From NCBI RefSeq assembly GCF_000423165.1, contig NZ_AUHL01000006.1:1-64000 (forward strand): a stretch of 64,000 nucleotides of DNA, read 5' to 3'. Below, piece after piece: positions 1 through 64,000 of this stretch; the stretch's first letter is position 1, and every line of letters begins with the position of its first letter. The notes beneath the pieces are model-generated. The model saw only the letters and a program-made list of their open reading frames with translations. It was not told the DNA's origin and made no database searches. The position numbers and the translations under genes are program-made. This DNA comes from Pseudidiomarina sediminum DSM 21906. Its GTDB lineage: Bacteria; Pseudomonadota; Gammaproteobacteria; Enterobacterales; Alteromonadaceae.

Positions 1-6
1 AGTTTA

Positions 7-124
7 TGCCTGGCGGCAATAGCGAAGTGGAACCACCTGACCCATTCCGAACTCAGTAGTGAAACGCTTCAGCGCCGATGGTAGTGTGGGGCTTCCCCAT
101 GTGAGAGTAGGACACCGCCAGGCT
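7..124 (+). rRNA. rrf: 5S ribosomal RNA
   Basis: This is a complete 5S rRNA, the last gene of an rRNA operon whose 16S and 23S genes lie left of the window. The 5' end TGCCTGGCGG pairs with the 3' end CCGCCAGGC to form helix I. The conserved loop text CCATTCCGAACTCAGTAGTG and the AGAGTAGGACA segment are in the expected places, and the length is near the usual 120 nt. An intrinsic terminator follows within about 15 bases. The exact ends may be off by a few bases. Confidence 0.96.
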
Positions 125-136
125 TCAAATAAAAAC

Positions 137-170
137 ATCCCTCGTACGAAAGTACGGGGGATTTTTTATT
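137..170 (+). terminator. Intrinsic terminator of the rRNA operon
   Basis: An 11-bp stem (137-147 with 152-162, one T.G pair) closes a GAAA tetraloop and is followed by a T-rich tract. It lies just downstream of the 5S gene and should end the rrn transcript. Confidence 0.93.
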
Positions 171-190
171 TTGGGTGTTGTGCTACACGA

Positions 191-270
191 ACATGGGCAT
201 GTGACAAAATTGCCGGGAGCAATTTTGACCGCTGCGTGCAGCGGCCCGAAGGGCGGAGGGCAGGAGGCCC
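191..270. repeat. Cluster of consecutive short inverted repeats
   Basis: Five small perfect palindromes follow one another in 80 bases: ACATG/CATGT (191-202), CAAAATTGC/GCAATTTTG (205-227), GCTGC/GCAGC (231-242), GCCC/GGGC (244-254) and GGGC/GCCC (258-270). The block sits between the terminator of the intact 5S gene and a scrap of a second 5S gene. It could be a REP- or MITE-like insertion, or a structured leftover of an rRNA spacer. No open frame in it looks coding. Confidence 0.55.
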
Positions 271-278
271 GGAGTAAT

Positions 279-304
279 GTAGGACACCGCCAGGCTTCAA
301 ATAA
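279..304 (+). pseudogene. 3'-end remnant of a second 5S rRNA gene
   Basis: Twenty-six bases here exactly repeat positions 107-132, which are the last part of the intact 5S gene and the first bases of its trailer. Upstream of 279 the similarity stops abruptly, so only the 3' end of a second 5S copy survives. It still has its own terminator. Duplicate 5S genes at the end of rrn operons are common in gammaproteobacteria; this one has been truncated. Confidence 0.75.
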
Positions 305-308
305 GAAA

Positions 309-338
309 AAGCCCTCAGCTAACGCTGGGGGCTTTTTT
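309..338 (+). terminator. Second intrinsic terminator after the 5S remnant
   Basis: A 9-bp stem GCCCTCAGC (311-319) with GCTGGGGGC (324-332), a TAAC loop, flanking A and T tracts, and a six-T run. It resembles the first terminator in design but differs in sequence. Confidence 0.9.
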
Positions 339-371
339 GTTTCTGGTTCTTCGCTGCTTGCTGCTTGATCA

Positions 372-420
372 ACGAATAACGACTAACGACTAACGACTAA
401 CGAATAACGAACAACGAATA
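372..420. repeat. Heptamer tandem repeat (7 x 7 bp)
   Basis: Seven exact-length units of the form ACGAATA, ACGACTA or ACGAACA lie head to tail between the rRNA operon and the cytochrome b561 gene. No coding frame or known site explains it. The units are too short and lack spacers, so it is not a CRISPR. The rest of the 339-515 gap holds only AT-rich promoter-like sequence near 465-485. Confidence 0.85.
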
Positions 421-515
421 ACCATCCTATTAAATCGAACACTTCATGCTATTTTTCGCGCTATTCATCCTATAAATAAGAACTAAAATGGACCTCATTG
501 AAACACGAGGTTCTT

Positions 516-1082
516 ATGCTACGAAACACCACATCTAGCTATGGCTGGATCGCAATCCTTATTCATTGGCTCTCAGCATTTGCTGTTATTGGCTTGTTTG
601 CGCTTGGCTACTGGATGTTGACCTTAACCTATTATGACCCTTGGTATCGGCTTGGTCCTTGGTGGCACAAGTCCATAGGCATGTTATTGCTGAGTCTAAC
701 GCTCGCCCGGCTGGTTTGGCGATTCGTACAGCCCCGACCACAGTTGTCAGGTCGTGCGATCGAACGCTTTGCTGCGCACGCCGGACATACCCTGCTCTAT
801 ATCCTGCTGTTGGTGACGCTGATCAGTGGTTACTTGATCTCCACTGCTGAGGGGCGCGGTATCGCGGTGTTTGATTGGTTTGAGGTTCCTGCATTTATAA
901 CCTCAATACCGCAACAAGCGGATGTTGCCGGGGCGATCCATTGGTATGCAGCGTTAAGCCTCGTTCTACTTGCTACTGGCCATGCTCTTGCAGCTTTATG
1001 GCACCACTTTGCGCGTAAGCACAACACCTTGAAGCGAATGCTTGCGCCACAAGAAAACACTTCACTAGGAGATAAACGATGA
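516..1082 (+). CDS. yceJ: Cytochrome b561 family membrane protein (YceJ-like)
   Basis: A 188-residue integral membrane di-heme b-type cytochrome. Four hydrophobic helices are visible, with histidines placed for heme ligation (IHWLSAF near the N terminus, WWHKS, HAGHTLLY, and IHWY/ATGHAL in the later helices). Proteins of this family move electrons between quinol or ascorbate-like donors and periplasmic acceptors. The ATG at 516 is preferred over an upstream TTG at 498 because GAGG lies six bases before it. The stop overlaps the start of the downstream yceI-like gene by four bases (ATGA), the same pairing as E. coli yceJ-yceI, so the two are translationally coupled. The substrate is unknown. 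Confidence 0.88.
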   Translation: MLRNTTSSYGWIAILIHWLSAFAVIGLFALGYWMLTLTYYDPWYRLGPWWHKSIGMLLLSLTLARLVWRFVQPRPQLSGRAIERFAAHAGHTLLYILLLVTLISGYLISTAEGRGIAVFDWFEVPAFITSIPQQADVAGAIHWYAALSLVLLATGHALAALWHHFARKHNTLKRMLAPQENTSLGDKR

Positions 1083-1657
1083 AAACACTTATGTTAGCCG
1101 CTGTGATTGCAGCAACCTTAACCACAGGTATTAGCAACGCAAAAGCCGATGACTATGTGATTGACATTGAAGGCCAGCATGCCTTTATTCAATTCAAAAT
1201 CAGCCACATGGGATATAGCTGGTTACTCGGCGAGTTCACCGACTTTGAAGGCTCATTTAGCTACGATGAAGCGAACCCAAGTGCTGCTAAGGTGTCGGTA
1301 ACCATTGATACGAATAGTCTTGATAGTAACCACGCTGAGCGTGATAAGCACTTGCGTGGCGAAGATTTTCTCGATACTGCGAGCTATCCTGAGGCAACCT
1401 TTGTATCGACCAGTTATACCCCGAATGAAGATGGCACAGCGGCCTTGACTGGCGATCTTACCCTGCACGGCGTTACCAAGTCGATTACCATTGATGTGAG
1501 TGAAGTAGGTGCCGGGAATGATCCTTGGGGCGGCTTCCGTCGCGGTTTCGAGGGCTCAACCACGCTTACGCTAGCGGACTTTGGGATTGATTATGATCTT
1601 GGTCCTGCCGCACGGACCGTCGAAATGTACCTATCGATTGAAGGGGTGCGGCAGTAA
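1079..1657 (+). CDS. yceI: YceI family periplasmic lipid-binding protein
   Basis: A 192-residue exported protein with a Sec signal peptide (basic N terminus, hydrophobic stretch, cleavage near SNAKA around residue 23). The mature part is the YceI beta-barrel domain: the IDxxHAFIQFKISHMG start, the HAERDKHLRGEDFLD block, LTLHGVTKSI and the closing DFGIDYDLG block are all present. Family members bind polyprenyl or isoprenoid quinone-like lipids in a hydrophobic pocket. AGGAG precedes the ATG, which overlaps the cytochrome b561 stop. Working with a b561 cytochrome suggests a role with a membrane quinone, but this is inference. Confidence 0.9.
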   Translation: MKTLMLAAVIAATLTTGISNAKADDYVIDIEGQHAFIQFKISHMGYSWLLGEFTDFEGSFSYDEANPSAAKVSVTIDTNSLDSNHAERDKHLRGEDFLDTASYPEATFVSTSYTPNEDGTAALTGDLTLHGVTKSITIDVSEVGAGNDPWGGFRRGFEGSTTLTLADFGIDYDLGPAARTVEMYLSIEGVRQ

Positions 1658-1666
1658 GGAGCGAAA

Positions 1667-2818
1667 TTAGCGCATGGCCTTTTCGTAGGCATTTAACGCA
1701 GCTTGCGAGTTTCCTTCCGCTGCGTAAACGTGCGCTAAATCGAGCCAGACACGTTGTGAAGGCACTAACTCAGAGGCGCGCCGTAGGGCGCGCTCTGCTA
1801 ATGCCCACTCTTTGGCTTGCATCGCCATTTGTCCCATTGCTTGCAATAGCAGACCATCTTCCGGATGTTTTTTCAGTTGTGTTTGCAGATACTCTCGTAG
1901 CTCAACACCCGGCACCAGCAGTTGCTGATCCAGTAACTGTGCCAGTGTGATATCGCCCCGTTTAAGTCCCCGCGCTGCAACTTTGTCGGCAGCATCAAGT
2001 TGTTGAAACGTCTTCAGCGCACTGAGATAGGCGGCGCGTATTGGCGCATGACGGCGCTTTTCTCGAGCAAGGGAGCGCCAATGTTCTTCAAGTGCACTCG
2101 CGTTGCTACGACCAATGCTTAGGAAATGTTCCCGATAGGCCCGCGTCGTCAGCTGTTCAAGTTCAGTGGCCGTAAGTACCTCTAAGCGCTTGGCGTCCTC
2201 TAAACTTGCGATAAGGTCGTCCCAGCGATGTTGCTGCTCGTATACAGCTAGTGTTAAACGTAGCAGTTGTGGGTGCTGTGGATGCGCTTGGCGTAACTGC
2301 TTCAACTCGGCAAAGCGTTGCGCAGTGTGTTCAGGGTTTTGCTGAAAGCTAAATAAGACCTCTGCCAGCTGCAGTTGTTCTGGGTTTGGCGTATGGGTCA
2401 GCCAATCACGCGCTTGGGCGTAGTCCTGGTTTTGTGCAGCAGCATAGCCAGCAAATAGTGCGACAGTGCCGTCATGGCGTAACTGCCAGCTGCGATTAAA
2501 GGCACGCGAGGCATGCACTGAATCACCATTCACTAAAGCTGTAGCGCCTTCAGCAAAGGCTGCTTGCGCTTTGCTTGTGCGCCGTTGTCCGAACCATTTC
2601 ATGCCCCAAGCCGTGCCTTGGATCAGGCGCATGATAAAGCGCCATAGCACGCGTAAAACGATCAAGGTCAGGGTTAACAGAATGACTGCGGCGACCAAGC
2701 TGGTTTGAATGGTGTAGTTGCCTACGGCAATGAGTACGTAACCGGTATTGCCGTCCCAAAGCGGACCAATGAAGAGTCCTGCTACCAAAAGGAGAATGAT
2801 GATCCATGCATATCTCAT
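1667..2818 (-). CDS. hemY: HemY, heme biosynthesis-associated TPR membrane protein
   Basis: A 383-residue inner-membrane protein. Two N-terminal hydrophobic helices (about residues 3-20 and 40-62) precede a long alpha-helical TPR-rich part, with an alanine-rich repeat near residues 335-380 (WALAERALRRASELVP, then YAAEGNSQAALNAYEKA). It corresponds to proteobacterial HemY of the hemCDXY operon, not to the oxygen-dependent protoporphyrinogen oxidase of the same name. Its exact function is unsettled; a scaffold role in heme synthesis is assumed. The start overlaps the hemX stop by four bases, and it is the last gene of the minus-strand operon. Confidence 0.9.
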   Translation of the reverse strand: MRYAWIIILLLVAGLFIGPLWDGNTGYVLIAVGNYTIQTSLVAAVILLTLTLIVLRVLWRFIMRLIQGTAWGMKWFGQRRTSKAQAAFAEGATALVNGDSVHASRAFNRSWQLRHDGTVALFAGYAAAQNQDYAQARDWLTHTPNPEQLQLAEVLFSFQQNPEHTAQRFAELKQLRQAHPQHPQLLRLTLAVYEQQHRWDDLIASLEDAKRLEVLTATELEQLTTRAYREHFLSIGRSNASALEEHWRSLAREKRRHAPIRAAYLSALKTFQQLDAADKVAARGLKRGDITLAQLLDQQLLVPGVELREYLQTQLKKHPEDGLLLQAMGQMAMQAKEWALAERALRRASELVPSQRVWLDLAHVYAAEGNSQAALNAYEKAMR

Positions 2819-3954
2819 GGGCGTGCTCCTGTGGTGACCGCTTGCGCGTGACGGTTCAGAATCGCCAAGCTACGTAGTTGTTCTGGCAGTTTGGGCTGTA
2901 ACTGCTGATTGCGTAATCGGGTTAACTGTTCGGCTGTCCCGTCGAGCGGCAGTTCGGTTTGCCCGGCAAGCTCGCTAAGCAAGGCAAGCGCTTCAGTTAA
3001 GCTGGCTTGAAAGAGGCTGTCACTTTGGCTCAGTGCGGCTTGTTGGGCTAACTGCAGTTGCAGCAAGACACGTTGCTTACTGAGCTCGATAAAGGCTGCT
3101 GAAAGCTGCGGAGTAATGGGTTTGCTGCGATGTTGCACTTGGATCAATTGCTGAAATAGCTTGCCCATACTGGCTTTAAAGTGTTGGTACCAAGGCGCGT
3201 CTGCAGGGGTGGCAATCGCCTCGCTTACTAGGCTCGGTTGCACCATCTGCCAGTCTTGCTGCATTAAGTTGGCGCGTAAGCTGCTGAGGGTCATTGCGAC
3301 CTGTAAATGTTGATCGACGGCGATGCTATTGAGTGCGACTTTGTCATCATTAATCGCTTGGCGTGCGGCTTGGTAGGCCGGATTATTGAGTGCCGCCAAA
3401 TGGGTATCGGCCAGCGTTAGTAACTGTAGCGCTAACGGCGGTTTTTGGTCGATGTAGACTTTGTTGCTGGCCTGTTCAACCAATTGTCGAGCTTCGATCA
3501 CACGCCATGCGGTCGCCTGTGACACATCTAGTCCTGCCAGCTCAGCTTGAACCGCTTGTACAGCGCGTTGCAAATCGCTTTGCTCTTGCGCTTGTTGACT
3601 GACGGCTCGGCGTAAGCCTTGTTCTGTGTGTTGTAGTTGTTGCTCGATCTGACTTGGTAATTGTTGTTGCTGACGCTTAAGCTGTGTGAGTTCATCGTTT
3701 AATGCACTCAACTGGGTCGCTTGGGATTGTGCCTGTTGTTGCAGTTGTTGATTGGTCGCGAGCAGATCTTGGTAAACATAGCGGTACCCGAGCCAGCCTG
3801 CGGCAACACTCGCAATGACGAACAAGCTAATAATGATCCAAGCGATAGGCAGGCCGCGCTTCTCACGCTGTGTAGCGTTGGTGCTGCTTTCTTGCGTGTC
3901 TTCAGCAACGGTCTCTTCTGCTGGCATTGTTAAGTCTTTGGATTCGTTCGACAT
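2815..3954 (-). CDS. hemX: HemX, uroporphyrinogen-III C-methyltransferase-like protein
   Basis: A 379-residue protein with an acidic, Ser/Thr-rich cytoplasmic N terminus, one transmembrane helix (about residues 33-55), then a glutamine-rich coiled coil (about 65-130) and a helical periplasmic domain. It matches HemX of the hemCDX(Y) operon. Despite its usual name it has no methyltransferase motifs, so catalytic activity is doubtful; a structural role in the heme pathway is more likely. It starts three bases after hemD stops and overlaps hemY by four bases. The coding strand is unusually rich in Gln codons. Confidence 0.88.
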   Translation of the reverse strand: MSNESKDLTMPAEETVAEDTQESSTNATQREKRGLPIAWIIISLFVIASVAAGWLGYRYVYQDLLATNQQLQQQAQSQATQLSALNDELTQLKRQQQQLPSQIEQQLQHTEQGLRRAVSQQAQEQSDLQRAVQAVQAELAGLDVSQATAWRVIEARQLVEQASNKVYIDQKPPLALQLLTLADTHLAALNNPAYQAARQAINDDKVALNSIAVDQHLQVAMTLSSLRANLMQQDWQMVQPSLVSEAIATPADAPWYQHFKASMGKLFQQLIQVQHRSKPITPQLSAAFIELSKQRVLLQLQLAQQAALSQSDSLFQASLTEALALLSELAGQTELPLDGTAEQLTRLRNQQLQPKLPEQLRSLAILNRHAQAVTTGARP

Positions 3955-3957
3955 GGA

Positions 3958-4737
3958 TTAGACTTCCTTTGTTAATTGCAGGGTGCGCTGCCATGCTTCT
4001 ACCATAGCAAAACTTGCCGCACTATCGGCAACACTTGCGTTGTGTTGCATCGCGGTGGGTAACAACTGCTTTAATCGTTCACTGGCGACAACCCATTGAC
4101 AGCTCGTCAACCAAGGTAAAGCTTCACTAGGAACTTGCGCAAGGAAAGCACCAAGTTGTTCGGCACTACTGACCAAAATGGTATCCACGCGTTGTTGCCA
4201 GTGTTGTAATTGATCTGCTGGGAAGGTTTTCGTGATCCGCTGATACACCTCAAGGTATTCAATCTGAGCGCCGCGCGCGCGCATGGTATCGGCGAACAAC
4301 TCTCGCCCACCATGGCCGCGAACGATCAGCCAGCGTTGATCTTTGACCTGTTGCAACTCGGGTAGTTTTAACAACGCGTCACTGTTGTGCTCACGCCATG
4401 GGCAGGTAACCGGTTGCTGCACAACGTTGGCAATCGCCGCCGCCGAAACTGGACCGACGGCATACCAACGACAGCGCGGAAGCGCGTAACCCGGTGCCCA
4501 CGCTTGCGCTTGCTGCGCAAAGTATTGGGCGGCGTTGACACTCACCATTAATGCTCCGTCCCACGGCTGCGAGAGGATTTCGATCAAGCTATGCGCAGGA
4601 TCGTCATAACCTTGGATCGCAAGCATACTGGCACTTTCGATAGTGACTGGTATGCGCCCTGCTGCGGCTTGTCGCTGCAACATCTGTTCCAGCTCATCGG
4701 CTTGCGCAGGGGGACGAAGGATTAACAGGTGTTTCAT
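3958..4737 (-). CDS. hemD: Uroporphyrinogen-III synthase
   Basis: A 259-residue cytoplasmic enzyme that cyclises hydroxymethylbilane, with inversion of ring D, to uroporphyrinogen III, the branch point to heme and siroheme. Sequence in this family is poorly conserved. The N-terminal [12 protein letters not shown], the central [10 protein letters not shown], the [21 protein letters not shown] block and the late [12 protein letters not shown] block fit HemD. The start overlaps the hemC stop by four bases (ATGA), and hemX follows three bases on. Position in hemCDXY is the strongest support. Confidence 0.9.
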
Positions 4738-5675
4738 GAGTGCAGTTCATTCTCCGCATAAACTTCAGTGAGAATTTTGCCCGCCCCACGCGACAACAGA
4801 TAATCAGCAAGCTCAATACCAAGCTGCTCAGCATCATCGCGATGACCGCGGATCTCACCTTCAATAATTTCACTGCCATCAGGTCGTCCAACGAGGCCGC
4901 GTAGATACACTTCGTCGCCTTCAAGTACGGCATAGGCGCCAATAGGTACCTGACAGCCACCTTGCAAGCGCCGGTTCATCGCACGTTCGGCTAACACACA
5001 GCTGCGGGTGGTTGGGCAAGTCAAAGGAGCCAACAAGGCTTTGGTTTGCGTATCGTCACTACGACACTCAATGCCGAGTACGCCCTGGCCATTTGCTGGT
5101 AAACAAATATCTTCGGGTAGACGTTGGCGAATACGTTCAGCTAAGTCCAAACGAATCAGTCCAGACGCGGCTAAAATAATGGCATCAAACTGACCATCGT
5201 CGAGTTTACCCAACCGAGTTTGTACATTACCGCGTAAGTCGTGTACCACTAAATGTGGGTACCGCGCCAAAATTTGACACTTGCGGCGCAAGCTACAGGT
5301 ACCGACGATGGCGCCTTCAGGCAGCTCGTCTAACGAAAAATAGTGGTTCGAGACGAAAGCATCACGCGGATCTTCACGTTCGCAAATACCAAAAAGCTCA
5401 AGCCCTGGTGGAAACTCGACGGGCAGATCCTTCATTGAGTGCACCGCCAAATCGGCGCGCCCTTCAAGCATGGCGACTTCGAGCTCTTTTACGAATAAGC
5501 CCTTCCCACCGATTTTGGCTAATGGGGTATCCAGAATAATGTCGCCTTTGGTGCTCATCGGCAACAGCTCAACGGTTAACCCGTCATGCAGTGCTTCAAG
5601 GCGTGCTTTAATATGCTCTGCCTGCCACATAGCCAAGAGGCTTTTACGTGTGGCGATGCGTAATGTAGTGCTCAT
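4734..5675 (-). CDS. hemC: Porphobilinogen deaminase (hydroxymethylbilane synthase)
   Basis: A 313-residue enzyme that joins four porphobilinogen units into hydroxymethylbilane. The [16 protein letters not shown] start, the SMKDLP motif, the CSLRRKCQ block, the [11 protein letters not shown] motif and the dipyrromethane-cofactor cysteine in [10 protein letters not shown] are all present. The start was placed at 5675 because GGAG lies seven bases upstream and the protein then begins as family members do. An upstream in-frame start at 5744 would add 23 residues and overlap cyaY. First gene of hemCDXY, two bases after cyaY, so the two may share a transcript. Confidence 0.96.
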
Positions 5676-5677
5676 GC

Positions 5678-5998
5678 TTACTCCGCTGTTAGCGTGATCG
5701 ACTGTTCTGCTTGCTTGCTGCCTGACTCGGTCAATAATTCCCACAGCTCGGCACCCGTGCGATTATCAATCCACTGGCCGTCACGGTATTCAAAGTGATG
5801 ACCATTGAATTTGGTGGCAACCCACAGCTGTTGTAATGGTGGCTGTTTGTTAATTACCATCACGGTGCGGTTTGGGAAGGTAATTTCTAACAGGTCGCCG
5901 TCACACTCGCTATCGATATCGAGACCGGTGTTCTCAAAAGCCGCTTCAATGGCCCAAATAGTCGCTTCGGCGAGTTCATGATACTCGTTGTCGTGCAT
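5678..5998 (-). CDS. cyaY: CyaY, bacterial frataxin
   Basis: A 106-residue iron-binding protein that tunes iron-sulfur cluster assembly by IscS. The acidic first helix ([21 protein letters not shown], then [10 protein letters not shown]), the [20 protein letters not shown] sheet and the terminal helix match CyaY, and the length equals that of E. coli CyaY. The ATG at 5998 has AGGAG eight bases upstream; an earlier ATG at 6019 lacks one. It is divergent from lptM-lysA, as in enterobacteria. Closeness to the heme operon places two iron-using pathways side by side. Confidence 0.94.
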
Positions 5999-6084
5999 GT
6001 CAACTCCTGATAATGACATTTGTGCGCTTCAATGCGATGATAGACGCACAATAAAATTGCAATTTACAAGGGTACAGTTTACCG

Positions 6085-6249
6085 ATGTTTAAGCTGAAAG
6101 TAATGCGTCCGATCATTGTAGCAGCTAGCTTGACCTTGGTCGCCTGTGGACAAAAAGGTCCATTGGAGATGCCGCCGCCGGCGGAGAAGAATCAGCCATC
6201 GACAGCTGCGGCCTCCCAACTACTACAGGATAGCGAAGTTACATCATGA
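6085..6249 (+). CDS. lptM: LptM (YifL) small outer-membrane lipoprotein
   Basis: A 54-residue lipoprotein found by reading the gap before lysA. The N terminus has basic residues and a hydrophobic run, then a lipobox (LVAC) with the acylated Cys at residue 21. It is followed by the family signature CGQKGPL and a Pro-rich tail. In E. coli, LptM helps the LptD/E lipopolysaccharide translocon assemble. The stop overlaps the lysA start by four bases (ATGA), the same order as in E. coli. No strong Shine-Dalgarno sequence precedes the ATG. Confidence 0.9.
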   Translation: MFKLKVMRPIIVAASLTLVACGQKGPLEMPPPAEKNQPSTAAASQLLQDSEVTS

Positions 6250-7499
6250 GTTTTACCTATCAAGGCAACCAATTATTTGCTGAAGACTGCGCCATTGCCG
6301 ACTTGGCCAAGCAGTACGGCACCCCTTTATTTGTTTACTCGAAAGCCGCAATTATCGAAAACTGGCAGCAGTTTGCGGCACATTGGCCAGCGCCTCATAA
6401 ACTTTGCTACGCAGTCAAAGCAAATTCAAACATTGCCGTTTTGAATGTGCTGGCGCGATTAGGCGCAGGTTTTGACATTGTCTCAGGTGGTGAGCTTGCA
6501 CGCGTTTTGGCGGCGGGTGGCAAGGCCAAAGATGTGGTGTTTTCTGGCGTCGGTAAAAGCCGTGAAGAAATTGCCTATGCGTTGGAGCAAGGTATCGGCT
6601 GCTTTAACGTCGAATCAGCAGCAGAGCTGGAGCGGATTCAAGCCGTGGCGGCCGAGCAAGGTTGTGTGGCACCTATTTCATTGCGGGTGAATCCTGATGT
6701 TGACGCGCAAACACATCCTTATATCGCGACGGGTTTAAAGGCCAACAAGTTTGGGATTGCGATGAGCGATGCCCGCGAGGTGTTCCGTCGCGGTGCCCAA
6801 CTGCCAAACCTTGATATGCGAGGTGTGGATTGTCATATCGGCTCACAAATTCTTTCTGCACAGCCATTTATGGATGCTTCAGAGCGAATGTTCGCGTTGA
6901 TCCGTGACTTGCGCGCCGAAGGTATTCAAATCACCCACCTCGATATGGGCGGTGGTTTTGGAATTCCATATCAGCATGAAGCCAAGCTAGATGTGAGTGG
7001 TTACTTACAATCATTACAAGAGCGCGCTAAAGAAATGGGTGATCTCACCCTGATGTTAGAGCCAGGCCGCTCGATTGTCGGCAATACCGGCGTGATGGTC
7101 ACTAAGGTTGAGTACTATAAGCCGGGTAGCGAGAAAAACTTCCTCTTGGTTGATGCCGGGATGAACGATTTACTTCGGCCATCGCTCTATAACGCCTACC
7201 ATGACATCGTTGCCGTGCAACGTCATGAGGGTCTTGATGAACCGCTCGTTGATGTGGTTGGCCCCGTATGTGAAACCGGCGATTTCTTCGGTCATGCCCG
7301 CCACTTAGCGGCTGAAGAAGGTGATTTACTGGCGGTAATGAATGCAGGCGCCTATGGTTTTACGATGGCCTCTAATTACAACACTCGGCCACGTGCTGCC
7401 GAAGTGATGGTGCACGGCGCGAGCGCAACACTCATTCGTGAGCGTGAGCCACTTGAAAGTTTATGGCAAGGGGAACATTTACTCGGAGAGGATGCGTGA
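6246..7499 (+). CDS. lysA: Diaminopimelate decarboxylase
   Basis: A 417-residue PLP enzyme that decarboxylates meso-diaminopimelate to L-lysine, the last step of lysine synthesis. The PLP lysine is Lys58 in [13 protein letters not shown], the Gly-rich [21 protein letters not shown] and the substrate-binding CETGDFF motif are present in the fold III order. It overlaps lptM by four bases at its start and the GTG of dapF at its end, so lptM-lysA-dapF is tightly coupled. Together with dapF it splits the DAP pool between lysine and peptidoglycan. Confidence 0.97.
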
Positions 7500-8317
7500 A
7501 CTTTAGCAAAATGCATGGGTTAGGTAATGATTTCATGGTCATTGATAACGTAACCCAAACGATTTATGTGAATCCTGAGCAGATCCGTCAGTGGGCGGAT
7601 CGCCACCGTGGGATTGGCTTTGATCAATTGCTACTGGTCGAGCCGCCGTACGACCCTGATCTAGATTTTCATTATCGTATTTTTAATGCAGATGGCAGTG
7701 AAGTGGCGCAATGCGGTAATGGCGCGCGCTGTTTTGCCTTGTTTGTCCGGCATAAGGGCTTGAGTAACAAGCATCATTTGCGGGTCAGCACCAAAGCTGG
7801 GCAACTGGTATTGCACCATGAACGTGACGGACGTATCACCGTCGAAATGGGGATGCCGTTGTTTGCTCCCAGCGCGGTTCCGTTCAAAGCGAACAAAGAA
7901 GAACTGACCTATATTTTGCGGGTACAAGAGCAGACCGTGTTATGCGGTGTGATGGGGCTAGGAAACCCACATTGTGTAACCGAAGTGGAAGATATTTATC
8001 ATGCGCCCGTTGCTGTGCTTGGGAAAGCGCTTGCCACCCATGAGCGTTTCCCTGAAGGGGTGAACGCTGGCTTTATGCAAATTATGAGCCGTGATCACAT
8101 TAAGTTGCGCGTGTATGAGCGCGGCACGGGGGAAACTCAAGCCTGTGGTAGTGGTGCTTGCGCAGCGGCGGTCATTGGCATGCGCCAAGGCAAGCTGGAT
8201 GATACTGTGCGTGTCGAGCTTCCTGGCGGTAGCTTAACCATCCGTTGGCAGCCTGGTCAGCCAGTACGTATGACAGGGCCGGCGGAGCATGTTTTTGATG
8301 GACATATGAAATTATGA
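7496..8317 (+). CDS. dapF: Diaminopimelate epimerase
   Basis: A 273-residue PLP-independent epimerase that converts LL- to meso-diaminopimelate. The two catalytic cysteines are Cys73 ([10 protein letters not shown]) and Cys217 ([11 protein letters not shown]), at the positions known for the H. influenzae enzyme. I chose the GTG at 7496 as start: the protein then begins [12 protein letters not shown] as in the family, GGAGAGG lies just upstream, and the GTG overlaps the lysA stop. An ATG at 7463 would add 11 residues inside lysA. The end overlaps the DUF484 start by four bases. Confidence 0.96.
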
Positions 8318-9012
8318 GTACCGAAGCAAAAAAATGCGTGCCCGATGCTGTTGTAGATGACAGCCTCATCGCCGCTTATTTGGAAGAGAACCCTGACTTT
8401 TTTGATCGTCACCCACAGTTGCTACAGCACTTGTCGGTACGCCACCAAAGTAAAGGTGCGGTGTCTTTGGTCGAACGGCAACAGCAAGTGCTACGTCAGC
8501 GGGTACAGCAGCTCGAAGAGGAAATTACAGAGCTGATGGTGACCGCTCGGCGCAACGAAGAGTTGTTTCGCTATTTCAGTGAGCTCTATGTGAAGTTGTT
8601 ACAGAGCCGCTCGATTGATGAGGTAATGGATAGCCTACAACTGACGTTTTCTGAGCAGTTGCAAATGCCCGCCTTAACCTTGAAGTTTTTTGACAGTCCA
8701 CTTGATTTAGAAGCTCAGTTTACTTTCGCTGCAGACACTCACAAGCAGCTGTTAAGTAAACGTTTTCAAGAAGACAGTATTTACTTAGGGCGGTTAACGC
8801 GGGACGAGCAACGACTGCTGTTTCAGGATGAAAACATTGGCTCGGTGGTACTGTTGCTGTTAGGTGAGCAAGGCGAACTTGGCATGCTGGCGATTGGCAA
8901 TCATGACGCGGGCCATTTTGAGCCAGCCATGGACACCTTATTGGTAAAACAGCTGCAAGTGCTGTTAAGCCTGATCCTGCCACCGCTGTTAAACCATCAT
9001 GAAACTGCTTGA
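8314..9012 (+). CDS. DUF484 family GAF-like protein
   Basis: A 232-residue cytoplasmic protein of the DUF484 family. It opens with the family's typical [18 protein letters not shown] segment, then a coiled coil (about residues 50-85: [19 protein letters not shown]) and a GAF-like domain to the end. Its function is unknown. It lies between dapF and xerC in many gammaproteobacteria, as here, overlapping dapF by four bases and xerC by 14. The conserved position suggests some link to XerC or cell-wall synthesis, but nothing in the sequence proves it. Confidence 0.88.
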
Positions 9013-9898
9013 TGTCCGGCAAAAATTCCTCAATCATCTTGCTGGCGAGCGCGGTTTAGCAGAACACACTCTCGCCAACTATGGTCGCGTCTTGCAGCAC
9101 GACATCGAACAGTTGGAGCTACTAGGGGCGACCTCCCTCGCTGAGGTGACCCTACCTGTTTTTGAGCGCCTGTTTATGGACTGGCGCCGTGCAGGCTTAG
9201 GTGATGCTTCTCTGGCGCTGCACCTCTCAGCTTGGCGGACCTGTTTTGATTACTGTATTCGGCAAAGCTGGCGCTTTGATAACCCCGCGCGCCAAATCAA
9301 AGCCCCGAAAGCGGCGAAACGTCTGCCCAAAAATCTTGATGTGGATAGTATTAGTCAACTTTTGCAACTGCCTGAAGATGACGAGCTGGCGTTACGCGAC
9401 GCGGCGATGATGGAGCTGTTGTATGGCAGTGGTCTACGCTTAGCGGAGTTAGTTGCCTTAGATATTGATGGGATTAATCCGCGTCACCAAGAGCTACGGG
9501 TGCTGGGTAAGGGCTCAAAAGTACGGATCGTGCCCTATGGTCGTTGCGCCGCTGCGGCGTTAAAAAAGTGGCTCCCCGTCCGTAGCCGTTGGTTGCAAGG
9601 CAACCTTACTGAGGTGGCCTTGTTTATCAGTCAACGCCAGCAACGCATTAGTCCTCGGACGGTGCAACAACGGTTGAATCATTGGGGGAAACTGCAAGGT
9701 CTCAAAGGTAATCTGCATCCGCATAAGCTGCGTCACTCCTTTGCCTCACATATGTTAGAATCGAGCGGTGATTTGCGCGCGGTGCAAGAACTGTTGGGCC
9801 ACGCCAATTTGAGTACCACGCAAGTGTACACCCACTTAGACTTTCAGCATTTGGCGAAAGTGTACGATGCTGCGCACCCGCGAGCACGTAAGAAGTAA
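8999..9898 (+). CDS. xerC: Tyrosine recombinase XerC
   Basis: A 299-residue site-specific recombinase that works with XerD at dif to resolve chromosome dimers. The N-terminal core-binding domain spans about residues 1-100. The catalytic set is visible: Arg147 (GSGLRLAEL), Lys171, His242 and Arg245 (HPHKLRHSFASH), His268 (LGHANLS) and the nucleophile Tyr277 (TQVYTHLDF). The ATG lies inside the end of the DUF484 gene. This is the housekeeping XerC by synteny, not a mobile-element integrase. Confidence 0.96.
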   Translation: MKLLDVRQKFLNHLAGERGLAEHTLANYGRVLQHDIEQLELLGATSLAEVTLPVFERLFMDWRRAGLGDASLALHLSAWRTCFDYCIRQSWRFDNPARQIKAPKAAKRLPKNLDVDSISQLLQLPEDDELALRDAAMMELLYGSGLRLAELVALDIDGINPRHQELRVLGKGSKVRIVPYGRCAAAALKKWLPVRSRWLQGNLTEVALFISQRQQRISPRTVQQRLNHWGKLQGLKGNLHPHKLRHSFASHMLESSGDLRAVQELLGHANLSTTQVYTHLDFQHLAKVYDAAHPRARKK

Positions 9899-9913
9899 CC
9901 GGAGTTTTCAGTT

Positions 9914-10633
9914 GTGATGCAGTTTTTCCGCCGCCTCAAGCCTGTTCAAGCTTTAAGTTTTGATCTTGACGATACCCTTTATGACAATGTTCCTGTAATG
10001 GAACGTGCAGAACGCGAAGCTTATCACGCATTATGTGAGTATTATCCACAGGCAGGCCAGTGGAGTCAGCAACAATGGGCTGATTTGCGTCATCGGCTGA
10101 TGCAAACTGACCCCAATTTGGCGGCCGACATGACAGCTTTGCGGCTGGCGACACTGGAGCAAGGTTTGCTGCAGCTAGGCACTGAAGCGCAACAGGCTCG
10201 ACAAGGAGCAGAGCAGATCTTTGCGACCTTTTTGCGCCATCGCAACAACGTTCAGGTTAGCGCTGAGACCCACCAGCTCTTGGCTGAGCTGGCACAGCGC
10301 TATCCATTGATTGCCTTGAGTAATGGTAATGTCGACACTGCGGCAATAGGTTTAGCGGAGTACTTTGCGCTGGTCGTGCAACCGGGGCAAGGCATCCGCG
10401 GTAAGCCTCATGGTGATATGTTTGCCGTGGCGACAGAAACTTTTCCACAGATCCCCGCCTCTGCGTGGTTACATGTTGGTGATAGTCCACATGCTGACGT
10501 GTTTGGTGGGCAGCGCTTTGGTTGGCAAACGGCTTGGTATCGGCAGGGCTTGTACCAAGCAGATACCTTATCGGTATTGCCGACCGTTGCATTCGATTCT
10601 TTGCAGCAATTGCGTGCGCTGCTGCTCGACTAA
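9914..10633 (+). CDS. yigB: HAD-family phosphatase YigB
   Basis: A 239-residue HAD hydrolase. Motif I is DLDDTLYDN near residue 16, motif II ALSNGN, motif III the Lys in GIRGKPHG, and motif IV GDSPHADVFGG. YigB of E. coli dephosphorylates FMN to riboflavin, and the xerC-yigB-uvrD order is the same. The start is ambiguous: GTG at 9914 or ATG at 9917, both after CGGAG near 9899. The gene follows xerC after 15 bases. Confidence 0.9.
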   Translation: MMQFFRRLKPVQALSFDLDDTLYDNVPVMERAEREAYHALCEYYPQAGQWSQQQWADLRHRLMQTDPNLAADMTALRLATLEQGLLQLGTEAQQARQGAEQIFATFLRHRNNVQVSAETHQLLAELAQRYPLIALSNGNVDTAAIGLAEYFALVVQPGQGIRGKPHGDMFAVATETFPQIPASAWLHVGDSPHADVFGGQRFGWQTAWYRQGLYQADTLSVLPTVAFDSLQQLRALLLD

Positions 10634-10715
10634 CTGGTTGCATATACAGTAGTCGCCCTTTAAACTGACGTCTCAAACGGCAGTGATTTTTCGACTTTGA
10701 CCTCATGGATTTGAT

Positions 10716-12908
10716 ATGACACAGCACCCTTTGCTTGAGCAACTGAACGACAAACAGCGCGCAGCAGTGAGTGCGCCAGAGCGCCATATGTTGGTGTTGG
10801 CGGGCGCCGGCAGTGGTAAAACGCGGGTGTTAGTGCATCGTATTGCGTGGCTCATGCAAGAGGTTCAGCTTTCGCCGTACAGCATTATGGCCGTTACCTT
10901 TACCAATAAGGCCGCAGCTGAAATGCGAGGGCGTGTTGAGGAACTGATGGGAAGCTCAACCCGAGCAATGTGGATTGGTACCTTTCACGGGCTCGCGCAT
11001 CGCCTATTACGGGCGCATTATTTGGACGCTAAGTTACCGCAGAACTTCCAGATCTTAGATAGTGATGATCAACAGCGTATGATTAAGCGCATCATGCGCA
11101 GCCTGAACCTTGATGAAAAGCGTTGGTCGCCGAAGCAAGCTATGTGGTTTATCAATGCAAAGAAAGATGAAGGCTTGCGACCGCACCATATCGACGGTTA
11201 TGACTTTAATGAACGCACTTACAAAGAAATCTATGACGCCTACCAAGTTGCCTGTGATCGTGCCGGCCTGGTAGATTTTGCCGAATTGCTGTTGCGCGCG
11301 CATGAGTTGCTGCGTGATAACAGTATTGTGCGCGAGCATTATCAACGTCGTTTCCGCCATATTTTGGTGGACGAGTTCCAAGATACCAACGCCATTCAAT
11401 ATGCTTGGGTCAAATTGCTGTCTGGTGGCGGAGAGAGTACCGATAACTTTGTCACCATCGTCGGTGATGATGATCAGTCTATTTATGGCTGGCGTGGCGC
11501 TAAAATAGAGAATATTCATCAGTTTACGCGTGACTTTCCGAACGTTGAAACCATTCGTTTGGAGCAAAACTATCGTTCTACCAACACTATTTTGAGTGCT
11601 GCCAATAGCGTCATCGCCAACAACAGTGATCGTCTCGGCAAAGAGTTGTGGACAGAGGGTGGCGATGGTGAGCCGATTGATCTCTATGCTGCCTACAACG
11701 AAATGGATGAAGCACGCTATATTGCCGGTCAGATTGAATCGTGGCACGAGCAAGGCAATGCCTTAACTGATGTGGCGCTGCTGTACCGTAGTAACGCGCA
11801 ATCGCGGGTGCTCGAAGAAGCCTTATTGCATGCCCGTATTCCTTACCGTATCTATGGCGGATTGCGCTTCTTTGACCGTCAAGAAGTCAAGGATGCGCTG
11901 AGTTACTTACGTTTGTTGGTGAATCGCAATGATGATGCTGCCTTTGAGCGGGTCATCAATACCCCAACCCGCGGTATTGGCGCGCGCACCTTAGATATCG
12001 TTCGTGACGGGGCGCGGCAGCGCAGTATTCCGCTTTGGGATGCCGCGAAACAGTTAGCCAATGAAAAGGTGCTAACTGGGCGTGCGGCCAATGCGGTATT
12101 GGCATTTATCGACTTGATGGATACGCTTGAAGACGACACCGCAGACTTTAGCTTGGGTCGCCAAGTGGATACCGTGATTAAAAACAGTGGCTTGATGGCG
12201 ATGTATCAGGCTGAAAAAGGCGAAAAAGCCGAAACTCGGGTTGAGAACTTAAAAGAGCTGGTTAACGCGTGCGATAACTTTGACCAGTTTGATAATGCTG
12301 TGAATGAAGAGCTCACCCCACTGAACGCGTTTTTGGCGCATGCTGCCCTCGAGTCGGGTGAAGAGCAAGCTGACGAACACCAAGATGCGGTGCAGTTGAT
12401 GACGTTGCACAGCGCTAAGGGGCTAGAGTTCCCGTTGGTGTTCATGTGCGGTGTCGAAGAAGGTTTATTCCCTTCACAGCAGTCGCTAGATGAATCTGGC
12501 CGGCTCGCTGAAGAGCGCCGCTTGTGCTACGTCGGCATGACTCGCGCGATGCAAAAGCTGGTGATAACTTACGCCGAACAGCGACGTATTTATGGCAAAG
12601 AGATGCTGCATCGCGCCAGTCGTTTTATCGCAGAAATCCCCCCTGAAAATCTGCATCATGTACGCATGGTAAGCCGTTCACAGGCCGATACGACACCAGC
12701 GATGGGGCGCTTTCATAGTGGCGCTAGTCATGAGGCCTTTGCGGAAACCGGTTACCAGCTCGGGCAACGGGTGCGCCACACCAAATTTGGTGAGGGCACC
12801 GTGTTGAATTACGAAGGCAGTGGTGCACAAAGCCGTATTCAAATCAATTTTGACGATGTCGGCAGCAAGTGGTTGGTGGTGGCTTACGCGCGCTTAGACC
12901 GCTGTTGA
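10716..12908 (+). CDS. uvrD: DNA helicase II UvrD
   Basis: A 730-residue superfamily 1A 3'-5' helicase used in nucleotide excision and mismatch repair. Walker A is AGAGSGKT (residues 29-36). The WIGTFHGLAHRLLR, VDEFQDTN, GDDDQSIYGWRGA, EQNYRST, MTLHSAKGLEFP and VGMTRA motifs follow in order. The C-terminal tail with GQRVRHTKFGEGTV is the Tudor-like domain that binds RNA polymerase. It has its own upstream gap of 82 bases after yigB. Its 3' end overlaps the convergent rarD gene by 25 bases. Confidence 0.98.
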   Translation: MTQHPLLEQLNDKQRAAVSAPERHMLVLAGAGSGKTRVLVHRIAWLMQEVQLSPYSIMAVTFTNKAAAEMRGRVEELMGSSTRAMWIGTFHGLAHRLLRAHYLDAKLPQNFQILDSDDQQRMIKRIMRSLNLDEKRWSPKQAMWFINAKKDEGLRPHHIDGYDFNERTYKEIYDAYQVACDRAGLVDFAELLLRAHELLRDNSIVREHYQRRFRHILVDEFQDTNAIQYAWVKLLSGGGESTDNFVTIVGDDDQSIYGWRGAKIENIHQFTRDFPNVETIRLEQNYRSTNTILSAANSVIANNSDRLGKELWTEGGDGEPIDLYAAYNEMDEARYIAGQIESWHEQGNALTDVALLYRSNAQSRVLEEALLHARIPYRIYGGLRFFDRQEVKDALSYLRLLVNRNDDAAFERVINTPTRGIGARTLDIVRDGARQRSIPLWDAAKQLANEKVLTGRAANAVLAFIDLMDTLEDDTADFSLGRQVDTVIKNSGLMAMYQAEKGEKAETRVENLKELVNACDNFDQFDNAVNEELTPLNAFLAHAALESGEEQADEHQDAVQLMTLHSAKGLEFPLVFMCGVEEGLFPSQQSLDESGRLAEERRLCYVGMTRAMQKLVITYAEQRRIYGKEMLHRASRFIAEIPPENLHHVRMVSRSQADTTPAMGRFHSGASHEAFAETGYQLGQRVRHTKFGEGTVLNYEGSGAQSRIQINFDDVGSKWLVVAYARLDRC

Positions 12909-13783
12909 TGGACTAAGCTATCGATACTATAGAGTGCCAAAGCGAACCAAATAATGGCGAAAGTAATCAGCTTGTCTGCCGCTAAGGGTTCGCCGTACAC
13001 CCATACTGCCAGCACAAACATGAGGCTCGGGCCGATATACTGGAAAAAGCCTAAGGTGGCATAACGAATACGCTGTGCTGCAGCGGTGAAACATAATAAC
13101 GGCGCTGTCGTAACGACACCTGCAGCAATCAATAACAGGTTCAAGTTCCAGCTGTTTGCAGTCATATCGCTCGCCGGAGAGTCGGCGAAAAACAGTAAGT
13201 AAGCGAGTACCAACGGCGCCAAAATAGCAGTTTCAAGCCAAAGACCTGTCATGGAGTCCACCGGCAAACGTTTACGAATGGCGCCATAAATAGCAAAGCT
13301 ACAGGCCAGAGCGAGTGCCACCCAAGGCACTGAGCCAAATGATACCACCTGAATCAACACCCCCGTGACCGCCAACAAGATGGCCACCAGTTGCACTTTA
13401 CGCATACGTTCACCGAAGACCACCATACCAATGGCGACGTTTAACAACGGATTGATGTAATAACCTAAGCTGGCGTCGAGAATATGATCGTTATTGATGG
13501 CCCAGATGAACAAAAACCAATTGCCACCGAGCAAAAAGGTTGCGATGGTCAAACGGATCATTTGCGAGCGATTGGTGAGCACCGGCTTGATGCGGTGAAA
13601 ACGACCAAGACCGACGATCAAAATGAGCACCAGCACAAACGACCAGAGAATTCGGTGGCTGAGGATCTCAAGTGCAGGCACCTGCTGCAGCCATTTGAAA
13701 TAAATTGGCGCGATACCCCACATGGTATAGGCGGCAATAGCAAAAAATACCCCTTGGCGACTGCGCTTAGCGTCATCGGTCAT
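12884..13783 (-). CDS. rarD: RarD-type EamA family transporter
   Basis: A 299-residue inner-membrane protein with about ten hydrophobic helices in two EamA (DMT superfamily) halves. The opening GVFFAIAAYTMWGIAPIYFKWL and the SHRILWSF segment are typical of RarD. Family members export metabolites; the E. coli protein was linked to chloramphenicol sensitivity and the true substrate is unknown. It is convergent with uvrD and divergent from recQ, with a 157-base gap that should carry both promoters. Confidence 0.9.
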   Translation of the reverse strand: MTDDAKRSRQGVFFAIAAYTMWGIAPIYFKWLQQVPALEILSHRILWSFVLVLILIVGLGRFHRIKPVLTNRSQMIRLTIATFLLGGNWFLFIWAINNDHILDASLGYYINPLLNVAIGMVVFGERMRKVQLVAILLAVTGVLIQVVSFGSVPWVALALACSFAIYGAIRKRLPVDSMTGLWLETAILAPLVLAYLLFFADSPASDMTANSWNLNLLLIAAGVVTTAPLLCFTAAAQRIRYATLGFFQYIGPSLMFVLAVWVYGEPLAADKLITFAIIWFALALYSIDSLVHQQRSKRA

Positions 13784-13940
13784 GTGGCGAACTCTCTTTG
13801 GTTGAGCGGAACTAAAATTGTGCGAAAACTATACTGTTACCACGCAGAATTGTCGGAAATACCAGCTTGGCGGTGGTGCTGAATGCGTGGGATGCATACA
13901 ATAGAGCTAATTTCATTCACGTGCAATCGGAGTCGTAGAA

Positions 13941-15758
13941 ATGACCGCAGCCGCGCTGTCAAAAGTCCTTGCCGATGTTTTTGGTTATGCCGCATTTCGG
14001 CAAGGCCAAGAGCAAGTGATCGCAGCGGTCATGGAGGGTAAAGATGCGCTGGTGTTGATGCCCACTGGTGGTGGTAAATCGCTGTGTTATCAGTTGCCGG
14101 CAGTTATTGGTAAGGGCGTGACGCTGGTCATTTCGCCTCTGATATCACTGATGCAAGACCAAGTGCAAAGCCTTCAAACCATGGGGGTTGCCGCCGCAGC
14201 CTTGCATAACGGCCTCACTCAAGAACAGCAGCAACAGGTACAACAGCAAGCAGCCGCGGGGGCATTGCGGTTATTGTATGTAAGCCCTGAGCGTGCGTTG
14301 TTGCCCTTTTTTATGCGGCAATTACAGCAATGGCAGGTCGATTTAGTCGCCATAGACGAAGCACACTGTATTTCGCAGTGGGGGCATGACTTTCGTCCTG
14401 AATATGGGCAATTGGCACAGCTGCGTGAGGCCCTACCCCAAGTTCCTTTTATGGCATTAACCGCCACTGCTGACGCCGCGACCGAAGCTGATATCGTACA
14501 ACGCCTGCACTTGCATGCGCCGGTGATTTACAAAAGCTCATTTGACCGCCCGAATATTCGCTATATCGTTGAAGAAAAATTCAAACCGCAAAAGCAGTTG
14601 CGTGATTATATTGCGCGACAAAAAGGTGCGTCAGGCATTGTGTATTGCGGTAGTCGCAAGCGCGTCGACGAGCTCGCCGAACGCCTGCGCCAAGACGGTA
14701 TTCGCGCGGCGGGTTACCACGCGGGTATGGATCACGATGAGCGTGACTATGTGTTACGAGGCTTTGTGCGTGATGACATTGATGTCGTGGTCGCCACCGT
14801 TGCCTTTGGTATGGGAATTAACAAGCCTAACGTACGCTTTGTCGTGCATTTCGACGTGCCGCGTAGCATTGAAGCTTACTATCAAGAAACTGGCCGCGCT
14901 GGGCGTGACGGGTTACCTGCAGAAGCCCTGCTACTCTACGACCCGAGTGATGCTGGCTGGATCCGCAGCATGATTAACGAGCATCCGGACGAGCAACGTC
15001 GCCAAGTGGAACTGCATAAGTTTGGCGCAATGCAAGCGCTTGGTGAAGCGCAAACCTGCCGCCGCTTGGTGCTGTTGAACTACTTCAATGAGTTTCGTGA
15101 TGAGAGCTGTGGCAACTGTGACATATGTCTTGATCCACCACGTCAATACGATGGCACGGTTGATGCTCAGAAGGTTTTAAGCTGTATCTATCGTGTCGGC
15201 CAGCGTTTTGGTGCGAACCATGTCATCGATGTATTGCGGGGAAGCCAATCGCAGCGGCTGACCGCGTTAGGCCATGAGCAACTGTCGACATTTGGTATTG
15301 GTGCTGACCAAAGCCAAGCCTATTGGTTGGGGATTATTCGCCAATTGATTCATCGTGGCTTGGTGATTCAGAATATTCAGCACTATGGTACCTTGCAGCT
15401 GACTGCAGCGGCGCGCCCAGTGCTGCGTGGTGAAGTACCGCTAAGTTTAGCGGAGCCGCGCTTGAACCTGGCGGTGAGTAAGCCTCGCGTTACAGACCGC
15501 GCGGACTATGACAAGTTGCTATTTCGTCGCTTACGCACGTTACGCAAGAGCATTGCCGATGCTGAAGAGAAACCACCTTTTGTGGTCTTTAACGACGCAA
15601 CGCTGGTTGAAATGGCGGTGCACTACCCAACGGATGAACAAAGTATGTTGATGATTTCTGGGGTGGGGCAAACCAAGTTTGAACGCTATGGCGCCGCCTT
15701 TATCGACGCCATTACCGCGTACCTTGATGCGGAAGATGAGCCAGCCTTACAGTTTTAG
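13941..15758 (+). CDS. recQ: ATP-dependent DNA helicase RecQ
   Basis: A 605-residue 3'-5' helicase of the RecF pathway. Walker A is PTGGGKS (residues 41-47). The DEAHCISQWGHDFRPEY box, ATVAFGMGINKPNVR, and QETGRAGRDG motif VI with its arginine finger follow. Next come the zinc-binding cysteines (CRRLVLLNYF...CGNCDIC), a winged-helix RQC domain and a C-terminal HRDC domain (about residues 520-600). The length matches E. coli RecQ. The stop overlaps the end of the convergent LysE gene by four bases. Confidence 0.97.
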   Translation: MTAAALSKVLADVFGYAAFRQGQEQVIAAVMEGKDALVLMPTGGGKSLCYQLPAVIGKGVTLVISPLISLMQDQVQSLQTMGVAAAALHNGLTQEQQQQVQQQAAAGALRLLYVSPERALLPFFMRQLQQWQVDLVAIDEAHCISQWGHDFRPEYGQLAQLREALPQVPFMALTATADAATEADIVQRLHLHAPVIYKSSFDRPNIRYIVEEKFKPQKQLRDYIARQKGASGIVYCGSRKRVDELAERLRQDGIRAAGYHAGMDHDERDYVLRGFVRDDIDVVVATVAFGMGINKPNVRFVVHFDVPRSIEAYYQETGRAGRDGLPAEALLLYDPSDAGWIRSMINEHPDEQRRQVELHKFGAMQALGEAQTCRRLVLLNYFNEFRDESCGNCDICLDPPRQYDGTVDAQKVLSCIYRVGQRFGANHVIDVLRGSQSQRLTALGHEQLSTFGIGADQSQAYWLGIIRQLIHRGLVIQNIQHYGTLQLTAAARPVLRGEVPLSLAEPRLNLAVSKPRVTDRADYDKLLFRRLRTLRKSIADAEEKPPFVVFNDATLVEMAVHYPTDEQSMLMISGVGQTKFERYGAAFIDAITAYLDAEDEPALQF

Positions 15759-16378
15759 AGGGCTGGCGCGAAGTAGTAGTGCCAAAGGTCGAGTAGAACT
15801 GGAATGATCGAGGCGACCAGCACGAGTCCCATTGCAATATTGAAGCTCCGCTGCAACAGCGGTTTGGTGAGCAGCCGCTTTAACAGTTTGCCAAATAGCA
15901 ACCACGCGCCCACACAGGGAAAGGCCATCAGTAAGAAGGCTAAACTAATGAGTAGCACTTCCATCAGTTGATTGCCGGTGACGGTTGTATACGCGGCCAC
16001 TGCTCCCGACGCCATCATCCATGCCTTGCCATTAACCCATTGAAAAAGCACCGCTTGCCAGAAGGTAAAGGCTTTCTTGTGTCCTGCTTGAATTGCTTTC
16101 GTTGCGGCGCTGGCAATATGCCACGCGAGCCAAATCAGATAGGCAACGCCGATTACTTTGATGAGTTGGTGCAAATTGGGGTAGCGTTCAAACACCACGC
16201 CGAAACCAAGTCCTACCAATAGCACCATGATGGGAAAGCCAATACAAATCCCCAAAAAGTGCGGCATGCTGGCACGGACACCGTAGTTCACGCCGGAGGA
16301 CATGATCATAACGTTATTTGGACCTGGCGTGATGGTCGTTGAAAAGGCAAAAAACAGCACCGCGAGAAATAGTTCCAT
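15755..16378 (-). CDS. LysE/RhtB family amino-acid exporter
   Basis: A 207-residue inner-membrane protein with five to six hydrophobic helices. The N-terminal TPGPNNVMIMSSGVNYG is the LysE/RhtB signature, and the later QWVNGKAWMM block is typical of the family. Members export amino acids such as threonine, homoserine or cysteine; the substrate cannot be told from sequence. It stands alone, convergent with recQ and divergent from the channel gene at 16456. Confidence 0.9.
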   Translation of the reverse strand: MELFLAVLFFAFSTTITPGPNNVMIMSSGVNYGVRASMPHFLGICIGFPIMVLLVGLGFGVVFERYPNLHQLIKVIGVAYLIWLAWHIASAATKAIQAGHKKAFTFWQAVLFQWVNGKAWMMASGAVAAYTTVTGNQLMEVLLISLAFLLMAFPCVGAWLLFGKLLKRLLTKPLLQRSFNIAMGLVLVASIIPVLLDLWHYYFAPAL

Positions 16379-16455
16379 AATCCACCCATTTTAGCTGAGG
16401 GCTGTATACTCATAAGTAGTTTGCCCCTAGAACTTAAAAATAACAAGGAGAGAAC

Positions 16456-17553
16456 ATGTTTCATTGGGTTAGCAAAGCACTGGTTTGGGTGCTTGTTCTC
16501 AGTGTCAGTTTACCGAGCTTCGCGCAGTCGACACCATCAGCGGATGCCTCCGCAGAAACTCCGTTAAAAGTTGCGGTACGTATTAGTCCGCCATTTGTCA
16601 CGCAAGATGCTGCCGGCAACTATGAAGGCTTAACGATAGCGTTGTGGGAGCACATTGCAGCCACCAATGGCTACAACTACACCTATGTTGATGTCGCTTT
16701 AGATGAGCTTATAAATGGCGTCGCCAGCAGAGACTACGATGTTGGTTTAGGCGCGGTCTCGGTGACCGCAGAGCGCGAACGCGCCATCGACTTTACTTTG
16801 CCGTTTTACAATGCAGGTCTTGGTATTGCCGTACCAGCCTCGCAGGAGGCCAGTTGGTGGACCTTGTTGAAAGCCTTTGTCAGCCTTGAGTTTCTGACGG
16901 TATTGCTGGCGCTGGTCAGTATCTTATTGTTGGCGGGTTGGTTAGTTTGGCTTGCGGAACGTCGTCGTAACCCTGAGGAATTCAGTCAGACCTCAATGCG
17001 TGGTATCGGTGCGGGTTTTTGGTGGGCTGCCGTCACCATGACGACGGTGGGCTATGGTGATAAGTCACCGCGCACGACCGCTGGACGCGTGGTGGGACTG
17101 GTCTGGATGTTTACCAGTGTGATTATTATTTCGAGCTTCACGGCCTCGATCACCTCGGCATTGACCGTCAACAAGCTGGCTTCAAAAGTACAAAATAAAG
17201 ATGACCTTGCCAGTGTACGCGTGGCCAGTGTTCCTAGCTCTTACAGCGCGTACTGGCTGGACCGCGAGCATATTGGCTATCAGCAGTATCCGACGCTTAA
17301 CGCTGCATTGACTGCCGTGAGTGAAGGGAAAGCCGACGCGGTCGTTTACGATGGGCCGCTGGTGAAGTACCAGCTGCGGAAATACTTTTCTGGTTTGTCG
17401 GTACTGCCAGAGAACTTCGCGCCGCAAGATTATGCGTTGGTGTTGCCGGAACGCGCGGAGCGCCGGGAAGCGATCAACCGTGCGTTATTGCAGTACGTGC
17501 GCAGCGCTGAGTGGCGGCAGATGGTCAATAGCTACCTTGGTGATAACCTCTAA
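16456..17553 (+). CDS. Ligand-gated potassium channel of the prokaryotic glutamate-receptor type (GluR0-like)
   Basis: A 365-residue membrane protein with a signal peptide (cleavage near FAQ at residue 24). The first half of a periplasmic-binding domain (about 35-135) is followed by a helix (about 144-166), a pore loop with the potassium filter TTVGYGD (residues 196-202), a second helix (about 208-230) and the second half of the binding domain (245-365). This S1-M1-P-M2-S2 order is that of bacterial GluR0 channels. The binding half-domains resemble amino-acid binding proteins (ERAIDFTLPFYNAGLGIAV), so an amino-acid ligand is likely. AAGGAG precedes the ATG. No obvious partner genes. An alternative reading as a simple solute-binding protein is excluded by the pore. 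Confidence 0.9.
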   Translation: MFHWVSKALVWVLVLSVSLPSFAQSTPSADASAETPLKVAVRISPPFVTQDAAGNYEGLTIALWEHIAATNGYNYTYVDVALDELINGVASRDYDVGLGAVSVTAERERAIDFTLPFYNAGLGIAVPASQEASWWTLLKAFVSLEFLTVLLALVSILLLAGWLVWLAERRRNPEEFSQTSMRGIGAGFWWAAVTMTTVGYGDKSPRTTAGRVVGLVWMFTSVIIISSFTASITSALTVNKLASKVQNKDDLASVRVASVPSSYSAYWLDREHIGYQQYPTLNAALTAVSEGKADAVVYDGPLVKYQLRKYFSGLSVLPENFAPQDYALVLPERAERREAINRALLQYVRSAEWRQMVNSYLGDNL

Positions 17554-17559
17554 AGGTTC

Positions 17560-17937
17560 TCACCAAAGGCTGACCAGTTGCGGCCAGAGAATAATGACCC
17601 AGGTGATTATGATCAGCAGCAGGGTAAACATCACTGCTGCTGATGCAATATCTTTGGCTTTGCCACTTAACTCGTGTAACTCGGGGCTGATACGGTCAAC
17701 CGTGGCTTCAATCGCAGAGTTGAGCAACTCGACGATCAGTAACAGCATGACCGGCAGAATTAACAGTGCTTTTTCCACCGGCGTGGCACCGCAATAAAGA
17801 GCTAATGGAATAAGCACGATGGCAAGCAGGGAGTCTTGTCGCACAGCTGCTTCAGACTGCAACGCCAGCCGCATACCGCGCAAGGAATTGACCGTTGCAC
17901 GGACAATACGCATCATGCCTTTTTGTGGTGGTTTCAT
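17560..17937 (-). CDS. dgkA: Diacylglycerol kinase
   Basis: A 125-residue inner-membrane enzyme that phosphorylates diacylglycerol to phosphatidate for phospholipid recycling. Three hydrophobic helices are visible. The catalytic block VELLNSAIEATVDRISPELHELSGKAKD is split by normal spacing and carries the expected Glu, Asn and Asp residues, and the N-terminal EAAVRQD segment is conserved. I start it at 17937, where the protein begins MKPPQKG. An upstream start at 18033 would run into the divergent gene at 18010. Only a weak AAGTAA Shine-Dalgarno sequence is seen. Confidence 0.94.
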   Translation of the reverse strand: MKPPQKGMMRIVRATVNSLRGMRLALQSEAAVRQDSLLAIVLIPLALYCGATPVEKALLILPVMLLLIVELLNSAIEATVDRISPELHELSGKAKDIASAAVMFTLLLIIITWVIILWPQLVSLW

Positions 17938-18009
17938 GTGGTTACTTTTCGTTTCAGTGAGATGGTGTACAGTGTAATACATCATAAGACTTAAGAGTGA
18001 CTTAACTTT

Positions 18010-18993
18010 ATGGCACAAAGTAATCATTGGCAACTGATCCCATTTGAGAACTTTGAGCGCCCATCAGCGCCGGCAAGCACCGTCATACAACAAGCATGGT
18101 CGCATGTTCGGACGTTATTTGGCCGTACCGACAGCGACGAAACAGAGGATGTCGCGCAAGACTTTCCGCACTATCGTGAGTTTGCATTGCCGCCCGCTGT
18201 AGCTGCCATCGATGCCGCTTGGCAAGAAGCGACGGACGCGCCGCGTGTACGTTTTGTGATTAGTGCGCCGTTTAGTGGCACTGGCGCGGTCTTGCGCGCG
18301 TGGGCCGAACAGCACCACTACCGGACGATTACGCCACCTTCTATCGCGCAACTCAGTAGTGCCGATACCGAGCTGTGGTGGCAGCAACAGCAGGTAGGTG
18401 ATAGGCCATGGTTAATGGATGAGTTCTCTTCCTTTTGGCTACGCACCACCGAGCATTTAGCCTTTGTGCGGGCCTTGTTACCGCGCCTGTTACGTGGTGA
18501 GCTGGGGCAAGGCGTGGTGGTGATAGATAGTTGGACCTATGCTTTTTTGCAGCGTGCTTGGCCGCTAGCGCTGCCCCATTGTTATTGTTTCGCCGCAGCG
18601 ACACCAGAGTTGTTGCAACAAGTCGGTATCACTGCCAGTGATAAACAGCTCCGGAAGTTGACGGCGCAGGCGCGAGGCAATCTTGGCGTCGCGTTAGCCT
18701 TGTGGGCGGTGGCTCAAAGCAGTGACAAGCGCGCGCCGAGTTTACCGAGTGAGGCCGACGATAGCACCGCGTTTATTTTATATAGTTTGCTGTTGCATCA
18801 TGGTTTGCAAGGTGAGCATTTGCAGTGGGTTCTGCCCATGCTGGCGGCGGACCAATTGGACGTACAACTGTTACGGCTGCAACAGCATGGCGTGGTGGAA
18901 TACGACGATCAGGTTTGGCGTGTGACCGCCTATGCCTACCGTGAGGTCCGTGATTTTCTGAGCGGGCGCGGCTATTGGCTGGATGCATTCTAG
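18010..18993 (+). CDS. Unknown protein with a degenerate P-loop, upstream of mscS
   Basis: A 327-residue protein that I do not recognise. Residues 80-97 have the beta-strand, glycine loop and helix pattern of a P-loop (FVISAPFSGTGAVLRAW), but the Walker A lysine is missing. A Walker B-like strand follows (GVVVIDSW, Asp173). The C-terminal part (about 270-327) reads like a winged helix (QQHGVVEYDDQVWRV). This is the outline of an AAA/STAND-type ATPase, probably inactive in hydrolysis. There is no signal peptide or membrane helix. It lies ten bases ahead of an MscS channel gene and divergent from dgkA, so it is probably cotranscribed with the channel and may act on it. Confidence 0.75.
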   Translation: MAQSNHWQLIPFENFERPSAPASTVIQQAWSHVRTLFGRTDSDETEDVAQDFPHYREFALPPAVAAIDAAWQEATDAPRVRFVISAPFSGTGAVLRAWAEQHHYRTITPPSIAQLSSADTELWWQQQQVGDRPWLMDEFSSFWLRTTEHLAFVRALLPRLLRGELGQGVVVIDSWTYAFLQRAWPLALPHCYCFAAATPELLQQVGITASDKQLRKLTAQARGNLGVALALWAVAQSSDKRAPSLPSEADDSTAFILYSLLLHHGLQGEHLQWVLPMLAADQLDVQLLRLQQHGVVEYDDQVWRVTAYAYREVRDFLSGRGYWLDAF

Positions 18994-19003
18994 GAGCAGG
19001 GCA

Positions 19004-19822
19004 ATGAACGCAGAAAAGATTTTAGGTTTGTTCAAAGAGATCACCAGTGGTGTCTTGATTGAAATTGCCGTGGTGATTGTTGTCGCATTACTGGTGATCT
19101 GGCTTAGTCAGCGCTTGCTACCTTGGGTCGCGGAGCATTTGCATGGCAAGCAACGCTTGTTGGCCTTAGCGATGATTCCGACCATTCGCGTCATCGTGTT
19201 TATTGTCGCTTTTATTTGGATTGTTCCCTTGGTGATTGAACCAAGCATGCAGAATATGGTGGCTATTTTAGGTGCTGCCGGGTTAGCGATCGGTTTTGCC
19301 TTGAAAGACTATGTCAGTAGCCTCATCGCCGGGATCGTTGCCGTATACGAGTTACCTTATCGTCCCGGCGATTGGATAGAGGTGGAAGGTACGTACGGAG
19401 AAGTGAAGCATATTGGCATGCGTGCGGTCGAAATCGTGACCCCGGACGATACCGTGGTATTCATACCGCACTTGAAGTTGTGGTCAAACTTAATTCATAA
19501 CGCCAACAATGGCGGGCCAAGCTTAATGGTGGTCGTGAATTTTTACCTGGAGCCCGAGCACGATGCGAATCGCGTCAAACACTTGTTGGAAGATGTCGCC
19601 TTGACCAGCCCTTATGTGCAACTGGCCAAGCCGATCGTCGTGATTGCGTTTGAAGAGCCGTGGGGCACTCACTACAAGCTGAAGGCCTACCCCATCGATC
19701 CGCGCCAACAATTCCAGTTTATGACCGATTTAACGGCCCGCGGCAAACAAGGGCTGCGGGCATTACCGGTTAAGTTTGCGCAGCTGTCACCAGAGCACGT
19801 TGTTCAGGCAACCCCATGCTAA
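19004..19822 (+). CDS. mscS: Small-conductance mechanosensitive channel (MscS family)
   Basis: A 272-residue inner-membrane channel that opens on membrane tension to release solutes. Two N-terminal helices (about 18-38 and 55-80) are followed by the pore helix (MVAILGAAGLAIGFALKDYVSSLIAG). Then comes the beta domain with RPGDWIEVEGTYGEVKHIGMRAVEI and a C-terminal alpha/beta domain. The start at 19004 has AGGAG eight bases upstream; an earlier one at 18983 would overlap the preceding gene. The 3' end overlaps the convergent acyltransferase gene by 53 bases. The gene directly upstream encodes a P-loop-like protein of unknown function. Confidence 0.92.
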   Translation: MNAEKILGLFKEITSGVLIEIAVVIVVALLVIWLSQRLLPWVAEHLHGKQRLLALAMIPTIRVIVFIVAFIWIVPLVIEPSMQNMVAILGAAGLAIGFALKDYVSSLIAGIVAVYELPYRPGDWIEVEGTYGEVKHIGMRAVEIVTPDDTVVFIPHLKLWSNLIHNANNGGPSLMVVVNFYLEPEHDANRVKHLLEDVALTSPYVQLAKPIVVIAFEEPWGTHYKLKAYPIDPRQQFQFMTDLTARGKQGLRALPVKFAQLSPEHVVQATPC

Positions 19823-20828
19823 GCACATAGGGCATGGCTTCACTTTGCCCTTGCACGAAGCTGGTTTTGTCGGTGATGCCCTGCCAGCCGATCGCAATCA
19901 GCGCTTGTGCAACGGCGCCACCCAAACCGCTACCAGGGCCTAGCAAGATAATATGATCGGGGGCAAACTCTTTGACAGCCACTTGGATGGCTTTGCTGAA
20001 GTCATAGGTTTCAGTGACTTGGTGACCCAGTGTGTACTGCTGCAGCGCGCGCGCATCAACACTCGGCGTTAGCCATTGGTAGCCACGTCCATCGATAAGC
20101 GGTGTTTGCGGCATTTGAAAGGCGGCGATCGGCCAGGTTTCTTGGGCAGCTTGTGCTGCTTCAGCCATGAGCGAGGTGTGAAATGCCGCATGGCCGGGCA
20201 ACACCATGGGAAAGCGCTCGTCTACTTTCGGTAAGTCACGCACGGCGGCACTGCAGGCTTCTTCTGTGCCAGCTAAGACCGCATAACCACCATAGTTAAT
20301 CGAGCGCATCAGGGTGTTTGGATAGGCCGCTAGCTGCCCCTCAACGGCTGCTTCGCGCTGAGCATCGGGGCGCCACTGGTCATCGACCGTTGGGTAGATG
20401 AACTGCGCTCCAGCACCGCCTGCCGTTAATTGCGCCATGCTTGTGACCAACCGAGTGGCGGTACTAATTGACCAGGCTTCGGCGCAAGCCATGGCGGTGT
20501 ACCAGCCCATTGAGTTCCCGGTAATGGCAACGACCTCAAACTGCTCGCGGTCAATACTTAAAAAATCAAGGTAACCAGCAGCGTAGATCAATGCTGCGGC
20601 ATGTTCTGCTTTTTGATGCAGCGACGATTTAAACCCTTTGGCTTGGTCTAGCTCGGTGACGGTGGCAAGTCCGAGTGCGGCGCGTTCGGCATCAATGCGC
20701 GCGAGGGTAGATTTTAAATCTTCTTTTATTTTCGGCGAAGATGAGGCGATGTTCGCGTAGATCGACCCAAGTTCTGGTTTGTTGTAGGTGCCGCGTCCAG
20801 GGCACACGACTAATGCTGTTTTTTTCAT
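19770..20828 (-). CDS. Acyltransferase of the FabD (malonyl-CoA:ACP transacylase) superfamily
   Basis: A 352-residue cytoplasmic protein. The nucleophile elbow is ITGNSMGWYTA with Ser106, where FabD usually has GHSLGE. The second catalytic histidine fits His217 in HAAFHTSLM, and a late ILLGPGSGLGG block is typical of the fold. The N terminus (ALVVCPGRGTYNKPELG) departs from normal FabD, and the usual GHS His and the Arg region are altered, so the acyl donor may not be malonyl-CoA. It overlaps the upstream E1 gene by four bases and is therefore part of its operon. The housekeeping fabD should lie elsewhere with fabH/fabG. Confidence 0.82.
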   Translation of the reverse strand: MKKTALVVCPGRGTYNKPELGSIYANIASSSPKIKEDLKSTLARIDAERAALGLATVTELDQAKGFKSSLHQKAEHAAALIYAAGYLDFLSIDREQFEVVAITGNSMGWYTAMACAEAWSISTATRLVTSMAQLTAGGAGAQFIYPTVDDQWRPDAQREAAVEGQLAAYPNTLMRSINYGGYAVLAGTEEACSAAVRDLPKVDERFPMVLPGHAAFHTSLMAEAAQAAQETWPIAAFQMPQTPLIDGRGYQWLTPSVDARALQQYTLGHQVTETYDFSKAIQVAVKEFAPDHIILLGPGSGLGGAVAQALIAIGWQGITDKTSFVQGQSEAMPYVLSMGLPEQRALVTAAQT

Positions 20829-23026
20829 GCCGGATCTCCCTGCAACATTGCCTTGGCGGTGGTGACGATGCCGTCTGCGGATGGTAAGACCGTGTAAGCG
20901 GCTTTGCCAAGCGGAATAAAGCTGTCTTCAGCAGTGATGCGCTGCACGCTAAAGCGTTGCGGGTAGTGTTCATACAGTGCAGTCATCAATTCTTCGCTGA
21001 GTGAGCCGCGCCGACGACACTCATCGACAATTAAGATGCGCTTGCTATTACCAAGCGCAGCGACAATTTTGTCGACATGTAATGGCACTAAACAGCGGAT
21101 GTCGAGCACGCGCACGCGATGTCCTGCCGCGGTAAGCTTGGCATGCGCTTGGCGGCTCAGGTAATAGCCGTTGCCGTAGGAAATAATGGCCAAATCTTCA
21201 CCGTCATCATGTACCGCCGGCACACCCAACTCTGGGACGGGTGTGGTTGGCTCTGGATAGGTATTGAGCCAGCCACCGTCGCCTTCTTGGTGAAGGTCGC
21301 GTGTCATATACAACGCAATAGGTTCAAGCATGATCACCACGCGTTGCTCGATAGCGGCCAATTGCACTGCTTGGCGCATCAATAATGCACCATCGTGACC
21401 GTTCGATGGACACAACACGATAACCCCGGGAATATCGCGGAACACGGCGAAGGAGTTGTCGTTGTGGAAGTGACCCCCAAAGCCTTTTTGATAGGCCAGG
21501 CCAGCGATGCGGATCACCATAGGGTTGGTGTATTGACCGTCCGAGAAAAAGGACAAGGTTGCCGCTTCGCCACGAATCTGGTCTTCAGCATTGTGCACGT
21601 AGGCGAGGAACTGAATCTCGGGCATCGCAATAAAGCCTTGCTGTGCCATGCCGATGGCCAAACCAAGAATACTTTGCTCATCAAGCACGGTGTTGAGCAC
21701 TCGGTTGGGGCCAAACGCTTCCATAAGGTGCTGGGTCACATGGTAAACCCCGCCCTTCTTGGCAATGTCTTCACCGCACATAACAATGTTGCCGTATTGC
21801 GCCATCAGATCATGCAAGGACCAATTCAGCAGCTTGGCCAAGTGTTGCGGTTTGGCAAGGTTATGTTTATCGAAATTGAACAGTTGCTGGCGCTGCGCTT
21901 CACTGGGCAACGCTGGCTGCACGGCCTCGTTGCGTGGTGGCACGATAGAGCGCATCACTTGTGCTGCGTCCGTAAGTTTGGGTTGCTGCGCAGCGTGGTT
22001 CGCAATGCGGGCAATACGCTGCTGTTGCCGACGAATATGTGCAACCAGCGTGGTGGTGGTAAACAAATCTCGACTGATTAGCGCGGCACAGCTGTACAGC
22101 AGCGGATCGCGCTCGGCATCGCGGGCAATTTCTTGCTTGCTACGATACGCCACTTCAGCATCGGCGCCGGCGTGTCCAAACAAACGAATGGTGCGTAGGT
22201 GCAATACCGCAGGTTTGCGTTTGTGACGGACATAATCAGCGGCTTGCTGGGCGACCAAGTAGGTTTCTGCAAGATTGCTACCGTCGGCAAAAAAGTATTT
22301 GAGCGCCGGTCGCTGGCTAAGTTGTTGCTGAATCCAGCCCTGCGGCGTATGCGTAGAGATACCGAGTCCGTTGTCTTCGCACACCAACAACAGCGGCATA
22401 GGTATTTGCTGGTAGGCGGCCCAACTGGCCGAGTTAATGGCACCTAGTGCGGTCGAGTGGTTTGCCGAGGCATCGCCAAAGCTACAAACGGCAATGGCAT
22501 CGTGCGGCCAAGTGCCTTGGTGCTGCAAACGTTTCGATAAGCCCAGTGCAAAGGCTGTCCCCATTGCCTTAGGTACGTGCGAGGCAATGGTGCTGGTTTG
22601 CGGTGGCACGTGTAAGTCGAGACTACCCAGAACTTTGTGGCGGCCCCCAGAAATCGGATCGGCGCTTGAGGCTGCGAAGCTAAGCAACATATCGTATAGC
22701 GGTGTGGTACCTGCTTTTTGCTTGGCACGCTGGACAAAAAAAGCGCCGCTGCGATAGTGCAAAAACGCTGGGTCATTCACCCTTAGTGCTTTGGCGACAG
22801 CTGCGTTGGCCTCATGACCGGAGCTACCAATGGTGTAGAAACTTTGTCCGGCCGCTTGCATTAAACGGGATTGTAAGTCCAACAAGCGACTGGCTAATTG
22901 CGAGTCAAACAGCTCAACTAACTCGGCATCATTGAGAATACCACCCGCGGCTTGCGCGCGTGGCAATTGGTGTTGTTCGATACGCTGGATAAAGTCCACC
23001 AGCCATGGGTGCATAGCAGCAGCCAT
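20825..23026 (-). CDS. Fused alpha/beta E1 component of a 2-oxoacid dehydrogenase
   Basis: A 733-residue thiamine diphosphate enzyme with both E1 subunits in one chain. The alpha part (about 1-350) has the FYTIGSSGHEANAAV and HYRSGAFF segments and the ThDP motif GDASANHSTALGAINSASW ending in CEDNG. The beta part (about 400-733) has GEDIAKKGGVYHVTQHL, VLDEQSILGLAIGMAQQG, MPEIQFLAYVHNAEDQIRG and the late VDECRRRGSLSEEL. The start at 23026 has GGAGG upstream. It lies between glutaryl-CoA dehydrogenase and a FabD-like gene. No E2 or E3 gene is nearby. The neighbourhood hints at 2-oxoadipate or a branched 2-oxoacid as substrate; this is inference. Confidence 0.88.
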   Translation of the reverse strand: MAAAMHPWLVDFIQRIEQHQLPRAQAAGGILNDAELVELFDSQLASRLLDLQSRLMQAAGQSFYTIGSSGHEANAAVAKALRVNDPAFLHYRSGAFFVQRAKQKAGTTPLYDMLLSFAASSADPISGGRHKVLGSLDLHVPPQTSTIASHVPKAMGTAFALGLSKRLQHQGTWPHDAIAVCSFGDASANHSTALGAINSASWAAYQQIPMPLLLVCEDNGLGISTHTPQGWIQQQLSQRPALKYFFADGSNLAETYLVAQQAADYVRHKRKPAVLHLRTIRLFGHAGADAEVAYRSKQEIARDAERDPLLYSCAALISRDLFTTTTLVAHIRRQQQRIARIANHAAQQPKLTDAAQVMRSIVPPRNEAVQPALPSEAQRQQLFNFDKHNLAKPQHLAKLLNWSLHDLMAQYGNIVMCGEDIAKKGGVYHVTQHLMEAFGPNRVLNTVLDEQSILGLAIGMAQQGFIAMPEIQFLAYVHNAEDQIRGEAATLSFFSDGQYTNPMVIRIAGLAYQKGFGGHFHNDNSFAVFRDIPGVIVLCPSNGHDGALLMRQAVQLAAIEQRVVIMLEPIALYMTRDLHQEGDGGWLNTYPEPTTPVPELGVPAVHDDGEDLAIISYGNGYYLSRQAHAKLTAAGHRVRVLDIRCLVPLHVDKIVAALGNSKRILIVDECRRRGSLSEELMTALYEHYPQRFSVQRITAEDSFIPLGKAAYTVLPSADGIVTTAKAMLQGDPA

Positions 23027-23063
23027 AAACGCCTCCGTTCCGTAGTTCGCGTTGCGCGGTGAC

Positions 23064-24242
23064 TTAGCCGCTAAAAGCTTGGAGCCCAGTTTGCGCACGG
23101 CCTAAAATCAAGGCATGCACATCGTGTGTTCCTTCGTAGGTATTCACCGCTTCGAGATTCATAACATGACGAATCACGTGATACTCATCGGCAATACCGT
23201 TCCCGCCATGCATGTCACGGGCGATGCGCGCAATATCGAGGGCCTTGCCGCACGAATTTCGCTTGATCAAGGAGATGGTTTCAGGAGGCAGTTGGCCGGC
23301 ATCCATCAGACGTCCGGCTTGTAAACAACTGAGCAAGCCAATGCTGATTTCAGTTTGCATATCGGCCAGTTTCTTTTGGATCAACTGGGTCGCGGCTAAT
23401 GGACGATCAAATTGTTTGCGGTCAAGTGTGTATTGGCGCGCCGCATGCCAGCAGAATTCAGCAGCACCGAGCGAGCCCCAAGCAATGCCGTAACGGGCTT
23501 TGTTAAGGCAGCCAAAGGGACCTTTTAAGCCGCTGACATTGGGCAAGATTGCAGACTCTGGCACTTCCACGTTATCCATGACAATTTCGCCGGTGATCGA
23601 TGCACGTAGCGAGAATTTACCGTCAATTTTAGGTGCAGAAAGGCCTTTCATGCCCTTTTCTAAGACAAAGCCACGGATGTCGCCATCGAGTTTGGCCCAA
23701 ACCACGAAAACATCGGCGATAGGAGAGTTGGTGATCCACATTTTACTGCCTTTGAGCACGTAGCCGCCGTCAATTTTCTTCGCCGTAGTGCGCATGCCAG
23801 CAGGATCTGAGCCCGCGTCCGGTTCGGTGAGACCAAAACAGCCCACCCATTCGCCACTGGCGAGTTTCGGGAGGTACTTTTGGCGTTGCTCTTCACTGCC
23901 ATAGGCATAAATGGGGTGCATGACAAGGGATGACTGTACACTCATCGCACTACGGTAGCCGCTATCGACACGCTCGACTTCACGAGCAACGAGACCGTAG
24001 CAAACATAATTCACATTGGAGCAGCCATATTCCTCTGGCAAGGTTGCTCCAAGCAAGCCTAACTCGCCGAGTTCATTCATAATTTCGCGGTCAAAGCGCT
24101 CTTCACGGTTGGCAGTCAGTACCCGCGGCATTAGCCGCTCTTGGCAATACTGGTGTGCGGTATCGCGGATCATCCGCTCTTCTTCAGTGAGCATTGCGCT
24201 AAATTGAAACGGGTCTTGCCAATCAAAAGGAAAACGAGCCAT
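23064..24242 (-). CDS. gcdH: Glutaryl-CoA dehydrogenase
   Basis: A 392-residue FAD enzyme that oxidises and decarboxylates glutaryl-CoA to crotonyl-CoA in lysine and tryptophan breakdown. The [16 protein letters not shown] flavin/substrate block, [29 protein letters not shown] and the catalytic Glu in [20 protein letters not shown] closely follow the human enzyme, which separates it from short-chain acyl-CoA dehydrogenases. The ATG at 24242 has GAGG before it and is preferred over a TTG at 24254. It is first in the minus-strand operon and divergent from a LysR gene. Confidence 0.93.
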
Positions 24243-24348
24243 TGCATACCTCAAATCAGATCAATTGTTGTTGTTTGTTTTGCCACTGTACGATGAAATA
24301 ACGTAAAGTTAAACGATATAAAAATTAGAGAAGGCATAGTTTAAAGCT

Positions 24349-25200
24349 ATGGATATTCGTCAGCTTCAATACTTCGTAGCGGTGTACGACGAAGGCAGCA
24401 TTAGTGCTGCCGCGCGCGCCTGCAATGTGGCACAACCGAGTCTTTCAAAAGCGTTACAACAACTTGAGGATGAACTGCGCGTGCAGCTGTTTGTGCGGCA
24501 GTCACGCGGTGTGACTCCAACCGAAGACGGCGAACGCCTTTACGGTCATGCTGGGCGCATGCTGAGTCAAATGCAGTCGCTGCGGGCGTCATTTCGCCAT
24601 AGTGTGACGCGCGTGCAATTTCGGCTTGGCTTAATTCGTGCGTTAGGGGTTGAACGGATGAGTCAGTTGCTTCGCGAGTTCACGACCGGTGTGGATGGGT
24701 TGGAGCTGCATTTGGTGGAACCTGATGATGAAGCGGACGCGCGGATCATCACGCCACGCATGCTCAAAGCTGGGGAACAGTTCCTGCCTATTTGGCATGA
24801 CCGTTTTGTGGTTGCTCTACCTGCCGGGCATCCGCTGGCCTTGCAAGAAGAAATTGCGTTGGCGCAAATGCAACACTTAGCGGTGATCAAGCGCACGCCA
24901 TGTGAAGCTTGGTCAATGCTGTACCCGGAGCTTGTCCGACAAGGCATTCAACCTGACATTCGTGCTGACATCCATACCATCGAGTATGCGCTGGGACTGG
25001 TGTCAGCCGGTGTTGGATGTGCCTTAGCCCCTGATCTTGACTCGCTCCGCGAACGGCAGGACATCGTCTTGCGACCGCTGGCGGATATTGCCTTAGAGCG
25101 CACCATTGGGTTAGCTTACCCGCGCAACCATAGCGACGCTGGGCCGCTTGGTTGGCTGCAGCATGTGTGTCGGCAGACCGCTTTACAGCAGTCGAATTAA
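24349..25200 (+). CDS. LysR family transcriptional regulator
   Basis: A 283-residue regulator. The N-terminal winged helix (MDIRQLQYFVAVYDEGSISAAARACNVAQPSLSKALQQLE as domain, residues 1-60) and a substrate-binding domain (about 90-283) are clear. It is divergent from gcdH across 106 bases. LysR regulators in this position usually control the adjacent glutaryl-CoA operon, and the gap contains the T-rich and A-rich half-sites expected of a LysR target, though I could not fix one with confidence. The ligand is unknown, perhaps glutarate or glutaryl-CoA. Confidence 0.92.
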   Translation: MDIRQLQYFVAVYDEGSISAAARACNVAQPSLSKALQQLEDELRVQLFVRQSRGVTPTEDGERLYGHAGRMLSQMQSLRASFRHSVTRVQFRLGLIRALGVERMSQLLREFTTGVDGLELHLVEPDDEADARIITPRMLKAGEQFLPIWHDRFVVALPAGHPLALQEEIALAQMQHLAVIKRTPCEAWSMLYPELVRQGIQPDIRADIHTIEYALGLVSAGVGCALAPDLDSLRERQDIVLRPLADIALERTIGLAYPRNHSDAGPLGWLQHVCRQTALQQSN

Positions 25201-25391
25201 TCAGCGACCAAGGTCATGCAGTCGACAGGACACACCGGAATGCAGGCAGGTTCATCATAGTAACCTTCACATTCGGTACACTTGTCTTTGTTCACCACGT
25301 AGTGCGCAGAGCCCATTTCAATGGCTTCATTAGGACACTCGGGTACGCACATATCACAGTTAATACAATCACTATCAATGACAACTGGCAT
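25197..25391 (-). CDS. yfhL: YfhL-type 2[4Fe-4S] ferredoxin
   Basis: A 64-residue ferredoxin with two cluster motifs: CINCDMCVPECP and a second one stretched by an insertion (CTECEGYYDEPACIPVCPVDC), which is characteristic of the YfhL/Alvin type. It overlaps the start region of the trhP stop by 17 bases and ends opposite the stop of lysR. YfhL is known to be needed with TrhP for prephenate-dependent hydroxylation of tRNA uridine 34. Its linkage to trhP here supports that pairing directly. Confidence 0.93.
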   Translation of the reverse strand: MPVVIDSDCINCDMCVPECPNEAIEMGSAHYVVNKDKCTECEGYYDEPACIPVCPVDCMTLVAD

Positions 25392-26721
25392 CAGTGATCT
25401 CCTTTATTGCGATGGTTTCAACCGGTTGAGGTTTCGGTAGTTCTTTGATCAGCATGGCAACGGCCCGCTCTTCCGCAGCTAAGGTCACCGGCAGACGTAA
25501 ACAGACCTGATGGCCTGAACCTGGGGCACGGGTAATGACTTCGCCGTCTTTGCTGTGCAGGTCATTTAAGGTAAACCGCACGTTGCCAGAGGGCTTCATC
25601 AGAATCAGGGTGTCGCCGCAGCTGAAAGCGTTTTTTACATCAACCAGCACGCTTTGTTGGTTGGTCGCCGCAATGGCACCAACGAGCAGCTGTTCACCAT
25701 GACTGTGGCTGGTTTGATAGTTTTGCAGCTCACTGGGCACATGGCGGCGTAAGAAACCTTCGGTAAAGCCGCGGTTTGCCATGCCTTCTAAATCGGCCAA
25801 CAGTTGCGGGTTAAATGGGCGTCCTGCCACTGCATCATCAATGGCTTGGCGATACACTTGCGCGGTGCGGGCAACGTAATAGGTTGATTTGGTGCGCCCT
25901 TCAATTTTCAAACTATGAATGCCCATCTCGGTGAGCGCTTGTACGTGCTGCACGCCGCGTAGGTCTTTGGAGTTCATGATGTAAGTGCCATGAATGTCCT
26001 CATCCATGAGCATCAGCTCACCGGGACGTTGTGGCTCTTCGAGCAAGACCGGGCGGTCGATAGGACCAAACTGACCGACCTCATCTTCGACCGCATCATG
26101 CACTTTGTAGGGCCAGCGACAGGCGTTGGTGCAGGCACCTTGGTTCGGATCGCGTTTATTGATATACCCAGAAAGTAAGCAACGGCCGGAATAGGCCATG
26201 CACAGAGCGCCATGGACAAAGACTTCAAGCTCCATTTCTGGGCACTTTCGTCGAATTTCAGCGATCTCTTTGACATCCAACTCACGAGAAAGAATGACCC
26301 GGGTGACACCAAGCTGATGCCAAAATTTTACCGCGGCCCAGTTCACTGTGTTGGCTTGCACGGATAAATGCAGCGCTTGTTGTGGGTAGTGCTCGCGCAG
26401 CAAATAGATGATGCCGGGGTCAGAAACGATCAGCGCATCTGGCTGCATCGCAACGACTGGCGCCATGTCTTCAACGAAGGTTTTTAGTTTGGCGTTGTGG
26501 GGCGCGAGGTTGACCACCACATAGAATTTTTTCCCTTGCGCATGGGCTTCGTCGATCCCCACTTTTAAGGTGGCGAGATCAAAGCTGTTGTTGCGCACGC
26601 GCAGGCTATAGCGCGGCTGACCGGCATAGACTGCATCGGCACCATAGGCAAACGCCATCCGCATGGCGTCTAAACTACCGGCTGGACTAAGGAGTTCTGG
26701 GGCTTGAAAAGGTTCTGTCAT
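25375..26721 (-). CDS. trhP: TrhP (YegQ), tRNA uridine-34 hydroxylation protein, U32 family
   Basis: A 448-residue protein of the U32 peptidase family that makes 5-hydroxyuridine at tRNA position 34 without oxygen, using prephenate. The opening APELLSPAGSLDAMRMAFAYGADAVYAG, the EVFVHGALCMAYSGRCLLSGYI block with iron-sulfur cysteines, the NQGACTNACRWPY segment and the KIEGRTKSTYYVA block are family hallmarks. The ATG at 26721 is preferred over a GTG at 26787 because the latter lies upstream of the likely -10 element. The ribosome-binding site is weak. It is followed by yfhL with overlap and preceded by a perfect FNR box. Confidence 0.93.
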   Translation of the reverse strand: MTEPFQAPELLSPAGSLDAMRMAFAYGADAVYAGQPRYSLRVRNNSFDLATLKVGIDEAHAQGKKFYVVVNLAPHNAKLKTFVEDMAPVVAMQPDALIVSDPGIIYLLREHYPQQALHLSVQANTVNWAAVKFWHQLGVTRVILSRELDVKEIAEIRRKCPEMELEVFVHGALCMAYSGRCLLSGYINKRDPNQGACTNACRWPYKVHDAVEDEVGQFGPIDRPVLLEEPQRPGELMLMDEDIHGTYIMNSKDLRGVQHVQALTEMGIHSLKIEGRTKSTYYVARTAQVYRQAIDDAVAGRPFNPQLLADLEGMANRGFTEGFLRRHVPSELQNYQTSHSHGEQLLVGAIAATNQQSVLVDVKNAFSCGDTLILMKPSGNVRFTLNDLHSKDGEVITRAPGSGHQVCLRLPVTLAAEERAVAMLIKELPKPQPVETIAIKEITDASCH

Positions 26722-26757
26722 AAGATTGATTACGCGACGTTGCTCTATTACTTTTGG

Positions 26758-26806
26758 ACGGATTATTTTAGAATCTCCTGAAGTCACGAATATTGATCGT
26801 GATCAA
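26758..26806 (-). promoter_or_regulatory. FNR box and class II promoter of trhP
   Basis: TTGATCGTGATCAA at 26793-26806 is a perfect match to the FNR consensus TTGAT-N4-ATCAA. On the minus strand TAAAAT at 26765-26770 can serve as a -10, giving a start near 26758. The box centre is then at -41.5, the exact spacing of FNR-activated class II promoters, and leaves a leader of about 37 nt before trhP. The same box lies 34 bases before the tpm start on the plus strand, where no good -10 fits. Start site and activation are inferred. Confidence 0.78.
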
Positions 26807-26839
26807 AGATCACAGGATCGCTAGGTAAAGGAGCTTTTC

Positions 26840-27481
26840 ATGGACCACGCATTTTGGCATCAACGTTGGCAGCAACAGCAAATTGGTTTTCATCGCGATG
26901 CCTTTCATGACCTGTTGATCAGTTATTTTCCCAAAGTGTGTCGTAGCGGTCGTGTGTTTGTGCCTTTGTGTGGCAAGTCGAACGATATGCTGTGGCTTTT
27001 GGATCAAGGCTACCGGGTGTTTGGGGTCGAGTTGAACCCACTCGCCGTCGAGGCGTTTTTCGCTGAGAATCAACTCAAGCCGAGTATTCAAAAGCGCGGT
27101 AAATTTACCGAGTATCGCGTCGATGAGTTGGTGATTTGGTTAGGGGATGTTTTCGCGTTAACTGCTGCGGATCTCGCCGATGTCGATGCTTGGTACGACC
27201 GAGCTTCATTGGTGGCCTTGCCCGAGGCCATGCGCAAGGACTACATTGAACTGTTAAATCACACCTTACCCGCGGGATGCACCGGCCTGCTGGTGACCGT
27301 AGAGTACCCTGCAGGGTATTGGAAAGGACCACCGTTTTCGATCGCTGAAACTGAAGTGCGTGATGCCTTTGCGCATAGCTTCAAGGTAGAGCGCATGGCC
27401 CGAGTGGAGGGCTTCATGCGCAATAATGAATTACTGGAAGACAGTCCTGTCACTGAGCAAGCCTATTTGCTCTATCGTTAG
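26840..27481 (+). CDS. tpm: Thiopurine S-methyltransferase
   Basis: A 213-residue SAM-dependent methyltransferase. The opening FWHQRWQQQQIGFHRD, the RVFVPLCGKSNDMLWLLDQGYRVFGVELNP block (SAM site) and the DAWYDRASLVALP segment are those of bacterial TPMT. Bacterial members methylate selenium and tellurium compounds as well as thiopurines. AAAGGAG precedes the ATG. Divergent from trhP over an FNR box, and its stop overlaps the convergent hemN stop by four bases. Confidence 0.94.
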   Translation: MDHAFWHQRWQQQQIGFHRDAFHDLLISYFPKVCRSGRVFVPLCGKSNDMLWLLDQGYRVFGVELNPLAVEAFFAENQLKPSIQKRGKFTEYRVDELVIWLGDVFALTAADLADVDAWYDRASLVALPEAMRKDYIELLNHTLPAGCTGLLVTVEYPAGYWKGPPFSIAETEVRDAFAHSFKVERMARVEGFMRNNELLEDSPVTEQAYLLYR

Positions 27482-28848
27482 ACCACCTTGGAGTAGCGCG
27501 GCGCGCTGCTCTGCTGCGTCAAATAAGCGTCAAAACAAGCACAAATGCTACGTACCCAAAGGCGTCCGAGATCGGATACGCGCACATGGGTTGGCGTAAG
27601 TGTGACTAAACCATCTTCAATAAACGGCTGTAGCTTGTCTTTTGCAATGGCAAAGTACTGCCAAAAGTCAGCAAGCTGCCAGTGCTCGGCAAAGCGCTCA
27701 ATAGAAAGCTCAAAGTGGCAAATTAATTCGCTGATGAGCGCTGCCCGCAGGCGATCATCGGCGCTGGACTGAAAACCTTTCACCACAGGTAAACGCTGTT
27801 GTTGCTCAAGCAGGTGGTAATAATCAGGCACGTCCTTGGCATTTTGCCAGAGCACGCCGTTGACCTGACTGATCGACGATGCGCCGATACCAATGGTGCA
27901 GTCTTGCCCCGCAGTGGTATAGCCTTGGAAGTTACGTTGCAGACGTCCTTCACGCTGGGCAACCGCGAGCGCGTCATCAACTTTCGCAAAGTGGTCCATA
28001 CCAATAAATTGATACCCTGCCGCGGTAAACTTTTCGATACCCAATTGCAGCAGCTCGAGCTTAAGCGGCGCAGTTGGCAGGCTTTCATCTTTAATCTTAC
28101 GTTGCCCAGCAAAGCGGCTTGGTAAGTGTGCGTAACTGAACAGCGATACCCGATCAGGATTCATGGCAATGACCTGATCGATGGAGCTGGCGAACGAGCG
28201 TGGGTTTTGGTACGGCAAACCGTAAATCAGGTCCAAGTTGATGGAGCTAAAGCCTAACTCGCGGCACAGGGCGACTTGGTGCTTGATCAGCGCGGTATCT
28301 TGGACGCGATTAATTGCGATTTGCACTTTTTCGTCAAAGTCTTGTACGCCAAAACTGACGCGGTTGAATCCCAAACGACGCAGATGGCGAAGCTTGTCGT
28401 CACTACAACTGCGCGGATCAATTTCAATGCTTAGCTCTGGCGCTTCCGTAAGACTAAAATGCGTACGAATCAGGTTGTGCAAACGGGTCAGCTGCGCTTC
28501 GGTTAAGAACGTCGGCGTGCCGCCACCGAGGTGTACTTGATGCAAGCGTCGTGCGCCAATGAGCTGGGCATACATGGCCATTTCTAAGGCCAAATGGTCG
28601 AGGTAGCGGTCGGCTTTATGCTGATGCCGCGTCACGACTTTATTGCAACCACAGTAGTAGCAGAGCTTGTGGCAAAACGGAATGTGAATGTACAAGCTTA
28701 ATTGTTCAGGTGCTTGCTCTAGTGCTTGGACGAGTTGGGTTTGATCCCAGTTCTCTGCGAGCGACAGGGCTGTTGGATACGAGGTGTAACGGGGGCCGTT
28801 GATATTGTATTTGTCGATTAACGCCTGATCCCAAGTAATGGTCGTCAT
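27478..28848 (-). CDS. hemN: Oxygen-independent coproporphyrinogen III oxidase
   Basis: A 456-residue radical SAM enzyme that oxidises coproporphyrinogen III to protoporphyrinogen IX without oxygen. The cluster motif is IPFCHKLCYYCGCN (CxxxCxxC plus the HemN-specific Cys). HLGGGTPTFL, SIEIDPRS, INLDLIYGLP and the YTSYP substrate-binding segment near the N terminus are present. The ATG at 28848 has GGAG seven bases upstream; a start at 28926 would add 26 atypical residues. An FNR box lies about 93 bases upstream, in line with anaerobic use of this enzyme. Convergent with tpm. Confidence 0.96.
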   Translation of the reverse strand: MTTITWDQALIDKYNINGPRYTSYPTALSLAENWDQTQLVQALEQAPEQLSLYIHIPFCHKLCYYCGCNKVVTRHQHKADRYLDHLALEMAMYAQLIGARRLHQVHLGGGTPTFLTEAQLTRLHNLIRTHFSLTEAPELSIEIDPRSCSDDKLRHLRRLGFNRVSFGVQDFDEKVQIAINRVQDTALIKHQVALCRELGFSSINLDLIYGLPYQNPRSFASSIDQVIAMNPDRVSLFSYAHLPSRFAGQRKIKDESLPTAPLKLELLQLGIEKFTAAGYQFIGMDHFAKVDDALAVAQREGRLQRNFQGYTTAGQDCTIGIGASSISQVNGVLWQNAKDVPDYYHLLEQQQRLPVVKGFQSSADDRLRAALISELICHFELSIERFAEHWQLADFWQYFAIAKDKLQPFIEDGLVTLTPTHVRVSDLGRLWVRSICACFDAYLTQQSSAPRYSKVV

Positions 28849-28940
28849 ATAATTCTCCAACAGTCTGCTTGCAGGGCAAAAGTGAGGGGCTATTTTAGCG
28901 CTGTCGATGGGCAAAGCGGTGGTCAAATTACCAGCGATAA

Positions 28941-28954
28941 TTGATCCAGATCAA
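28941..28954. promoter_or_regulatory. FNR box between hemN and nnrS
   Basis: TTGATCCAGATCAA is a perfect FNR consensus site. For nnrS (plus strand) a -10-like TACAAA at 28977-28982 would put the box at -41.5 (class II). For hemN (minus strand) TAAAAT at 28892-28897 would put it near -62.5 (class I-like). One site could therefore serve both divergent genes. The FNR gene itself is 2 kb away. The promoter assignments are inferred. Confidence 0.82.
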
Positions 28955-29054
28955 TGAAGACGGTGGTTGTCACCTTTACAAAGGGAGTCTGTTTTCATTA
29001 GTGCGATCCACTATACTGCGTGCAGCTACATGACTTACCAAGGCAAAACCAAGC

Positions 29055-30260
29055 ATGATTCAAATTACCGATTTAACTGTTGAGCAGCGGATGTGGCCGT
29101 TATTACGGCAAGCGTTTCGTCCATTTTTCTTGCTTGGCGCGAGCTTTAGCGTCATTGCGATGGTGCTGTGGCTGTTGGGTTTGGAGCGGCAGGTCGAGCT
29201 GCCTTGGTACGGTCATCTGTTGTTTTGGCACAGTCATGAAATGCTGTTTGGTTTTGTCAGTGCCATTGTGGTCGGATTCTTGCTGACGGCGGTACAGAAC
29301 TGGACCGGCCTGCGTGCGACTCATGGTAAAACACTGTTGGTACTGGTGCTGTTATGGCTGTTGGGGCGACTTAGCTTCGCGGTTGGTCAAGCGTTACCCG
29401 CTTGGGTAACTGTTGCGCTGGATATGAGTTTTTTACCCAGCGCAGCGCTTTTGCTGGCGCTGCCTTTAGTTAAAATTGGCCAGTCCCGCAATTTGTTTTT
29501 TGTCCCCGTATTACTCCTACTCACTCTATGCAATGGTTTGATGCACTATGGACACCTTGCTGCGCGTTACGATGTTCAGCGTGCAGGGATCACCGGCGCG
29601 ATTCTACTGATCACCTTATTGATTGCGATTATTGGTGGTCGGGTTATTCCGATGTTCACTGCCAACGGTACACAAACGCCACGGGTGAATGCCCTACCTT
29701 GGCTTGACCGCCTTGCTCTGGCGCCGTTGTGGGCGATCGTTGTGCTACACCTGACCATGCTCAGTGGTGCGTTGCCAGCAGTAGCCTTGGCTGCCTTATA
29801 TGCCATTGCAGGTGTGGCCCTGCTTGTGCGTTGCTTGCGCTGGCGCTTTGATCGCACATTAAAAGTGCCATTAGTGTGGTCGTTGCACTTGGCGTATTTG
29901 TTTATTCCGCTGGGGTTACTGTCGCTTGCTTGGCACTATTTTAGCGGCGATTTCATGCTCAGTCGCTTGCATCATTGGTTACTGGTCGGTGCGATGGGCA
30001 GTATGATTCTGAGCATGATGGCACGAGTTTCCCTTGGCCATAGTGGCCGACCGCTTACCCTGCATGGTTGGATGCCCATGGCCTTTGCTCTCTTGATTGG
30101 CGCAGCAGTGGTGCGGGTACTCGGATTTTGGCTATACCCAGAAAATATTATGTTGAGCTATTGGGTGGCAGGCGTGGCGTGGATTATCGCCTACCTTTCT
30201 TATGTGGTGATTTACTGGCCTATTTTGACGCGTCCGAGGGCGGATGGTCGGCCGGGGTAA
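29055..30260 (+). CDS. nnrS: NnrS family heme-copper membrane protein
   Basis: A 401-residue integral membrane protein with about twelve hydrophobic helices. The FRPFFLLGASFSVIAM start, the WHSHEMLFGFVSAIVVGFLLTAVQNWTG block with conserved histidines, and GGRVIPMFTANG are NnrS signatures. NnrS proteins help bacteria withstand nitric oxide and are usually controlled by FNR- or NNR-type regulators, which fits the FNR box upstream. The 3' end overlaps the convergent DUF454 gene by 41 bases. No denitrification genes are in the window. Confidence 0.93.
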   Translation: MIQITDLTVEQRMWPLLRQAFRPFFLLGASFSVIAMVLWLLGLERQVELPWYGHLLFWHSHEMLFGFVSAIVVGFLLTAVQNWTGLRATHGKTLLVLVLLWLLGRLSFAVGQALPAWVTVALDMSFLPSAALLLALPLVKIGQSRNLFFVPVLLLLTLCNGLMHYGHLAARYDVQRAGITGAILLITLLIAIIGGRVIPMFTANGTQTPRVNALPWLDRLALAPLWAIVVLHLTMLSGALPAVALAALYAIAGVALLVRCLRWRFDRTLKVPLVWSLHLAYLFIPLGLLSLAWHYFSGDFMLSRLHHWLLVGAMGSMILSMMARVSLGHSGRPLTLHGWMPMAFALLIGAAVVRVLGFWLYPENIMLSYWVAGVAWIIAYLSYVVIYWPILTRPRADGRPG

Positions 30261-30627
30261 CGTGTTCTGGACGCAACCATAGCCACACCGCAACGGTAAA
30301 CATAATGCCGATAACAGTGAGCTTCAGGTAAAGTGGAACTGGGCTGAAGGAGAGCATGGTGGCACTGCCGCCCATCATCACCGAGGCAATTACTTTGGGG
30401 CGGCGCTTCACCACGCCATGTTGCCGCCAAGCAATGATTTGTGGGCCATATTTGGGGTGTGCAAGTAGCTTCGCTTCTAATACCGGCCAACCCTTCCCAC
30501 CGGCCCATGCGGCCACCAATAAAAAGGGCACGGTCGGCATAATTGGTAACAATAAACCAATCACTCCAAGCAGCACGGCAACTATGGCGAGAATCCGCCA
30601 TAGTAAGATGCGAAGAAGTACCGTCAT
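30220..30627 (-). CDS. ybaN: DUF454 (YbaN-like) inner-membrane protein
   Basis: A 135-residue membrane protein with an N-terminal hairpin of helices (about residues 8-40, GVIGLLLPIMPTVPFLLVAAW) and two more near the C terminus (about 80-120). The GLLLPIMPTVPF motif is typical of DUF454/YbaN. Function is unknown. It lies just downstream of fnr on the same strand (six-base gap), so it is probably cotranscribed with it, and it overlaps the end of nnrS on the other strand. Confidence 0.85.
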   Translation of the reverse strand: MTVLLRILLWRILAIVAVLLGVIGLLLPIMPTVPFLLVAAWAGGKGWPVLEAKLLAHPKYGPQIIAWRQHGVVKRRPKVIASVMMGGSATMLSFSPVPLYLKLTVIGIMFTVAVWLWLRPEHVTPADHPPSDASK

Positions 30628-30633
30628 AGCAGG

Positions 30634-31329
30634 TTAGGCCGCAATCGTGCGTAGCTTCTCCAAGGATTCAATGGTCACCAATTTGTTGGTGACTCGAATC
30701 ACTTCTTCTTGCTGTAGATTCGTCAAAATACGACTGATCGTCTCGACCGATAAGCCTAAATAGTTAGCGATGTCTGCGCGGGTCATCGACAGACGAAATT
30801 CGCGGTTTGATAAGCCACGTTGCTGGAAACGACTCGATAGCGTCACCAAAAAGTGCGCTAAACGTTGCTGTGCGGTATGGTGATTCAGGGTGCCCAACAA
30901 GGTTTTGCTGGCATACAACTCGCCGCTCATTAACCTTAGCAGTTGCTTGCGCAAACCTGGCAGTTCGGCTGAAAGCGTGTCGAGTGACTGCATCGGAATT
31001 TCGCACAGCATGGTGGTTTCAAGTGCTTGGGTAAAACTCCGGTGTTCACCGTCAATCAAGCCGTCAAAACCAATCAAATCGCCGGGCAAATGGAAATCAA
31101 TAATTTGCTCATCACCTTGGCTATCAATAGTGTAGGACTTGAGTGAACCAGAGCGCACCGCATAGAGGTATTTCAGTGGCTCACCACTGTGGATCAACAC
31201 ATCTTTTTTCTGCATCGGACGATGGCGCTGAATGATGGTATCCAGCTTTTCAGTTTGCTCAGGGCTCAACTGATACGGTAAGCAAAGTGTTGCCATGCTG
31301 CAATTTTGGCAGTGGATATAGGACGTCAT
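30634..31329 (-). CDS. fnr: FNR, oxygen-sensing transcription regulator
   Basis: A 231-residue CRP/FNR regulator. The cluster cysteines are Cys7, Cys10 and Cys16 (IHCQNCSMATLC) and Cys109 (MLCEIP), the set needed for the oxygen-labile [4Fe-4S] cluster. A cNMP-like beta-roll, a dimer helix and a helix-turn-helix (ADIANYLGLSVETISRILTNL) follow; the ETISR core recognises TTGAT half-sites, two copies of which are in this window. The start at 31329 has GGGAGGGG just upstream, leaving a shorter N terminus than in E. coli. Upstream lies the manganese riboswitch region. Confidence 0.95.
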   Translation of the reverse strand: MTSYIHCQNCSMATLCLPYQLSPEQTEKLDTIIQRHRPMQKKDVLIHSGEPLKYLYAVRSGSLKSYTIDSQGDEQIIDFHLPGDLIGFDGLIDGEHRSFTQALETTMLCEIPMQSLDTLSAELPGLRKQLLRLMSGELYASKTLLGTLNHHTAQQRLAHFLVTLSSRFQQRGLSNREFRLSMTRADIANYLGLSVETISRILTNLQQEEVIRVTNKLVTIESLEKLRTIAA

Positions 31330-31455
31330 TGCCCCTCCCGTACGGTTCAAAAAAATGATGTCTATCAACAAAGGTTCAAGTATACGCTAGTTCGTAATAC
31401 GTTGACCAGTCAGACGGTTGCGGTCAACGGCAACTGCGGGTAGAATGACCGCCGT

Positions 31456-31610
31456 CTTAGGGGAGTAGTCGATCCGCGTGCTTTGTGCCGGCGGGAGAAT
31501 GCGTCAACATAATTGAACCCTCATTGGTTCATGGTGTATTCGTTTCGGGCCACCGAAACTGGCAAGACCTGAGGTAAAGAGCAACCGCTAGATGGCGGGG
31601 GTTGCTGTTT
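31456..31610 (+). ncRNA. yybP-ykoY manganese riboswitch
   Basis: The conserved 5' element GGGGAGTAG (from 31460) and the 3' element GGCAAGACCTGAGG (from 31561) of the yybP-ykoY family are both present. CTTAGG (31456-31461) and CCTGAG (31568-31573) close the basal helix, with two or three internal hairpins (for example the GTTTCGG...CCGAAAC-like arm near 31540-31560). A GCAACC/GGTTGC hairpin (31581-31605) with a short T run follows as expression platform. The gene behind it belongs to a manganese exporter family, as expected for this Mn2+ sensor. Confidence 0.88.
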
Positions 31611-31641
31611 GCCTTATGTTCAGGTCCCGCCGGAGTACATT

Positions 31642-32202
31642 ATGGAAGCTTTTCTTACCTCAACAGTTACCGTTGCACTCGCTGAAATTGGCGATAAAAC
31701 GCAGCTTTTAAGCCTGTTATTGGTCGCAAAATACCGCAAAAAAACAGCTATTATCGTTGGCATTCTTGCTGCGACGCTCATCAATCATTTTATCTCTGCA
31801 TGGTTCGGCCAATGGGCTGTTGCTTGGCTACCTGAAGCCTACGCAAGCTTAGTGGTTGCGGTGAGTTTTATCGTCATCGGACTCTGGGTGTTGATTCCTG
31901 ATAAGCTCGATGATGACGAAGCCAATTGCGGTGGCTACGGTGCTTTTGTCGCTACGTTTATCCTGTTTTTCTTAGCGGAAATTGGCGACAAAACGCAAGT
32001 CGCGACGGTGGTGCTTGGTGCACAATACGCCAGCGTGTTTTGGGTTACTTTGGGAACGACCGTTGGAATGTTACTTGCCAATGTACCTGTGGTGATGTTG
32101 GGTGATAAGATCATGCGTCATGTGCCGCTTCATATTGTGCGCTATTGCGCTGCAGCGGTATTTATTGTTCTGGGCCTGATTGGCGTGTGGTGGAGCTTTT
32201 AA
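31642..32202 (+). CDS. mneA: GDT1/UPF0016 family manganese exporter (MneA-like)
   Basis: A 186-residue membrane protein with six helices in two repeats. Each repeat carries the family motif E-x-G-D-K-T (Glu15-Thr20 and Glu113-Thr118), which forms the cation site. Bacterial members export Mn2+. The ATG at 31642 has GGAG eight bases upstream and follows the manganese riboswitch, which supports both substrate and regulation. The yjjG gene begins six bases downstream and probably shares the transcript. Confidence 0.92.
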   Translation: MEAFLTSTVTVALAEIGDKTQLLSLLLVAKYRKKTAIIVGILAATLINHFISAWFGQWAVAWLPEAYASLVVAVSFIVIGLWVLIPDKLDDDEANCGGYGAFVATFILFFLAEIGDKTQVATVVLGAQYASVFWVTLGTTVGMLLANVPVVMLGDKIMRHVPLHIVRYCAAAVFIVLGLIGVWWSF

Positions 32203-32208
32203 GTCGCA

Positions 32209-32904
32209 ATGACAAAATTACAGCAATACGATTGGTTTTTGTTCGACGCTGATGAAACTTTGTTTTCATTCGATGCCTTTGTCGGGCTGCAACAGATGTT
32301 TGCGCCCTATGGGGTCAGCTTTGACGCTGCCGATTACGCTGACTATCAAGCCCTGAACCAACCACTGTGGGAGGCTTATCAGGCTGGCCAAATTGATGCT
32401 GAAGCGTTGCAAAAACAACGCTTTGCCGATTGGGCGGCACGTTTAGAGGTGGCACCGCTAGAGCTGAATGCCGCCTTTATCGACACTATGGCGCAGGTGT
32501 GTCAGCCGCTTGAGGGCGCGCGCGCGTTGCTCGAGCGGGTTGCCCAACAAGGTAAAGTGGGAATCGTAACCAATGGTTTTACTGCGTTGCAACACACACG
32601 ACTGGAGCAAACTGGGTTTACCGACTTAATTGATTTGATTGTGATCTCTGAGCAAGTTGGTGTGGCTAAGCCTGATCCTAAGATTTTTGCCCATGCCCTC
32701 GCAGAAATGCAGCATCCAGCACCAGAGCGGGTACTGATGACGGGGGATAATCCGCATTCCGATGTGCTCGGCGCACAACGTAGCGGTATTCATGCCTGCT
32801 GGTTGAATCAACACGCGTTGCCGTGTCCGTTGCCGACCCCGCCGCATTATACGGTGAACTCCTTACCTGAGCTTGAGCAGTTATTGTTAACGCCGCATGA
32901 ATAG
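32209..32904 (+). CDS. yjjG: Pyrimidine 5'-nucleotidase YjjG (HAD family)
   Basis: A 231-residue HAD phosphatase. Motif I is FDADETLFSFD (residues 12-22), typical of YjjG, with motif II VTNGF, motif III Lys in GVAKPDPKIF and motif IV MTGDNPHSDVLGA. E. coli YjjG removes phosphate from dUMP, dTMP and non-canonical pyrimidine nucleotides and so helps keep the pool clean. It follows mneA by six bases and overlaps the convergent amidotransferase gene by 18. Confidence 0.92.
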   Translation: MTKLQQYDWFLFDADETLFSFDAFVGLQQMFAPYGVSFDAADYADYQALNQPLWEAYQAGQIDAEALQKQRFADWAARLEVAPLELNAAFIDTMAQVCQPLEGARALLERVAQQGKVGIVTNGFTALQHTRLEQTGFTDLIDLIVISEQVGVAKPDPKIFAHALAEMQHPAPERVLMTGDNPHSDVLGAQRSGIHACWLNQHALPCPLPTPPHYTVNSLPELEQLLLTPHE

Positions 32905-33570
32905 CCGCGCTTGCGTGACTAACCAGCGAAATAAGCGCAGCTGACTGGGTACGTAAAATAAGTATTCAGGATGCCATTGCACGCCAACAATGGGGTGTTT
33001 GCCCGTGCTTTCAATGGCCTGTGGCAGCAAATCTAAATCGTGCGCAACAATTTTGAGTCCTTGTCCAACCTCATGAACAGCCTGATGATGCAAGCTATTG
33101 ACGCGGAGTTTAGGCTTTTTGACGATACCACCAAGTTGTGAACGTTCATCGACATAAACCTGCTTGGTTGGCAGCAAGCCAGGGCGGTTGTAAGTATGGT
33201 GACGGAGGTCGCGGATATCGTCGTAGAGGTTCCCTTTGTGTACCACGTTAAGGAGTTGCGCCCCACGACAAATTCCGAGTATGGGTAAGCCGTCACGTAA
33301 GGCTTTGGCGATCCAACGCATTTCTAAGTCATCACGCTCATGATCGTGCTTTACCTTGCCGCTTAAGGTGCCGCCATAATGCTCGGGTGAAATATCGCTG
33401 CCGCCACCAATGATAATGCCGTGCAGCGGAAGCCCTGACGGCCTGTGATGCACACTAATACGTTCTACTTCAGCACCACATAAGGTCAGTGCCAAACGGG
33501 TTGACCACCAGCTTGGTGACCACTTCTTTCCAGCGCCGGTAACGCCTATGCGAGGTTTTCGTTGCGCCAT
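32887..33570 (-). CDS. Class I glutamine amidotransferase / gamma-glutamyl hydrolase-like (peptidase C26)
   Basis: A 227-residue protein of the class I amidotransferase fold. The nucleophile is the Cys in GICRGAQLLNV, and the His-Glu pair is in VGVQWHPEYLF. IIIGGGSDISPEHYGG is typical of the C26 gamma-glutamyl hydrolase group. The start at 33570 leaves GGAG eleven bases upstream. It overlaps the end of the amidoligase gene by 25 bases, so the two are coupled. The pair probably forms and breaks a gamma-glutamyl or related amide bond; the substrate is unknown. Confidence 0.88.
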   Translation of the reverse strand: MAQRKPRIGVTGAGKKWSPSWWSTRLALTLCGAEVERISVHHRPSGLPLHGIIIGGGSDISPEHYGGTLSGKVKHDHERDDLEMRWIAKALRDGLPILGICRGAQLLNVVHKGNLYDDIRDLRHHTYNRPGLLPTKQVYVDERSQLGGIVKKPKLRVNSLHHQAVHEVGQGLKIVAHDLDLLPQAIESTGKHPIVGVQWHPEYLFYVPSQLRLFRWLVTQARLFMRR

Positions 33571-34517
33571 AGGTCTACGTGCTCCACCCAAGCCGGTCGA
33601 GAGACGCCAAGGACAGGCCGGTCTGCGGCTCGGAAGTCATTAGCGAGTTCCGCCAGCGCCTTGGGTCGGTTGGCAAGTCGCTCGAGGGTGCAGTAATGTT
33701 GCCATTCTTGGGCCAAGGACCAGTTGGGGTCGTCAATTTGGCAATTGGGAAGACGATAGTGCAAGGTCGGCCGAGGATTGATTTTTTCATCGCCCATTTC
33801 TGCCCGAACACGCTTTTCGTCTAAATAAGCAAACAGCGGCAGTAAATCTAAGGCGCGATTGCGACTGTGATTGGCGTGCAAATAGTCGTCGATGAGCTGT
33901 TCTTGCGACGGGGTGTTGTAAGTGAGCACCTTATGCAGGTAACTCTCGGAATAAAGATCAATATAGGGGCTTAGTTTACGTGTGGTATTGATATGATGCT
34001 GTTCGACCAGCCACCATTGCAGTAGGGCGAAGGCTTTGAGATAGCGCACTATGGTCGCACTATCGAGCGCTGGCAATTCTGGATTAATGTGGGTGCCGTA
34101 TGCAGCAATGGGCGACTCTTCAGTTCCTTTCGCGCCGGCGCGACGCAGTGCGTTGGTGAGGTCATTTAACGGCGCTAGGTTGTTCATCGCCAGCGGTGGG
34201 CAAATCACTTCAACAGGGACAACCAAACTGGCAGCTTGGCTGAGCGATTCCAACAAGTGGTCAGCGCGCTTACTTTGCGGGTTATTGCCCGCAAGTTTGT
34301 GTAAAAAACGCCAGTCGAGCTCAATCTTGAAGGTGCCTAATGGACTGTCCACGCGCCAACTGGCGGGACTTTTGGCGTAGGGAGAACCACCAACAGCAGC
34401 CGCAGTCGCCTCGGCGCTGCTAGCGACATCAAGCCCAGAAAATTCGAGCTCGAAGCCAGCCCGGCGCACCTCGCCTTCTGCATTGATCAGTGCCGGCGGA
34501 AGTAAAAAAGCTGTCAT
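33546..34517 (-). CDS. Amidoligase family protein
   Basis: A 323-residue protein of the predicted amidoligase family (carboxylate-amine ligases related to the glutamine synthetase/GshA fold). The N terminus has the family's GFELEFSGLD strand with paired acidic residues, later FKIELDWRF, VPVEVICPPL and the AYGTHINPE histidine motif. Members form an amide bond using ATP and typically sit beside a class I amidotransferase, as here. The start is uncertain (ATG 34517 or GTG 34523/34526), with no clear ribosome-binding site. The substrate, a peptide or small molecule, is unknown. Confidence 0.85.
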   Translation of the reverse strand: MTAFLLPPALINAEGEVRRAGFELEFSGLDVASSAEATAAAVGGSPYAKSPASWRVDSPLGTFKIELDWRFLHKLAGNNPQSKRADHLLESLSQAASLVVPVEVICPPLAMNNLAPLNDLTNALRRAGAKGTEESPIAAYGTHINPELPALDSATIVRYLKAFALLQWWLVEQHHINTTRKLSPYIDLYSESYLHKVLTYNTPSQEQLIDDYLHANHSRNRALDLLPLFAYLDEKRVRAEMGDEKINPRPTLHYRLPNCQIDDPNWSLAQEWQHYCTLERLANRPKALAELANDFRAADRPVLGVSRPAWVEHVDLWRNENLA

Positions 34518-34588
34518 AACCACCACATGTTGTTTGGTTAACCTGCATATTTAACGTTCAGTGTAGCAGAACAAATTGCGGAATAATC

Positions 34589-34603
34589 TTTACAAATTGT
34601 AAA
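34589..34603. promoter_or_regulatory. 15-bp perfect palindrome, candidate operator
   Basis: TTTACAA-A-TTGTAAA lies in the 144-base gap between the amidoligase gene and the secreted-protein gene at 34662. It could be an operator for one or both divergent genes. The regulator is unknown. Confidence 0.4.
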
Positions 34604-34661
34604 CGTACCAACTATCATGTTTTTGATATTTTTAACACTTTTATACTAAGGACCCTTTCAC

Positions 34662-35162
34662 ATGAAAGCTTTTGCAGCAGCACTTGTACTCGCTAGTTCA
34701 TTTTTAACTCCTTCGGCCGTTGTCGCACAAGTCGGTGATGATTCGCCTGATTACGATGCACGCGTGGAAGAGGCGCTGGAAGGCAGTCGTTATGATTGGG
34801 AAATTGATAGTGATGGCGACTTTCGCATGATCCTTGAGTTTGATGACAATCGCTCACACGTGTTGTTTGTTAATAGCGCTACCAATCACTTGGGTGGCAT
34901 GGAAGTACGTGAAGTATGGGCGGTTGGCGCGACCTCAGATGAAGGCTTTAGCGCGACCGTGATGGAAGCTTTATTGCGTGAAAGTGCTAATGTGAAATTA
35001 GGTGGTTGGTCGATTCAAGATATGGGCAGCAGCGAGTTAGCCATTTTCCGCGCGCAAGTTTCTGCAAACGCATCAGCAAGTTCATTGAGCACCATTATTA
35101 TGGCGGTCGCGACAACGGCTGATGAGTTTGAAAAAGAATTGCTGGGTAGCGATGAACTGTAA
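34662..35162 (+). CDS. Small secreted protein of unknown function
   Basis: A 166-residue protein with a clear signal peptide (cleavage near VVAQ at residues 20-23). The mature part is acidic, with a mixed alpha/beta pattern: a DGDFRMILEFDDNRSHVLFV strand pair, a central helix-strand unit, and a helical C terminus ending in DELEF-like acidic residues. The pattern is loosely like YbjN-type domains, but I would not assign it. TAAGGA lies before the ATG. A strong terminator follows at 35186, so it is transcribed alone. Confidence 0.72.
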   Translation: MKAFAAALVLASSFLTPSAVVAQVGDDSPDYDARVEEALEGSRYDWEIDSDGDFRMILEFDDNRSHVLFVNSATNHLGGMEVREVWAVGATSDEGFSATVMEALLRESANVKLGGWSIQDMGSSELAIFRAQVSANASASSLSTIIMAVATTADEFEKELLGSDEL

Positions 35163-35185
35163 TTGTTCTCGCGCGACGAAGAAAG

Positions 35186-35219
35186 GCTACGCGCTCATCC
35201 AAGCGGGTAGCTTTTTTTT
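35186..35219 (+). terminator. Intrinsic terminator abutting the next start codon
   Basis: A stem GCTACgCGCT (35186-35195) with AGCGgGTAGC (35202-35211), one G-G mismatch, and a run of eight Ts. The ATG of the prenyltransferase gene begins at the very next base (35220). Confidence 0.9.
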
Positions 35220-36110
35220 ATGATGCTCGCCACATTAGTGCAAACCACTCGTCCGGCGTTTCTGTTGCTGGCTTTATCAGTGACCGCATTGGCTGTTGCG
35301 CTGGCGTTCTCTGCTGGCGCCTCGATGACGTGGTGGTTGGTGGCTTTAGTCGCGCTCGGTGCAGTGATTGCGCATGCGTGCGTGAATGTGCTTAATGAAG
35401 TAGACGATGCGCGTTCAGGTTTAGATGCACTGACGGAACGTACGCCTTTTAGTGGCGGCAGTGGGGCCTTACAAGCACAACCTAGAGCGCTAAACGCTGC
35501 GGCAGCATTAGGATTAGGTTTGCTGGCGCTTGTGATCGCCATTGGCCTCTATTTTATCTATTTACGCGGCTGGGGACTCTTCCCTCTAGGTTTGCTGGGG
35601 GTTGTGTTAGTGGTTGCTTACACACCTATGCTGACCCGACTTCCTTGGTTATGCTTGATCGCACCTGGTCTTGGATTCGGACCATTAATGGTGTTGGGAA
35701 GTTATTATGTGTTGACTGGGAGCTACAGTGGTGTGGCATTCGCGACCTCGTTTATCCCTTTCTTTTTGGTGAATAACTTGCTCTTGTTAAACCAATTTCC
35801 CGATGCCAAAGCCGACGTGCAAGTGGGGCGTAGACATTTGATCATTGCCACCAGCCCTGCGGTAGCACTGCGGGTGTTTCAAGCATTTTTAGTGGCGCCT
35901 TATGTCCTGTTGGTTGCTTTGGTCGGTGTTGGTGTCTTGCCGCTTTGGGCACTGCTTGGTTTGGTGAGTTTAGTCGTTGCCATCCCGCTCTATCGCGGTG
36001 TTAGCACACTCCAAAGCCCATCGAACATACCGCACGCCTTGCTCGGTCAAAACGTGGTCGTCAACCTCAGCATGCCAGCATTGATTGCCGTTGGTTTGTT
36101 ATTGGCGTAA
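35220..36110 (+). CDS. UbiA-family prenyltransferase (MenA-like)
   Basis: A 296-residue integral membrane protein with eight to nine helices. The first aspartate-rich motif is NVLNEVDDARSGLD (near residue 60) and the second NQFPDAKADVQVGRR (near 195), which bind the prenyl diphosphate through Mg2+. The form is closer to MenA-type than to UbiA. No menaquinone or other quinone genes are nearby, so the acceptor is unknown. The start (ATG 35220 or 35223) directly follows the T tract of a terminator and has no Shine-Dalgarno sequence. Confidence 0.87.
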   Translation: MMLATLVQTTRPAFLLLALSVTALAVALAFSAGASMTWWLVALVALGAVIAHACVNVLNEVDDARSGLDALTERTPFSGGSGALQAQPRALNAAAALGLGLLALVIAIGLYFIYLRGWGLFPLGLLGVVLVVAYTPMLTRLPWLCLIAPGLGFGPLMVLGSYYVLTGSYSGVAFATSFIPFFLVNNLLLLNQFPDAKADVQVGRRHLIIATSPAVALRVFQAFLVAPYVLLVALVGVGVLPLWALLGLVSLVVAIPLYRGVSTLQSPSNIPHALLGQNVVVNLSMPALIAVGLLLA

Positions 36111-36148
36111 CGCGCCCTCACACCGCCATGCAGTATGAGGGTGGAGCT

Positions 36149-37552
36149 TTAAAGAGAGTGCAAGTAAATGGGGCTTGAAACGAGTAACGGCTCAGCAGCT
36201 TCGCTGTAGAGCTCGACACGTAGCCATGCGCTATCGATACCTGCTGGCAATTGATGTGGGATGTCGGTATACGGGATCTCGTAGGTGGCGTTGCTGGTAA
36301 TCACTTTCCAGTAACTGCCTTCGATATCTGTTGCCAACATTAGGGTGAGCGGCTGTTGTGGGTGATATTCGAGTACTCCCCCCATGGCGACCTGTTGTTC
36401 GCCCTGCGTTGCGTTAAAGTTCAAGTAACTTGCACCTTGATTTTGCAGATCGATGAACGCGCGACCATCGCGAATGCCACGATAAAGCGCTTCTGCAGAG
36501 AGGTTATCGGCCTCAATCACAGTAATGGCTTCCCATTTTTGGAATAACTCATGCGGATTGTGGTTATCGCTGCCTGCAGTCGCACTCAGCCGATACCCTT
36601 GATCAAGTAATTGATGCCAGAGTGTGGTTGCAAGCCCTTTCCCGCCGGCTTTTGCCAGCGTAGAGCTATTAGCGACTTCAATGGCTTGGACGGCATTGTA
36701 GTTCGCATCAGCTTGCCAACCGCAGCCCATACATTGTTCACCCGAGGGTAAGTTTGGATGATTAATGATGGTAATCGCTTGGTTATTGATCTGCTTTTGA
36801 ATGGCGGTAAAGTCATTGTCGGTCATCCGAAAGTCAATAAACCCTGACTCACCCAAGACATTCGCGTGACCATAAAATGTGGTGATTTCTCGGCCTGGGA
36901 GCATGAGCAAATTATCGTAGAAGGGTTGCAGGCGCGCGACATCAGCAAAGCCAGCACGCGAATTGTGCTCGGTAAAGGCGATAAAGTCGAGCTGCAGACG
37001 TTCGGCTCGACTGAGCCCTTGCTCCGTCGGACAGGCAACTTTCTGCGCGCGTTTGGATTGACACCAACCATCACTTTGCCCGCTGTGAGCATGGAGATCG
37101 CCACGGTACCAACCACGCTTATCAGCGATGACCTGTTGTGTATCGGGAATCGTTGAGTGGAGTGTAATGGTGGCGTGATAGCTACTTTCGCTGGTACTAC
37201 GAATATTAGGAACACCAAGAATAAGCTTCCACTCACCGGCGATAATAGGGCCAGCAAGATAAGAAGGCGTTGCAGCAAGTTCGGAAAGACTGAATTGCTT
37301 TTTACTGCCGCCGCTCCAGCCACGAAATCGCTGTGGGTCTTCTAAGCCGAGATCAATAACGGTGCGATGACTGTTGTCGTAGTCAAAGCTGACTTCGATA
37401 TGTTGTGTCCCAGCAGGCACGTCAAAGGGTACTGCAACATAGGATTGGTGTTGAGCGCCGCTAATTTTACCTTTCAGTTCAATGTGTTGTGGCTCTGCAA
37501 CGGCTTGGGTACTTGCCAGTAGTAGTGCTGACAAAAAAGTCGATGTGTACAT
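36149..37552 (-). CDS. Secreted PHP-domain metallohydrolase (CehA/McbA-like)
   Basis: A 467-residue exported protein (signal peptide, cleavage near AVAE at residue 19). A beta-sandwich N-terminal domain (about 20-140) is followed by a PHP domain with metal ligands GDLHAHSG (151-158), FTEHNSRAG, INHPNLP and TAGSDNHNPHE. Members hydrolyse phosphate or carboxylic esters with two or three metal ions. A hairpin separates it from the upstream TonB-dependent receptor, and a Pho-box-like site precedes the receptor. I infer an organophosphate substrate brought in by that receptor. Confidence 0.87.
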   Translation of the reverse strand: MYTSTFLSALLLASTQAVAEPQHIELKGKISGAQHQSYVAVPFDVPAGTQHIEVSFDYDNSHRTVIDLGLEDPQRFRGWSGGSKKQFSLSELAATPSYLAGPIIAGEWKLILGVPNIRSTSESSYHATITLHSTIPDTQQVIADKRGWYRGDLHAHSGQSDGWCQSKRAQKVACPTEQGLSRAERLQLDFIAFTEHNSRAGFADVARLQPFYDNLLMLPGREITTFYGHANVLGESGFIDFRMTDNDFTAIQKQINNQAITIINHPNLPSGEQCMGCGWQADANYNAVQAIEVANSSTLAKAGGKGLATTLWHQLLDQGYRLSATAGSDNHNPHELFQKWEAITVIEADNLSAEALYRGIRDGRAFIDLQNQGASYLNFNATQGEQQVAMGGVLEYHPQQPLTLMLATDIEGSYWKVITSNATYEIPYTDIPHQLPAGIDSAWLRVELYSEAAEPLLVSSPIYLHSL

Positions 37553-37561
37553 GGTGGAATA

Positions 37562-37581
37562 CCCCCAAGTTACCTTGGGGG
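37562..37581. other. Hairpin between receptor and hydrolase genes
   Basis: CCCCCAAG / CTTGGGGG with a TTAC loop gives an 8-bp GC-rich stem in the 37-base gap. No T run follows on the minus strand, so it is probably not a full terminator. It may lower or stabilise transcription of the hydrolase gene relative to the receptor gene. Confidence 0.7.
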
Positions 37582-37589
37582 CCCGTCAG

Positions 37590-40073
37590 TTAGAATTGAT
37601 AGCGTAAAGAGGCTCGAATGGTTCGGCCAAGAATGGGGCGCGCCAAGAAGTAACCGTCAGCTTGTTGACCTTCACCAATGAACTGGCCTGCACGAGGGTT
37701 GCCCTCGGTGAGCCCGATTTCGTTGGTCAAGTTTTGTGCGTTCAATTGGAAGGTTAAATTAGGCGTCAGGTAGTACATCACACTCGCATTGAGCGATTGA
37801 TATTCTGGTAACACCACCTGATTCGCGACGTCGCCATAGCGATCTCCATAGTGTTCGACCACTAACTCCGTCCGTAAATCGCCATCGAGTAAGTTAAACC
37901 CTGCGGTAATCCGCGCTGAGTCTTCTGGTACACGAATGAGCTGGTTACCACCGAAGTCAATCGCTTCGCCCGCGCTGTTGGTAAACGAGAAGGTTTTATA
38001 CTCAGGCGACTGTAGTGTCGCGGTAGCTCCTAAATCGAACCAATCGGTAAGGGTCCAGAGCGCTTCTAGTTCAATACCAAAGGTTTCGGTATCACCATAG
38101 GCCGTTTGCTGCGTGTACGTATTGGTGTCATTGTCAAAGGCGTAGTCGGTGAAGCGCATGTTGTCGAAATAGGTGTAAAACGCTGTGGCATAGACATTCA
38201 AATTATCTTGAACGTATTTCAAGCCGACTTCAGCCATACTGATCGGCTCAACACGCAAGTCATCTCGCTCAGGATTGCCGTTGAAGTCAGACGCATTCGG
38301 GGTGCGGAAGCTGTCGGTATAGCGGCCAAAGAAGCCAAACTTTTTATTGATTTGATAGTTAGCGCCAATGGTCCAAGCGAGTTCATTGTAGCTCTCATCG
38401 ATAGGCGTAAAAATGCCATTGCCCGTAATGAATTGGTCATCCGCAAGACTTGCGGATTGCTCTAAATCAATGACCGTTGTTCCTTCGACTTGGCCACCTA
38501 ACTCAATCCACTCGTAACGTGCACCAAGGTCGATACGCAGTTGATCATTGATTTGCCACTCATCGGCGACATAAGCCGCTAAGGTTTGTCCTTCACCATC
38601 GACACGATTATAGAGCGAGCCATAACGAAGAATGCCGTTTTCTGAAATCGCAAGAATGTCTTCACCGTTGTGGGTCACGACGGCATCAAGCAACCGTGGC
38701 TGATCACGTACTTCAAACATCGCGGTGGCCATATAGCGATTGAATTCGTAGTCGTAGTCGGCGTAATACACACCAAAACTCACGTCATGGCTCTGTTCGC
38801 CAAAATTAAACTGACGACTTATGCGTAGGTCGTTAATAATTTCATCAAGGGGTACGTCGACAGAGAGTAAATTCCCATTCAGTACCATACCGTTGCCGGC
38901 ATTATTGTTGGGGTCGAAGGTGAGCCCTGGATGGTTGGCAAAGCGTAACTCGACATTCGCATCACCTGGAATCATGCCGGCAAGGGCATTTTCATAGCTT
39001 GCGATGCGATCGTTTGCGGACTCAAGTCCTCCGGTTGGGAACAGACCATTGCGCAAGGTGTCACTCAAGCGGTAGCGGAAGCTATTCTTGATGGTCCACT
39101 CAGAAACGTTAAAGTCTGCTGACATCGAATATTGGTGCAAGGTGGTGTGCGTACCATCGCCCAGGTCAAAGTCATAGCCATTGCCACTAGGGTCCCGGTA
39201 ACGGTTATGTTCAACTTCAGGACTCATAAATGAGCCGTAATTTGCATCAAAGCCCGGCATGCTTGTGATGTCACCATTGCTATCTTGAGCTAGCGGAACG
39301 GGTAAAAGGAATGCCGTTCTGTCATTTAAATAACGGTAATCAAAAAGCAATTCGCCACTGTCGAAACGCTTCCCTAGAGTAAAGCGGATCTGCCCGCCTT
39401 TATTGGCATCGAAGCCCGGATCCCGAACGCCATCGTTGGTGCGATAAAAGCCACCGACGGAAACGAACATATCCTCACCGATCGGGGTGCCATAGTAGCC
39501 ATCAATGCGGCCGTGACTGTAGTCGCCCAGCTCTGTTTTGAAAACGATGCGCTCGCCATCGTAGGCCTTACGCGTAATAAAGTTGACCACGCCGCCAGGC
39601 GCATTCGAGGCGAAGACAGACGATGGTCCACCGCGAACGACCTCTACGCGCTCAATGGTCTCATCTAAGCGGAACGATTGATCGGAGTTGAGGTAACCCA
39701 AGCCACCATCATGCTGAATGGCGAGTCCATTCTCTTGCAGTGAAATCGAGGAGTAACCGTCACGTGGGATACCACGTACCCGAATATTATTCGAAGCTTC
39801 GCCACCTGATGACTCCACCCAAAATCCGGGAACTGACTTCATCACATCGGCGACGCTCATTGGTGCATCCATCATCAGATCTTGTTCACTGATGGTGGAG
39901 ACCGCGTAGCTCGCTTCTGATTTACGTAAGGTTTTACTGCCTGCACGAGCCGTCACAACGATGGTTTCAACGTCGTTGTCTTGCGCTGTGCTGGTTGATG
40001 AGGATTCAGCAAATGCTGCAGGCGTGCTTAAAGCCAAGGCGATGGCGCAGAAAACTTTACTTTTTGAATACAT
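37590..40073 (-). CDS. TonB-dependent outer-membrane receptor
   Basis: An 827-residue outer-membrane receptor. A signal peptide (cleavage near AFAES) is followed by a TonB box-like VETIVVTAR, a plug domain (about 40-170, including IRVRGIPRDGYSS and GPSSVFASNAPGGVVNFITRK), and a long beta-barrel ending in the expected aromatic residue (RYQF). It takes up a large or scarce substrate with energy from TonB. The next gene is a secreted PHP hydrolase and the promoter carries a Pho-box-like site; no Fur box is evident. The substrate is therefore inferred to be a phosphorus compound rather than iron. Confidence 0.93.
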   Translation of the reverse strand: MYSKSKVFCAIALALSTPAAFAESSSTSTAQDNDVETIVVTARAGSKTLRKSEASYAVSTISEQDLMMDAPMSVADVMKSVPGFWVESSGGEASNNIRVRGIPRDGYSSISLQENGLAIQHDGGLGYLNSDQSFRLDETIERVEVVRGGPSSVFASNAPGGVVNFITRKAYDGERIVFKTELGDYSHGRIDGYYGTPIGEDMFVSVGGFYRTNDGVRDPGFDANKGGQIRFTLGKRFDSGELLFDYRYLNDRTAFLLPVPLAQDSNGDITSMPGFDANYGSFMSPEVEHNRYRDPSGNGYDFDLGDGTHTTLHQYSMSADFNVSEWTIKNSFRYRLSDTLRNGLFPTGGLESANDRIASYENALAGMIPGDANVELRFANHPGLTFDPNNNAGNGMVLNGNLLSVDVPLDEIINDLRISRQFNFGEQSHDVSFGVYYADYDYEFNRYMATAMFEVRDQPRLLDAVVTHNGEDILAISENGILRYGSLYNRVDGEGQTLAAYVADEWQINDQLRIDLGARYEWIELGGQVEGTTVIDLEQSASLADDQFITGNGIFTPIDESYNELAWTIGANYQINKKFGFFGRYTDSFRTPNASDFNGNPERDDLRVEPISMAEVGLKYVQDNLNVYATAFYTYFDNMRFTDYAFDNDTNTYTQQTAYGDTETFGIELEALWTLTDWFDLGATATLQSPEYKTFSFTNSAGEAIDFGGNQLIRVPEDSARITAGFNLLDGDLRTELVVEHYGDRYGDVANQVVLPEYQSLNASVMYYLTPNLTFQLNAQNLTNEIGLTEGNPRAGQFIGEGQQADGYFLARPILGRTIRASLRYQF

Positions 40074-40118
40074 ATGTAGTGGGTCCTGATTACTGCATTA
40101 GGAATGGAAGCCCACTAA

Positions 40119-40150
40119 TCTATAGTTACCCTATGACTGTGTTATGACAG
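40119..40150 (-). promoter_or_regulatory. Pho-box-like promoter of the TonB-dependent receptor gene
   Basis: Read on the minus strand, 40150-40133 is CTGTCATAACACAGTCAT, matching 14 of 18 positions of the PhoB consensus (two 7-base direct repeats with a 4-base spacer). Eight bases on, TATAGA (40124-40119) can act as a -10, close to the spacing seen in Pho promoters that lack a -35 element. The predicted leader to the ATG at 40073 is about 38 nt, with AGGA before it. No gene lies between 40074 and 40334. Confidence 0.6.
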
Positions 40151-40334
40151 CTGTATTGCATATTTATTTCTTATTTGTGAATAAATGATGGTTGGTTGAC
40201 GGTCTTTGTGGATCTTTTTTCTTGGGGGGCAGTTAAGCCCGTCAAACTCATTGCGATGCACAATTCTGATACGCAAAATAGCTACAATTAACTACTATAA
40301 TTTACAGTTGGTTTTAGCAAGCTAGTATCAATTG

Positions 40335-40580
40335 CTAACCAAGCCAATAAGGCCTACTAAAAATAAGCACGAAAAGTATCAGCAGTGGATGAGCAAAGAC
40401 TTTTGGCCCGTCGTATTTCTTTTTATCTTGCTGAAACTCAGAAAATCGCTTAGAGCCATATAATAAATTTATAGGTATGAGAGATGCTGCTCCGATAAAT
40501 GCGAACTCTATTTGATCTGTAAAGCCAAGTATAACAAACAAGCCACATACAACAATTATACTTAAAGTTATTAACTTCAT
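40335..40580 (-). CDS. Small unknown membrane protein (81 aa)
   Basis: An 81-residue protein with two N-terminal hydrophobic stretches (about 3-20 and 25-41) and one near the C terminus (about 65-78). A charged middle (SKRFSEFQQDKKKYDG) separates them. AGGA lies seven bases before the ATG. I do not recognise it. It lies in an AT-rich patch unlike the flanking genome and shares it with another small membrane protein, so an accessory function such as immunity is conceivable but unproven. Confidence 0.55.
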   Translation of the reverse strand: MKLITLSIIVVCGLFVILGFTDQIEFAFIGAASLIPINLLYGSKRFSEFQQDKKKYDGPKVFAHPLLILFVLIFSRPYWLG

Positions 40581-40642
40581 CGATTTATCCTAATTAATGC
40601 AGCCTGCAAAATCACAGGCGACTAAGTCCTAAATATTAGGTT

Positions 40643-40811
40643 TTATTGTGCACCTTGAGCAGCGCCGCCAATAGCACCTATTGCAGACCTGCTTGTATAT
40701 GATTGGCAAATTACATTTGACAGGGTAGCACCCTTGATACTGCGACTAATTGCGAGATATCTAAAGGTGTTTTATATTTAATAAATTCAGCTATTAAATA
40801 TAAAAATACTA
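40643..40811 (-). pseudogene. Possible decayed double-glycine-leader peptide gene
   Basis: Two reading frames meet here. Frame A (about 40811-40735) reads as LIAEFIKYKTPLDISQLVAVS, which resembles the end of a double-glycine leader. Shifted by one base, frame B (40738-40643) reads IKGATLSNVICQS and ends GAIGGAAQGAQ before a stop, like the Gly/Ala-rich tail of class II bacteriocins. A single-base deletion at about 40732-40735 (CAAGGG) would join them as VSGG-A. No ATG, GTG or TTG starts frame A. If this reading is right the gene is dead. It could be chance. Confidence 0.3.
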
Positions 40812-41072
40812 ATTAATCCCACTGTTATAAAAAATAAAATAAGAAGATATACTAATTAGTATAGCAAGGCCTAACCAAGCAATAACCCTTAACCCTTCCA
40901 GTTTAATAACTTCACTTACGTAGCCAAATGCAAATGGACTCAAAATAAACAATATAATGAAGTTTGTTGTGTTAAAAGCAGTCCCATCTCCATAAATTAG
41001 AGATATAAGAAATTGTATAAATAAGAATGAATAGCAAAACGAGAGAACTGAAGCTCCGAATACAGTTTTCAT
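40809..41072 (-). CDS. Small unknown membrane protein (87 aa)
   Basis: An 87-residue, very hydrophobic protein with three predicted helices (about 5-25, 33-52 and 62-82). GGA-containing sequence eleven bases upstream is a weak ribosome-binding site. It has no recognisable family. It is one of two small membrane proteins in the AT-rich patch at 40.1-41.4 kb and lies directly upstream of the possible decayed peptide gene on the same strand. Confidence 0.5.
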   Translation of the reverse strand: MKTVFGASVLSFCYSFLFIQFLISLIYGDGTAFNTTNFIILFILSPFAFGYVSEVIKLEGLRVIAWLGLAILISISSYFIFYNSGIN

Positions 41073-41084
41073 AAAAATATTCCG

Positions 41085-41122
41085 TTATAAAAATAAAGGA
41101 TGTATACCTCCGAGTATACATC
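41085..41122 (-). terminator. Hairpin with T-rich tail after the 30-residue ORF
   Basis: A perfect 9-bp inverted repeat GATGTATAC / GTATACATC (41099-41122) with a six-base loop. On the minus strand it is followed by CCTTTATTTTTA, which resembles a weak intrinsic terminator. It lies 22 bases past the stop of the small ORF at 41144. Confidence 0.5.
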
Positions 41123-41143
41123 ATAGTTATACAATACTAATTA

Positions 41144-41236
41144 TTACCCTTGATTATCACGTTTATTATCATGTACGGCTCGATCTTTATCAACGGTATA
41201 GCCACCAGCGATTAAATTTGTAACGATTCTACTCAT
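41144..41236 (-). CDS. Possible 30-residue peptide
   Basis: A short ORF beginning MSRIVTNLIAGGYTVD with a hydrophilic, charged C terminus. It is bounded upstream by a stop eleven codons before the ATG and downstream by a hairpin with a T-rich tail. The ribosome-binding site is poor. It contains a Gly-Gly pair at residues 11-12. Nothing proves that it is translated; it is listed because it is the only structured small ORF in the otherwise empty 41.1-41.4 kb stretch. Confidence 0.25.
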   Translation of the reverse strand: MSRIVTNLIAGGYTVDKDRAVHDNKRDNQG

Positions 41237-41435
41237 TGGGGAACTTATCTTGGAATGACTGATATTCTATGCGCCAATCACGTTGTGTTGACGGTCAGAT
41301 CTTAGCTATTGAAACAAGACGAGAACGTTGCGCTTCCTCTTTTCTTGGCTAGCTGAGGAAGAGGGATATATAAATATCATTGGGTACACACTTTGTTGCT
41401 CTTGATGAAATTAGTGTACAAATTTTATCGTCAAC

Positions 41436-42626
41436 TTATCTGAATAAAGAACTTGCGCAGGCGTGCGCGCTGGCCCATGCCCATTGGAAGTTGTAGCCGC
41501 CAAGCCAACCGGTGACATCAACGACTTCACCGATAAAGTAGAGGCCGGGCTGGTGTTTGCTGGCCATGGTTTTTGAGCTGAGTTGGTCGGTATCGACGCC
41601 ACCCAAAGTGACCTCTGCGGTGCGATAACCTTCAGTGCCGTTGGGTTTTACCGGCCAAGCATGCAAGGTATCAGCAACTTGGGTGAGCAAAGCGTTGCTG
41701 CAGTCGGCGAGATTTTTGTCCGGCCATTGTTGTTGCTCGGCAAAGGTGAGCGCGAAGCGTTTCGGGAACCATTGCTGAAGAACACTGCGCAAGCCGAGTT
41801 TCGGCCGTGATTGTTTCAGTTGCTGCAGTTCGGTATGAGCGTCGTGGCCCGGCAAGAGATCAATCTGTACGGTTTCACCTGGCTGCCAATAAGAAGAGAT
41901 CTGCAAGATTGCTGGACCACTTAAACCACGGTGGGTAAACAGCATGGCTTCTTTGAAGCTGGTTGCGTCAGTGCTGGCCGTGACATCAAGCGCGAGGCCG
42001 GAGAGCTCGCTGTAGGCTTGTTTTTCAGCGTCGTGAAGGGTGAAAGGCACAAGGCCTGCGCGCACCGGTAGAATACGGTGGCCAAACTGTTCCGCTAACT
42101 GATACCCAAATGGCGTGGCACCGAGTTTAGGCATCGATAGGCCACCACAGGCGACCACTAATTGCGGCGCCTGGAACACGCCCTGTGATGTTACGCACTG
42201 GTAGCGTTCGTCTTGCCAGCTGACTTGCTCGATGTCGGTACGTAGTTGTACTTTGGCGCCATGTTGATCACATTCATCCAGTAGCATGCGCACAATGGCT
42301 TTGGCAGAGTCATCACAGAATAGTTGGCCCAGCGTCTTTTCGTGATAGGCAATGCCGTGTTTCTCGACCAGTGCAATGAAGTCCCACTGGGTATAGCGGC
42401 TCAGTGCTGACTTACAAAAGTGTGGGTTTTGCGAGAGGTAATTTTCAGGGCTGGCGTACATATTGGTGAAGTTACAGCGTCCGCCGCCGGAGATCAGGAT
42501 CTTCTTGCCCGCTTGTTTGGCATGGTCGAGCACCACGACCTTAAGGCCTCGTGCAGCCGCTTGCCATGCACAGTGCAAGCCAGCAGCGCCGGCACCAATA
42601 ATGATTACGTCGAAGTGTTGTTTCAT
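41436..42626 (-). CDS. yhiN: YhiN family flavoprotein (HI0933-like)
   Basis: A 396-residue FAD-binding protein. The Rossmann start VIIGAGAAGLHCAWQAAARG, the KKILISGGGRCNFTN block with conserved Cys, a middle FTHRGLSGPAILQISSYW segment, and the closing GLYFIGEVVDVTGWLGGYNFQWAWASAHACA are the signatures of HI0933/YhiN. The physiological substrate is unknown. The start overlaps the rsmJ stop by four bases, as part of a run of linked minus-strand genes from dam down. Confidence 0.93.
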   Translation of the reverse strand: MKQHFDVIIIGAGAAGLHCAWQAAARGLKVVVLDHAKQAGKKILISGGGRCNFTNMYASPENYLSQNPHFCKSALSRYTQWDFIALVEKHGIAYHEKTLGQLFCDDSAKAIVRMLLDECDQHGAKVQLRTDIEQVSWQDERYQCVTSQGVFQAPQLVVACGGLSMPKLGATPFGYQLAEQFGHRILPVRAGLVPFTLHDAEKQAYSELSGLALDVTASTDATSFKEAMLFTHRGLSGPAILQISSYWQPGETVQIDLLPGHDAHTELQQLKQSRPKLGLRSVLQQWFPKRFALTFAEQQQWPDKNLADCSNALLTQVADTLHAWPVKPNGTEGYRTAEVTLGGVDTDQLSSKTMASKHQPGLYFIGEVVDVTGWLGGYNFQWAWASAHACASSLFR

Positions 42627-43276
42627 GAGACCACGGGCTTTAAGTAAATATCAAAGCGATGTTTTTTACTGATCACTTGGCTAGAGGGCTTTTGCTGCGC
42701 TAAAAAATCAGCATGCTGCGGGCGTTTTACCACCACGCGTTTGCGCGCAATCCGTAGCGCTGGTGCAAGCAAAGCATCAGCATCTTCATCGGCACCGACC
42801 AAGTGCTGGAACATTTGCATGTCTTTTTTAACCGCCGCCTTTTGCTTGCGGTCACCTTTGGGATACATAGGGTCGAGATACACGACGTCGAAGCTATCAG
42901 CGGCTACTTGAGCGAGCGCATCGCTGGCAAGTAGCTGTATACGATTTTGCCAGCTGGTGTCATCCCGATAGAGACGTTCGAGTGCATCGGCTAAGAGTGC
43001 GCGCACCATAGGTTGGCGTTCGTTTAAGGTAACCTGTGCACCCAGTTGGACTAAAACCCACGCATCACGAGCCAGTCCAGCGGTGCCGTCGAGCACGCTG
43101 GTCGCCTCGCCGAGCAAGCAGGCGCGTGCGATGGCTTCGTCTTTGCGGTTGGCTTGTTGGCCGCGATAGGCTTGTTTACCGCTGAGAAAATCGATCACGA
43201 GCGGCTTCATTTCAGGATGCTCATGCCAGCGTAAGCCTAAGCCTTGTGGCGTTTCGACCAGCTCAAACGCACTCAT
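42623..43276 (-). CDS. rsmJ: 16S rRNA (guanine(1516)-N2)-methyltransferase
   Basis: A 217-residue SAM-dependent methyltransferase that modifies G1516 in 16S rRNA. The GLGLRWHEHPEMKPLVIDFLSG start, the SVLDGTAGLARDAWVLVQLG SAM motif and the catalytic DPMYPKGDRKQKAAVKKDMQ block match RsmJ closely. It overlaps the acetyltransferase gene upstream and yhiN downstream by four bases each. In E. coli the same pair of functions (rsmJ and a partner) is not linked to dam, so this arrangement is lineage-specific. Confidence 0.95.
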   Translation of the reverse strand: MSAFELVETPQGLGLRWHEHPEMKPLVIDFLSGKQAYRGQQANRKDEAIARACLLGEATSVLDGTAGLARDAWVLVQLGAQVTLNERQPMVRALLADALERLYRDDTSWQNRIQLLASDALAQVAADSFDVVYLDPMYPKGDRKQKAAVKKDMQMFQHLVGADEDADALLAPALRIARKRVVVKRPQHADFLAQQKPSSQVISKKHRFDIYLKPVVS

Positions 43277-43731
43277 GCTGGGCGCTCCATATCGACATGC
43301 GGAATACCATCCTCGAGGTATTCTTCACTGATCTCGACAAAACCAAAGCTTTGGTAGAACGCCCGTAAATAGGTTTGTGCGCCGAGACGAATGGGCGCTG
43401 TAGGTGCCTGGCTTTGACACCAGTCAATGGCGCGACGCATCAGTTCACGCCCAAGCCCTTGACGGCGAACACTGCCGGCGCTGATCACACGGCCAATCCG
43501 GCTGTAAGGCGCTGCGCTAGCGGGGGCGAATAAGCGTGCATAGGCCACTAAACTGCCATCGTCGCTGCGTGCGAAGAGGTGCCACGCCCGCTCATCACTA
43601 CCGTCGGCGTCTTGGTAGGGGCAGTTTTGCTCCACCACAAACACGGCTTGCCGTAACGCTAAGATGGCGTAGAGGTCGGTCGTAGTCAGGTCAGAAAAGC
43701 GTTGCACTTGCCAAGTGAACGAGGCACTCAT
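43273..43731 (-). CDS. elaA: GNAT acetyltransferase, ElaA family
   Basis: A 152-residue GNAT protein. The ALRQAVFVVEQNCPYQDADGSDERAWHL opening, the IGRVISAGSVRRQGLGRELMRRAI acetyl-CoA loop (RxxGxG) and the FYQSFGFVEISEEYLEDGIPHVDM ending are those of ElaA. The acetyl acceptor is unknown. It overlaps dam upstream and rsmJ downstream by four bases each and is translated as part of the dam operon. Confidence 0.92.
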   Translation of the reverse strand: MSASFTWQVQRFSDLTTTDLYAILALRQAVFVVEQNCPYQDADGSDERAWHLFARSDDGSLVAYARLFAPASAAPYSRIGRVISAGSVRRQGLGRELMRRAIDWCQSQAPTAPIRLGAQTYLRAFYQSFGFVEISEEYLEDGIPHVDMERPA

Positions 43732-44603
43732 AACGCCACCTTGCGTTTCATTTGTGCGAGCGAAATAACATTGGCACCGCTAACGTTTGGTGCATAAAGG
43801 GCTAGTAACTCTGCGACTTTGGTACGACCGTCGGCTTTGGGGCTAATAAAGCGTGCGACTTGCAAACTTTGTAAGTCGGCATCGGCATATAGCAGCCGAG
43901 TTAAGTCGGTGTCGTGATTGCTAATAAGCACGGGAATACCACGTTTATGTGCGGCATGGGCGGCTCGGCGCGCCAATTCATGTTGCTGATCAAGGCTGAA
44001 ACCGGCGGTCGCATAACTGGTAAAGTTCGCGGTCGCTGTAAGCGGCGCGTAGGGTGGATCGCAATACACCACATCGCCCTTACGAGCACGACGAAAAACT
44101 TTTTCAAAACTCATGCAGGTAAAGGTCGCGCGTTGTGCTTTCTCAGCAAAGACTTCAATTTCAGCTTGTGGGAAGTAGGGTTTGCCATATTGTCCAAAAG
44201 GCACATTAAAACGGCCCGAACGATTGTAGCGGCAAAGGCCGTTGTAACCGTGGCGATTCAAATACAGAAACAGAAGCGCGCGCTGATAAGAGTCGTCGCT
44301 TTGGTTAAACACTTCGCGTAAGTGATAGTACGCATCGCTACTGTTGTTGCGCGGATGAAACAGCTTGCGCGCATCATTGATAAAGGTTTGCGGACGGCGC
44401 TTGATGATTTTGAACAGGGCGATCAAGTCTGGATTCACGTCGTTCAGTACATACTGATCGTAATCGGTATTCAAAAACACCGAACCAGCTCCAACGAAAG
44501 GCTCAATAAGCTTATTGCCCTCAGGCAGTAGGGCGGTAATTGGCTCGACCAGATTGTATTTGCCGCCTGCCCACTTAAGAAAGGCGCGATGTTTCTTATT
44601 CAC
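43728..44603 (-). CDS. dam: Dam, DNA adenine methyltransferase (GATC)
   Basis: A 291-residue N6-adenine methyltransferase that modifies GATC, used for mismatch-repair strand choice and control of replication. The LKWAGGKYNLVEPI start, EPFVGAGSVFLN (SAM motif I), the YCDPPYAPLT catalytic DPPY and the VPVLISNHDT block are present. Length and motifs are those of E. coli Dam. It is 16 bases downstream of aroB. The damX gene usually found between aroB and dam is absent here. Confidence 0.95.
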   Translation of the reverse strand: MNKKHRAFLKWAGGKYNLVEPITALLPEGNKLIEPFVGAGSVFLNTDYDQYVLNDVNPDLIALFKIIKRRPQTFINDARKLFHPRNNSSDAYYHLREVFNQSDDSYQRALLFLYLNRHGYNGLCRYNRSGRFNVPFGQYGKPYFPQAEIEVFAEKAQRATFTCMSFEKVFRRARKGDVVYCDPPYAPLTATANFTSYATAGFSLDQQHELARRAAHAAHKRGIPVLISNHDTDLTRLLYADADLQSLQVARFISPKADGRTKVAELLALYAPNVSGANVISLAQMKRKVAL

Positions 44604-44619
44604 CAGTGTCGGTCCAAAC

Positions 44620-45726
44620 TTATTGAGAGGTTTCGCTTAAGGCTGCAATGGCTGCCCAAACGGCAGGCCAATCACTCACTTTGCGCAATTCGGCATGACC
44701 AATACGCGTGGGGAGTACCAAGCGTAGTTGGCCTGCTTGTACTTTTTTATCACGTTGCATGCGCTGTTGCCACCGGCTTTCGGCGAGTAAAGGTGCGCGC
44801 ACTGGTAGCTCAAACGCTTGCAATAACTGCTCGATGCGCTGGTAATCTGCGCCGCTAAGTTCATTGGCTTGCTGCATAAAATGCGCTGCGATAACCGTTC
44901 CTGCTGCCACGGCTTCACCGTGGCGCCAGTCTTCATAGCATTCAGCTTCAATGGCATGCCCAAAGGTATGGCCAAGATTCAGCAAGGCGCGGACACCCTG
45001 TTCACGCTCGTCGGCTGCGACCATTTCGGCTTTGATTTCGCAGGCACGCGAGATGGCATGCACTAAGGCTGCAGGAGCACGGGCTGCGAGCGAGGCTTGG
45101 TTTTGCTCAAGCCACGCGAAGAAGGCCGCATCGTGAATAATGCCGTATTTGATCACCTCGGCTACCCCGCAAGCGAAGTCGCGCGGGGTTAGGGTATTCA
45201 AGCAATCAATGCTGATGACAACCGCTTTCGGTTGATAAAAGGCACCAATCAGGTTTTTACCGCCCGGGTGGTTGATGGCCGTTTTGCCGCCAACCGAAGA
45301 GTCCACTTGCGCCAGTAAGGTGGTGGGAATTTGATAAAAATCGACACCACGTTGGTAGGTTGCAGCGACAAAGCCAGCTAAATCGCCGACCACACCGCCA
45401 CCGAGTGCAAGAATAGCGCAATCGCGGTTAAAGCTTGCATCGATCAGGGCGTCCATCACCGCCCCGTAACTGGTTAATGATTTGGCATGCTCACCGTCTT
45501 CAAGATAATGCACAATCACGGTGCACTCTGCTGGCAATGCAGCTTGCACTGTAGCGAGATAATGCTCGGCTACCGTGGCGTTGGTGATGATACAAATTTG
45601 CTGTGGCAAGCTCGGTAGCAACGCCGCCAGTTGCGGTAATAATTGCTGACCGATATAGATAGGATAGCTACGCTCTGCAAGCCCAACTTGAATGTGCTTT
45701 GTGCTGGCTTGGTTGTCGGCTTGCAT
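44620..45726 (-). CDS. aroB: 3-dehydroquinate synthase
   Basis: A 368-residue NAD- and metal-dependent enzyme, the second step of the shikimate pathway. The conserved DGEHAKSL, ALGGGVVGDLAGFVAATYQRGV, PTTLLAQVDSSVGGKTAINHPGGKNLIGAFYQP and LNLGHTFGHAIEAE blocks with the metal ligands (Glu, His, His) are present. It follows aroK by 14 bases and precedes dam. Together with aroK it lies downstream of the pilus operon, as in E. coli and Pseudomonas. Confidence 0.97.
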   Translation of the reverse strand: MQADNQASTKHIQVGLAERSYPIYIGQQLLPQLAALLPSLPQQICIITNATVAEHYLATVQAALPAECTVIVHYLEDGEHAKSLTSYGAVMDALIDASFNRDCAILALGGGVVGDLAGFVAATYQRGVDFYQIPTTLLAQVDSSVGGKTAINHPGGKNLIGAFYQPKAVVISIDCLNTLTPRDFACGVAEVIKYGIIHDAAFFAWLEQNQASLAARAPAALVHAISRACEIKAEMVAADEREQGVRALLNLGHTFGHAIEAECYEDWRHGEAVAAGTVIAAHFMQQANELSGADYQRIEQLLQAFELPVRAPLLAESRWQQRMQRDKKVQAGQLRLVLPTRIGHAELRKVSDWPAVWAAIAALSETSQ

Positions 45727-45740
45727 AGCGTTCCTTGAAA

Positions 45741-46259
45741 TTAAAGCCCCACTTTTTCGATGATTTGGTCAACCACGAACTTTGCACTTTGTTCGTCAGT
45801 ACGGACCACGATATCAGCGATTTCTTCGTACAGTGGGTTACGTTGCTCAGCGAGGTCCTCAAGAACTTCGCGTGGGTTTTCTGCATCAGCAATTAATGGG
45901 CGACGCTTATCGCGCTGGGTGCGTGCCAATTGCTTTTCAATAGGTGTTTCGAGGTAAACCACGATACCACGGGCAGATAAGCGGTTGCGACTTTCTTTAC
46001 TCAAGATCGAACCACCACCAGTGGCGAGCACAATGCCGGTGCTTTCGGTAAGTTCTTCAATAACTTTTTCTTCGCGCGCGCGGAAGCCGTCTTCACCTTC
46101 AAGCTCAAAGACCCAGGCAATATCTGCACCGGTGCGGCGCTCGATCTCTGAATCAGAGTCAAAGAATTCGAGATGAAGTTGCCGAGCGAGTTGTCGGCCT
46201 ATTGTGCTTTTACCAGCCCCCATAGGGCCTACCAAGAAAATGTTACGTTTTTCAGCCAT
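45741..46259 (-). CDS. aroK: Shikimate kinase I
   Basis: A 172-residue kinase that makes shikimate 3-phosphate. Walker A is [15 protein letters not shown] (residues 11-25), with the [16 protein letters not shown] shikimate-binding Asp/Arg, the GGGSIL loop and the lid Arg in RDKRRPL. The length equals that of E. coli AroK. It begins the aroK-aroB pair, 125 bases past the pilQ stop. Confidence 0.97.
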
Positions 46260-46384
46260 ATCTTTGCTTTACATCACTCGTTAATAACAGCTGTGACTCA
46301 CGGAATCCGGAGTGTCGTTTGACCTTCCTTTACCCAACCAAAAAGAGGCGGGATTATCGCAAGTCACAGCCATTTAGGCAAGGA

Positions 46385-48454
46385 TTACGGCGTTGTCATT
46401 ATAATTCGAGGTGTAACGAAAATGAGCAACTCTCGTTTTTCACTGATCTGACTATCGTTTCTGAACAGTACGCCGACGTAGGGAATATCGCCCAGTACAG
46501 GTACTTTGTTGATGTCATTTAAGATCTGTTGCTGATAGATACCACCAAGTACGATGGTTTCACCATTTTCGACTAACACTTGGGTGCCAATCTCTTGTGT
46601 ATCAATGGATACCGCTGGACCGGTAGGGGTTGAAACGGTTTCACCTCGGGTGTTCTGAGTAATCACTAAGTCCATGATCACGCGGTTATCTGGGGTGATT
46701 TGTGGCGTTACTTCTAGCCCTAACACAGCTTTCTTAAATTGCACCGAAGTTGCGCCAGAGGCCGCACTTTCAACGTACGGAATTTCAGTACCCTGAGAGA
46801 TATAGGCTTTTTTCTGGTTCGCCGTGGTAATGCGTGGACTGGCGATAATTTCACCTTTATTCTCACGCTCAATCGCCGAAAGCTCGAGATCGAGAATACG
46901 GCCGTCAGCAAGCTTAGCGATCTGCAAACCGATAGTGGCTGCTGGATTTGAAACCGGCAAGTTGATGTTGAAGTCACCTGAGGTTTCGGTACCTGAGCCC
47001 CAAATATCAGGGCCGCCAGCGGTATCGTTACTGATACCCCAGTCGATGCCGAGTTCGTCACTGATATTGTCACGTACGGTAACCATACGTGCTTCGATAA
47101 CCACTTGTTTAACGGCTACATCAAGCGTACGCACCATATTCTCGACTTCTTCAATTTGGCGTGCAGTGTCACGTACCAATAAGGTGTTCGTCCGCTCATC
47201 TACAGTCACGGCCCCACGCTCAGAGAGCAAATCCGAACTTTCGGTACGCAAAATCGCGGCGATATCGATCGCTTTGGCGTAGTTAATTTGAATGTAGGTA
47301 CTCTCTAGCGGTGCCAACTGTGACAAGCGTTGTTTGGCTTCCAGTTCCTGCGCTTCGTTTTCGGCCAATTCATCTGCTGGCGCTACAATCAGGATATTGC
47401 CATCCATGCGACTTGAAAGACCTTTCACACGCAAAATCGTGTTCAAGGCACGTTCCCAAGGCACATTTTGTAAGCGTAAGGTGATGTTCCCGGTCACAGA
47501 TTCGCTGGCCACTAAGTTCAAGTTGTTTTCGTTGGCAAGAATTTGCAGCAACTGACGTACCGGAACGTTTTGGAAGTTCAACGACACCGGACGACGTGAA
47601 CCGTCATTAGCGACCACTTGCACTGGCTCTTCAAATTTTAGGTTGAGCGACCCATCAATTTGTTCTAATTGATGGCGGAACGCCGTTTTACCTGTTACCA
47701 CGATGACCGCGTCGTTCCCTTCACGGAAGGTTTCGACATGCGCGATAGGCGTCGCAAACTGACTGACATCCAACACGTAGAGAAGGTCATCGGCAATCTC
47801 CGTATCGTATAAGGTCACTTCCAAACGGTTGCCACGCATGCGTGCTTGGTGCTCGATGGTAGGATCGCTAAGTTGCACGCGCAGCAGGGCTTTATCGTTC
47901 GGTAAACGGGTGAAATCAATGTCCGTGAGGCTTGACTCATCAGAGCGCTGCGCTGTGGTTGTGGTCACTTGCGCAGGCGCAACAGCAGGGGCTTCATCAA
48001 CCTGAGATGGTTGTGAGGTTGCTGGTGTTGGGCGTGGCTGTGGTTGAGCGGTGGCTGCGGTGGCGCGTTTAGGTGCATTATCATTAGCGACAAACACCAA
48101 CACCATCACCCCTTCATAGCGACTCATCATGTGCTCAAGCGGCTGGGTCGTAGTGACACGCAGCAAGGTGTCTTCCCGTTGTTGTTCGACACTTACGTTC
48201 TGCAACAGAGGATGATCAGCAAGCTGCTGAATACCATCGTTGAGCTCATTGGCCGTACCTAACAGCAGGAACTCATGCACTAATGGATCGTCACTGCGGC
48301 GCACAACAGGCTCCTTCACCGCTTCAGTAAAGTGCACTTCAAGGTTAAAACGATCTTTAGCGAGCGGAATTTGCTCGACACGGAGTAGCTCATTGGCATT
48401 TACGGCCAAAGGCAACAGCAAGGTAAGCATTAGCAGGCGGATGACGGACTTCAT
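46385..48454 (-). CDS. pilQ: PilQ, type IV pilus secretin
   Basis: A 689-residue outer-membrane secretin through which the pilus passes. A signal peptide (about 1-20), two AMIN-like domains, an STN/N0 domain (FQNVPVRQLLQILA near 300) and an N1 domain lead into the secretin barrel (VTPQITPDNRVIMDLVI, then VLVENGETIVLGGIYQQ, then the terminal VPVLGDIPYVGVLFRN). A Gln/Pro/Thr-rich linker lies near residues 135-170. It overlaps pilP by four bases and closes the pilMNOPQ operon. Confidence 0.97.
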   Translation of the reverse strand: MKSVIRLLMLTLLLPLAVNANELLRVEQIPLAKDRFNLEVHFTEAVKEPVVRRSDDPLVHEFLLLGTANELNDGIQQLADHPLLQNVSVEQQREDTLLRVTTTQPLEHMMSRYEGVMVLVFVANDNAPKRATAATAQPQPRPTPATSQPSQVDEAPAVAPAQVTTTTAQRSDESSLTDIDFTRLPNDKALLRVQLSDPTIEHQARMRGNRLEVTLYDTEIADDLLYVLDVSQFATPIAHVETFREGNDAVIVVTGKTAFRHQLEQIDGSLNLKFEEPVQVVANDGSRRPVSLNFQNVPVRQLLQILANENNLNLVASESVTGNITLRLQNVPWERALNTILRVKGLSSRMDGNILIVAPADELAENEAQELEAKQRLSQLAPLESTYIQINYAKAIDIAAILRTESSDLLSERGAVTVDERTNTLLVRDTARQIEEVENMVRTLDVAVKQVVIEARMVTVRDNISDELGIDWGISNDTAGGPDIWGSGTETSGDFNINLPVSNPAATIGLQIAKLADGRILDLELSAIERENKGEIIASPRITTANQKKAYISQGTEIPYVESAASGATSVQFKKAVLGLEVTPQITPDNRVIMDLVITQNTRGETVSTPTGPAVSIDTQEIGTQVLVENGETIVLGGIYQQQILNDINKVPVLGDIPYVGVLFRNDSQISEKRELLIFVTPRIIMTTP

Positions 48455-48993
48455 TGACGGTTACTCCCTTGTGTTCCTGGTAGGCGCAAAGCGGTTTCAC
48501 GTTGCTGCCAACAGCCGTCGCCGGCTGGAACCCATTCTTCGATCATTATAAATTCTTGGGTAATTTGGGTTACTTCACCTAAGTTTAGGCCAAGGTAATC
48601 ACCCTCTGCAACGCGGTAGAGGCGCCCTTGGTTGGTGCTCACCAAGGCAACTTGGCCTTGGTGTTGGTTGGTTTGCATGGTGCCGACCAAGGTAAACTGA
48701 TCCAGCCCAAGTGATTCCAACTCTTCACGTTTACGGTCTAAGTTCGGCTGCGGACAACCTGGCGCATTTGTTCCTGGCCCTGGCGCACTCAGAGGCGCAG
48801 GCTCATAAGGATTACGAAACGCACTGCCGGTGTAGCTCATTTGCGCCAATTCTGGCATCGCCGGTAACGGCGATACGCTTGGTATTGCGGCGGCTTTCAC
48901 TTCCTCGGTGTAGGCAACCAGATCTTGTTGCGACCCCTGACTACAAGCGCCAAGGAGGGCCGCTGCGCTTAGCAAAGCAAGTTTCTTCATCAT
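48451..48993 (-). CDS. pilP: PilP, pilus alignment-complex lipoprotein
   Basis: A 180-residue inner-membrane lipoprotein. The lipobox is LLGAC with the acylated Cys near residue 17. A linker precedes a compact beta domain (about 80-175, SLGLDQFTLVGTM and GRLYRVAEGDYLGLNLGEV) that binds the N domains of PilQ. PilP joins the PilN/PilO dimer to the secretin. It overlaps pilO by four bases and pilQ by four. Confidence 0.95.
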   Translation of the reverse strand: MMKKLALLSAAALLGACSQGSQQDLVAYTEEVKAAAIPSVSPLPAMPELAQMSYTGSAFRNPYEPAPLSAPGPGTNAPGCPQPNLDRKREELESLGLDQFTLVGTMQTNQHQGQVALVSTNQGRLYRVAEGDYLGLNLGEVTQITQEFIMIEEWVPAGDGCWQQRETALRLPGTQGSNRQ

Positions 48994-49583
48994 TGCTCAG
49001 CCCTCAAGGTTTGTTGACGATAGGTCTCTGCAGTAATATCGAGCGCCAATTCGTCATTCAAATCATTGCTACTTAACGAGAAGTCTTTCACGTTGATGAT
49101 GCGGTGTAGACCTGCAATTTGACCAATGAATTCACCGAGTTGGTGATAACTACCGGTCAGCTCCACACGAATAGGGAGCGCCGTGTAAAACTCACGAGGT
49201 TGCGCTGGTAGCCATTCGATGCGATTAAACTCAAGGCCACTGCGGGTCCCTACAAGGGTAATGTCATCAAGTAAACGCGCGGTCTCGTCATCGGTGGGCA
49301 ACATATCGAGCAAGGTTTCGAGATTGCGGTTGAGTTGCACCAATTGCTCGCGGTAAATCGGTAGATTCACCGCTGTTTGATACTTGAGTTTGTAGTCGAT
49401 CTTCAGTTGTTGCTCTTTGGCCACATCGCGCTTGTAGGCTTTCCATTGATCGGCAAGCAAAAATTGATAGCCAAGCCCTAAACCCGCAATGATTAAAATG
49501 ACCAAGGCAGCAAATCGAAAGGCAGGCGGCCACGACGGCAAGTTGTTTAAGGTAAGTTCACTGAGTTTCATTGACTTACTCAT
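48990..49583 (-). CDS. pilO: PilO, pilus alignment-complex protein
   Basis: A 197-residue bitopic inner-membrane protein: a short cytoplasmic N terminus, one transmembrane helix (about 25-45), a coiled coil (about 48-95) and a ferredoxin-like periplasmic domain (PIRVELTGSYHQLGEFIGQIAGL). It pairs with PilN and PilP between the inner membrane and PilQ. Starts and stops overlap its neighbours by four bases. Confidence 0.95.
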   Translation of the reverse strand: MSKSMKLSELTLNNLPSWPPAFRFAALVILIIAGLGLGYQFLLADQWKAYKRDVAKEQQLKIDYKLKYQTAVNLPIYREQLVQLNRNLETLLDMLPTDDETARLLDDITLVGTRSGLEFNRIEWLPAQPREFYTALPIRVELTGSYHQLGEFIGQIAGLHRIINVKDFSLSSNDLNDELALDITAETYRQQTLRAEQ

Positions 49584-50167
49584 TGCGCGCCTCCTTCTGC
49601 TAAGAATTGAGGTGCCTCAGGCATTTTGATTGACACACTTAAGGTAAAGGCGTTGTAGCGTGTCGGTCCTTCGCTCGCGTCATAATCAGAGGCGATTTCC
49701 CGCAAAACGGGTTGGGTAAAGGTATCAGATTCACTCATCGCGCGGATGAACTCCGACACCCGATTGTTCGAGACGGCACGTCCTCGCATGTTGAGCTGAT
49801 TGCCGCGTTTCTCAATTTGGAGAATGTGCACCCCATCAGGCACTTTGGCTGAGAGCTCGTTGACCACTCGAATCGCGGTATTACGATCTTGGTGCAACGA
49901 CTGAATAAGCCTCATGCGCGTCACAATGCCTTCTTTTTTAGCATTGATTTCATCAATTTCTTTAATTTGTTCGTCGAGCACCTGAATTTGTGAACTCAGA
50001 AACTGATTCCGTGCTTTTTGCTGTTGTTGGTAGTCTTTAATGACGGTATAGCCCGCAAAAACGAGTCCAGCAGCTATCGCGATGGCAATAAAAACATGCA
50101 CACCAAAGTTTTGTTTGGCACGTTGTCGCGCGAGTTCACGCCAAGGGAGTAGGTTTACGTGTGCCAT
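49580..50167 (-). CDS. pilN: PilN, pilus alignment-complex protein
   Basis: A 195-residue bitopic protein. The N-terminal AHVNLLPWRELARQRAK (INLLPWR-like motif) binds PilM. One transmembrane helix (about 22-44), a coiled coil and a periplasmic ferredoxin-like domain (DGVHILQIEKRGNQLNMRG) follow. Its start lies inside the end of pilM by 13 bases. It forms the cytoplasmic link of the pilMNOP complex. Confidence 0.96.
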   Translation of the reverse strand: MAHVNLLPWRELARQRAKQNFGVHVFIAIAIAAGLVFAGYTVIKDYQQQQKARNQFLSSQIQVLDEQIKEIDEINAKKEGIVTRMRLIQSLHQDRNTAIRVVNELSAKVPDGVHILQIEKRGNQLNMRGRAVSNNRVSEFIRAMSESDTFTQPVLREIASDYDASEGPTRYNAFTLSVSIKMPEAPQFLAEGGAQ

Positions 50168-51225
50168 GGCGTAAAGCTCCTTAATGCTAAGCCCAAGGCT
50201 TCAACAAAACGCGGGCCGTGAGCGTATAAATGCTCAAACTTATCAGGCAAGGTAAAGTGGTTGAATGGGTTAAGGCTGACCACGGAGTAATCGGCTTGCT
50301 CACTCACCATTTCCACAATCAGTGGCAACATTGCACCGCTATTGATCAGGACAATCCCTGAAAAATCTTTCTTGGTCGCATTACTGCGATAAATTTGAAT
50401 CCCGCGACTGATTTGTGACCACAAGTTGCCAAGGAAGTCTTGAATGACCAGCGGCGAGAAGTCTTCGATTTCGTTGGCGCGCAGTTTGGCAAGGAGTTCG
50501 CCTTGATCGTGCTCGCTGTCAGGGTTCAACGCGTTGAGTAAATTGTTCAAGCCGCCGCTTTGGTAGCGGGTGAACATGACTTCACCGGCACTTAGCACAA
50601 TGGTTTGCACTGCCGCGTGACTGATATCAAGCACCAACAATGGCAAGTGGTCGTCATAGAGTTCAGGATGAAGGTGCGGGATCACGTGATCACAGGCCCG
50701 CAAAATAGCTTGGTTATCAACGTCCATGATGCGCACTTTAAAACCGACCGCTTCGAGTGCCTGCACACGCGTATCGACACTCAAGGTACGGGTGGCGGTA
50801 ACTAAGACGCGTTGTTGTCCTGGCATGGTTGGATGTTCGCCAAGACTTTCAAAATCGTAACGCACTTCAGCCAGAGGATACGGAATCAGCGCCTCTGCTT
50901 CGGTTTCAATTTTCTCAGCAATGGCATCATCATCAAGATCGATACTCATCGCCACCTGTTTAGAAATAGCTTGGCTGCCGGAAACGGAGCTCACCACATC
51001 TAAAGAGCGTTTGCCGAGTGATTTTCGCGTTTGTTTGAGTGCCCGTGACAGTTTTTCAATATCGGTAATCTCATCATCAGTGATGAGGTTACGAGGTAAC
51101 TGCGTTTCTGCAATACCAATGATGTCGTAGGTGTCCCCTGCCGGGAGTAGCTCAATAGCTTTGACTGCATCCGTGCCGATATCGATGCCTAAACCTGGCT
51201 TTTTACCTAGACCAAACAGTCCCAT
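50155..51225 (-). CDS. pilM: PilM, actin-like pilus assembly protein
   Basis: A 356-residue cytoplasmic protein with the FtsA/actin fold. The phosphate-1 loop is GLGIDIGTDAVKAIEL at residues 12-27, and later VLDISHAAVQTIVL and VLINSGAMLPLIVEM loops contact ATP. It binds the N terminus of PilN and begins pilMNOPQ. GGGAGAAATTT lies ahead of the ATG. The 228-base gap to the divergent mrcA holds the promoters of both; I saw no gene in it. Confidence 0.96.
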   Translation of the reverse strand: MGLFGLGKKPGLGIDIGTDAVKAIELLPAGDTYDIIGIAETQLPRNLITDDEITDIEKLSRALKQTRKSLGKRSLDVVSSVSGSQAISKQVAMSIDLDDDAIAEKIETEAEALIPYPLAEVRYDFESLGEHPTMPGQQRVLVTATRTLSVDTRVQALEAVGFKVRIMDVDNQAILRACDHVIPHLHPELYDDHLPLLVLDISHAAVQTIVLSAGEVMFTRYQSGGLNNLLNALNPDSEHDQGELLAKLRANEIEDFSPLVIQDFLGNLWSQISRGIQIYRSNATKKDFSGIVLINSGAMLPLIVEMVSEQADYSVVSLNPFNHFTLPDKFEHLYAHGPRFVEALGLALRSFTPWHT

Positions 51226-51453
51226 AAATTTCTCCCGATGGGAATGACAAATGGTTTATAATTCGTTGTTGTTCTTGCCAGCTGTGACGTTGATGTACAG
51301 ATTGGTAAGGTTAGTGTAAAGAAGCATAGCAGTTTTTGCGTAAACGTAGGAATCTTTACTGTAATTTCTATAATAGGCGACACTAATTCGCAATCAATGC
51401 AATCCTATTGTTTTGGTTAAAGATAGCACGACATCCGCAAAAGGATATACTCC

Positions 51454-53913
51454 GTGAAGCTTGTTAAGTGGTTATTTTATAGCTTAATTATTGCAATCGT
51501 ACTAGGTTCAATCACCGTTGGTGGTATGTACCTGTACTACAAAGATGAGTTGCCGAGTGTCGCTGAATTACGCGACGTGAGTTGGCAAACACCGATGCAG
51601 GTGTATTCGGTTGATGGCGAGATGATCGCTCAATTCGGTGAAATCCGCCGTATTCCTGTGGCGCTAGAAGATGTCCCACAACCCCTTATCGATGCTTTTC
51701 TTGCAACCGAAGACCAACGTTTTTACCAGCATTTTGGGATTGACCCGATCGGGGTTTCGCGTGCGCTTTTTCAAATGGTGACGACCGGCGAAATCCAAGG
51801 TGGTGGTAGTACCATCACGCAACAGTTAGCCCGTAATTTCTACCTTACTTTTGAGCAAACGCTCACACGTAAAGCCAAAGAAGCCTTCATTGCCTTACGC
51901 CTTGAGCAACAACTCGAGAAAGACGAAATTCTTGAACTCTATTTGAACAAAATTGCCTTTGGCCATCGCGCTCATGGTATTGGTGCTGCAGCGCAGGTGT
52001 ATTACGGCAAGTCGCTCGACGAATTAACGCTGGGGCAGATGGCGATGATCGCTGGTCTGCCGAAAGCTCCTTCGACCATGAACCCTATTTCGCGTCCTGA
52101 GCGCGCAAAAGCGCGACGCGCGGTTGTGCTCGGCCGTATGCTCGCAGAAGATAAAATTACTGAGGCACAATACCAAGCGGCGCTTGCTGAGCCGATTGAG
52201 ACCAAGCTCCATGGCGCTGAAGTGACCATGGACGCGCCGTATCTTGCGGAAATGGTACGTGCTGAAATGGTTGCCCGTTATGGTGAAGATGTCGCCTACA
52301 ACAGCGGCATGAAAGTTTATACCACCACGAGCGCCAAGCAGCAGCAAGCCGCTCAGCGCGCGGTACAGTTGAACCTGCATGGCTACGATGAGCGCCATGG
52401 CTATCGCGGTGTCGAAGCGCGCTTGTGGGAACGCGAAAGCGAGCGGCCGACCGATTTGGACTTGGTGGCTGAAGTTGCGCGCTTTGAAGCCATAGGCATG
52501 ACGGTTCCGGCGCTGGTGACGGCGATTACCGAAACCGATGCGACGTTATTATTCGCTAATGGCACCCAAGAAGTCATGAATTGGCGTGGCATGGCGTGGG
52601 CACGTCCGTATATGCATGCTGAGCGACAAGGCGAGCCGCCGGAAAAAGTCAGTGATATTTTTTCTCCAGGTGCCATTATTCGAGTGCGTGCGACCGAGCA
52701 AGGTTGGCGTTTAGCGCAAGTGCCAGAGCCAAGTGCAGCACTGGTCGCATTACGACCGCAAGACGGTGCCGTTGCAGCGGCGGTGGGCGGCTATAGTTTC
52801 GCAGTCAGTCAGTTTAACCGAGCCATTCAAGCCAAACGTCAATCAGGCTCGAACATTAAACCCTTTGTGTATTCTGCGGCGCTCGATAACGGCTTTACCT
52901 TGGCGACCTTGGTCAATGATGCACCGATCAACCAATGGAACCCTGGTAGTGGGATTGCGTGGCGTCCACGTAACTCGCCAGATGTCTACGAGGGTCCGAT
53001 TCGTGTGCGTGAAGCCTTAGCGAAATCGAAGAACGTTGTCTCAGTACGGTTGCTCCGGGCCATGGGGGTCGATACTGTGGTTGAGCACATGACCAAGTTT
53101 GGGTTCGACTACAACGAACTACCCCGCAATGAATCCCTGTCGTTAGGTTCAGCGTCGATGACACCGCTTGAGGTCGCGCGCGGTTACGCCGTATTTGCGA
53201 ATGGCGGCTACTTGGTTGAGCCGTACTTTATTTCTCGTATCGTAGATAATGAAGGGAATGAGCTGTATCGCGCACGCCCGACCGTGGCTTGTGCTGAGTG
53301 TTATCCGGCTGACGCTGATGTTGTGCAAGCACCACAGGTGATCAGTGAGCAAAATGCGTTCTTGGTCACTCAGGCGATGAACTCTGCGGTATGGGGTGGT
53401 GGCAGCTGGGCCCATAAAACCGGTTGGAACGGCACCGCTTGGCGGGTACAGCGCTCAAAACCGATCACTCAAGCGGTGGGACGTAACATTGTTGGTAAAA
53501 CCGGTACCACCAACGACAGTAAAGATACTTGGTTCTCAGGCTTTGTCAGCGGCTTAGTTGCGACGGGCTGGGTCGGTTTTGACAACCTTGAACGAGCACT
53601 AGGTCGCACCACGATGCACCCGAAGTTGAGTCGTGAAGAGCAGCCGATTTCAGGTGCTGAAGCGGGTGCTAAAACGGCATTACCGATGTGGATCGAGTTT
53701 ATGGAAGTGGCAGTGCAAGAGGTGGAAGCGGCACCGTTTCAAGTACCTCCAGGCCTTGTCTCTGCCCGCATTGACTTGGAAACCGGTAAGCTCAGTCGCG
53801 CCAGTGATTACACCACGCGCTTTGAGTACTTTATCCCAGGTACTGCGCCGACCGAGTATGTGGATACCAAGTCGTCACCAACCATCTTTGGTGATGACGA
53901 CTCGATCTTCTAG
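51454..53913 (+). CDS. mrcA: Penicillin-binding protein 1A (bifunctional peptidoglycan synthase)
   Basis: An 819-residue class A PBP. An N-terminal transmembrane helix is followed by the glycosyltransferase domain (EDQRFYQHFGIDP, GGSTITQQLARN, KEAFIALRLEQQ) and the transpeptidase domain with the SxxK serine in SGSNIKPF, SKN in AKSKNVV and KTGTT. An OB-like insertion as in E. coli PBP1a lies between. The start is a GTG, with AAGGA eleven bases upstream. It is divergent from pilM, as in many gammaproteobacteria, and ends three bases from the convergent metL. Confidence 0.97.
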   Translation: MKLVKWLFYSLIIAIVLGSITVGGMYLYYKDELPSVAELRDVSWQTPMQVYSVDGEMIAQFGEIRRIPVALEDVPQPLIDAFLATEDQRFYQHFGIDPIGVSRALFQMVTTGEIQGGGSTITQQLARNFYLTFEQTLTRKAKEAFIALRLEQQLEKDEILELYLNKIAFGHRAHGIGAAAQVYYGKSLDELTLGQMAMIAGLPKAPSTMNPISRPERAKARRAVVLGRMLAEDKITEAQYQAALAEPIETKLHGAEVTMDAPYLAEMVRAEMVARYGEDVAYNSGMKVYTTTSAKQQQAAQRAVQLNLHGYDERHGYRGVEARLWERESERPTDLDLVAEVARFEAIGMTVPALVTAITETDATLLFANGTQEVMNWRGMAWARPYMHAERQGEPPEKVSDIFSPGAIIRVRATEQGWRLAQVPEPSAALVALRPQDGAVAAAVGGYSFAVSQFNRAIQAKRQSGSNIKPFVYSAALDNGFTLATLVNDAPINQWNPGSGIAWRPRNSPDVYEGPIRVREALAKSKNVVSVRLLRAMGVDTVVEHMTKFGFDYNELPRNESLSLGSASMTPLEVARGYAVFANGGYLVEPYFISRIVDNEGNELYRARPTVACAECYPADADVVQAPQVISEQNAFLVTQAMNSAVWGGGSWAHKTGWNGTAWRVQRSKPITQAVGRNIVGKTGTTNDSKDTWFSGFVSGLVATGWVGFDNLERALGRTTMHPKLSREEQPISGAEAGAKTALPMWIEFMEVAVQEVEAAPFQVPPGLVSARIDLETGKLSRASDYTTRFEYFIPGTAPTEYVDTKSSPTIFGDDDSIF

Positions 53914-53916
53914 TGA

Positions 53917-56370
53917 TTAACTACGCTTATTCAGGCGGCTCAGTAACTGATTCAGGTCAGACTGAACGCCGCCTGCAGTCACTTCTTTACCTGCCCCAGG
54001 GCCACTGATCACCAACGGCATTTCTTGATACCAGTCGGTATAGATCACAAAGATGTTTTCGCCTGGGATCAGGTTGGCTAGCATATCGCCTTCTGGAATG
54101 TACTCAATGCCGACGCGAGCACGAACCGTGTCATCGTCTTGCACTGCAAAACTAGCCAGCAAACGCGGTACATTGCCGTTTTTCTGGGCGTCTTGATACA
54201 GGTCTTGCATGCCATCATCGAGCTCTGGTAAACGCTGCATAAACTCATCCAGAGGAATGTCCGCAAGATGCTCAGGCAATAAGCTATCGACATCGATGTC
54301 TTTCCAGTCGAGACGTAAGCCAATTTCACGCGCCAAGATCAGCAGCTTGCGGATAATATCTTGGCAAGACAAGTCTTCACGTGGGTCCGGTTCACTCAAG
54401 CCACGCGCTTTCGCTTCGCGTACTAAATCGCTGAATTTCACTTGGCTATTAAAGTTCTCGAACAACCACGACATGGTGCCCGAAAAAATGCCTGAGATAC
54501 TACGAATGGTATCGCCAGAGTTGCGTAAATCATTGAGCGCATAATTTAACGGCAAGCCAGCACCCACGGTGGTGTTGTAGTACCACTCACGTTGATACTC
54601 TTGCTGGATGGTGCGGATCTCGTTGTACTGGCTCTCGTTCGACGCACCCGCGCGCTTATTGGCACTGATAATGTGCAAGCCGTTGGCGAAGAAGCTTGGA
54701 TACAACTGCGCTACTGGCATCGCATCGGTTAAGTCGAGCATGACTAACTCATCATAAGGCGCGTTGGGCAGTTCTGGAATCAGCTGACTCATCTCATATG
54801 GGCGCGCCAAGCGCTCAAACTGCTCTTGCCAATCGTTGAGTTCGAGGCCGTTGTAATCAAGCCACATATCAGTGGAGTTCAAGATGCCGATAATGCGCAC
54901 GTCCATTTGTTCGTTGATGCGCTCACGCAAGCGGCGGTAGAGAGCAAGCCAAGCGCTACCAATGTTGCCACGACCGACCACCAAGACACCCAAACTGCGG
55001 CGATGGTTGAACAGCTGACTGTGAATACGGTTCAGCAGGCGGTTATCGAGTTTTTGTTCAAGAATTGCGACCACCGCACTGTTGTCAGGGACTAAGGCTA
55101 GGCGACGCAGGGCTTGCTCACCAACTTCTTGCTTGAACACGCTATACTGTTCGGATTCTTGAATACGATTGCCAACCAAGGCCAACATCGAATAGCCCGG
55201 CAGTTGCACGGCGCTGTGCTTGCTATCACGCTCACTCAGCCAACGGGTCATGAATTCCGCATGGTTTTGGTGATAGGCATAATAGGCATGGTGGTGTTCG
55301 ACTTCGTTCCAGCTGATGAGTGGCGTTAGCTCAAGCTCTTCAAAGGCATCGATCAACTTGGCGTCACGCAAGTCCACGCGGAACAACACCACTTCGGTCA
55401 GCGCGGTAAGCACTTTGCCGCTTGGTTCAACGTCCTCGTATTGACCAATGCGGGTTTGCTGATTTTCGACTTTTAAGCTGGAACGCACGGCAATGACCAT
55501 GCGTTCACGGTCCACCGGTTGGAAGGTGCGCGGGTGCAGCACAGGACTCCCAAGTCGCGCCAGTTCTTCAGCTTCATGCCAATCGAGAATAGGTAAGCTG
55601 ACCACGCGCTCAACTTTGCGCGGGTCGGCAGAGTACACCCCTGCTACGTCTTTCCAGATGGTGACTTGCTTGGCGTCAATTAAACTACCGACTAGGGTGG
55701 CGGAGTAGTCACTACCGTTGCGGCCGAGAATCAATGAGCGGCCATCAGGGTCACTACAGATAAAGCCAGTGACGATAAAGCGGGTGCCAGCATGCGGCGC
55801 AATACGATTGAGCAGACCGATACGCGAAATGTCGGTGCGAATGAGCGGCTCTGGCGCATCGTCGGCGATTAAAAAGCTACGTGCGTCAATAAAGTCCGCT
55901 TGCATGCCTTGCTGCAGGAGCAAGGTTGCCAATAGGCGTGCTGACCAAAGCTCACCGTACGACAACAGTTCCGGTCGATTGTCGATCACTTCATTGCCGG
56001 CAAGCCAGTCCCACCAACGACAAAAATCAGCGTCGGAAAGTGCGAGCAGGCGTTGCTGATGGTCACCGCTTAACAGCTCAGTGATCAGGCCTTTTTGATA
56101 CTTCTCAAGTTGCTTCAGCAGTACTTCGGCCATGCCAAAGTCGCCGGTCTGCTCACCTTCGTGTTTGGCATCAATAATGGCAAGAATACGGTTGGTGGTG
56201 TCGCCTGCAGCAGAGACCACGACCAGATCGCTGGCACCGGCATATTCAGTAACAATGCGGGCGACGCGGCGGTAACAATAGGCATCAGCAAGGCTGCTAC
56301 CACCAAATTTGTGAACTTGGACTTGCTCGGCGACTGCCTCGATTTGTGCGTCCGAAACGGCTAATTTCAT
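53917..56370 (-). CDS. metL: Bifunctional aspartokinase II / homoserine dehydrogenase II
   Basis: An 817-residue two-domain enzyme. The aspartokinase part (about 1-450) has VHKFGGSSLADA near the N terminus and RFIVTGFICSDPDGRSLILGRNGSDYSA. The homoserine dehydrogenase part (about 455-817) starts at the VLVVGRGNIGSAWL Rossmann motif and has SANKRAG and the GAGLPLNYALNDLRNSGD block. The regulatory ACT region is degenerate as in MetL, which is not feedback-inhibited by threonine, so the name metL rather than thrA fits. It is divergent from metJ, which would repress it. Confidence 0.93.
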   Translation of the reverse strand: MKLAVSDAQIEAVAEQVQVHKFGGSSLADAYCYRRVARIVTEYAGASDLVVVSAAGDTTNRILAIIDAKHEGEQTGDFGMAEVLLKQLEKYQKGLITELLSGDHQQRLLALSDADFCRWWDWLAGNEVIDNRPELLSYGELWSARLLATLLLQQGMQADFIDARSFLIADDAPEPLIRTDISRIGLLNRIAPHAGTRFIVTGFICSDPDGRSLILGRNGSDYSATLVGSLIDAKQVTIWKDVAGVYSADPRKVERVVSLPILDWHEAEELARLGSPVLHPRTFQPVDRERMVIAVRSSLKVENQQTRIGQYEDVEPSGKVLTALTEVVLFRVDLRDAKLIDAFEELELTPLISWNEVEHHHAYYAYHQNHAEFMTRWLSERDSKHSAVQLPGYSMLALVGNRIQESEQYSVFKQEVGEQALRRLALVPDNSAVVAILEQKLDNRLLNRIHSQLFNHRRSLGVLVVGRGNIGSAWLALYRRLRERINEQMDVRIIGILNSTDMWLDYNGLELNDWQEQFERLARPYEMSQLIPELPNAPYDELVMLDLTDAMPVAQLYPSFFANGLHIISANKRAGASNESQYNEIRTIQQEYQREWYYNTTVGAGLPLNYALNDLRNSGDTIRSISGIFSGTMSWLFENFNSQVKFSDLVREAKARGLSEPDPREDLSCQDIIRKLLILAREIGLRLDWKDIDVDSLLPEHLADIPLDEFMQRLPELDDGMQDLYQDAQKNGNVPRLLASFAVQDDDTVRARVGIEYIPEGDMLANLIPGENIFVIYTDWYQEMPLVISGPGAGKEVTAGGVQSDLNQLLSRLNKRS

Positions 56371-56471
56371 AAGGCGCTGGCACTCTTATTACGGGGTTAA
56401 AGGTTCGATTATACGGCTGCTTATCCGCGTGATAAAGCACACTTACAACAGGTTAGCGGAAAAGGCCGTAT

Positions 56472-56519
56472 AGACAGCTAAGCGTATAAAGTTGACTGTA
56501 GCGTAGTCCGAGGTACAAT
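56472..56519 (+). promoter_or_regulatory. metJ promoter with possible Met boxes
   Basis: TTGACT (56492-56497) and TACAAT (56514-56519) are 16 bases apart and make a good sigma-70 promoter for metJ. Directly upstream lie two adjoining 8-mers (AGACAGCT, AAGCGTAT) that match the Met box AGACGTCT at six and five of eight positions. They could let MetJ repress itself and metL, but the match is weak. Confidence 0.5.
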
Positions 56520-56558
56520 TCATCACATTAGGCAGGGTTTTTACGAAAAAGGTGCACT

Positions 56559-56879
56559 ATGGAGTGGGACGGTAAGTACATTTATCCTTATGTTGAACAT
56601 GGACAGAAAAGCGAAAAAGTGAAAAAAATCACTGTTTCTATTCCGACCCGTGTGCTTAAAGTGCTCACCGACGAGCGTACCCGTCGGCAAGTGAAAAATT
56701 TACGTCATGCCACTAACAGTGAACTGTTATGTGAGGCGTTCTTGCACGCCTTCACCGGTCAACCGTTACCGACCGATGATGACCTGCGCAAAGACAACCC
56801 CAACAAAATCCCTGCAGATGTGCGCGCCGAACTGAAACGACGCGGCTTACCTATCCCGGCAGATGACGAGCTAGAGTAA
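56559..56879 (+). CDS. metJ: MetJ, methionine repressor
   Basis: A 106-residue ribbon-helix-helix repressor with SAM as corepressor. The DNA-binding strand [50 protein letters not shown] block is nearly identical to that of E. coli in its core residues ([35 protein letters not shown]). It should control metL beside it and the other met genes elsewhere. Its 3' end overlaps the end of the convergent argH gene by nine bases. Confidence 0.97.
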
Positions 56880-58712
56880 ATACTCTAGCGCCGTCTCGTC
56901 GCAATTGTCCTTACGCGGACAAATATCACAGTCTTTGATCACTTTCTCTGGCAGTTTTTCTTTCACTGTCAGACGGAAGTTGAGCTTGCCAAAAAACTCT
57001 GGCACCCGGGTCAACACAATGGTACGGCTGATGCCTAAATCACGTGCTTTGCCCAGCAAGAAAGCGACAAGTTCAGCGCCCATCCCCTTGCCTTGTGCGC
57101 TTGGGAATAGTCCTAGACTACGGATCTCCGCTAGCCCAGTGGTATAGACATAAAGCGCCGCACAGCCGACCACTTCATCGTCGATTTCAGCAACCGCAAA
57201 GCTCTGAATGCCTTGTAACACATCTTCTTTGCTACGCGGCAAGTTTTCGCCCTGTTCCGCCCAGTAGGCGATCAGATCACAGATCTTATCGACATCGCTT
57301 AAGCGTGCCTGACGGACATGCTTGCTCGCAGCCTGTGCTGCATGCCACCAATCACTGGCATGTTTAATGGCGGTACGGACGCTACTAGGAGCAGTGCCCC
57401 CAAGTGCTGAACGTTGTTGTACGCCATAATCCAGCTCAAGGACTGGGTAGACATCATCGCCGATTTTCGCTGAAAACTGAGTAAACTCCGGCAAAGTGAG
57501 CTCTTCCAGTGGTTTGCCTTGTTGCTGCGCATACACCACAGCTTCACCAGTAATATGGTGGGCGTCACGGAACGGAATGCCTTTACTGACCAAGTAATCC
57601 GCCAGCTCTGTCGCGTTACTGTAACCCATGGTGGCTTGTTGCCGCGCGTGGGCTTCATTTACGCTCAATTCAGGCACCGCGAACGCCAACATCTGTAAAC
57701 ACTGCAAGTAGGTTTGTAAGGCATCGAATAAGCCTTCTTTGTCTTCTTGCATGTCTTTGTTGTACGCCAACGGCAAACCTTTCAAGGTGGTTTGCAAAGC
57801 ATGCTGATGACCAAACACGCGACCGGTTTTACCACGCAATAGCTCAAACAAGTCTGGGTTTTTCTTTTGCGGCATTAGCGATGAACCACTGCTGATCCGA
57901 TCGCTCATGGCAAAACAACCTGACTCGCCTGAACAGTAGAAAATGACGTCTTCGGCGATGCGCGACAAGTGCATCATGCCGGTGCTGGCGCTGTGCAACA
58001 GATCCAAGGCAAAGTCACGGTCAGATACGCCATCAAGGCTGTTTTCACAGGCGTGACGGAAGCCTAAGGCTTCGGCTAAGGCTTGGCGATCCAGTGGTGC
58101 TGTGGTGCCAGCAAGTGCGCCACTACCGAGTGGACATACGTCCATCCGCTTCATCGCTTCTTTTAAACGACTGACGTCACGTTGCAGCATTTGCACATAG
58201 GCCAAGGCCCAGTGCCCCGCCATGATCGGTTGCGCCCGTTGCAAGTGGGTGTAGCCCGGCAACGCCGCGGCTTGATAGCGCTCGGCAAAGGCCAACAAGT
58301 TTTTGATCGCTGCCAAGTTGGCTGTGATCAGCTCGCCACAAACAGCTTTGCAGAACAACCGCAGGTCGGTGGCGACCAAGTCATTCCGACTCCGCCCCGT
58401 GTGCAGCTTCTTCGCCGTGGCACCGATTTTTTCAATCAGTTGTGACTCTACCCAGCTGTGAATATCTTCTTCGTTGGTTTGCAACGGCAGTTCCGGCTGT
58501 TCCAGCACTGCGGCACGCAACTCTTCCAAGGCTTGCTGCAATTGCTGGTGTTCGTCAGCCGTCAACAGGCCCGCCAGCATGAGCGCTTGCGCCCATGCCA
58601 ACGAAGCTTGGAGATCGTAGGGTGCGAGTTTGTAGTCGAACCGTAACGAGTCATTAAATTGTTTGAATTCAGCGGCGCTAGGCTCGCTGAAGCGGCCCCC
58701 CCATAGACTCAT
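56871..58712 (-). CDS. argH: Argininosuccinate lyase fused to a GNAT N-acetylglutamate synthase domain
   Basis: A 613-residue fusion. Residues 1 to about 455 are argininosuccinate lyase: [37 protein letters not shown], and the signature [20 protein letters not shown]. Residues about 465-613 are a GNAT domain ([35 protein letters not shown], then SAQGKGMG), with the [10 protein letters not shown] cysteine pair typical of ArgA-type synthases. The known ArgH(A) fusion of marine gammaproteobacteria lets one chain catalyse the first and last steps of arginine synthesis. It is last in argCBFGH(A), overlapping argG by four bases. Confidence 0.96.
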
Positions 58713-59932
58713 GACGCAGCCTCATCGCTTTGTGCATGGAGCGCCCGGATCCGGCTCGCCAAGCTGTACAGACGGATAAAGCCTTCAGCATGCTTCTGGT
58801 TATACACTTCGTCTTCGTCAAAGGTTGCGAAGGCATTTGAGTACAAGCTGTTCGGTGAACGCTTCTGGGTCACGGTCACGTTGCCTTTATAGAGCTTCAC
58901 TACGACGTCGCCAGTTAACGGCTCGGCGATTTTTTCCGCTGCCGCGAGCATGACGTCACGCAATGGCGTGAACCAACGTCCGTCGTACAACAGCTGGGCG
59001 AACTCGTTCCCTAAACGGATACGGTAGTCTTGGGTGGTGCGATCCAGCACCAAGCTTTCAAGACCTTGCAGTGCAGCATAAAGCACTTCGCCGGCTGGAG
59101 TTTCATAACAGCCGCGCGACTTCATGCCAACCAAACGGTTTTCGACCATGTCCAAGCGGCCGACAGCGTGCTCGCCAGCAAGCTTGTTCAAGGCATCGAT
59201 AGCGCTTACCGGTTCAATGGCATCACCGTTTAAACCAACCCACTCACCTTTGTCGAATGACAAGGTCAAATACACTGGCGTGTCAGGCGCTTGTTCGGGT
59301 TCTTTGGTCCAGGTCCACACTTGTTCTGTCGGTGCATTCCACGGATCTTCCAGCTCGCCACCTTCGGTCGAGATGTGCCACAAGTTTGCGTCACGGCTGT
59401 AGATTTTCGTCACCGATGCGCTACATGGAATATTACGTTCTTCCAAGTAGTTCAACAGGTCTGGACGACTCCGCATGTCCCACTCACGCCATGGTGCGAT
59501 CACTTCAAGATCAGGGGCGAGGGCAGCAAATGCTGATTCAAAACGGACTTGGTCGTTACCTTTACCGGTACAACCGTGGCACAGTGCGTCCGCGCCGACT
59601 TTACGAGCAACTTCGACTTGCGCTGCGGCAATGATCGGACGCGCGACGGCAGTACCGAGCAGGTATTGGCCTTCATAAATGGCGCCGGTTTTCAGGGTCG
59701 GGAAGATCACGTCTTTCACGAACTGTTCTTTCAAGTCGACCACGTAACAGCTGCTCGCACCCGATGCGATTGCTTTTTCTTCCACGCCTGCTAATTCTTC
59801 TTCACCTTGACCGACATCAGCGACAAAGGCGACCACTTCGCAGTTATAGTTTTCTTTCAACCACGGCACGATTGCTGAGGTATCGAGGCCACCAGAATAG
59901 GCTAAAACGACTTTATTGAATGACTTGCTCAT
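58709..59932 (-). CDS. argG: Argininosuccinate synthase
   Basis: A 407-residue ATP-dependent ligase that joins citrulline and aspartate. The PP-loop [17 protein letters not shown] is at residues 9-25, and [32 protein letters not shown] and [13 protein letters not shown] follow as in type I enzymes. It lies two bases after argF and overlaps argH by four. No unusual residue was seen. Confidence 0.97.
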
Positions 59933-59934
59933 GC

Positions 59935-60843
59935 TTAAACTCCTGCGAATAATTCTACTAAAACGGCATTTTGGGCGTGCAGCCGGTTCTCGGCTTGGTG
60001 CAGCACTAACGATTGCGGACCATCAATGACTTCCGCGGTGACTTCACGGCCACGGTAAGCAGGCAGGCAGTGCATGAAATACTGCGCTTTCAATTGCTTC
60101 ATGAGGTCGCTGTTCACTTGAAACGGGGCAAAATCGTGCATCACTTGATTGCTATCACGATCGTCACCCATAGAGAACCAAGTGTCGGTATAGATAGCAT
60201 CAGTTTGTTGCAGGTTATTGAAATCGTGATGCAAGGTGATGGTCGCGTTGTTTTCCGCGGCCACTTTCTGGGCATCCGCAAGTAGCGCAGCATCTGGGCC
60301 ATAACCTTCTGGGGTGACGATTTGCATCGACATACCTGCCAGTGCAGCACCCGCCATTAAGGCATTGCTGACGTTATTGGCGTCGCCGACATAGGTGAGC
60401 GAGGCTTTGCTTAAATCGCCGAGGTGCTCAGTGAGGGTGAGCAAGTCAGCTAATCCTTGGCACGGATGGCAAATATCGCTCAGTGCGTTGATGACCGGCT
60501 TGTCAGACGCTTTGGCAAACTCATCGAGGGTGTTCTGCGAGAATACCCGCGCAACAATGGCATCGTGCCAGAGCGCAAGGTTTGCTCCGACGTCGCTCGC
60601 TGGCTCACGGCTACCGACTAAGTTGGCCGCATCAAGGTAGATGCTATGGCCACCCAAACGGTTAATACCGGCCGCAAAGCTGGCACGGGTACGCAGTGAT
60701 GGCTTCTCAAACACCAAGGCAATGCTCTTGCCTTGCAAATGGCTTTGCCACGCACTTGGACGTTGCTTAATGGTTTGAGCCAAATCAATCAAGTGACTCA
60801 GTTGTGCGCTTGAGAGATCGCGCATTGCTAATAAATCTTGCAT
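59935..60843 (-). CDS. argF: Ornithine carbamoyltransferase
   Basis: A 302-residue enzyme that makes citrulline. The carbamoyl-phosphate site reads [10 protein letters not shown] rather than the common STRTR, followed by [12 protein letters not shown]. The ornithine loop is DTWFSMGDD, and the catalytic cysteine is in [13 protein letters not shown]. The SMG loop identifies ornithine rather than acetyl- or succinyl-ornithine as substrate. The ATG at 60843 has GGAA seven bases upstream; an ATG at 60855 is less good. It lies between argB and argG in the operon. Confidence 0.94.
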
Positions 60844-60888
60844 GATAATTTCCAATCTAAAATCGAGTAACGACAGAGTTGCGGCGCG

Positions 60889-61656
60889 TTAGAAGCGGAT
60901 GCGGGTTCCGGCAGCTTCCCCTTTTGCCAATCGGGTCAGCGCGTTGGCGTCTTGCCAGCCAGCCACCGCGATACTTCGTCGCGATGTTTCTGCAGCTTGC
61001 AACGCAGCGTTGAGTTTCACCACCATGCCATCGCGGACCACGCCATCAGCAATCAGCTGCGGCGCTTGCTCAGCGGTGATGGTTTCAATGAGGGAACCGT
61101 CGTGATCCAGAATGCCTGGCACGTCGGTGAGCAAAATAAGATCAGCATGCAGCACTTGCGCGACCACTGCCGCAGCCAAGTCCGCATTCACATTCAACCG
61201 TTGGCCGTCCGCACTGACACCCAGTGAGCTCAAGACCGGCACATAGTCTTGCTCAAGCAAGAGTTGTAGCAATTGGCTCGAGCCAGGCTGGGGTAAACCT
61301 ACCGCGCCCCGACTTGGGTCGATGTCACACTGTACGGTACCACCAGCTTGGAGTGTCATACCTACTGCGGCTAAACCGTGTTGTTGGGCAAGTGCACACA
61401 ATTGGCTGTTAATGTCGCCAGCCAATACACCCGCAACAATCGGAATGTGATGGGCTGGGGTTACCCGTTGGCCGTCAACTTTATGGCTTTGCTCGCCGAG
61501 TTGTTGCAACAAGGCTTGCACCTGATCGCCACCACCGTGCACCAGGACGAGCGGGCGCAAGGCCGCAAGCCGCGCCATAATGGTCAGCAAATGGTTGAGC
61601 GCGTCAGTATCGGTGAGTACCCGTCCGCCTAATTTAATCACTAATGGTGTGGTCAC
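60889..61656 (-). CDS. argB: Acetylglutamate kinase
   Basis: A 255-residue amino-acid kinase that phosphorylates N-acetylglutamate. VIKLGGRVLTD at residues 5-15, VHGGGDQV, VNADLAAAVVAQVL and LLTDVPGILD with the late GMVVKLNAALQAAE block are present. The short N terminus, without an extra helix, is that of the arginine-insensitive form, in which feedback acts on the synthase (here the ArgH fusion domain). It overlaps argC by four bases. Confidence 0.95.
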   Translation of the reverse strand: MTTPLVIKLGGRVLTDTDALNHLLTIMARLAALRPLVLVHGGGDQVQALLQQLGEQSHKVDGQRVTPAHHIPIVAGVLAGDINSQLCALAQQHGLAAVGMTLQAGGTVQCDIDPSRGAVGLPQPGSSQLLQLLLEQDYVPVLSSLGVSADGQRLNVNADLAAAVVAQVLHADLILLTDVPGILDHDGSLIETITAEQAPQLIADGVVRDGMVVKLNAALQAAETSRRSIAVAGWQDANALTRLAKGEAAGTRIRF

Positions 61657-62672
61657 AGTACCGCCCCCCGATTGAGTAAGCCGGTGGTGGTTGCCAAACC
61701 AAAGTATTGGTTCGCCAGTTGCACCGCCTGTGAGGCTGCACCTTTTAATAAGTTATCAATCGCGACCGAGAAAATGACGTGATTGCCATGCACTTTGGCG
61801 TAGATGTCGCAATACGGCGTACCGACCACTTGTTGTAGCTTCGGTGGCTGCGCGACGACCCGCACCAATGGTTGCTCAGCATAGGCAGCGTGCAGCGCTT
61901 GTTGCACTGCCGCAGCATCGACACCCGCTGCCAATTCAGCATAAATGGTGGCTAAAATGCCACGTTTGAAGTTGCCTAAGTGCGGTACAAAAATCACCTC
62001 ACGCCCGACGCTTTGGGCAATTTCTGGCTGATGCCGGTGACTGGCAACGCCATAGGCCTGCAAACTCACTTCACAGACGCCGGTGTGTAATTGTGCTTTC
62101 CGTCCAGCACCAGAGACGCCACTCACCGCATTGATGATTGGCGTACTGCCATTCGCTAAGAAGTCGGCGATAGGGCGCAGTGCAAGACCTGCAGCCGTTG
62201 GATAACAGCCCGGCACAGCAATCAGCGGTTCATTGCCTTGGAGTTGGGTGTACTCGGCCAGTCCATAAGGAATGGCGTGGGCAAATTGCGGCTGCACAAA
62301 GCCGTAAGCCTGTTCGTGTTGTGCTGGATCACTTAAACGGAAGGCGCCCGACAGATCAAACACCACAATACCGGCGTCAATAAGCTTCGGGGCAAGTTCC
62401 GCACTGGCTTCATGTGGTAGCGCTAAAAATGCAACTTGAACCTGCTCCGCGAGTTGCGGCAGCAGGTCAAGCTGCCAAGGCTGAAGCATAAGATCGCAAC
62501 GATCATTCAGCTGGGGATACAACGCTGCTACCGGCTCTGCCTCACGTGCGCCTGAAGTAAATCCATAGCTTAAGGTGAACTGCGGATGATGATGCAATAG
62601 CCACGACAATTCGACGCCGCTATAACCGCTGGCGCCAAATACGGCACATTGAATCGTCTTTTGAGAAGTCAT
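61653..62672 (-). CDS. argC: N-acetyl-gamma-glutamyl-phosphate reductase
   Basis: A 339-residue NADPH enzyme. AVFGASGYSGVELSWLLHHHP, LALPHEASAEL and VFDLSGAFRL lead to the catalytic Cys in VPGCYPTAAGLAL, then SGVSGAGRKA and FVPHLGNFKRGIL. The ATG at 62672 with AGGTG upstream is preferred to the GTG at 62681. First gene of argCBFGH(A), and the tandem ARG boxes lie about 36 bases upstream. No argE gene is adjacent, although argE is next to argC in enterobacteria and vibrios. Confidence 0.96.
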   Translation of the reverse strand: MTSQKTIQCAVFGASGYSGVELSWLLHHHPQFTLSYGFTSGAREAEPVAALYPQLNDRCDLMLQPWQLDLLPQLAEQVQVAFLALPHEASAELAPKLIDAGIVVFDLSGAFRLSDPAQHEQAYGFVQPQFAHAIPYGLAEYTQLQGNEPLIAVPGCYPTAAGLALRPIADFLANGSTPIINAVSGVSGAGRKAQLHTGVCEVSLQAYGVASHRHQPEIAQSVGREVIFVPHLGNFKRGILATIYAELAAGVDAAAVQQALHAAYAEQPLVRVVAQPPKLQQVVGTPYCDIYAKVHGNHVIFSVAIDNLLKGAASQAVQLANQYFGLATTTGLLNRGAVL

Positions 62673-62702
62673 TAGGTTCACCTTTGCACAAATCTTGATC
62701 GC

Positions 62703-62746
62703 ATTTTAATGAATATAAATTCATAAAACAAGCATAAAAATGCAAT
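62703..62746 (-). promoter_or_regulatory. Promoter of the arg operon with tandem ARG boxes
   Basis: TGAATATAAATTCA (62710-62723) is a perfect ARG box core. Three bases on, the 18-base unit 62729-62746 has the core AGCATAAAAATGCA, a weaker second box; tandem ARG boxes with a 3-base gap are the standard ArgR hexamer site. On the minus strand TTGTTT (62731-62726) and TAAAAT (62708-62703) are 17 bases apart. The strong box fills the spacer, so ArgR would block polymerase directly. Confidence 0.9.
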
Positions 62747-62845
62747 TTGTCATCATTCCATCGCGCGAGGTTAATCGTTGGTTTTTTGTGTATGCGCTGT
62801 TTGATTTGTGGGTGGGGGATGTGTAGCTTGATTGAAGGAAAATGA

Positions 62846-63304
62846 ATGGTGATGAATGGAAGGATGACGCGTATGCAAGTACTCTTTTTAGGAGGCGCTT
62901 TAGGGCTCTTGATGAGTATGACTGGCACAGTGACTGCCACCGACCGAAGTGACGAACCTGTAGATAAGGTTGTGCAGGTGCAGGTAGAGCGTTTAGACGA
63001 GGGCTATCATGCGGCATGCGCGTTGATTGAATTGGCGACGCCCATTTATGTTGAGAACGACACTCCTCTGAGCCATGTCATCAGCTCGGCAAGCGTGTAT
63101 GAAACTGCGACTGGGCAAATCATTTCGATAACCAACCTGAGTGTTGAGCGTGAAGAACAGCGTTACCTTTCCTTTGGCTGTTTACCCCTCACCGCTGATT
63201 ATCGTGTTGAAGTGACCATCGCCTATCACCCCGAAGGACAACTCTCCTTGTGCCCCAAACAACTCCATATCGACGACTTAAGAGAATTTGTTGCACGCAA
63301 ATAA
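62846..63304 (+). CDS. Small secreted protein of unknown function
   Basis: A 152-residue protein with a signal-peptide-like N terminus (basic residues, hydrophobic stretch about 11-28, possible cleavage near TVTA). The mature part has three cysteines (HAACALIEL, FGCLPLT, LSLCPKQ) and a beta-rich pattern. I do not recognise it. AAGGA lies seven bases before this ATG; in-frame ATGs at 62864 and 62873 are alternatives. It is divergent from the arg operon, in the place where argE often lies, but is not ArgE. Confidence 0.65.
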   Translation: MVMNGRMTRMQVLFLGGALGLLMSMTGTVTATDRSDEPVDKVVQVQVERLDEGYHAACALIELATPIYVENDTPLSHVISSASVYETATGQIISITNLSVEREEQRYLSFGCLPLTADYRVEVTIAYHPEGQLSLCPKQLHIDDLREFVARK

Positions 63305-63373
63305 ACAGAACTAAAGCTGAACAAAAGCAAGCATTTCCTAGCCAAGTAGCGCGGCTCATAATGAATCCTAGAT

Positions 63374-64000
63374 TCAATCAATCACGTCTTTGGGGGCATC
63401 GGGCGCTAGGAGTTTATCTACTTTTTCTTCACCCTCGCCCTTGCGCCAACCATCGAGTGCGTTGAGAAGCATGCCATCTTTCCAGTAGTAGAAGGTTGGT
63501 GTTGCCCAGTAACGAATACCTTCCCACAGCTCGTCCTTGTATGAAAAACCATATTCTAGATTAGCGTACATAGACGTATCTGACGTTATCGGCACATCCT
63601 GGGGAATAAGAAAGAAAACTCGTTTCCCTTTTAATACGCCATCTCGCCCTTCTGATTTATACCAATCTATGAATCGTTTTGAAGGGTTACAATAGGGTGA
63701 GCTGACGACAATAATATCTTCTTCTGAAAAATCGTAAGATATGGGTTGGGCGACATTTTTATTGATTTGATAGTACGTATATTCGGTGGGCTCTTCAGCT
63801 GGCTCGAACTCGATGTTATACCTGTCTAAGTTAAATCGAGTTTCAATTTCATGAACTGCTTCTATATCTCTTGCTTGTACTGCTAGCTCGCGAGCGTTAT
63901 CTGCTAGGTTTTTAATGCGTTCATTTCTACGTCGTTTTTCATCTAAAATAAAAACAATCGTTTTGATTAGCCCTTCATTCTTTGTTGTTGAGTATGCGCT
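63374..64000 (-). CDS. Thioredoxin-fold protein with a CNPS motif (C-terminal part)
   Basis: An open frame of 208 codons enters from the right edge, so the N terminus is outside the window. The visible part has a charged helical region (DEKRRRNERIKNLADNARELA) and then a thioredoxin-like domain. IIVVSSPYCNPSKRFIDW carries a CxxS active site, and YWATPTFYYWKDGML has the cis-proline strand. A CxxS site fits a reductase or isomerase for mixed disulfides. The region is more AT-rich than the arg genes. Function and partners are unknown. Confidence 0.7.
   Translation of the reverse strand, partial: SAYSTTKNEGLIKTIVFILDEKRRRNERIKNLADNARELAVQARDIEAVHEIETRFNLDRYNIEFEPAEEPTEYTYYQINKNVAQPISYDFSEEDIIVVSSPYCNPSKRFIDWYKSEGRDGVLKGKRVFFLIPQDVPITSDTSMYANLEYGFSYKDELWEGIRYWATPTFYYWKDGMLLNALDGWRKGEGEEKVDKLLAPDAPKDVID

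Follow-up and report, generated by a model that had tools for sequence, protein, structure and literature searches.

The locus described here lies in a 64-kb window, which is the whole stretch of DNA that was analysed. It comprises two genes on the same strand, the receptor gene first, separated by 37 bp, and an upstream region with a Pho box (Table 1). No terminator-like site was found on the strand of the pair in a scan of positions 36000–40400.

Table 1. Coordinates of the genes and promoter elements of the locus.
Feature	Position	Strand	Remarks
TonB-dependent receptor, 827 aa	37590..40073	(-)	ATG at 40073
Exported CehA/McbA-type PHP metallohydrolase, 467 aa	36149..37552	(-)	Downstream of receptor
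Pho box CTGTCATAACACAGTCAT	40133..40150	(-)	59 bp before receptor start codon
Overlapping partial Pho repeat ATGCAATACAGCTGTCAT	40144..40161	(-)	11/14 fixed positions
-10 candidates TATAGA (40124-40119) and TAGATT (40122-40117)	40117..40124	(-)	Read directly

The first gene encodes a protein with a plug domain at residues 51–162 (PF07715, 60.6 bits) and a barrel at residues 274–782 (PF00593, 120 bits), which confirms the TonB-dependent receptor that the first-pass annotation had placed downstream of the Pho box. A signal peptide and a TonB-box-like segment (DVETIVVTA) were recognised by eye, and Pfam reported no STN domain. It is highly improbable that the protein is a siderophore or haem receptor, with the hydrolase as an accessory enzyme for its ligand: it is generally similar to both kinds, but reaches only 129.7 bits against the TonB-siderophor model TIGR01783 (cut-off 223.5) and 128 bits against a haem-receptor model (cut-off 317), and the best Fur-like match upstream of its gene is no better than those of shuffled sequences (p 0.92). 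A siderophore receptor is accordingly disfavoured both by the curated cut-offs and by the Fur scan, and the earlier remark that no iron-linked Fur box is visible holds.

The second gene product belongs to the CehA/McbA family according to NF038032 (196.2 bits, cut-off 80), and Pfam assigned no family to it. It presents a signal peptide (by eye), an N-terminal beta-sandwich (about residues 20–134), a PHP domain (about 146–358) and a C-terminal beta region. The structural model was built on an alignment of 17 sequences and had a pLDDT of 78 and a pTM of 0.71, with residues 268–279 below 50; in structure comparisons of this model, residues 20–134 resembled GOLD or protease P-domains. The closest folds were those of PHP proteins: 3e38 came first (Z 18.7, 204 residues, 3.4 A; Foldseek TM-score 0.36 of the query length), followed by 2anu (Z 17.7), PsfC 7rty (Z 15.0) and 2yb1, a Chromobacterium enzyme in complex with Mn, AMP and phosphate (Z 11.1). 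The labels of 3e38 and 2anu as phosphoesterases are by prediction only, and a sequence search of solved structures gave no match for the protein.

The positions H154, H156, D161, H196, E222, H265, D329 and H331, which we take to be the metal ligands, are kept in all 62 core members, a set that includes the window protein and from which three loci of 25–30% identity (L178–L180) were removed; with these three retained (n = 65), each ligand position is present in 64 or 65. Cysteines 164, 174, 274 and 277 are likewise conserved in 62 of 62. Fold and ligand positions agree with the earlier statement that the next gene encodes an exported PHP metallohydrolase with intact ligands. The segment GEQCMGCGW (residues 271–279, with a CxxC motif) is invariant in the 17 aligned members and represents a signature of this PHP subfamily; it may form a disulfide or bind a metal, in a part of the model that is of low confidence. 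A search for carriage of the PHP gene by phages found no match. PHP proteins of the CehA/McbA type have become known chiefly through the breakdown of pesticide carbamates. For the present enzyme, phosphoester chemistry is predicted with reasonable confidence.

The Pho box and the Pho regulon of the genome

The PhoB consensus, CTGTCATAWAWCTGTCAY, has a 7-bp motif as a direct repeat with a period of 11 bp, CTGTCAT-N4-CTGTCAY. From 40150 to 40133 on the minus strand, the Pho box reads CTGTCAT-AACA-CAGTCAT, which matches the consensus at 16 of 18 positions and at 13 of the 14 fixed ones; the 18-base site had been recognised before, on the basis of 14 matches, a count that is corrected here. It is the single best site of the window on both strands. 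In 100 dinucleotide shuffles of the 64 kb, an equally good site appeared in 5% of the shuffled windows when 18 positions were counted and in 2% when the 14 fixed ones were; for the 350 bases upstream of the receptor, one of 2000 shuffles equalled the box (p 0.0005). As for the overlapping partial repeat, about nine sites as good are expected per window by chance.

The -10 candidates lie 8 bases (TATAGA) and 10 bases (TAGATT) from the Pho box, and are equally close to TATAAT, with four of six matches each; the former is the hexamer that had been described eight bases past the box. A sigma-70 scan reported no promoter on the minus strand, which is expected where a site lacks a -35 hexamer. A promoter of the PhoB type is well supported for the receptor/PHP pair by these sequence features.

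The genome of 2.62 Mb holds three sites with at most one mismatch to CTGTCATN4CTGTCAT: the Pho box of the receptor; one located 56 bp before ppk1, which encodes polyphosphate kinase 1 (NCBIfam); and one within a gene. About one such site is expected per genome by chance, according to a hand calculation. With up to two mismatches there are 18 sites, eight of them inside ORFs called on the surrounding stretches; the other ten include a box 54 bp before the start of pstS and a weaker one at an alkaline phosphatase gene (PF00245). At up to three mismatches, the pattern read backwards is rarer in the genome (60 and 65 matches vs 95 and 95). In profile searches, PhoB scored 364.9 bits (cut-off 296.2) and PstS 279 bits (cut-off 206.6), and phoB, the gene of a kinase with PhoR domain and pstS lie side by side. 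The proposal of a PhoB-type promoter is supported by this genome, which encodes PhoB, PhoR and PstS and in which ppk1 and pstS are preceded by boxes of like form. PhoB control of the pair is predicted with high confidence.

Two further observations may bear on this regulon. At the alkaline phosphatase gene (contig C2; L044, 2979–4410), the Pho-like site TCGTCATGCTCCTGTCAT lies 8 bp ahead of the called start codon, which may be too early. In addition, a gene for an Oar-type outer-membrane receptor of 1081 aa adjoins phoB-phoR-pstS (C4:164000–180000; L036, 400–5060) and is divergent from that of a lipoprotein of the endonuclease/exonuclease/phosphatase family; their common promoter region contains the inverted repeat TGTCATAAATGTGACA (3750–3765 of L036). 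These receptor and lipoprotein genes are possibly a second phosphate-scavenging unit.

Recurrence, conservation and origin of the pair

A pattern scan of genome contigs revealed 16 hydrolase loci (37–43% identity). An orthologous receptor (42–54%) precedes the hydrolase on the same strand in 11 of them, from Sphingopyxis, Caulobacter and relatives, Sphingosinicella, Hephaestia, Massilia and a gammaproteobacterial MAG; in the other five, four labelled acidobacterial and one Bacterium HR10, the upstream gene is of the Oar outer-membrane type and forms one cluster (Pfam check on L021). With plasmid and whole-genome loci added, the set grew to 68 loci and 36 pairs, which correspond to 64 distinct loci and 32 distinct pairs after removal of L139, L146, L147 and L150, repeats of L019, L012, L014 and L013, respectively.

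Among the 64 distinct loci, the orthologous receptor lies directly upstream of the PHP gene in 32; another TonB- or Oar-type receptor is upstream in eight (L021, L023–L026, L100, L175 and L184; typed by Pfam or annotation for L021, L100 and L184, and by clustering for the rest); one locus, L176, has the receptor, then a PI-PLC gene, then the PHP gene; and the remaining 23 lack a receptor immediately before the PHP gene (among them L165, at a contig end, and L179, for which gene calling gave no PHP gene). The distances among receptors and among PHP proteins correlate across 33 pairs with r 0.91, a value that species phylogeny alone could give. The recurrence in half of the distinct loci is in line with the previous description of receptor and hydrolase as a two-gene unit. 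Eight loci of one alphaproteobacterial genus (L148, L157, L162, L168, L170, L171, L173 and L174) have kept the PHP gene and miss the receptor; there, the PHP gene lies beside genes of clusters 6 and 7 (DUF35-like and thiolase-like by eye), which also flank the complete pair in L142, L153 and L154.

The Pho box itself does not follow this distribution. With start codons estimated from the alignment and dinucleotide shuffles as reference, four of the 32 distinct relatives with an orthologous receptor have a Pho-like match (p<0.05) ahead of the receptor, where 1.6 are expected, and the other 28 have none. The four are L011 (p 0.02), L018 (0.005, one of 200 shuffles), L153 (none of 200) and L154 (0.01); of these, the matches in L018 and L153 could be genuine. 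L153 and L154 have a common upstream element that covers part of the Pho-like match and is absent from four further loci of the same genus in that alignment. With mononucleotide shuffles, p was between 0.04 and 0.84 for the five loci in which the upstream gene is of the Oar type. The first-pass annotation had named conservation of the site upstream of orthologous pairs as a check on its proposal, and the site is not generally kept among the relatives compared, all of which are distant; close relatives are unusable for this comparison, because no orthologue was found in them.

Many of the Caulobacter-type loci carry ECF-sigma-like and FecR-like genes (by eye) before the receptor; with repeats counted, the former (cluster 4) occur in 20 and the latter (cluster 3) in 22 of the 68 loci. 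Given these genes and the 28 of 32 relatives with no match, Pho control would be local to the copy in the window and perhaps a few others. Judged by these upstream sequences, receptor/PHP pairs do not in general carry a Pho box, which counts against a conserved phosphate role of the pair.

The limited conservation also bears on whether the box might be a chance match, the pair being expressed constitutively or under some other control. This would be in keeping with the 2–5% of shuffled 64-kb windows that hold an equally good match, and with a genome-wide count of three close sites, one inside a gene, where about one is expected. The site, however, has the correct orientation, stands at a short distance before the ATG, is followed by -10 candidates and is rarely equalled in shuffles of the upstream region, and the other best site of the genome outside a gene precedes ppk1. 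Chance is on balance quite an improbable explanation for the box.

The family to which the window belongs was sampled with 195 further genomes, six congeners included, none of which yielded an orthologous hydrolase; ten of these genomes hold distant partial matches only (24–41% identity, E 8e-8 to 4e-4), and the six congeners have none. The own genome included, matches to the hydrolase occur in 5 of 369 genomes of the class at E<=0.001 and in 7 of 398 genomes of the phylum at E<=1e-15. The closest relative of the receptor within the family has 37% identity. The nearest receptors of the family (L185–L189, 27–37% identity) are paired receptors accompanied by sigma-like and FecR-like genes (by eye), and their loci also hold a GH20 hexosaminidase (Pfam for L187).

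In the nearest congener, two signalling-type genes (by eye) replace the pair between the homologues of 33546–34526 and 41436–42626; in the other five congeners, the right-hand flank alone was found within the stretch examined. Upstream of the receptor, positions 40074–41430 form an AT-rich segment of 1.36 kb (GC 0.35 vs 0.51) with no ORF of 100 aa, which may be an insertion remnant, and the pair has the GC content of its surroundings (0.50). Since no orthologous hydrolase was found in the 195 genomes of the family, horizontal acquisition of the pair is probable and is the simplest reading of these comparisons.

Candidate substrates

The genes that surround the hydrolase in some relatives include several for inositol and phospholipid metabolism. 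In Sphingomonas parapaucimobilis, GH92, iolG, iolC, iolD and iolE come after the hydrolase and a receptor from another subfamily. In Hephaestia (L020), genes for a Ca-dependent phosphoinositide phospholipase C (PF16670) and GH92 lie next after the pair, and the phospholipase between receptor and hydrolase in L176, which comes from the class of the window, is also PF16670. PI-PLC-C1 lies 3.3 kb from the hydrolase in L151 and 6.2 kb from it in L139, where a calcineurin-type phosphoesterase is in the neighbourhood too; within the sequence stretches examined, it occurs around 4 of the 64 distinct PHP loci. In L021 (and L025, by clustering), genes of the alpha-glycerophosphate-oxidase and MIP (aquaporin family) types follow, with GH92 upstream, and a GH38 alpha-mannosidase is present in L023 (with L024 and L026, by clustering). 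In many relatives, the neighbours have nothing to do with phosphorus; examples are GH28, GH30/GH35 and adenosine deaminase.

The association was also seen at the level of genomes. In one alphaproteobacterial family that includes Caulobacter strains, the hydrolase is present in 88 of 299 genomes (E<=1e-50) and the phospholipase PI-PLC-C1 in 164 (E<=1e-20); the latter occurs in 80 of the 88 genomes with the PHP gene vs 84 of the 211 without it (Fisher p 1e-17, kinship ignored). Among 30 PI-PLC loci of that family, with flanks of about 1.5 kb, none carried the PHP gene or the pair, and four had a distant receptor match only (24–26%). PI-PLC-C1 was not found in the own genome. By association, the neighbours tentatively point to inositol- or glycerol-phosphate head groups as the substrate.

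Some of the same surroundings would suit the scavenging of carbon or glycans. The receptor would then import a glycoconjugate or a natural ester or carbamate, of which the PHP enzyme would cleave a non-phosphate ester, and the Pho box would be explained by a chance phosphate group on the substrate or by an accident of insertion. CehA and McbA, the namesakes of the family, are carbamate esterases in the available text of PMC8292978; GH92 or GH38 is found near 7 of the 64 PHP loci; and the sigma- and FecR-like genes hint at induction by the substrate in relatives. Since GH20 or GH97 glycosidases adjoin more distant members of the receptor family, the ligand may be a glycan. On the other hand, the Pho box is of top rank in the genome, which has further boxes at ppk1 and pstS; PI-PLC, glycerophosphate-oxidase-type and inositol genes lie beside some relatives; and the best fold matches carry phosphoesterase labels, some by prediction only. 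We regard carbon or glycan scavenging as unlikely to be the role of the copy in the window.

Proposed function and relation to known systems

We propose that the locus is an acquired, PhoB-driven two-gene operon for the import and cleavage of organic phosphorus, with a probability of roughly 0.6. When phosphate is scarce, phosphorylated PhoB would bind the box, and receptor and hydrolase would be produced from what is presumably one transcript. The receptor would carry a phosphorus-containing molecule too big for porins over the outer membrane; the exported PHP enzyme, most likely periplasmic, would cut its phosphoester bond or bonds; and the Pst system would take up the freed phosphate. Phospholipid head groups or their products, such as glycerophosphoinositol, inositol 1,2-cyclic phosphate, inositol 1-phosphate and mannosylated forms, would be the most likely substrates, a kind suggested solely by the neighbours of relatives. 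A phosphate-starvation-induced two-gene system for organophosphorus compounds had been put forward in the first-pass annotation. It is partly supported: the Pho promoter, the PhoB, PhoR and PstS genes, the recurrent pair and the intact PHP ligand positions, all read from sequence, speak for it, and a general conservation of the site was not seen among the distant orthologous pairs.

A rather doubtful extension of this reading takes the pair with the GEQCMGCGW signature as a widespread, unrecognised capture system for inositol-containing phospholipid head groups, i.e. the PI-PLC products of phosphatidylinositol and of GPI- and inositol-phosphoceramide-type lipids. In the periplasm, the PHP enzyme would act as a phosphodiesterase, by ring opening of inositol cyclic phosphate or by cleavage of glycerophosphoinositol. 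The system would serve carbon supply under sigma/FecR-type control in many lineages, and the acquired copy would have been rewired here to PhoB for phosphorus supply.

The earlier statement that no system of this make-up has been described is too strong, because related arrangements are reported in PMC8115612, PMC11208175 and PMC8292978, as far as the available text of these sources goes. The phosphate utilisation systems (PUS, PusCD) of Flavobacterium are Pho-induced clusters of a TonB transporter and a phosphoesterase, with phosphodiesterase or phosphomonoesterase genes and induction at low phosphate (PMC8115612, available text). They share with the pair a TonB-type outer-membrane transporter clustered with a phosphoesterase gene, but have the SusC/SusD pair of Bacteroidetes, whereas the locus here combines a single receptor with a PHP enzyme, and its Pho box is of the classical kind. 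The receptor has no SusD-like neighbour at the locus: the PHP gene follows, and the 1.36 kb before the receptor gene hold no ORF of 100 aa.

The PhoB regulon of Caulobacter crescentus includes TonB-dependent receptors, a phosphodiesterase, a phytase and a phospholipase C (PMC11208175, in part), whereas most Caulobacter-family pairs in our set have no Pho-like match; one Caulobacter TonB-dependent receptor is not phosphate-regulated according to the accessible part of PMC2996285. A TonB-dependent receptor has been noted upstream of cehA in strain CDS-1 (PMC8292978). CehA and McbA give their names to NF038032, the family of the window protein, but act on carbamates; cehA lies on a transposon in strain AC100, and the portion of that source at hand mentions no phosphate control. 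The vreAIR/PUMA3 system of Pseudomonas aeruginosa has a receptor-like gene and a pho box bound by PhoB, but is, in the available part of PMC4971064, a signalling system with sigma and anti-sigma factors whose receptor has no barrel.

Two PHP enzymes can be likened to the window protein by description, from the available text of PMC5460133. Sb-PDE of Sphingobium sp. TCM1 is a secreted PHP enzyme with about two zinc that prefers phosphodiesters and is inhibited by reducing agents; its size (413 aa mature plus a signal of 28 aa) is similar, and it is known for haloalkyl phosphate diesters. Elen0235, cited there and of the same PHP superfamily, converts a cyclic phosphodiester to a vicinal diol and phosphate, as would be required for inositol 1,2-cyclic phosphate. 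For neither enzyme does that text mention a receptor partner.

No description of a PhoB-controlled receptor/PHP pair was recognised among the top-ranked literature matches. A Pho-controlled TonB transporter with a phosphoesterase is a known theme, and the putative PhoB-wired receptor/PHP operon would be a new form of it. Also new is the narrower range of likely substrates, inositol- or glycerol-phosphate head groups, to which the neighbours of relatives point. The recurrent receptor, the four-cysteine PHP subfamily and the phosphoinositide, inositol and glycerol-phosphate neighbours together offer a testable class of natural substrates for the enzyme. The PhoB-wired copy, with no other copy found in its lineage, would be a clean case in which to study the placing of an acquired uptake unit under a new regulator, and this kit, apparently PhoB-switched, probably serves the organism to scavenge phosphorus from organic molecules, for example lipid head groups.
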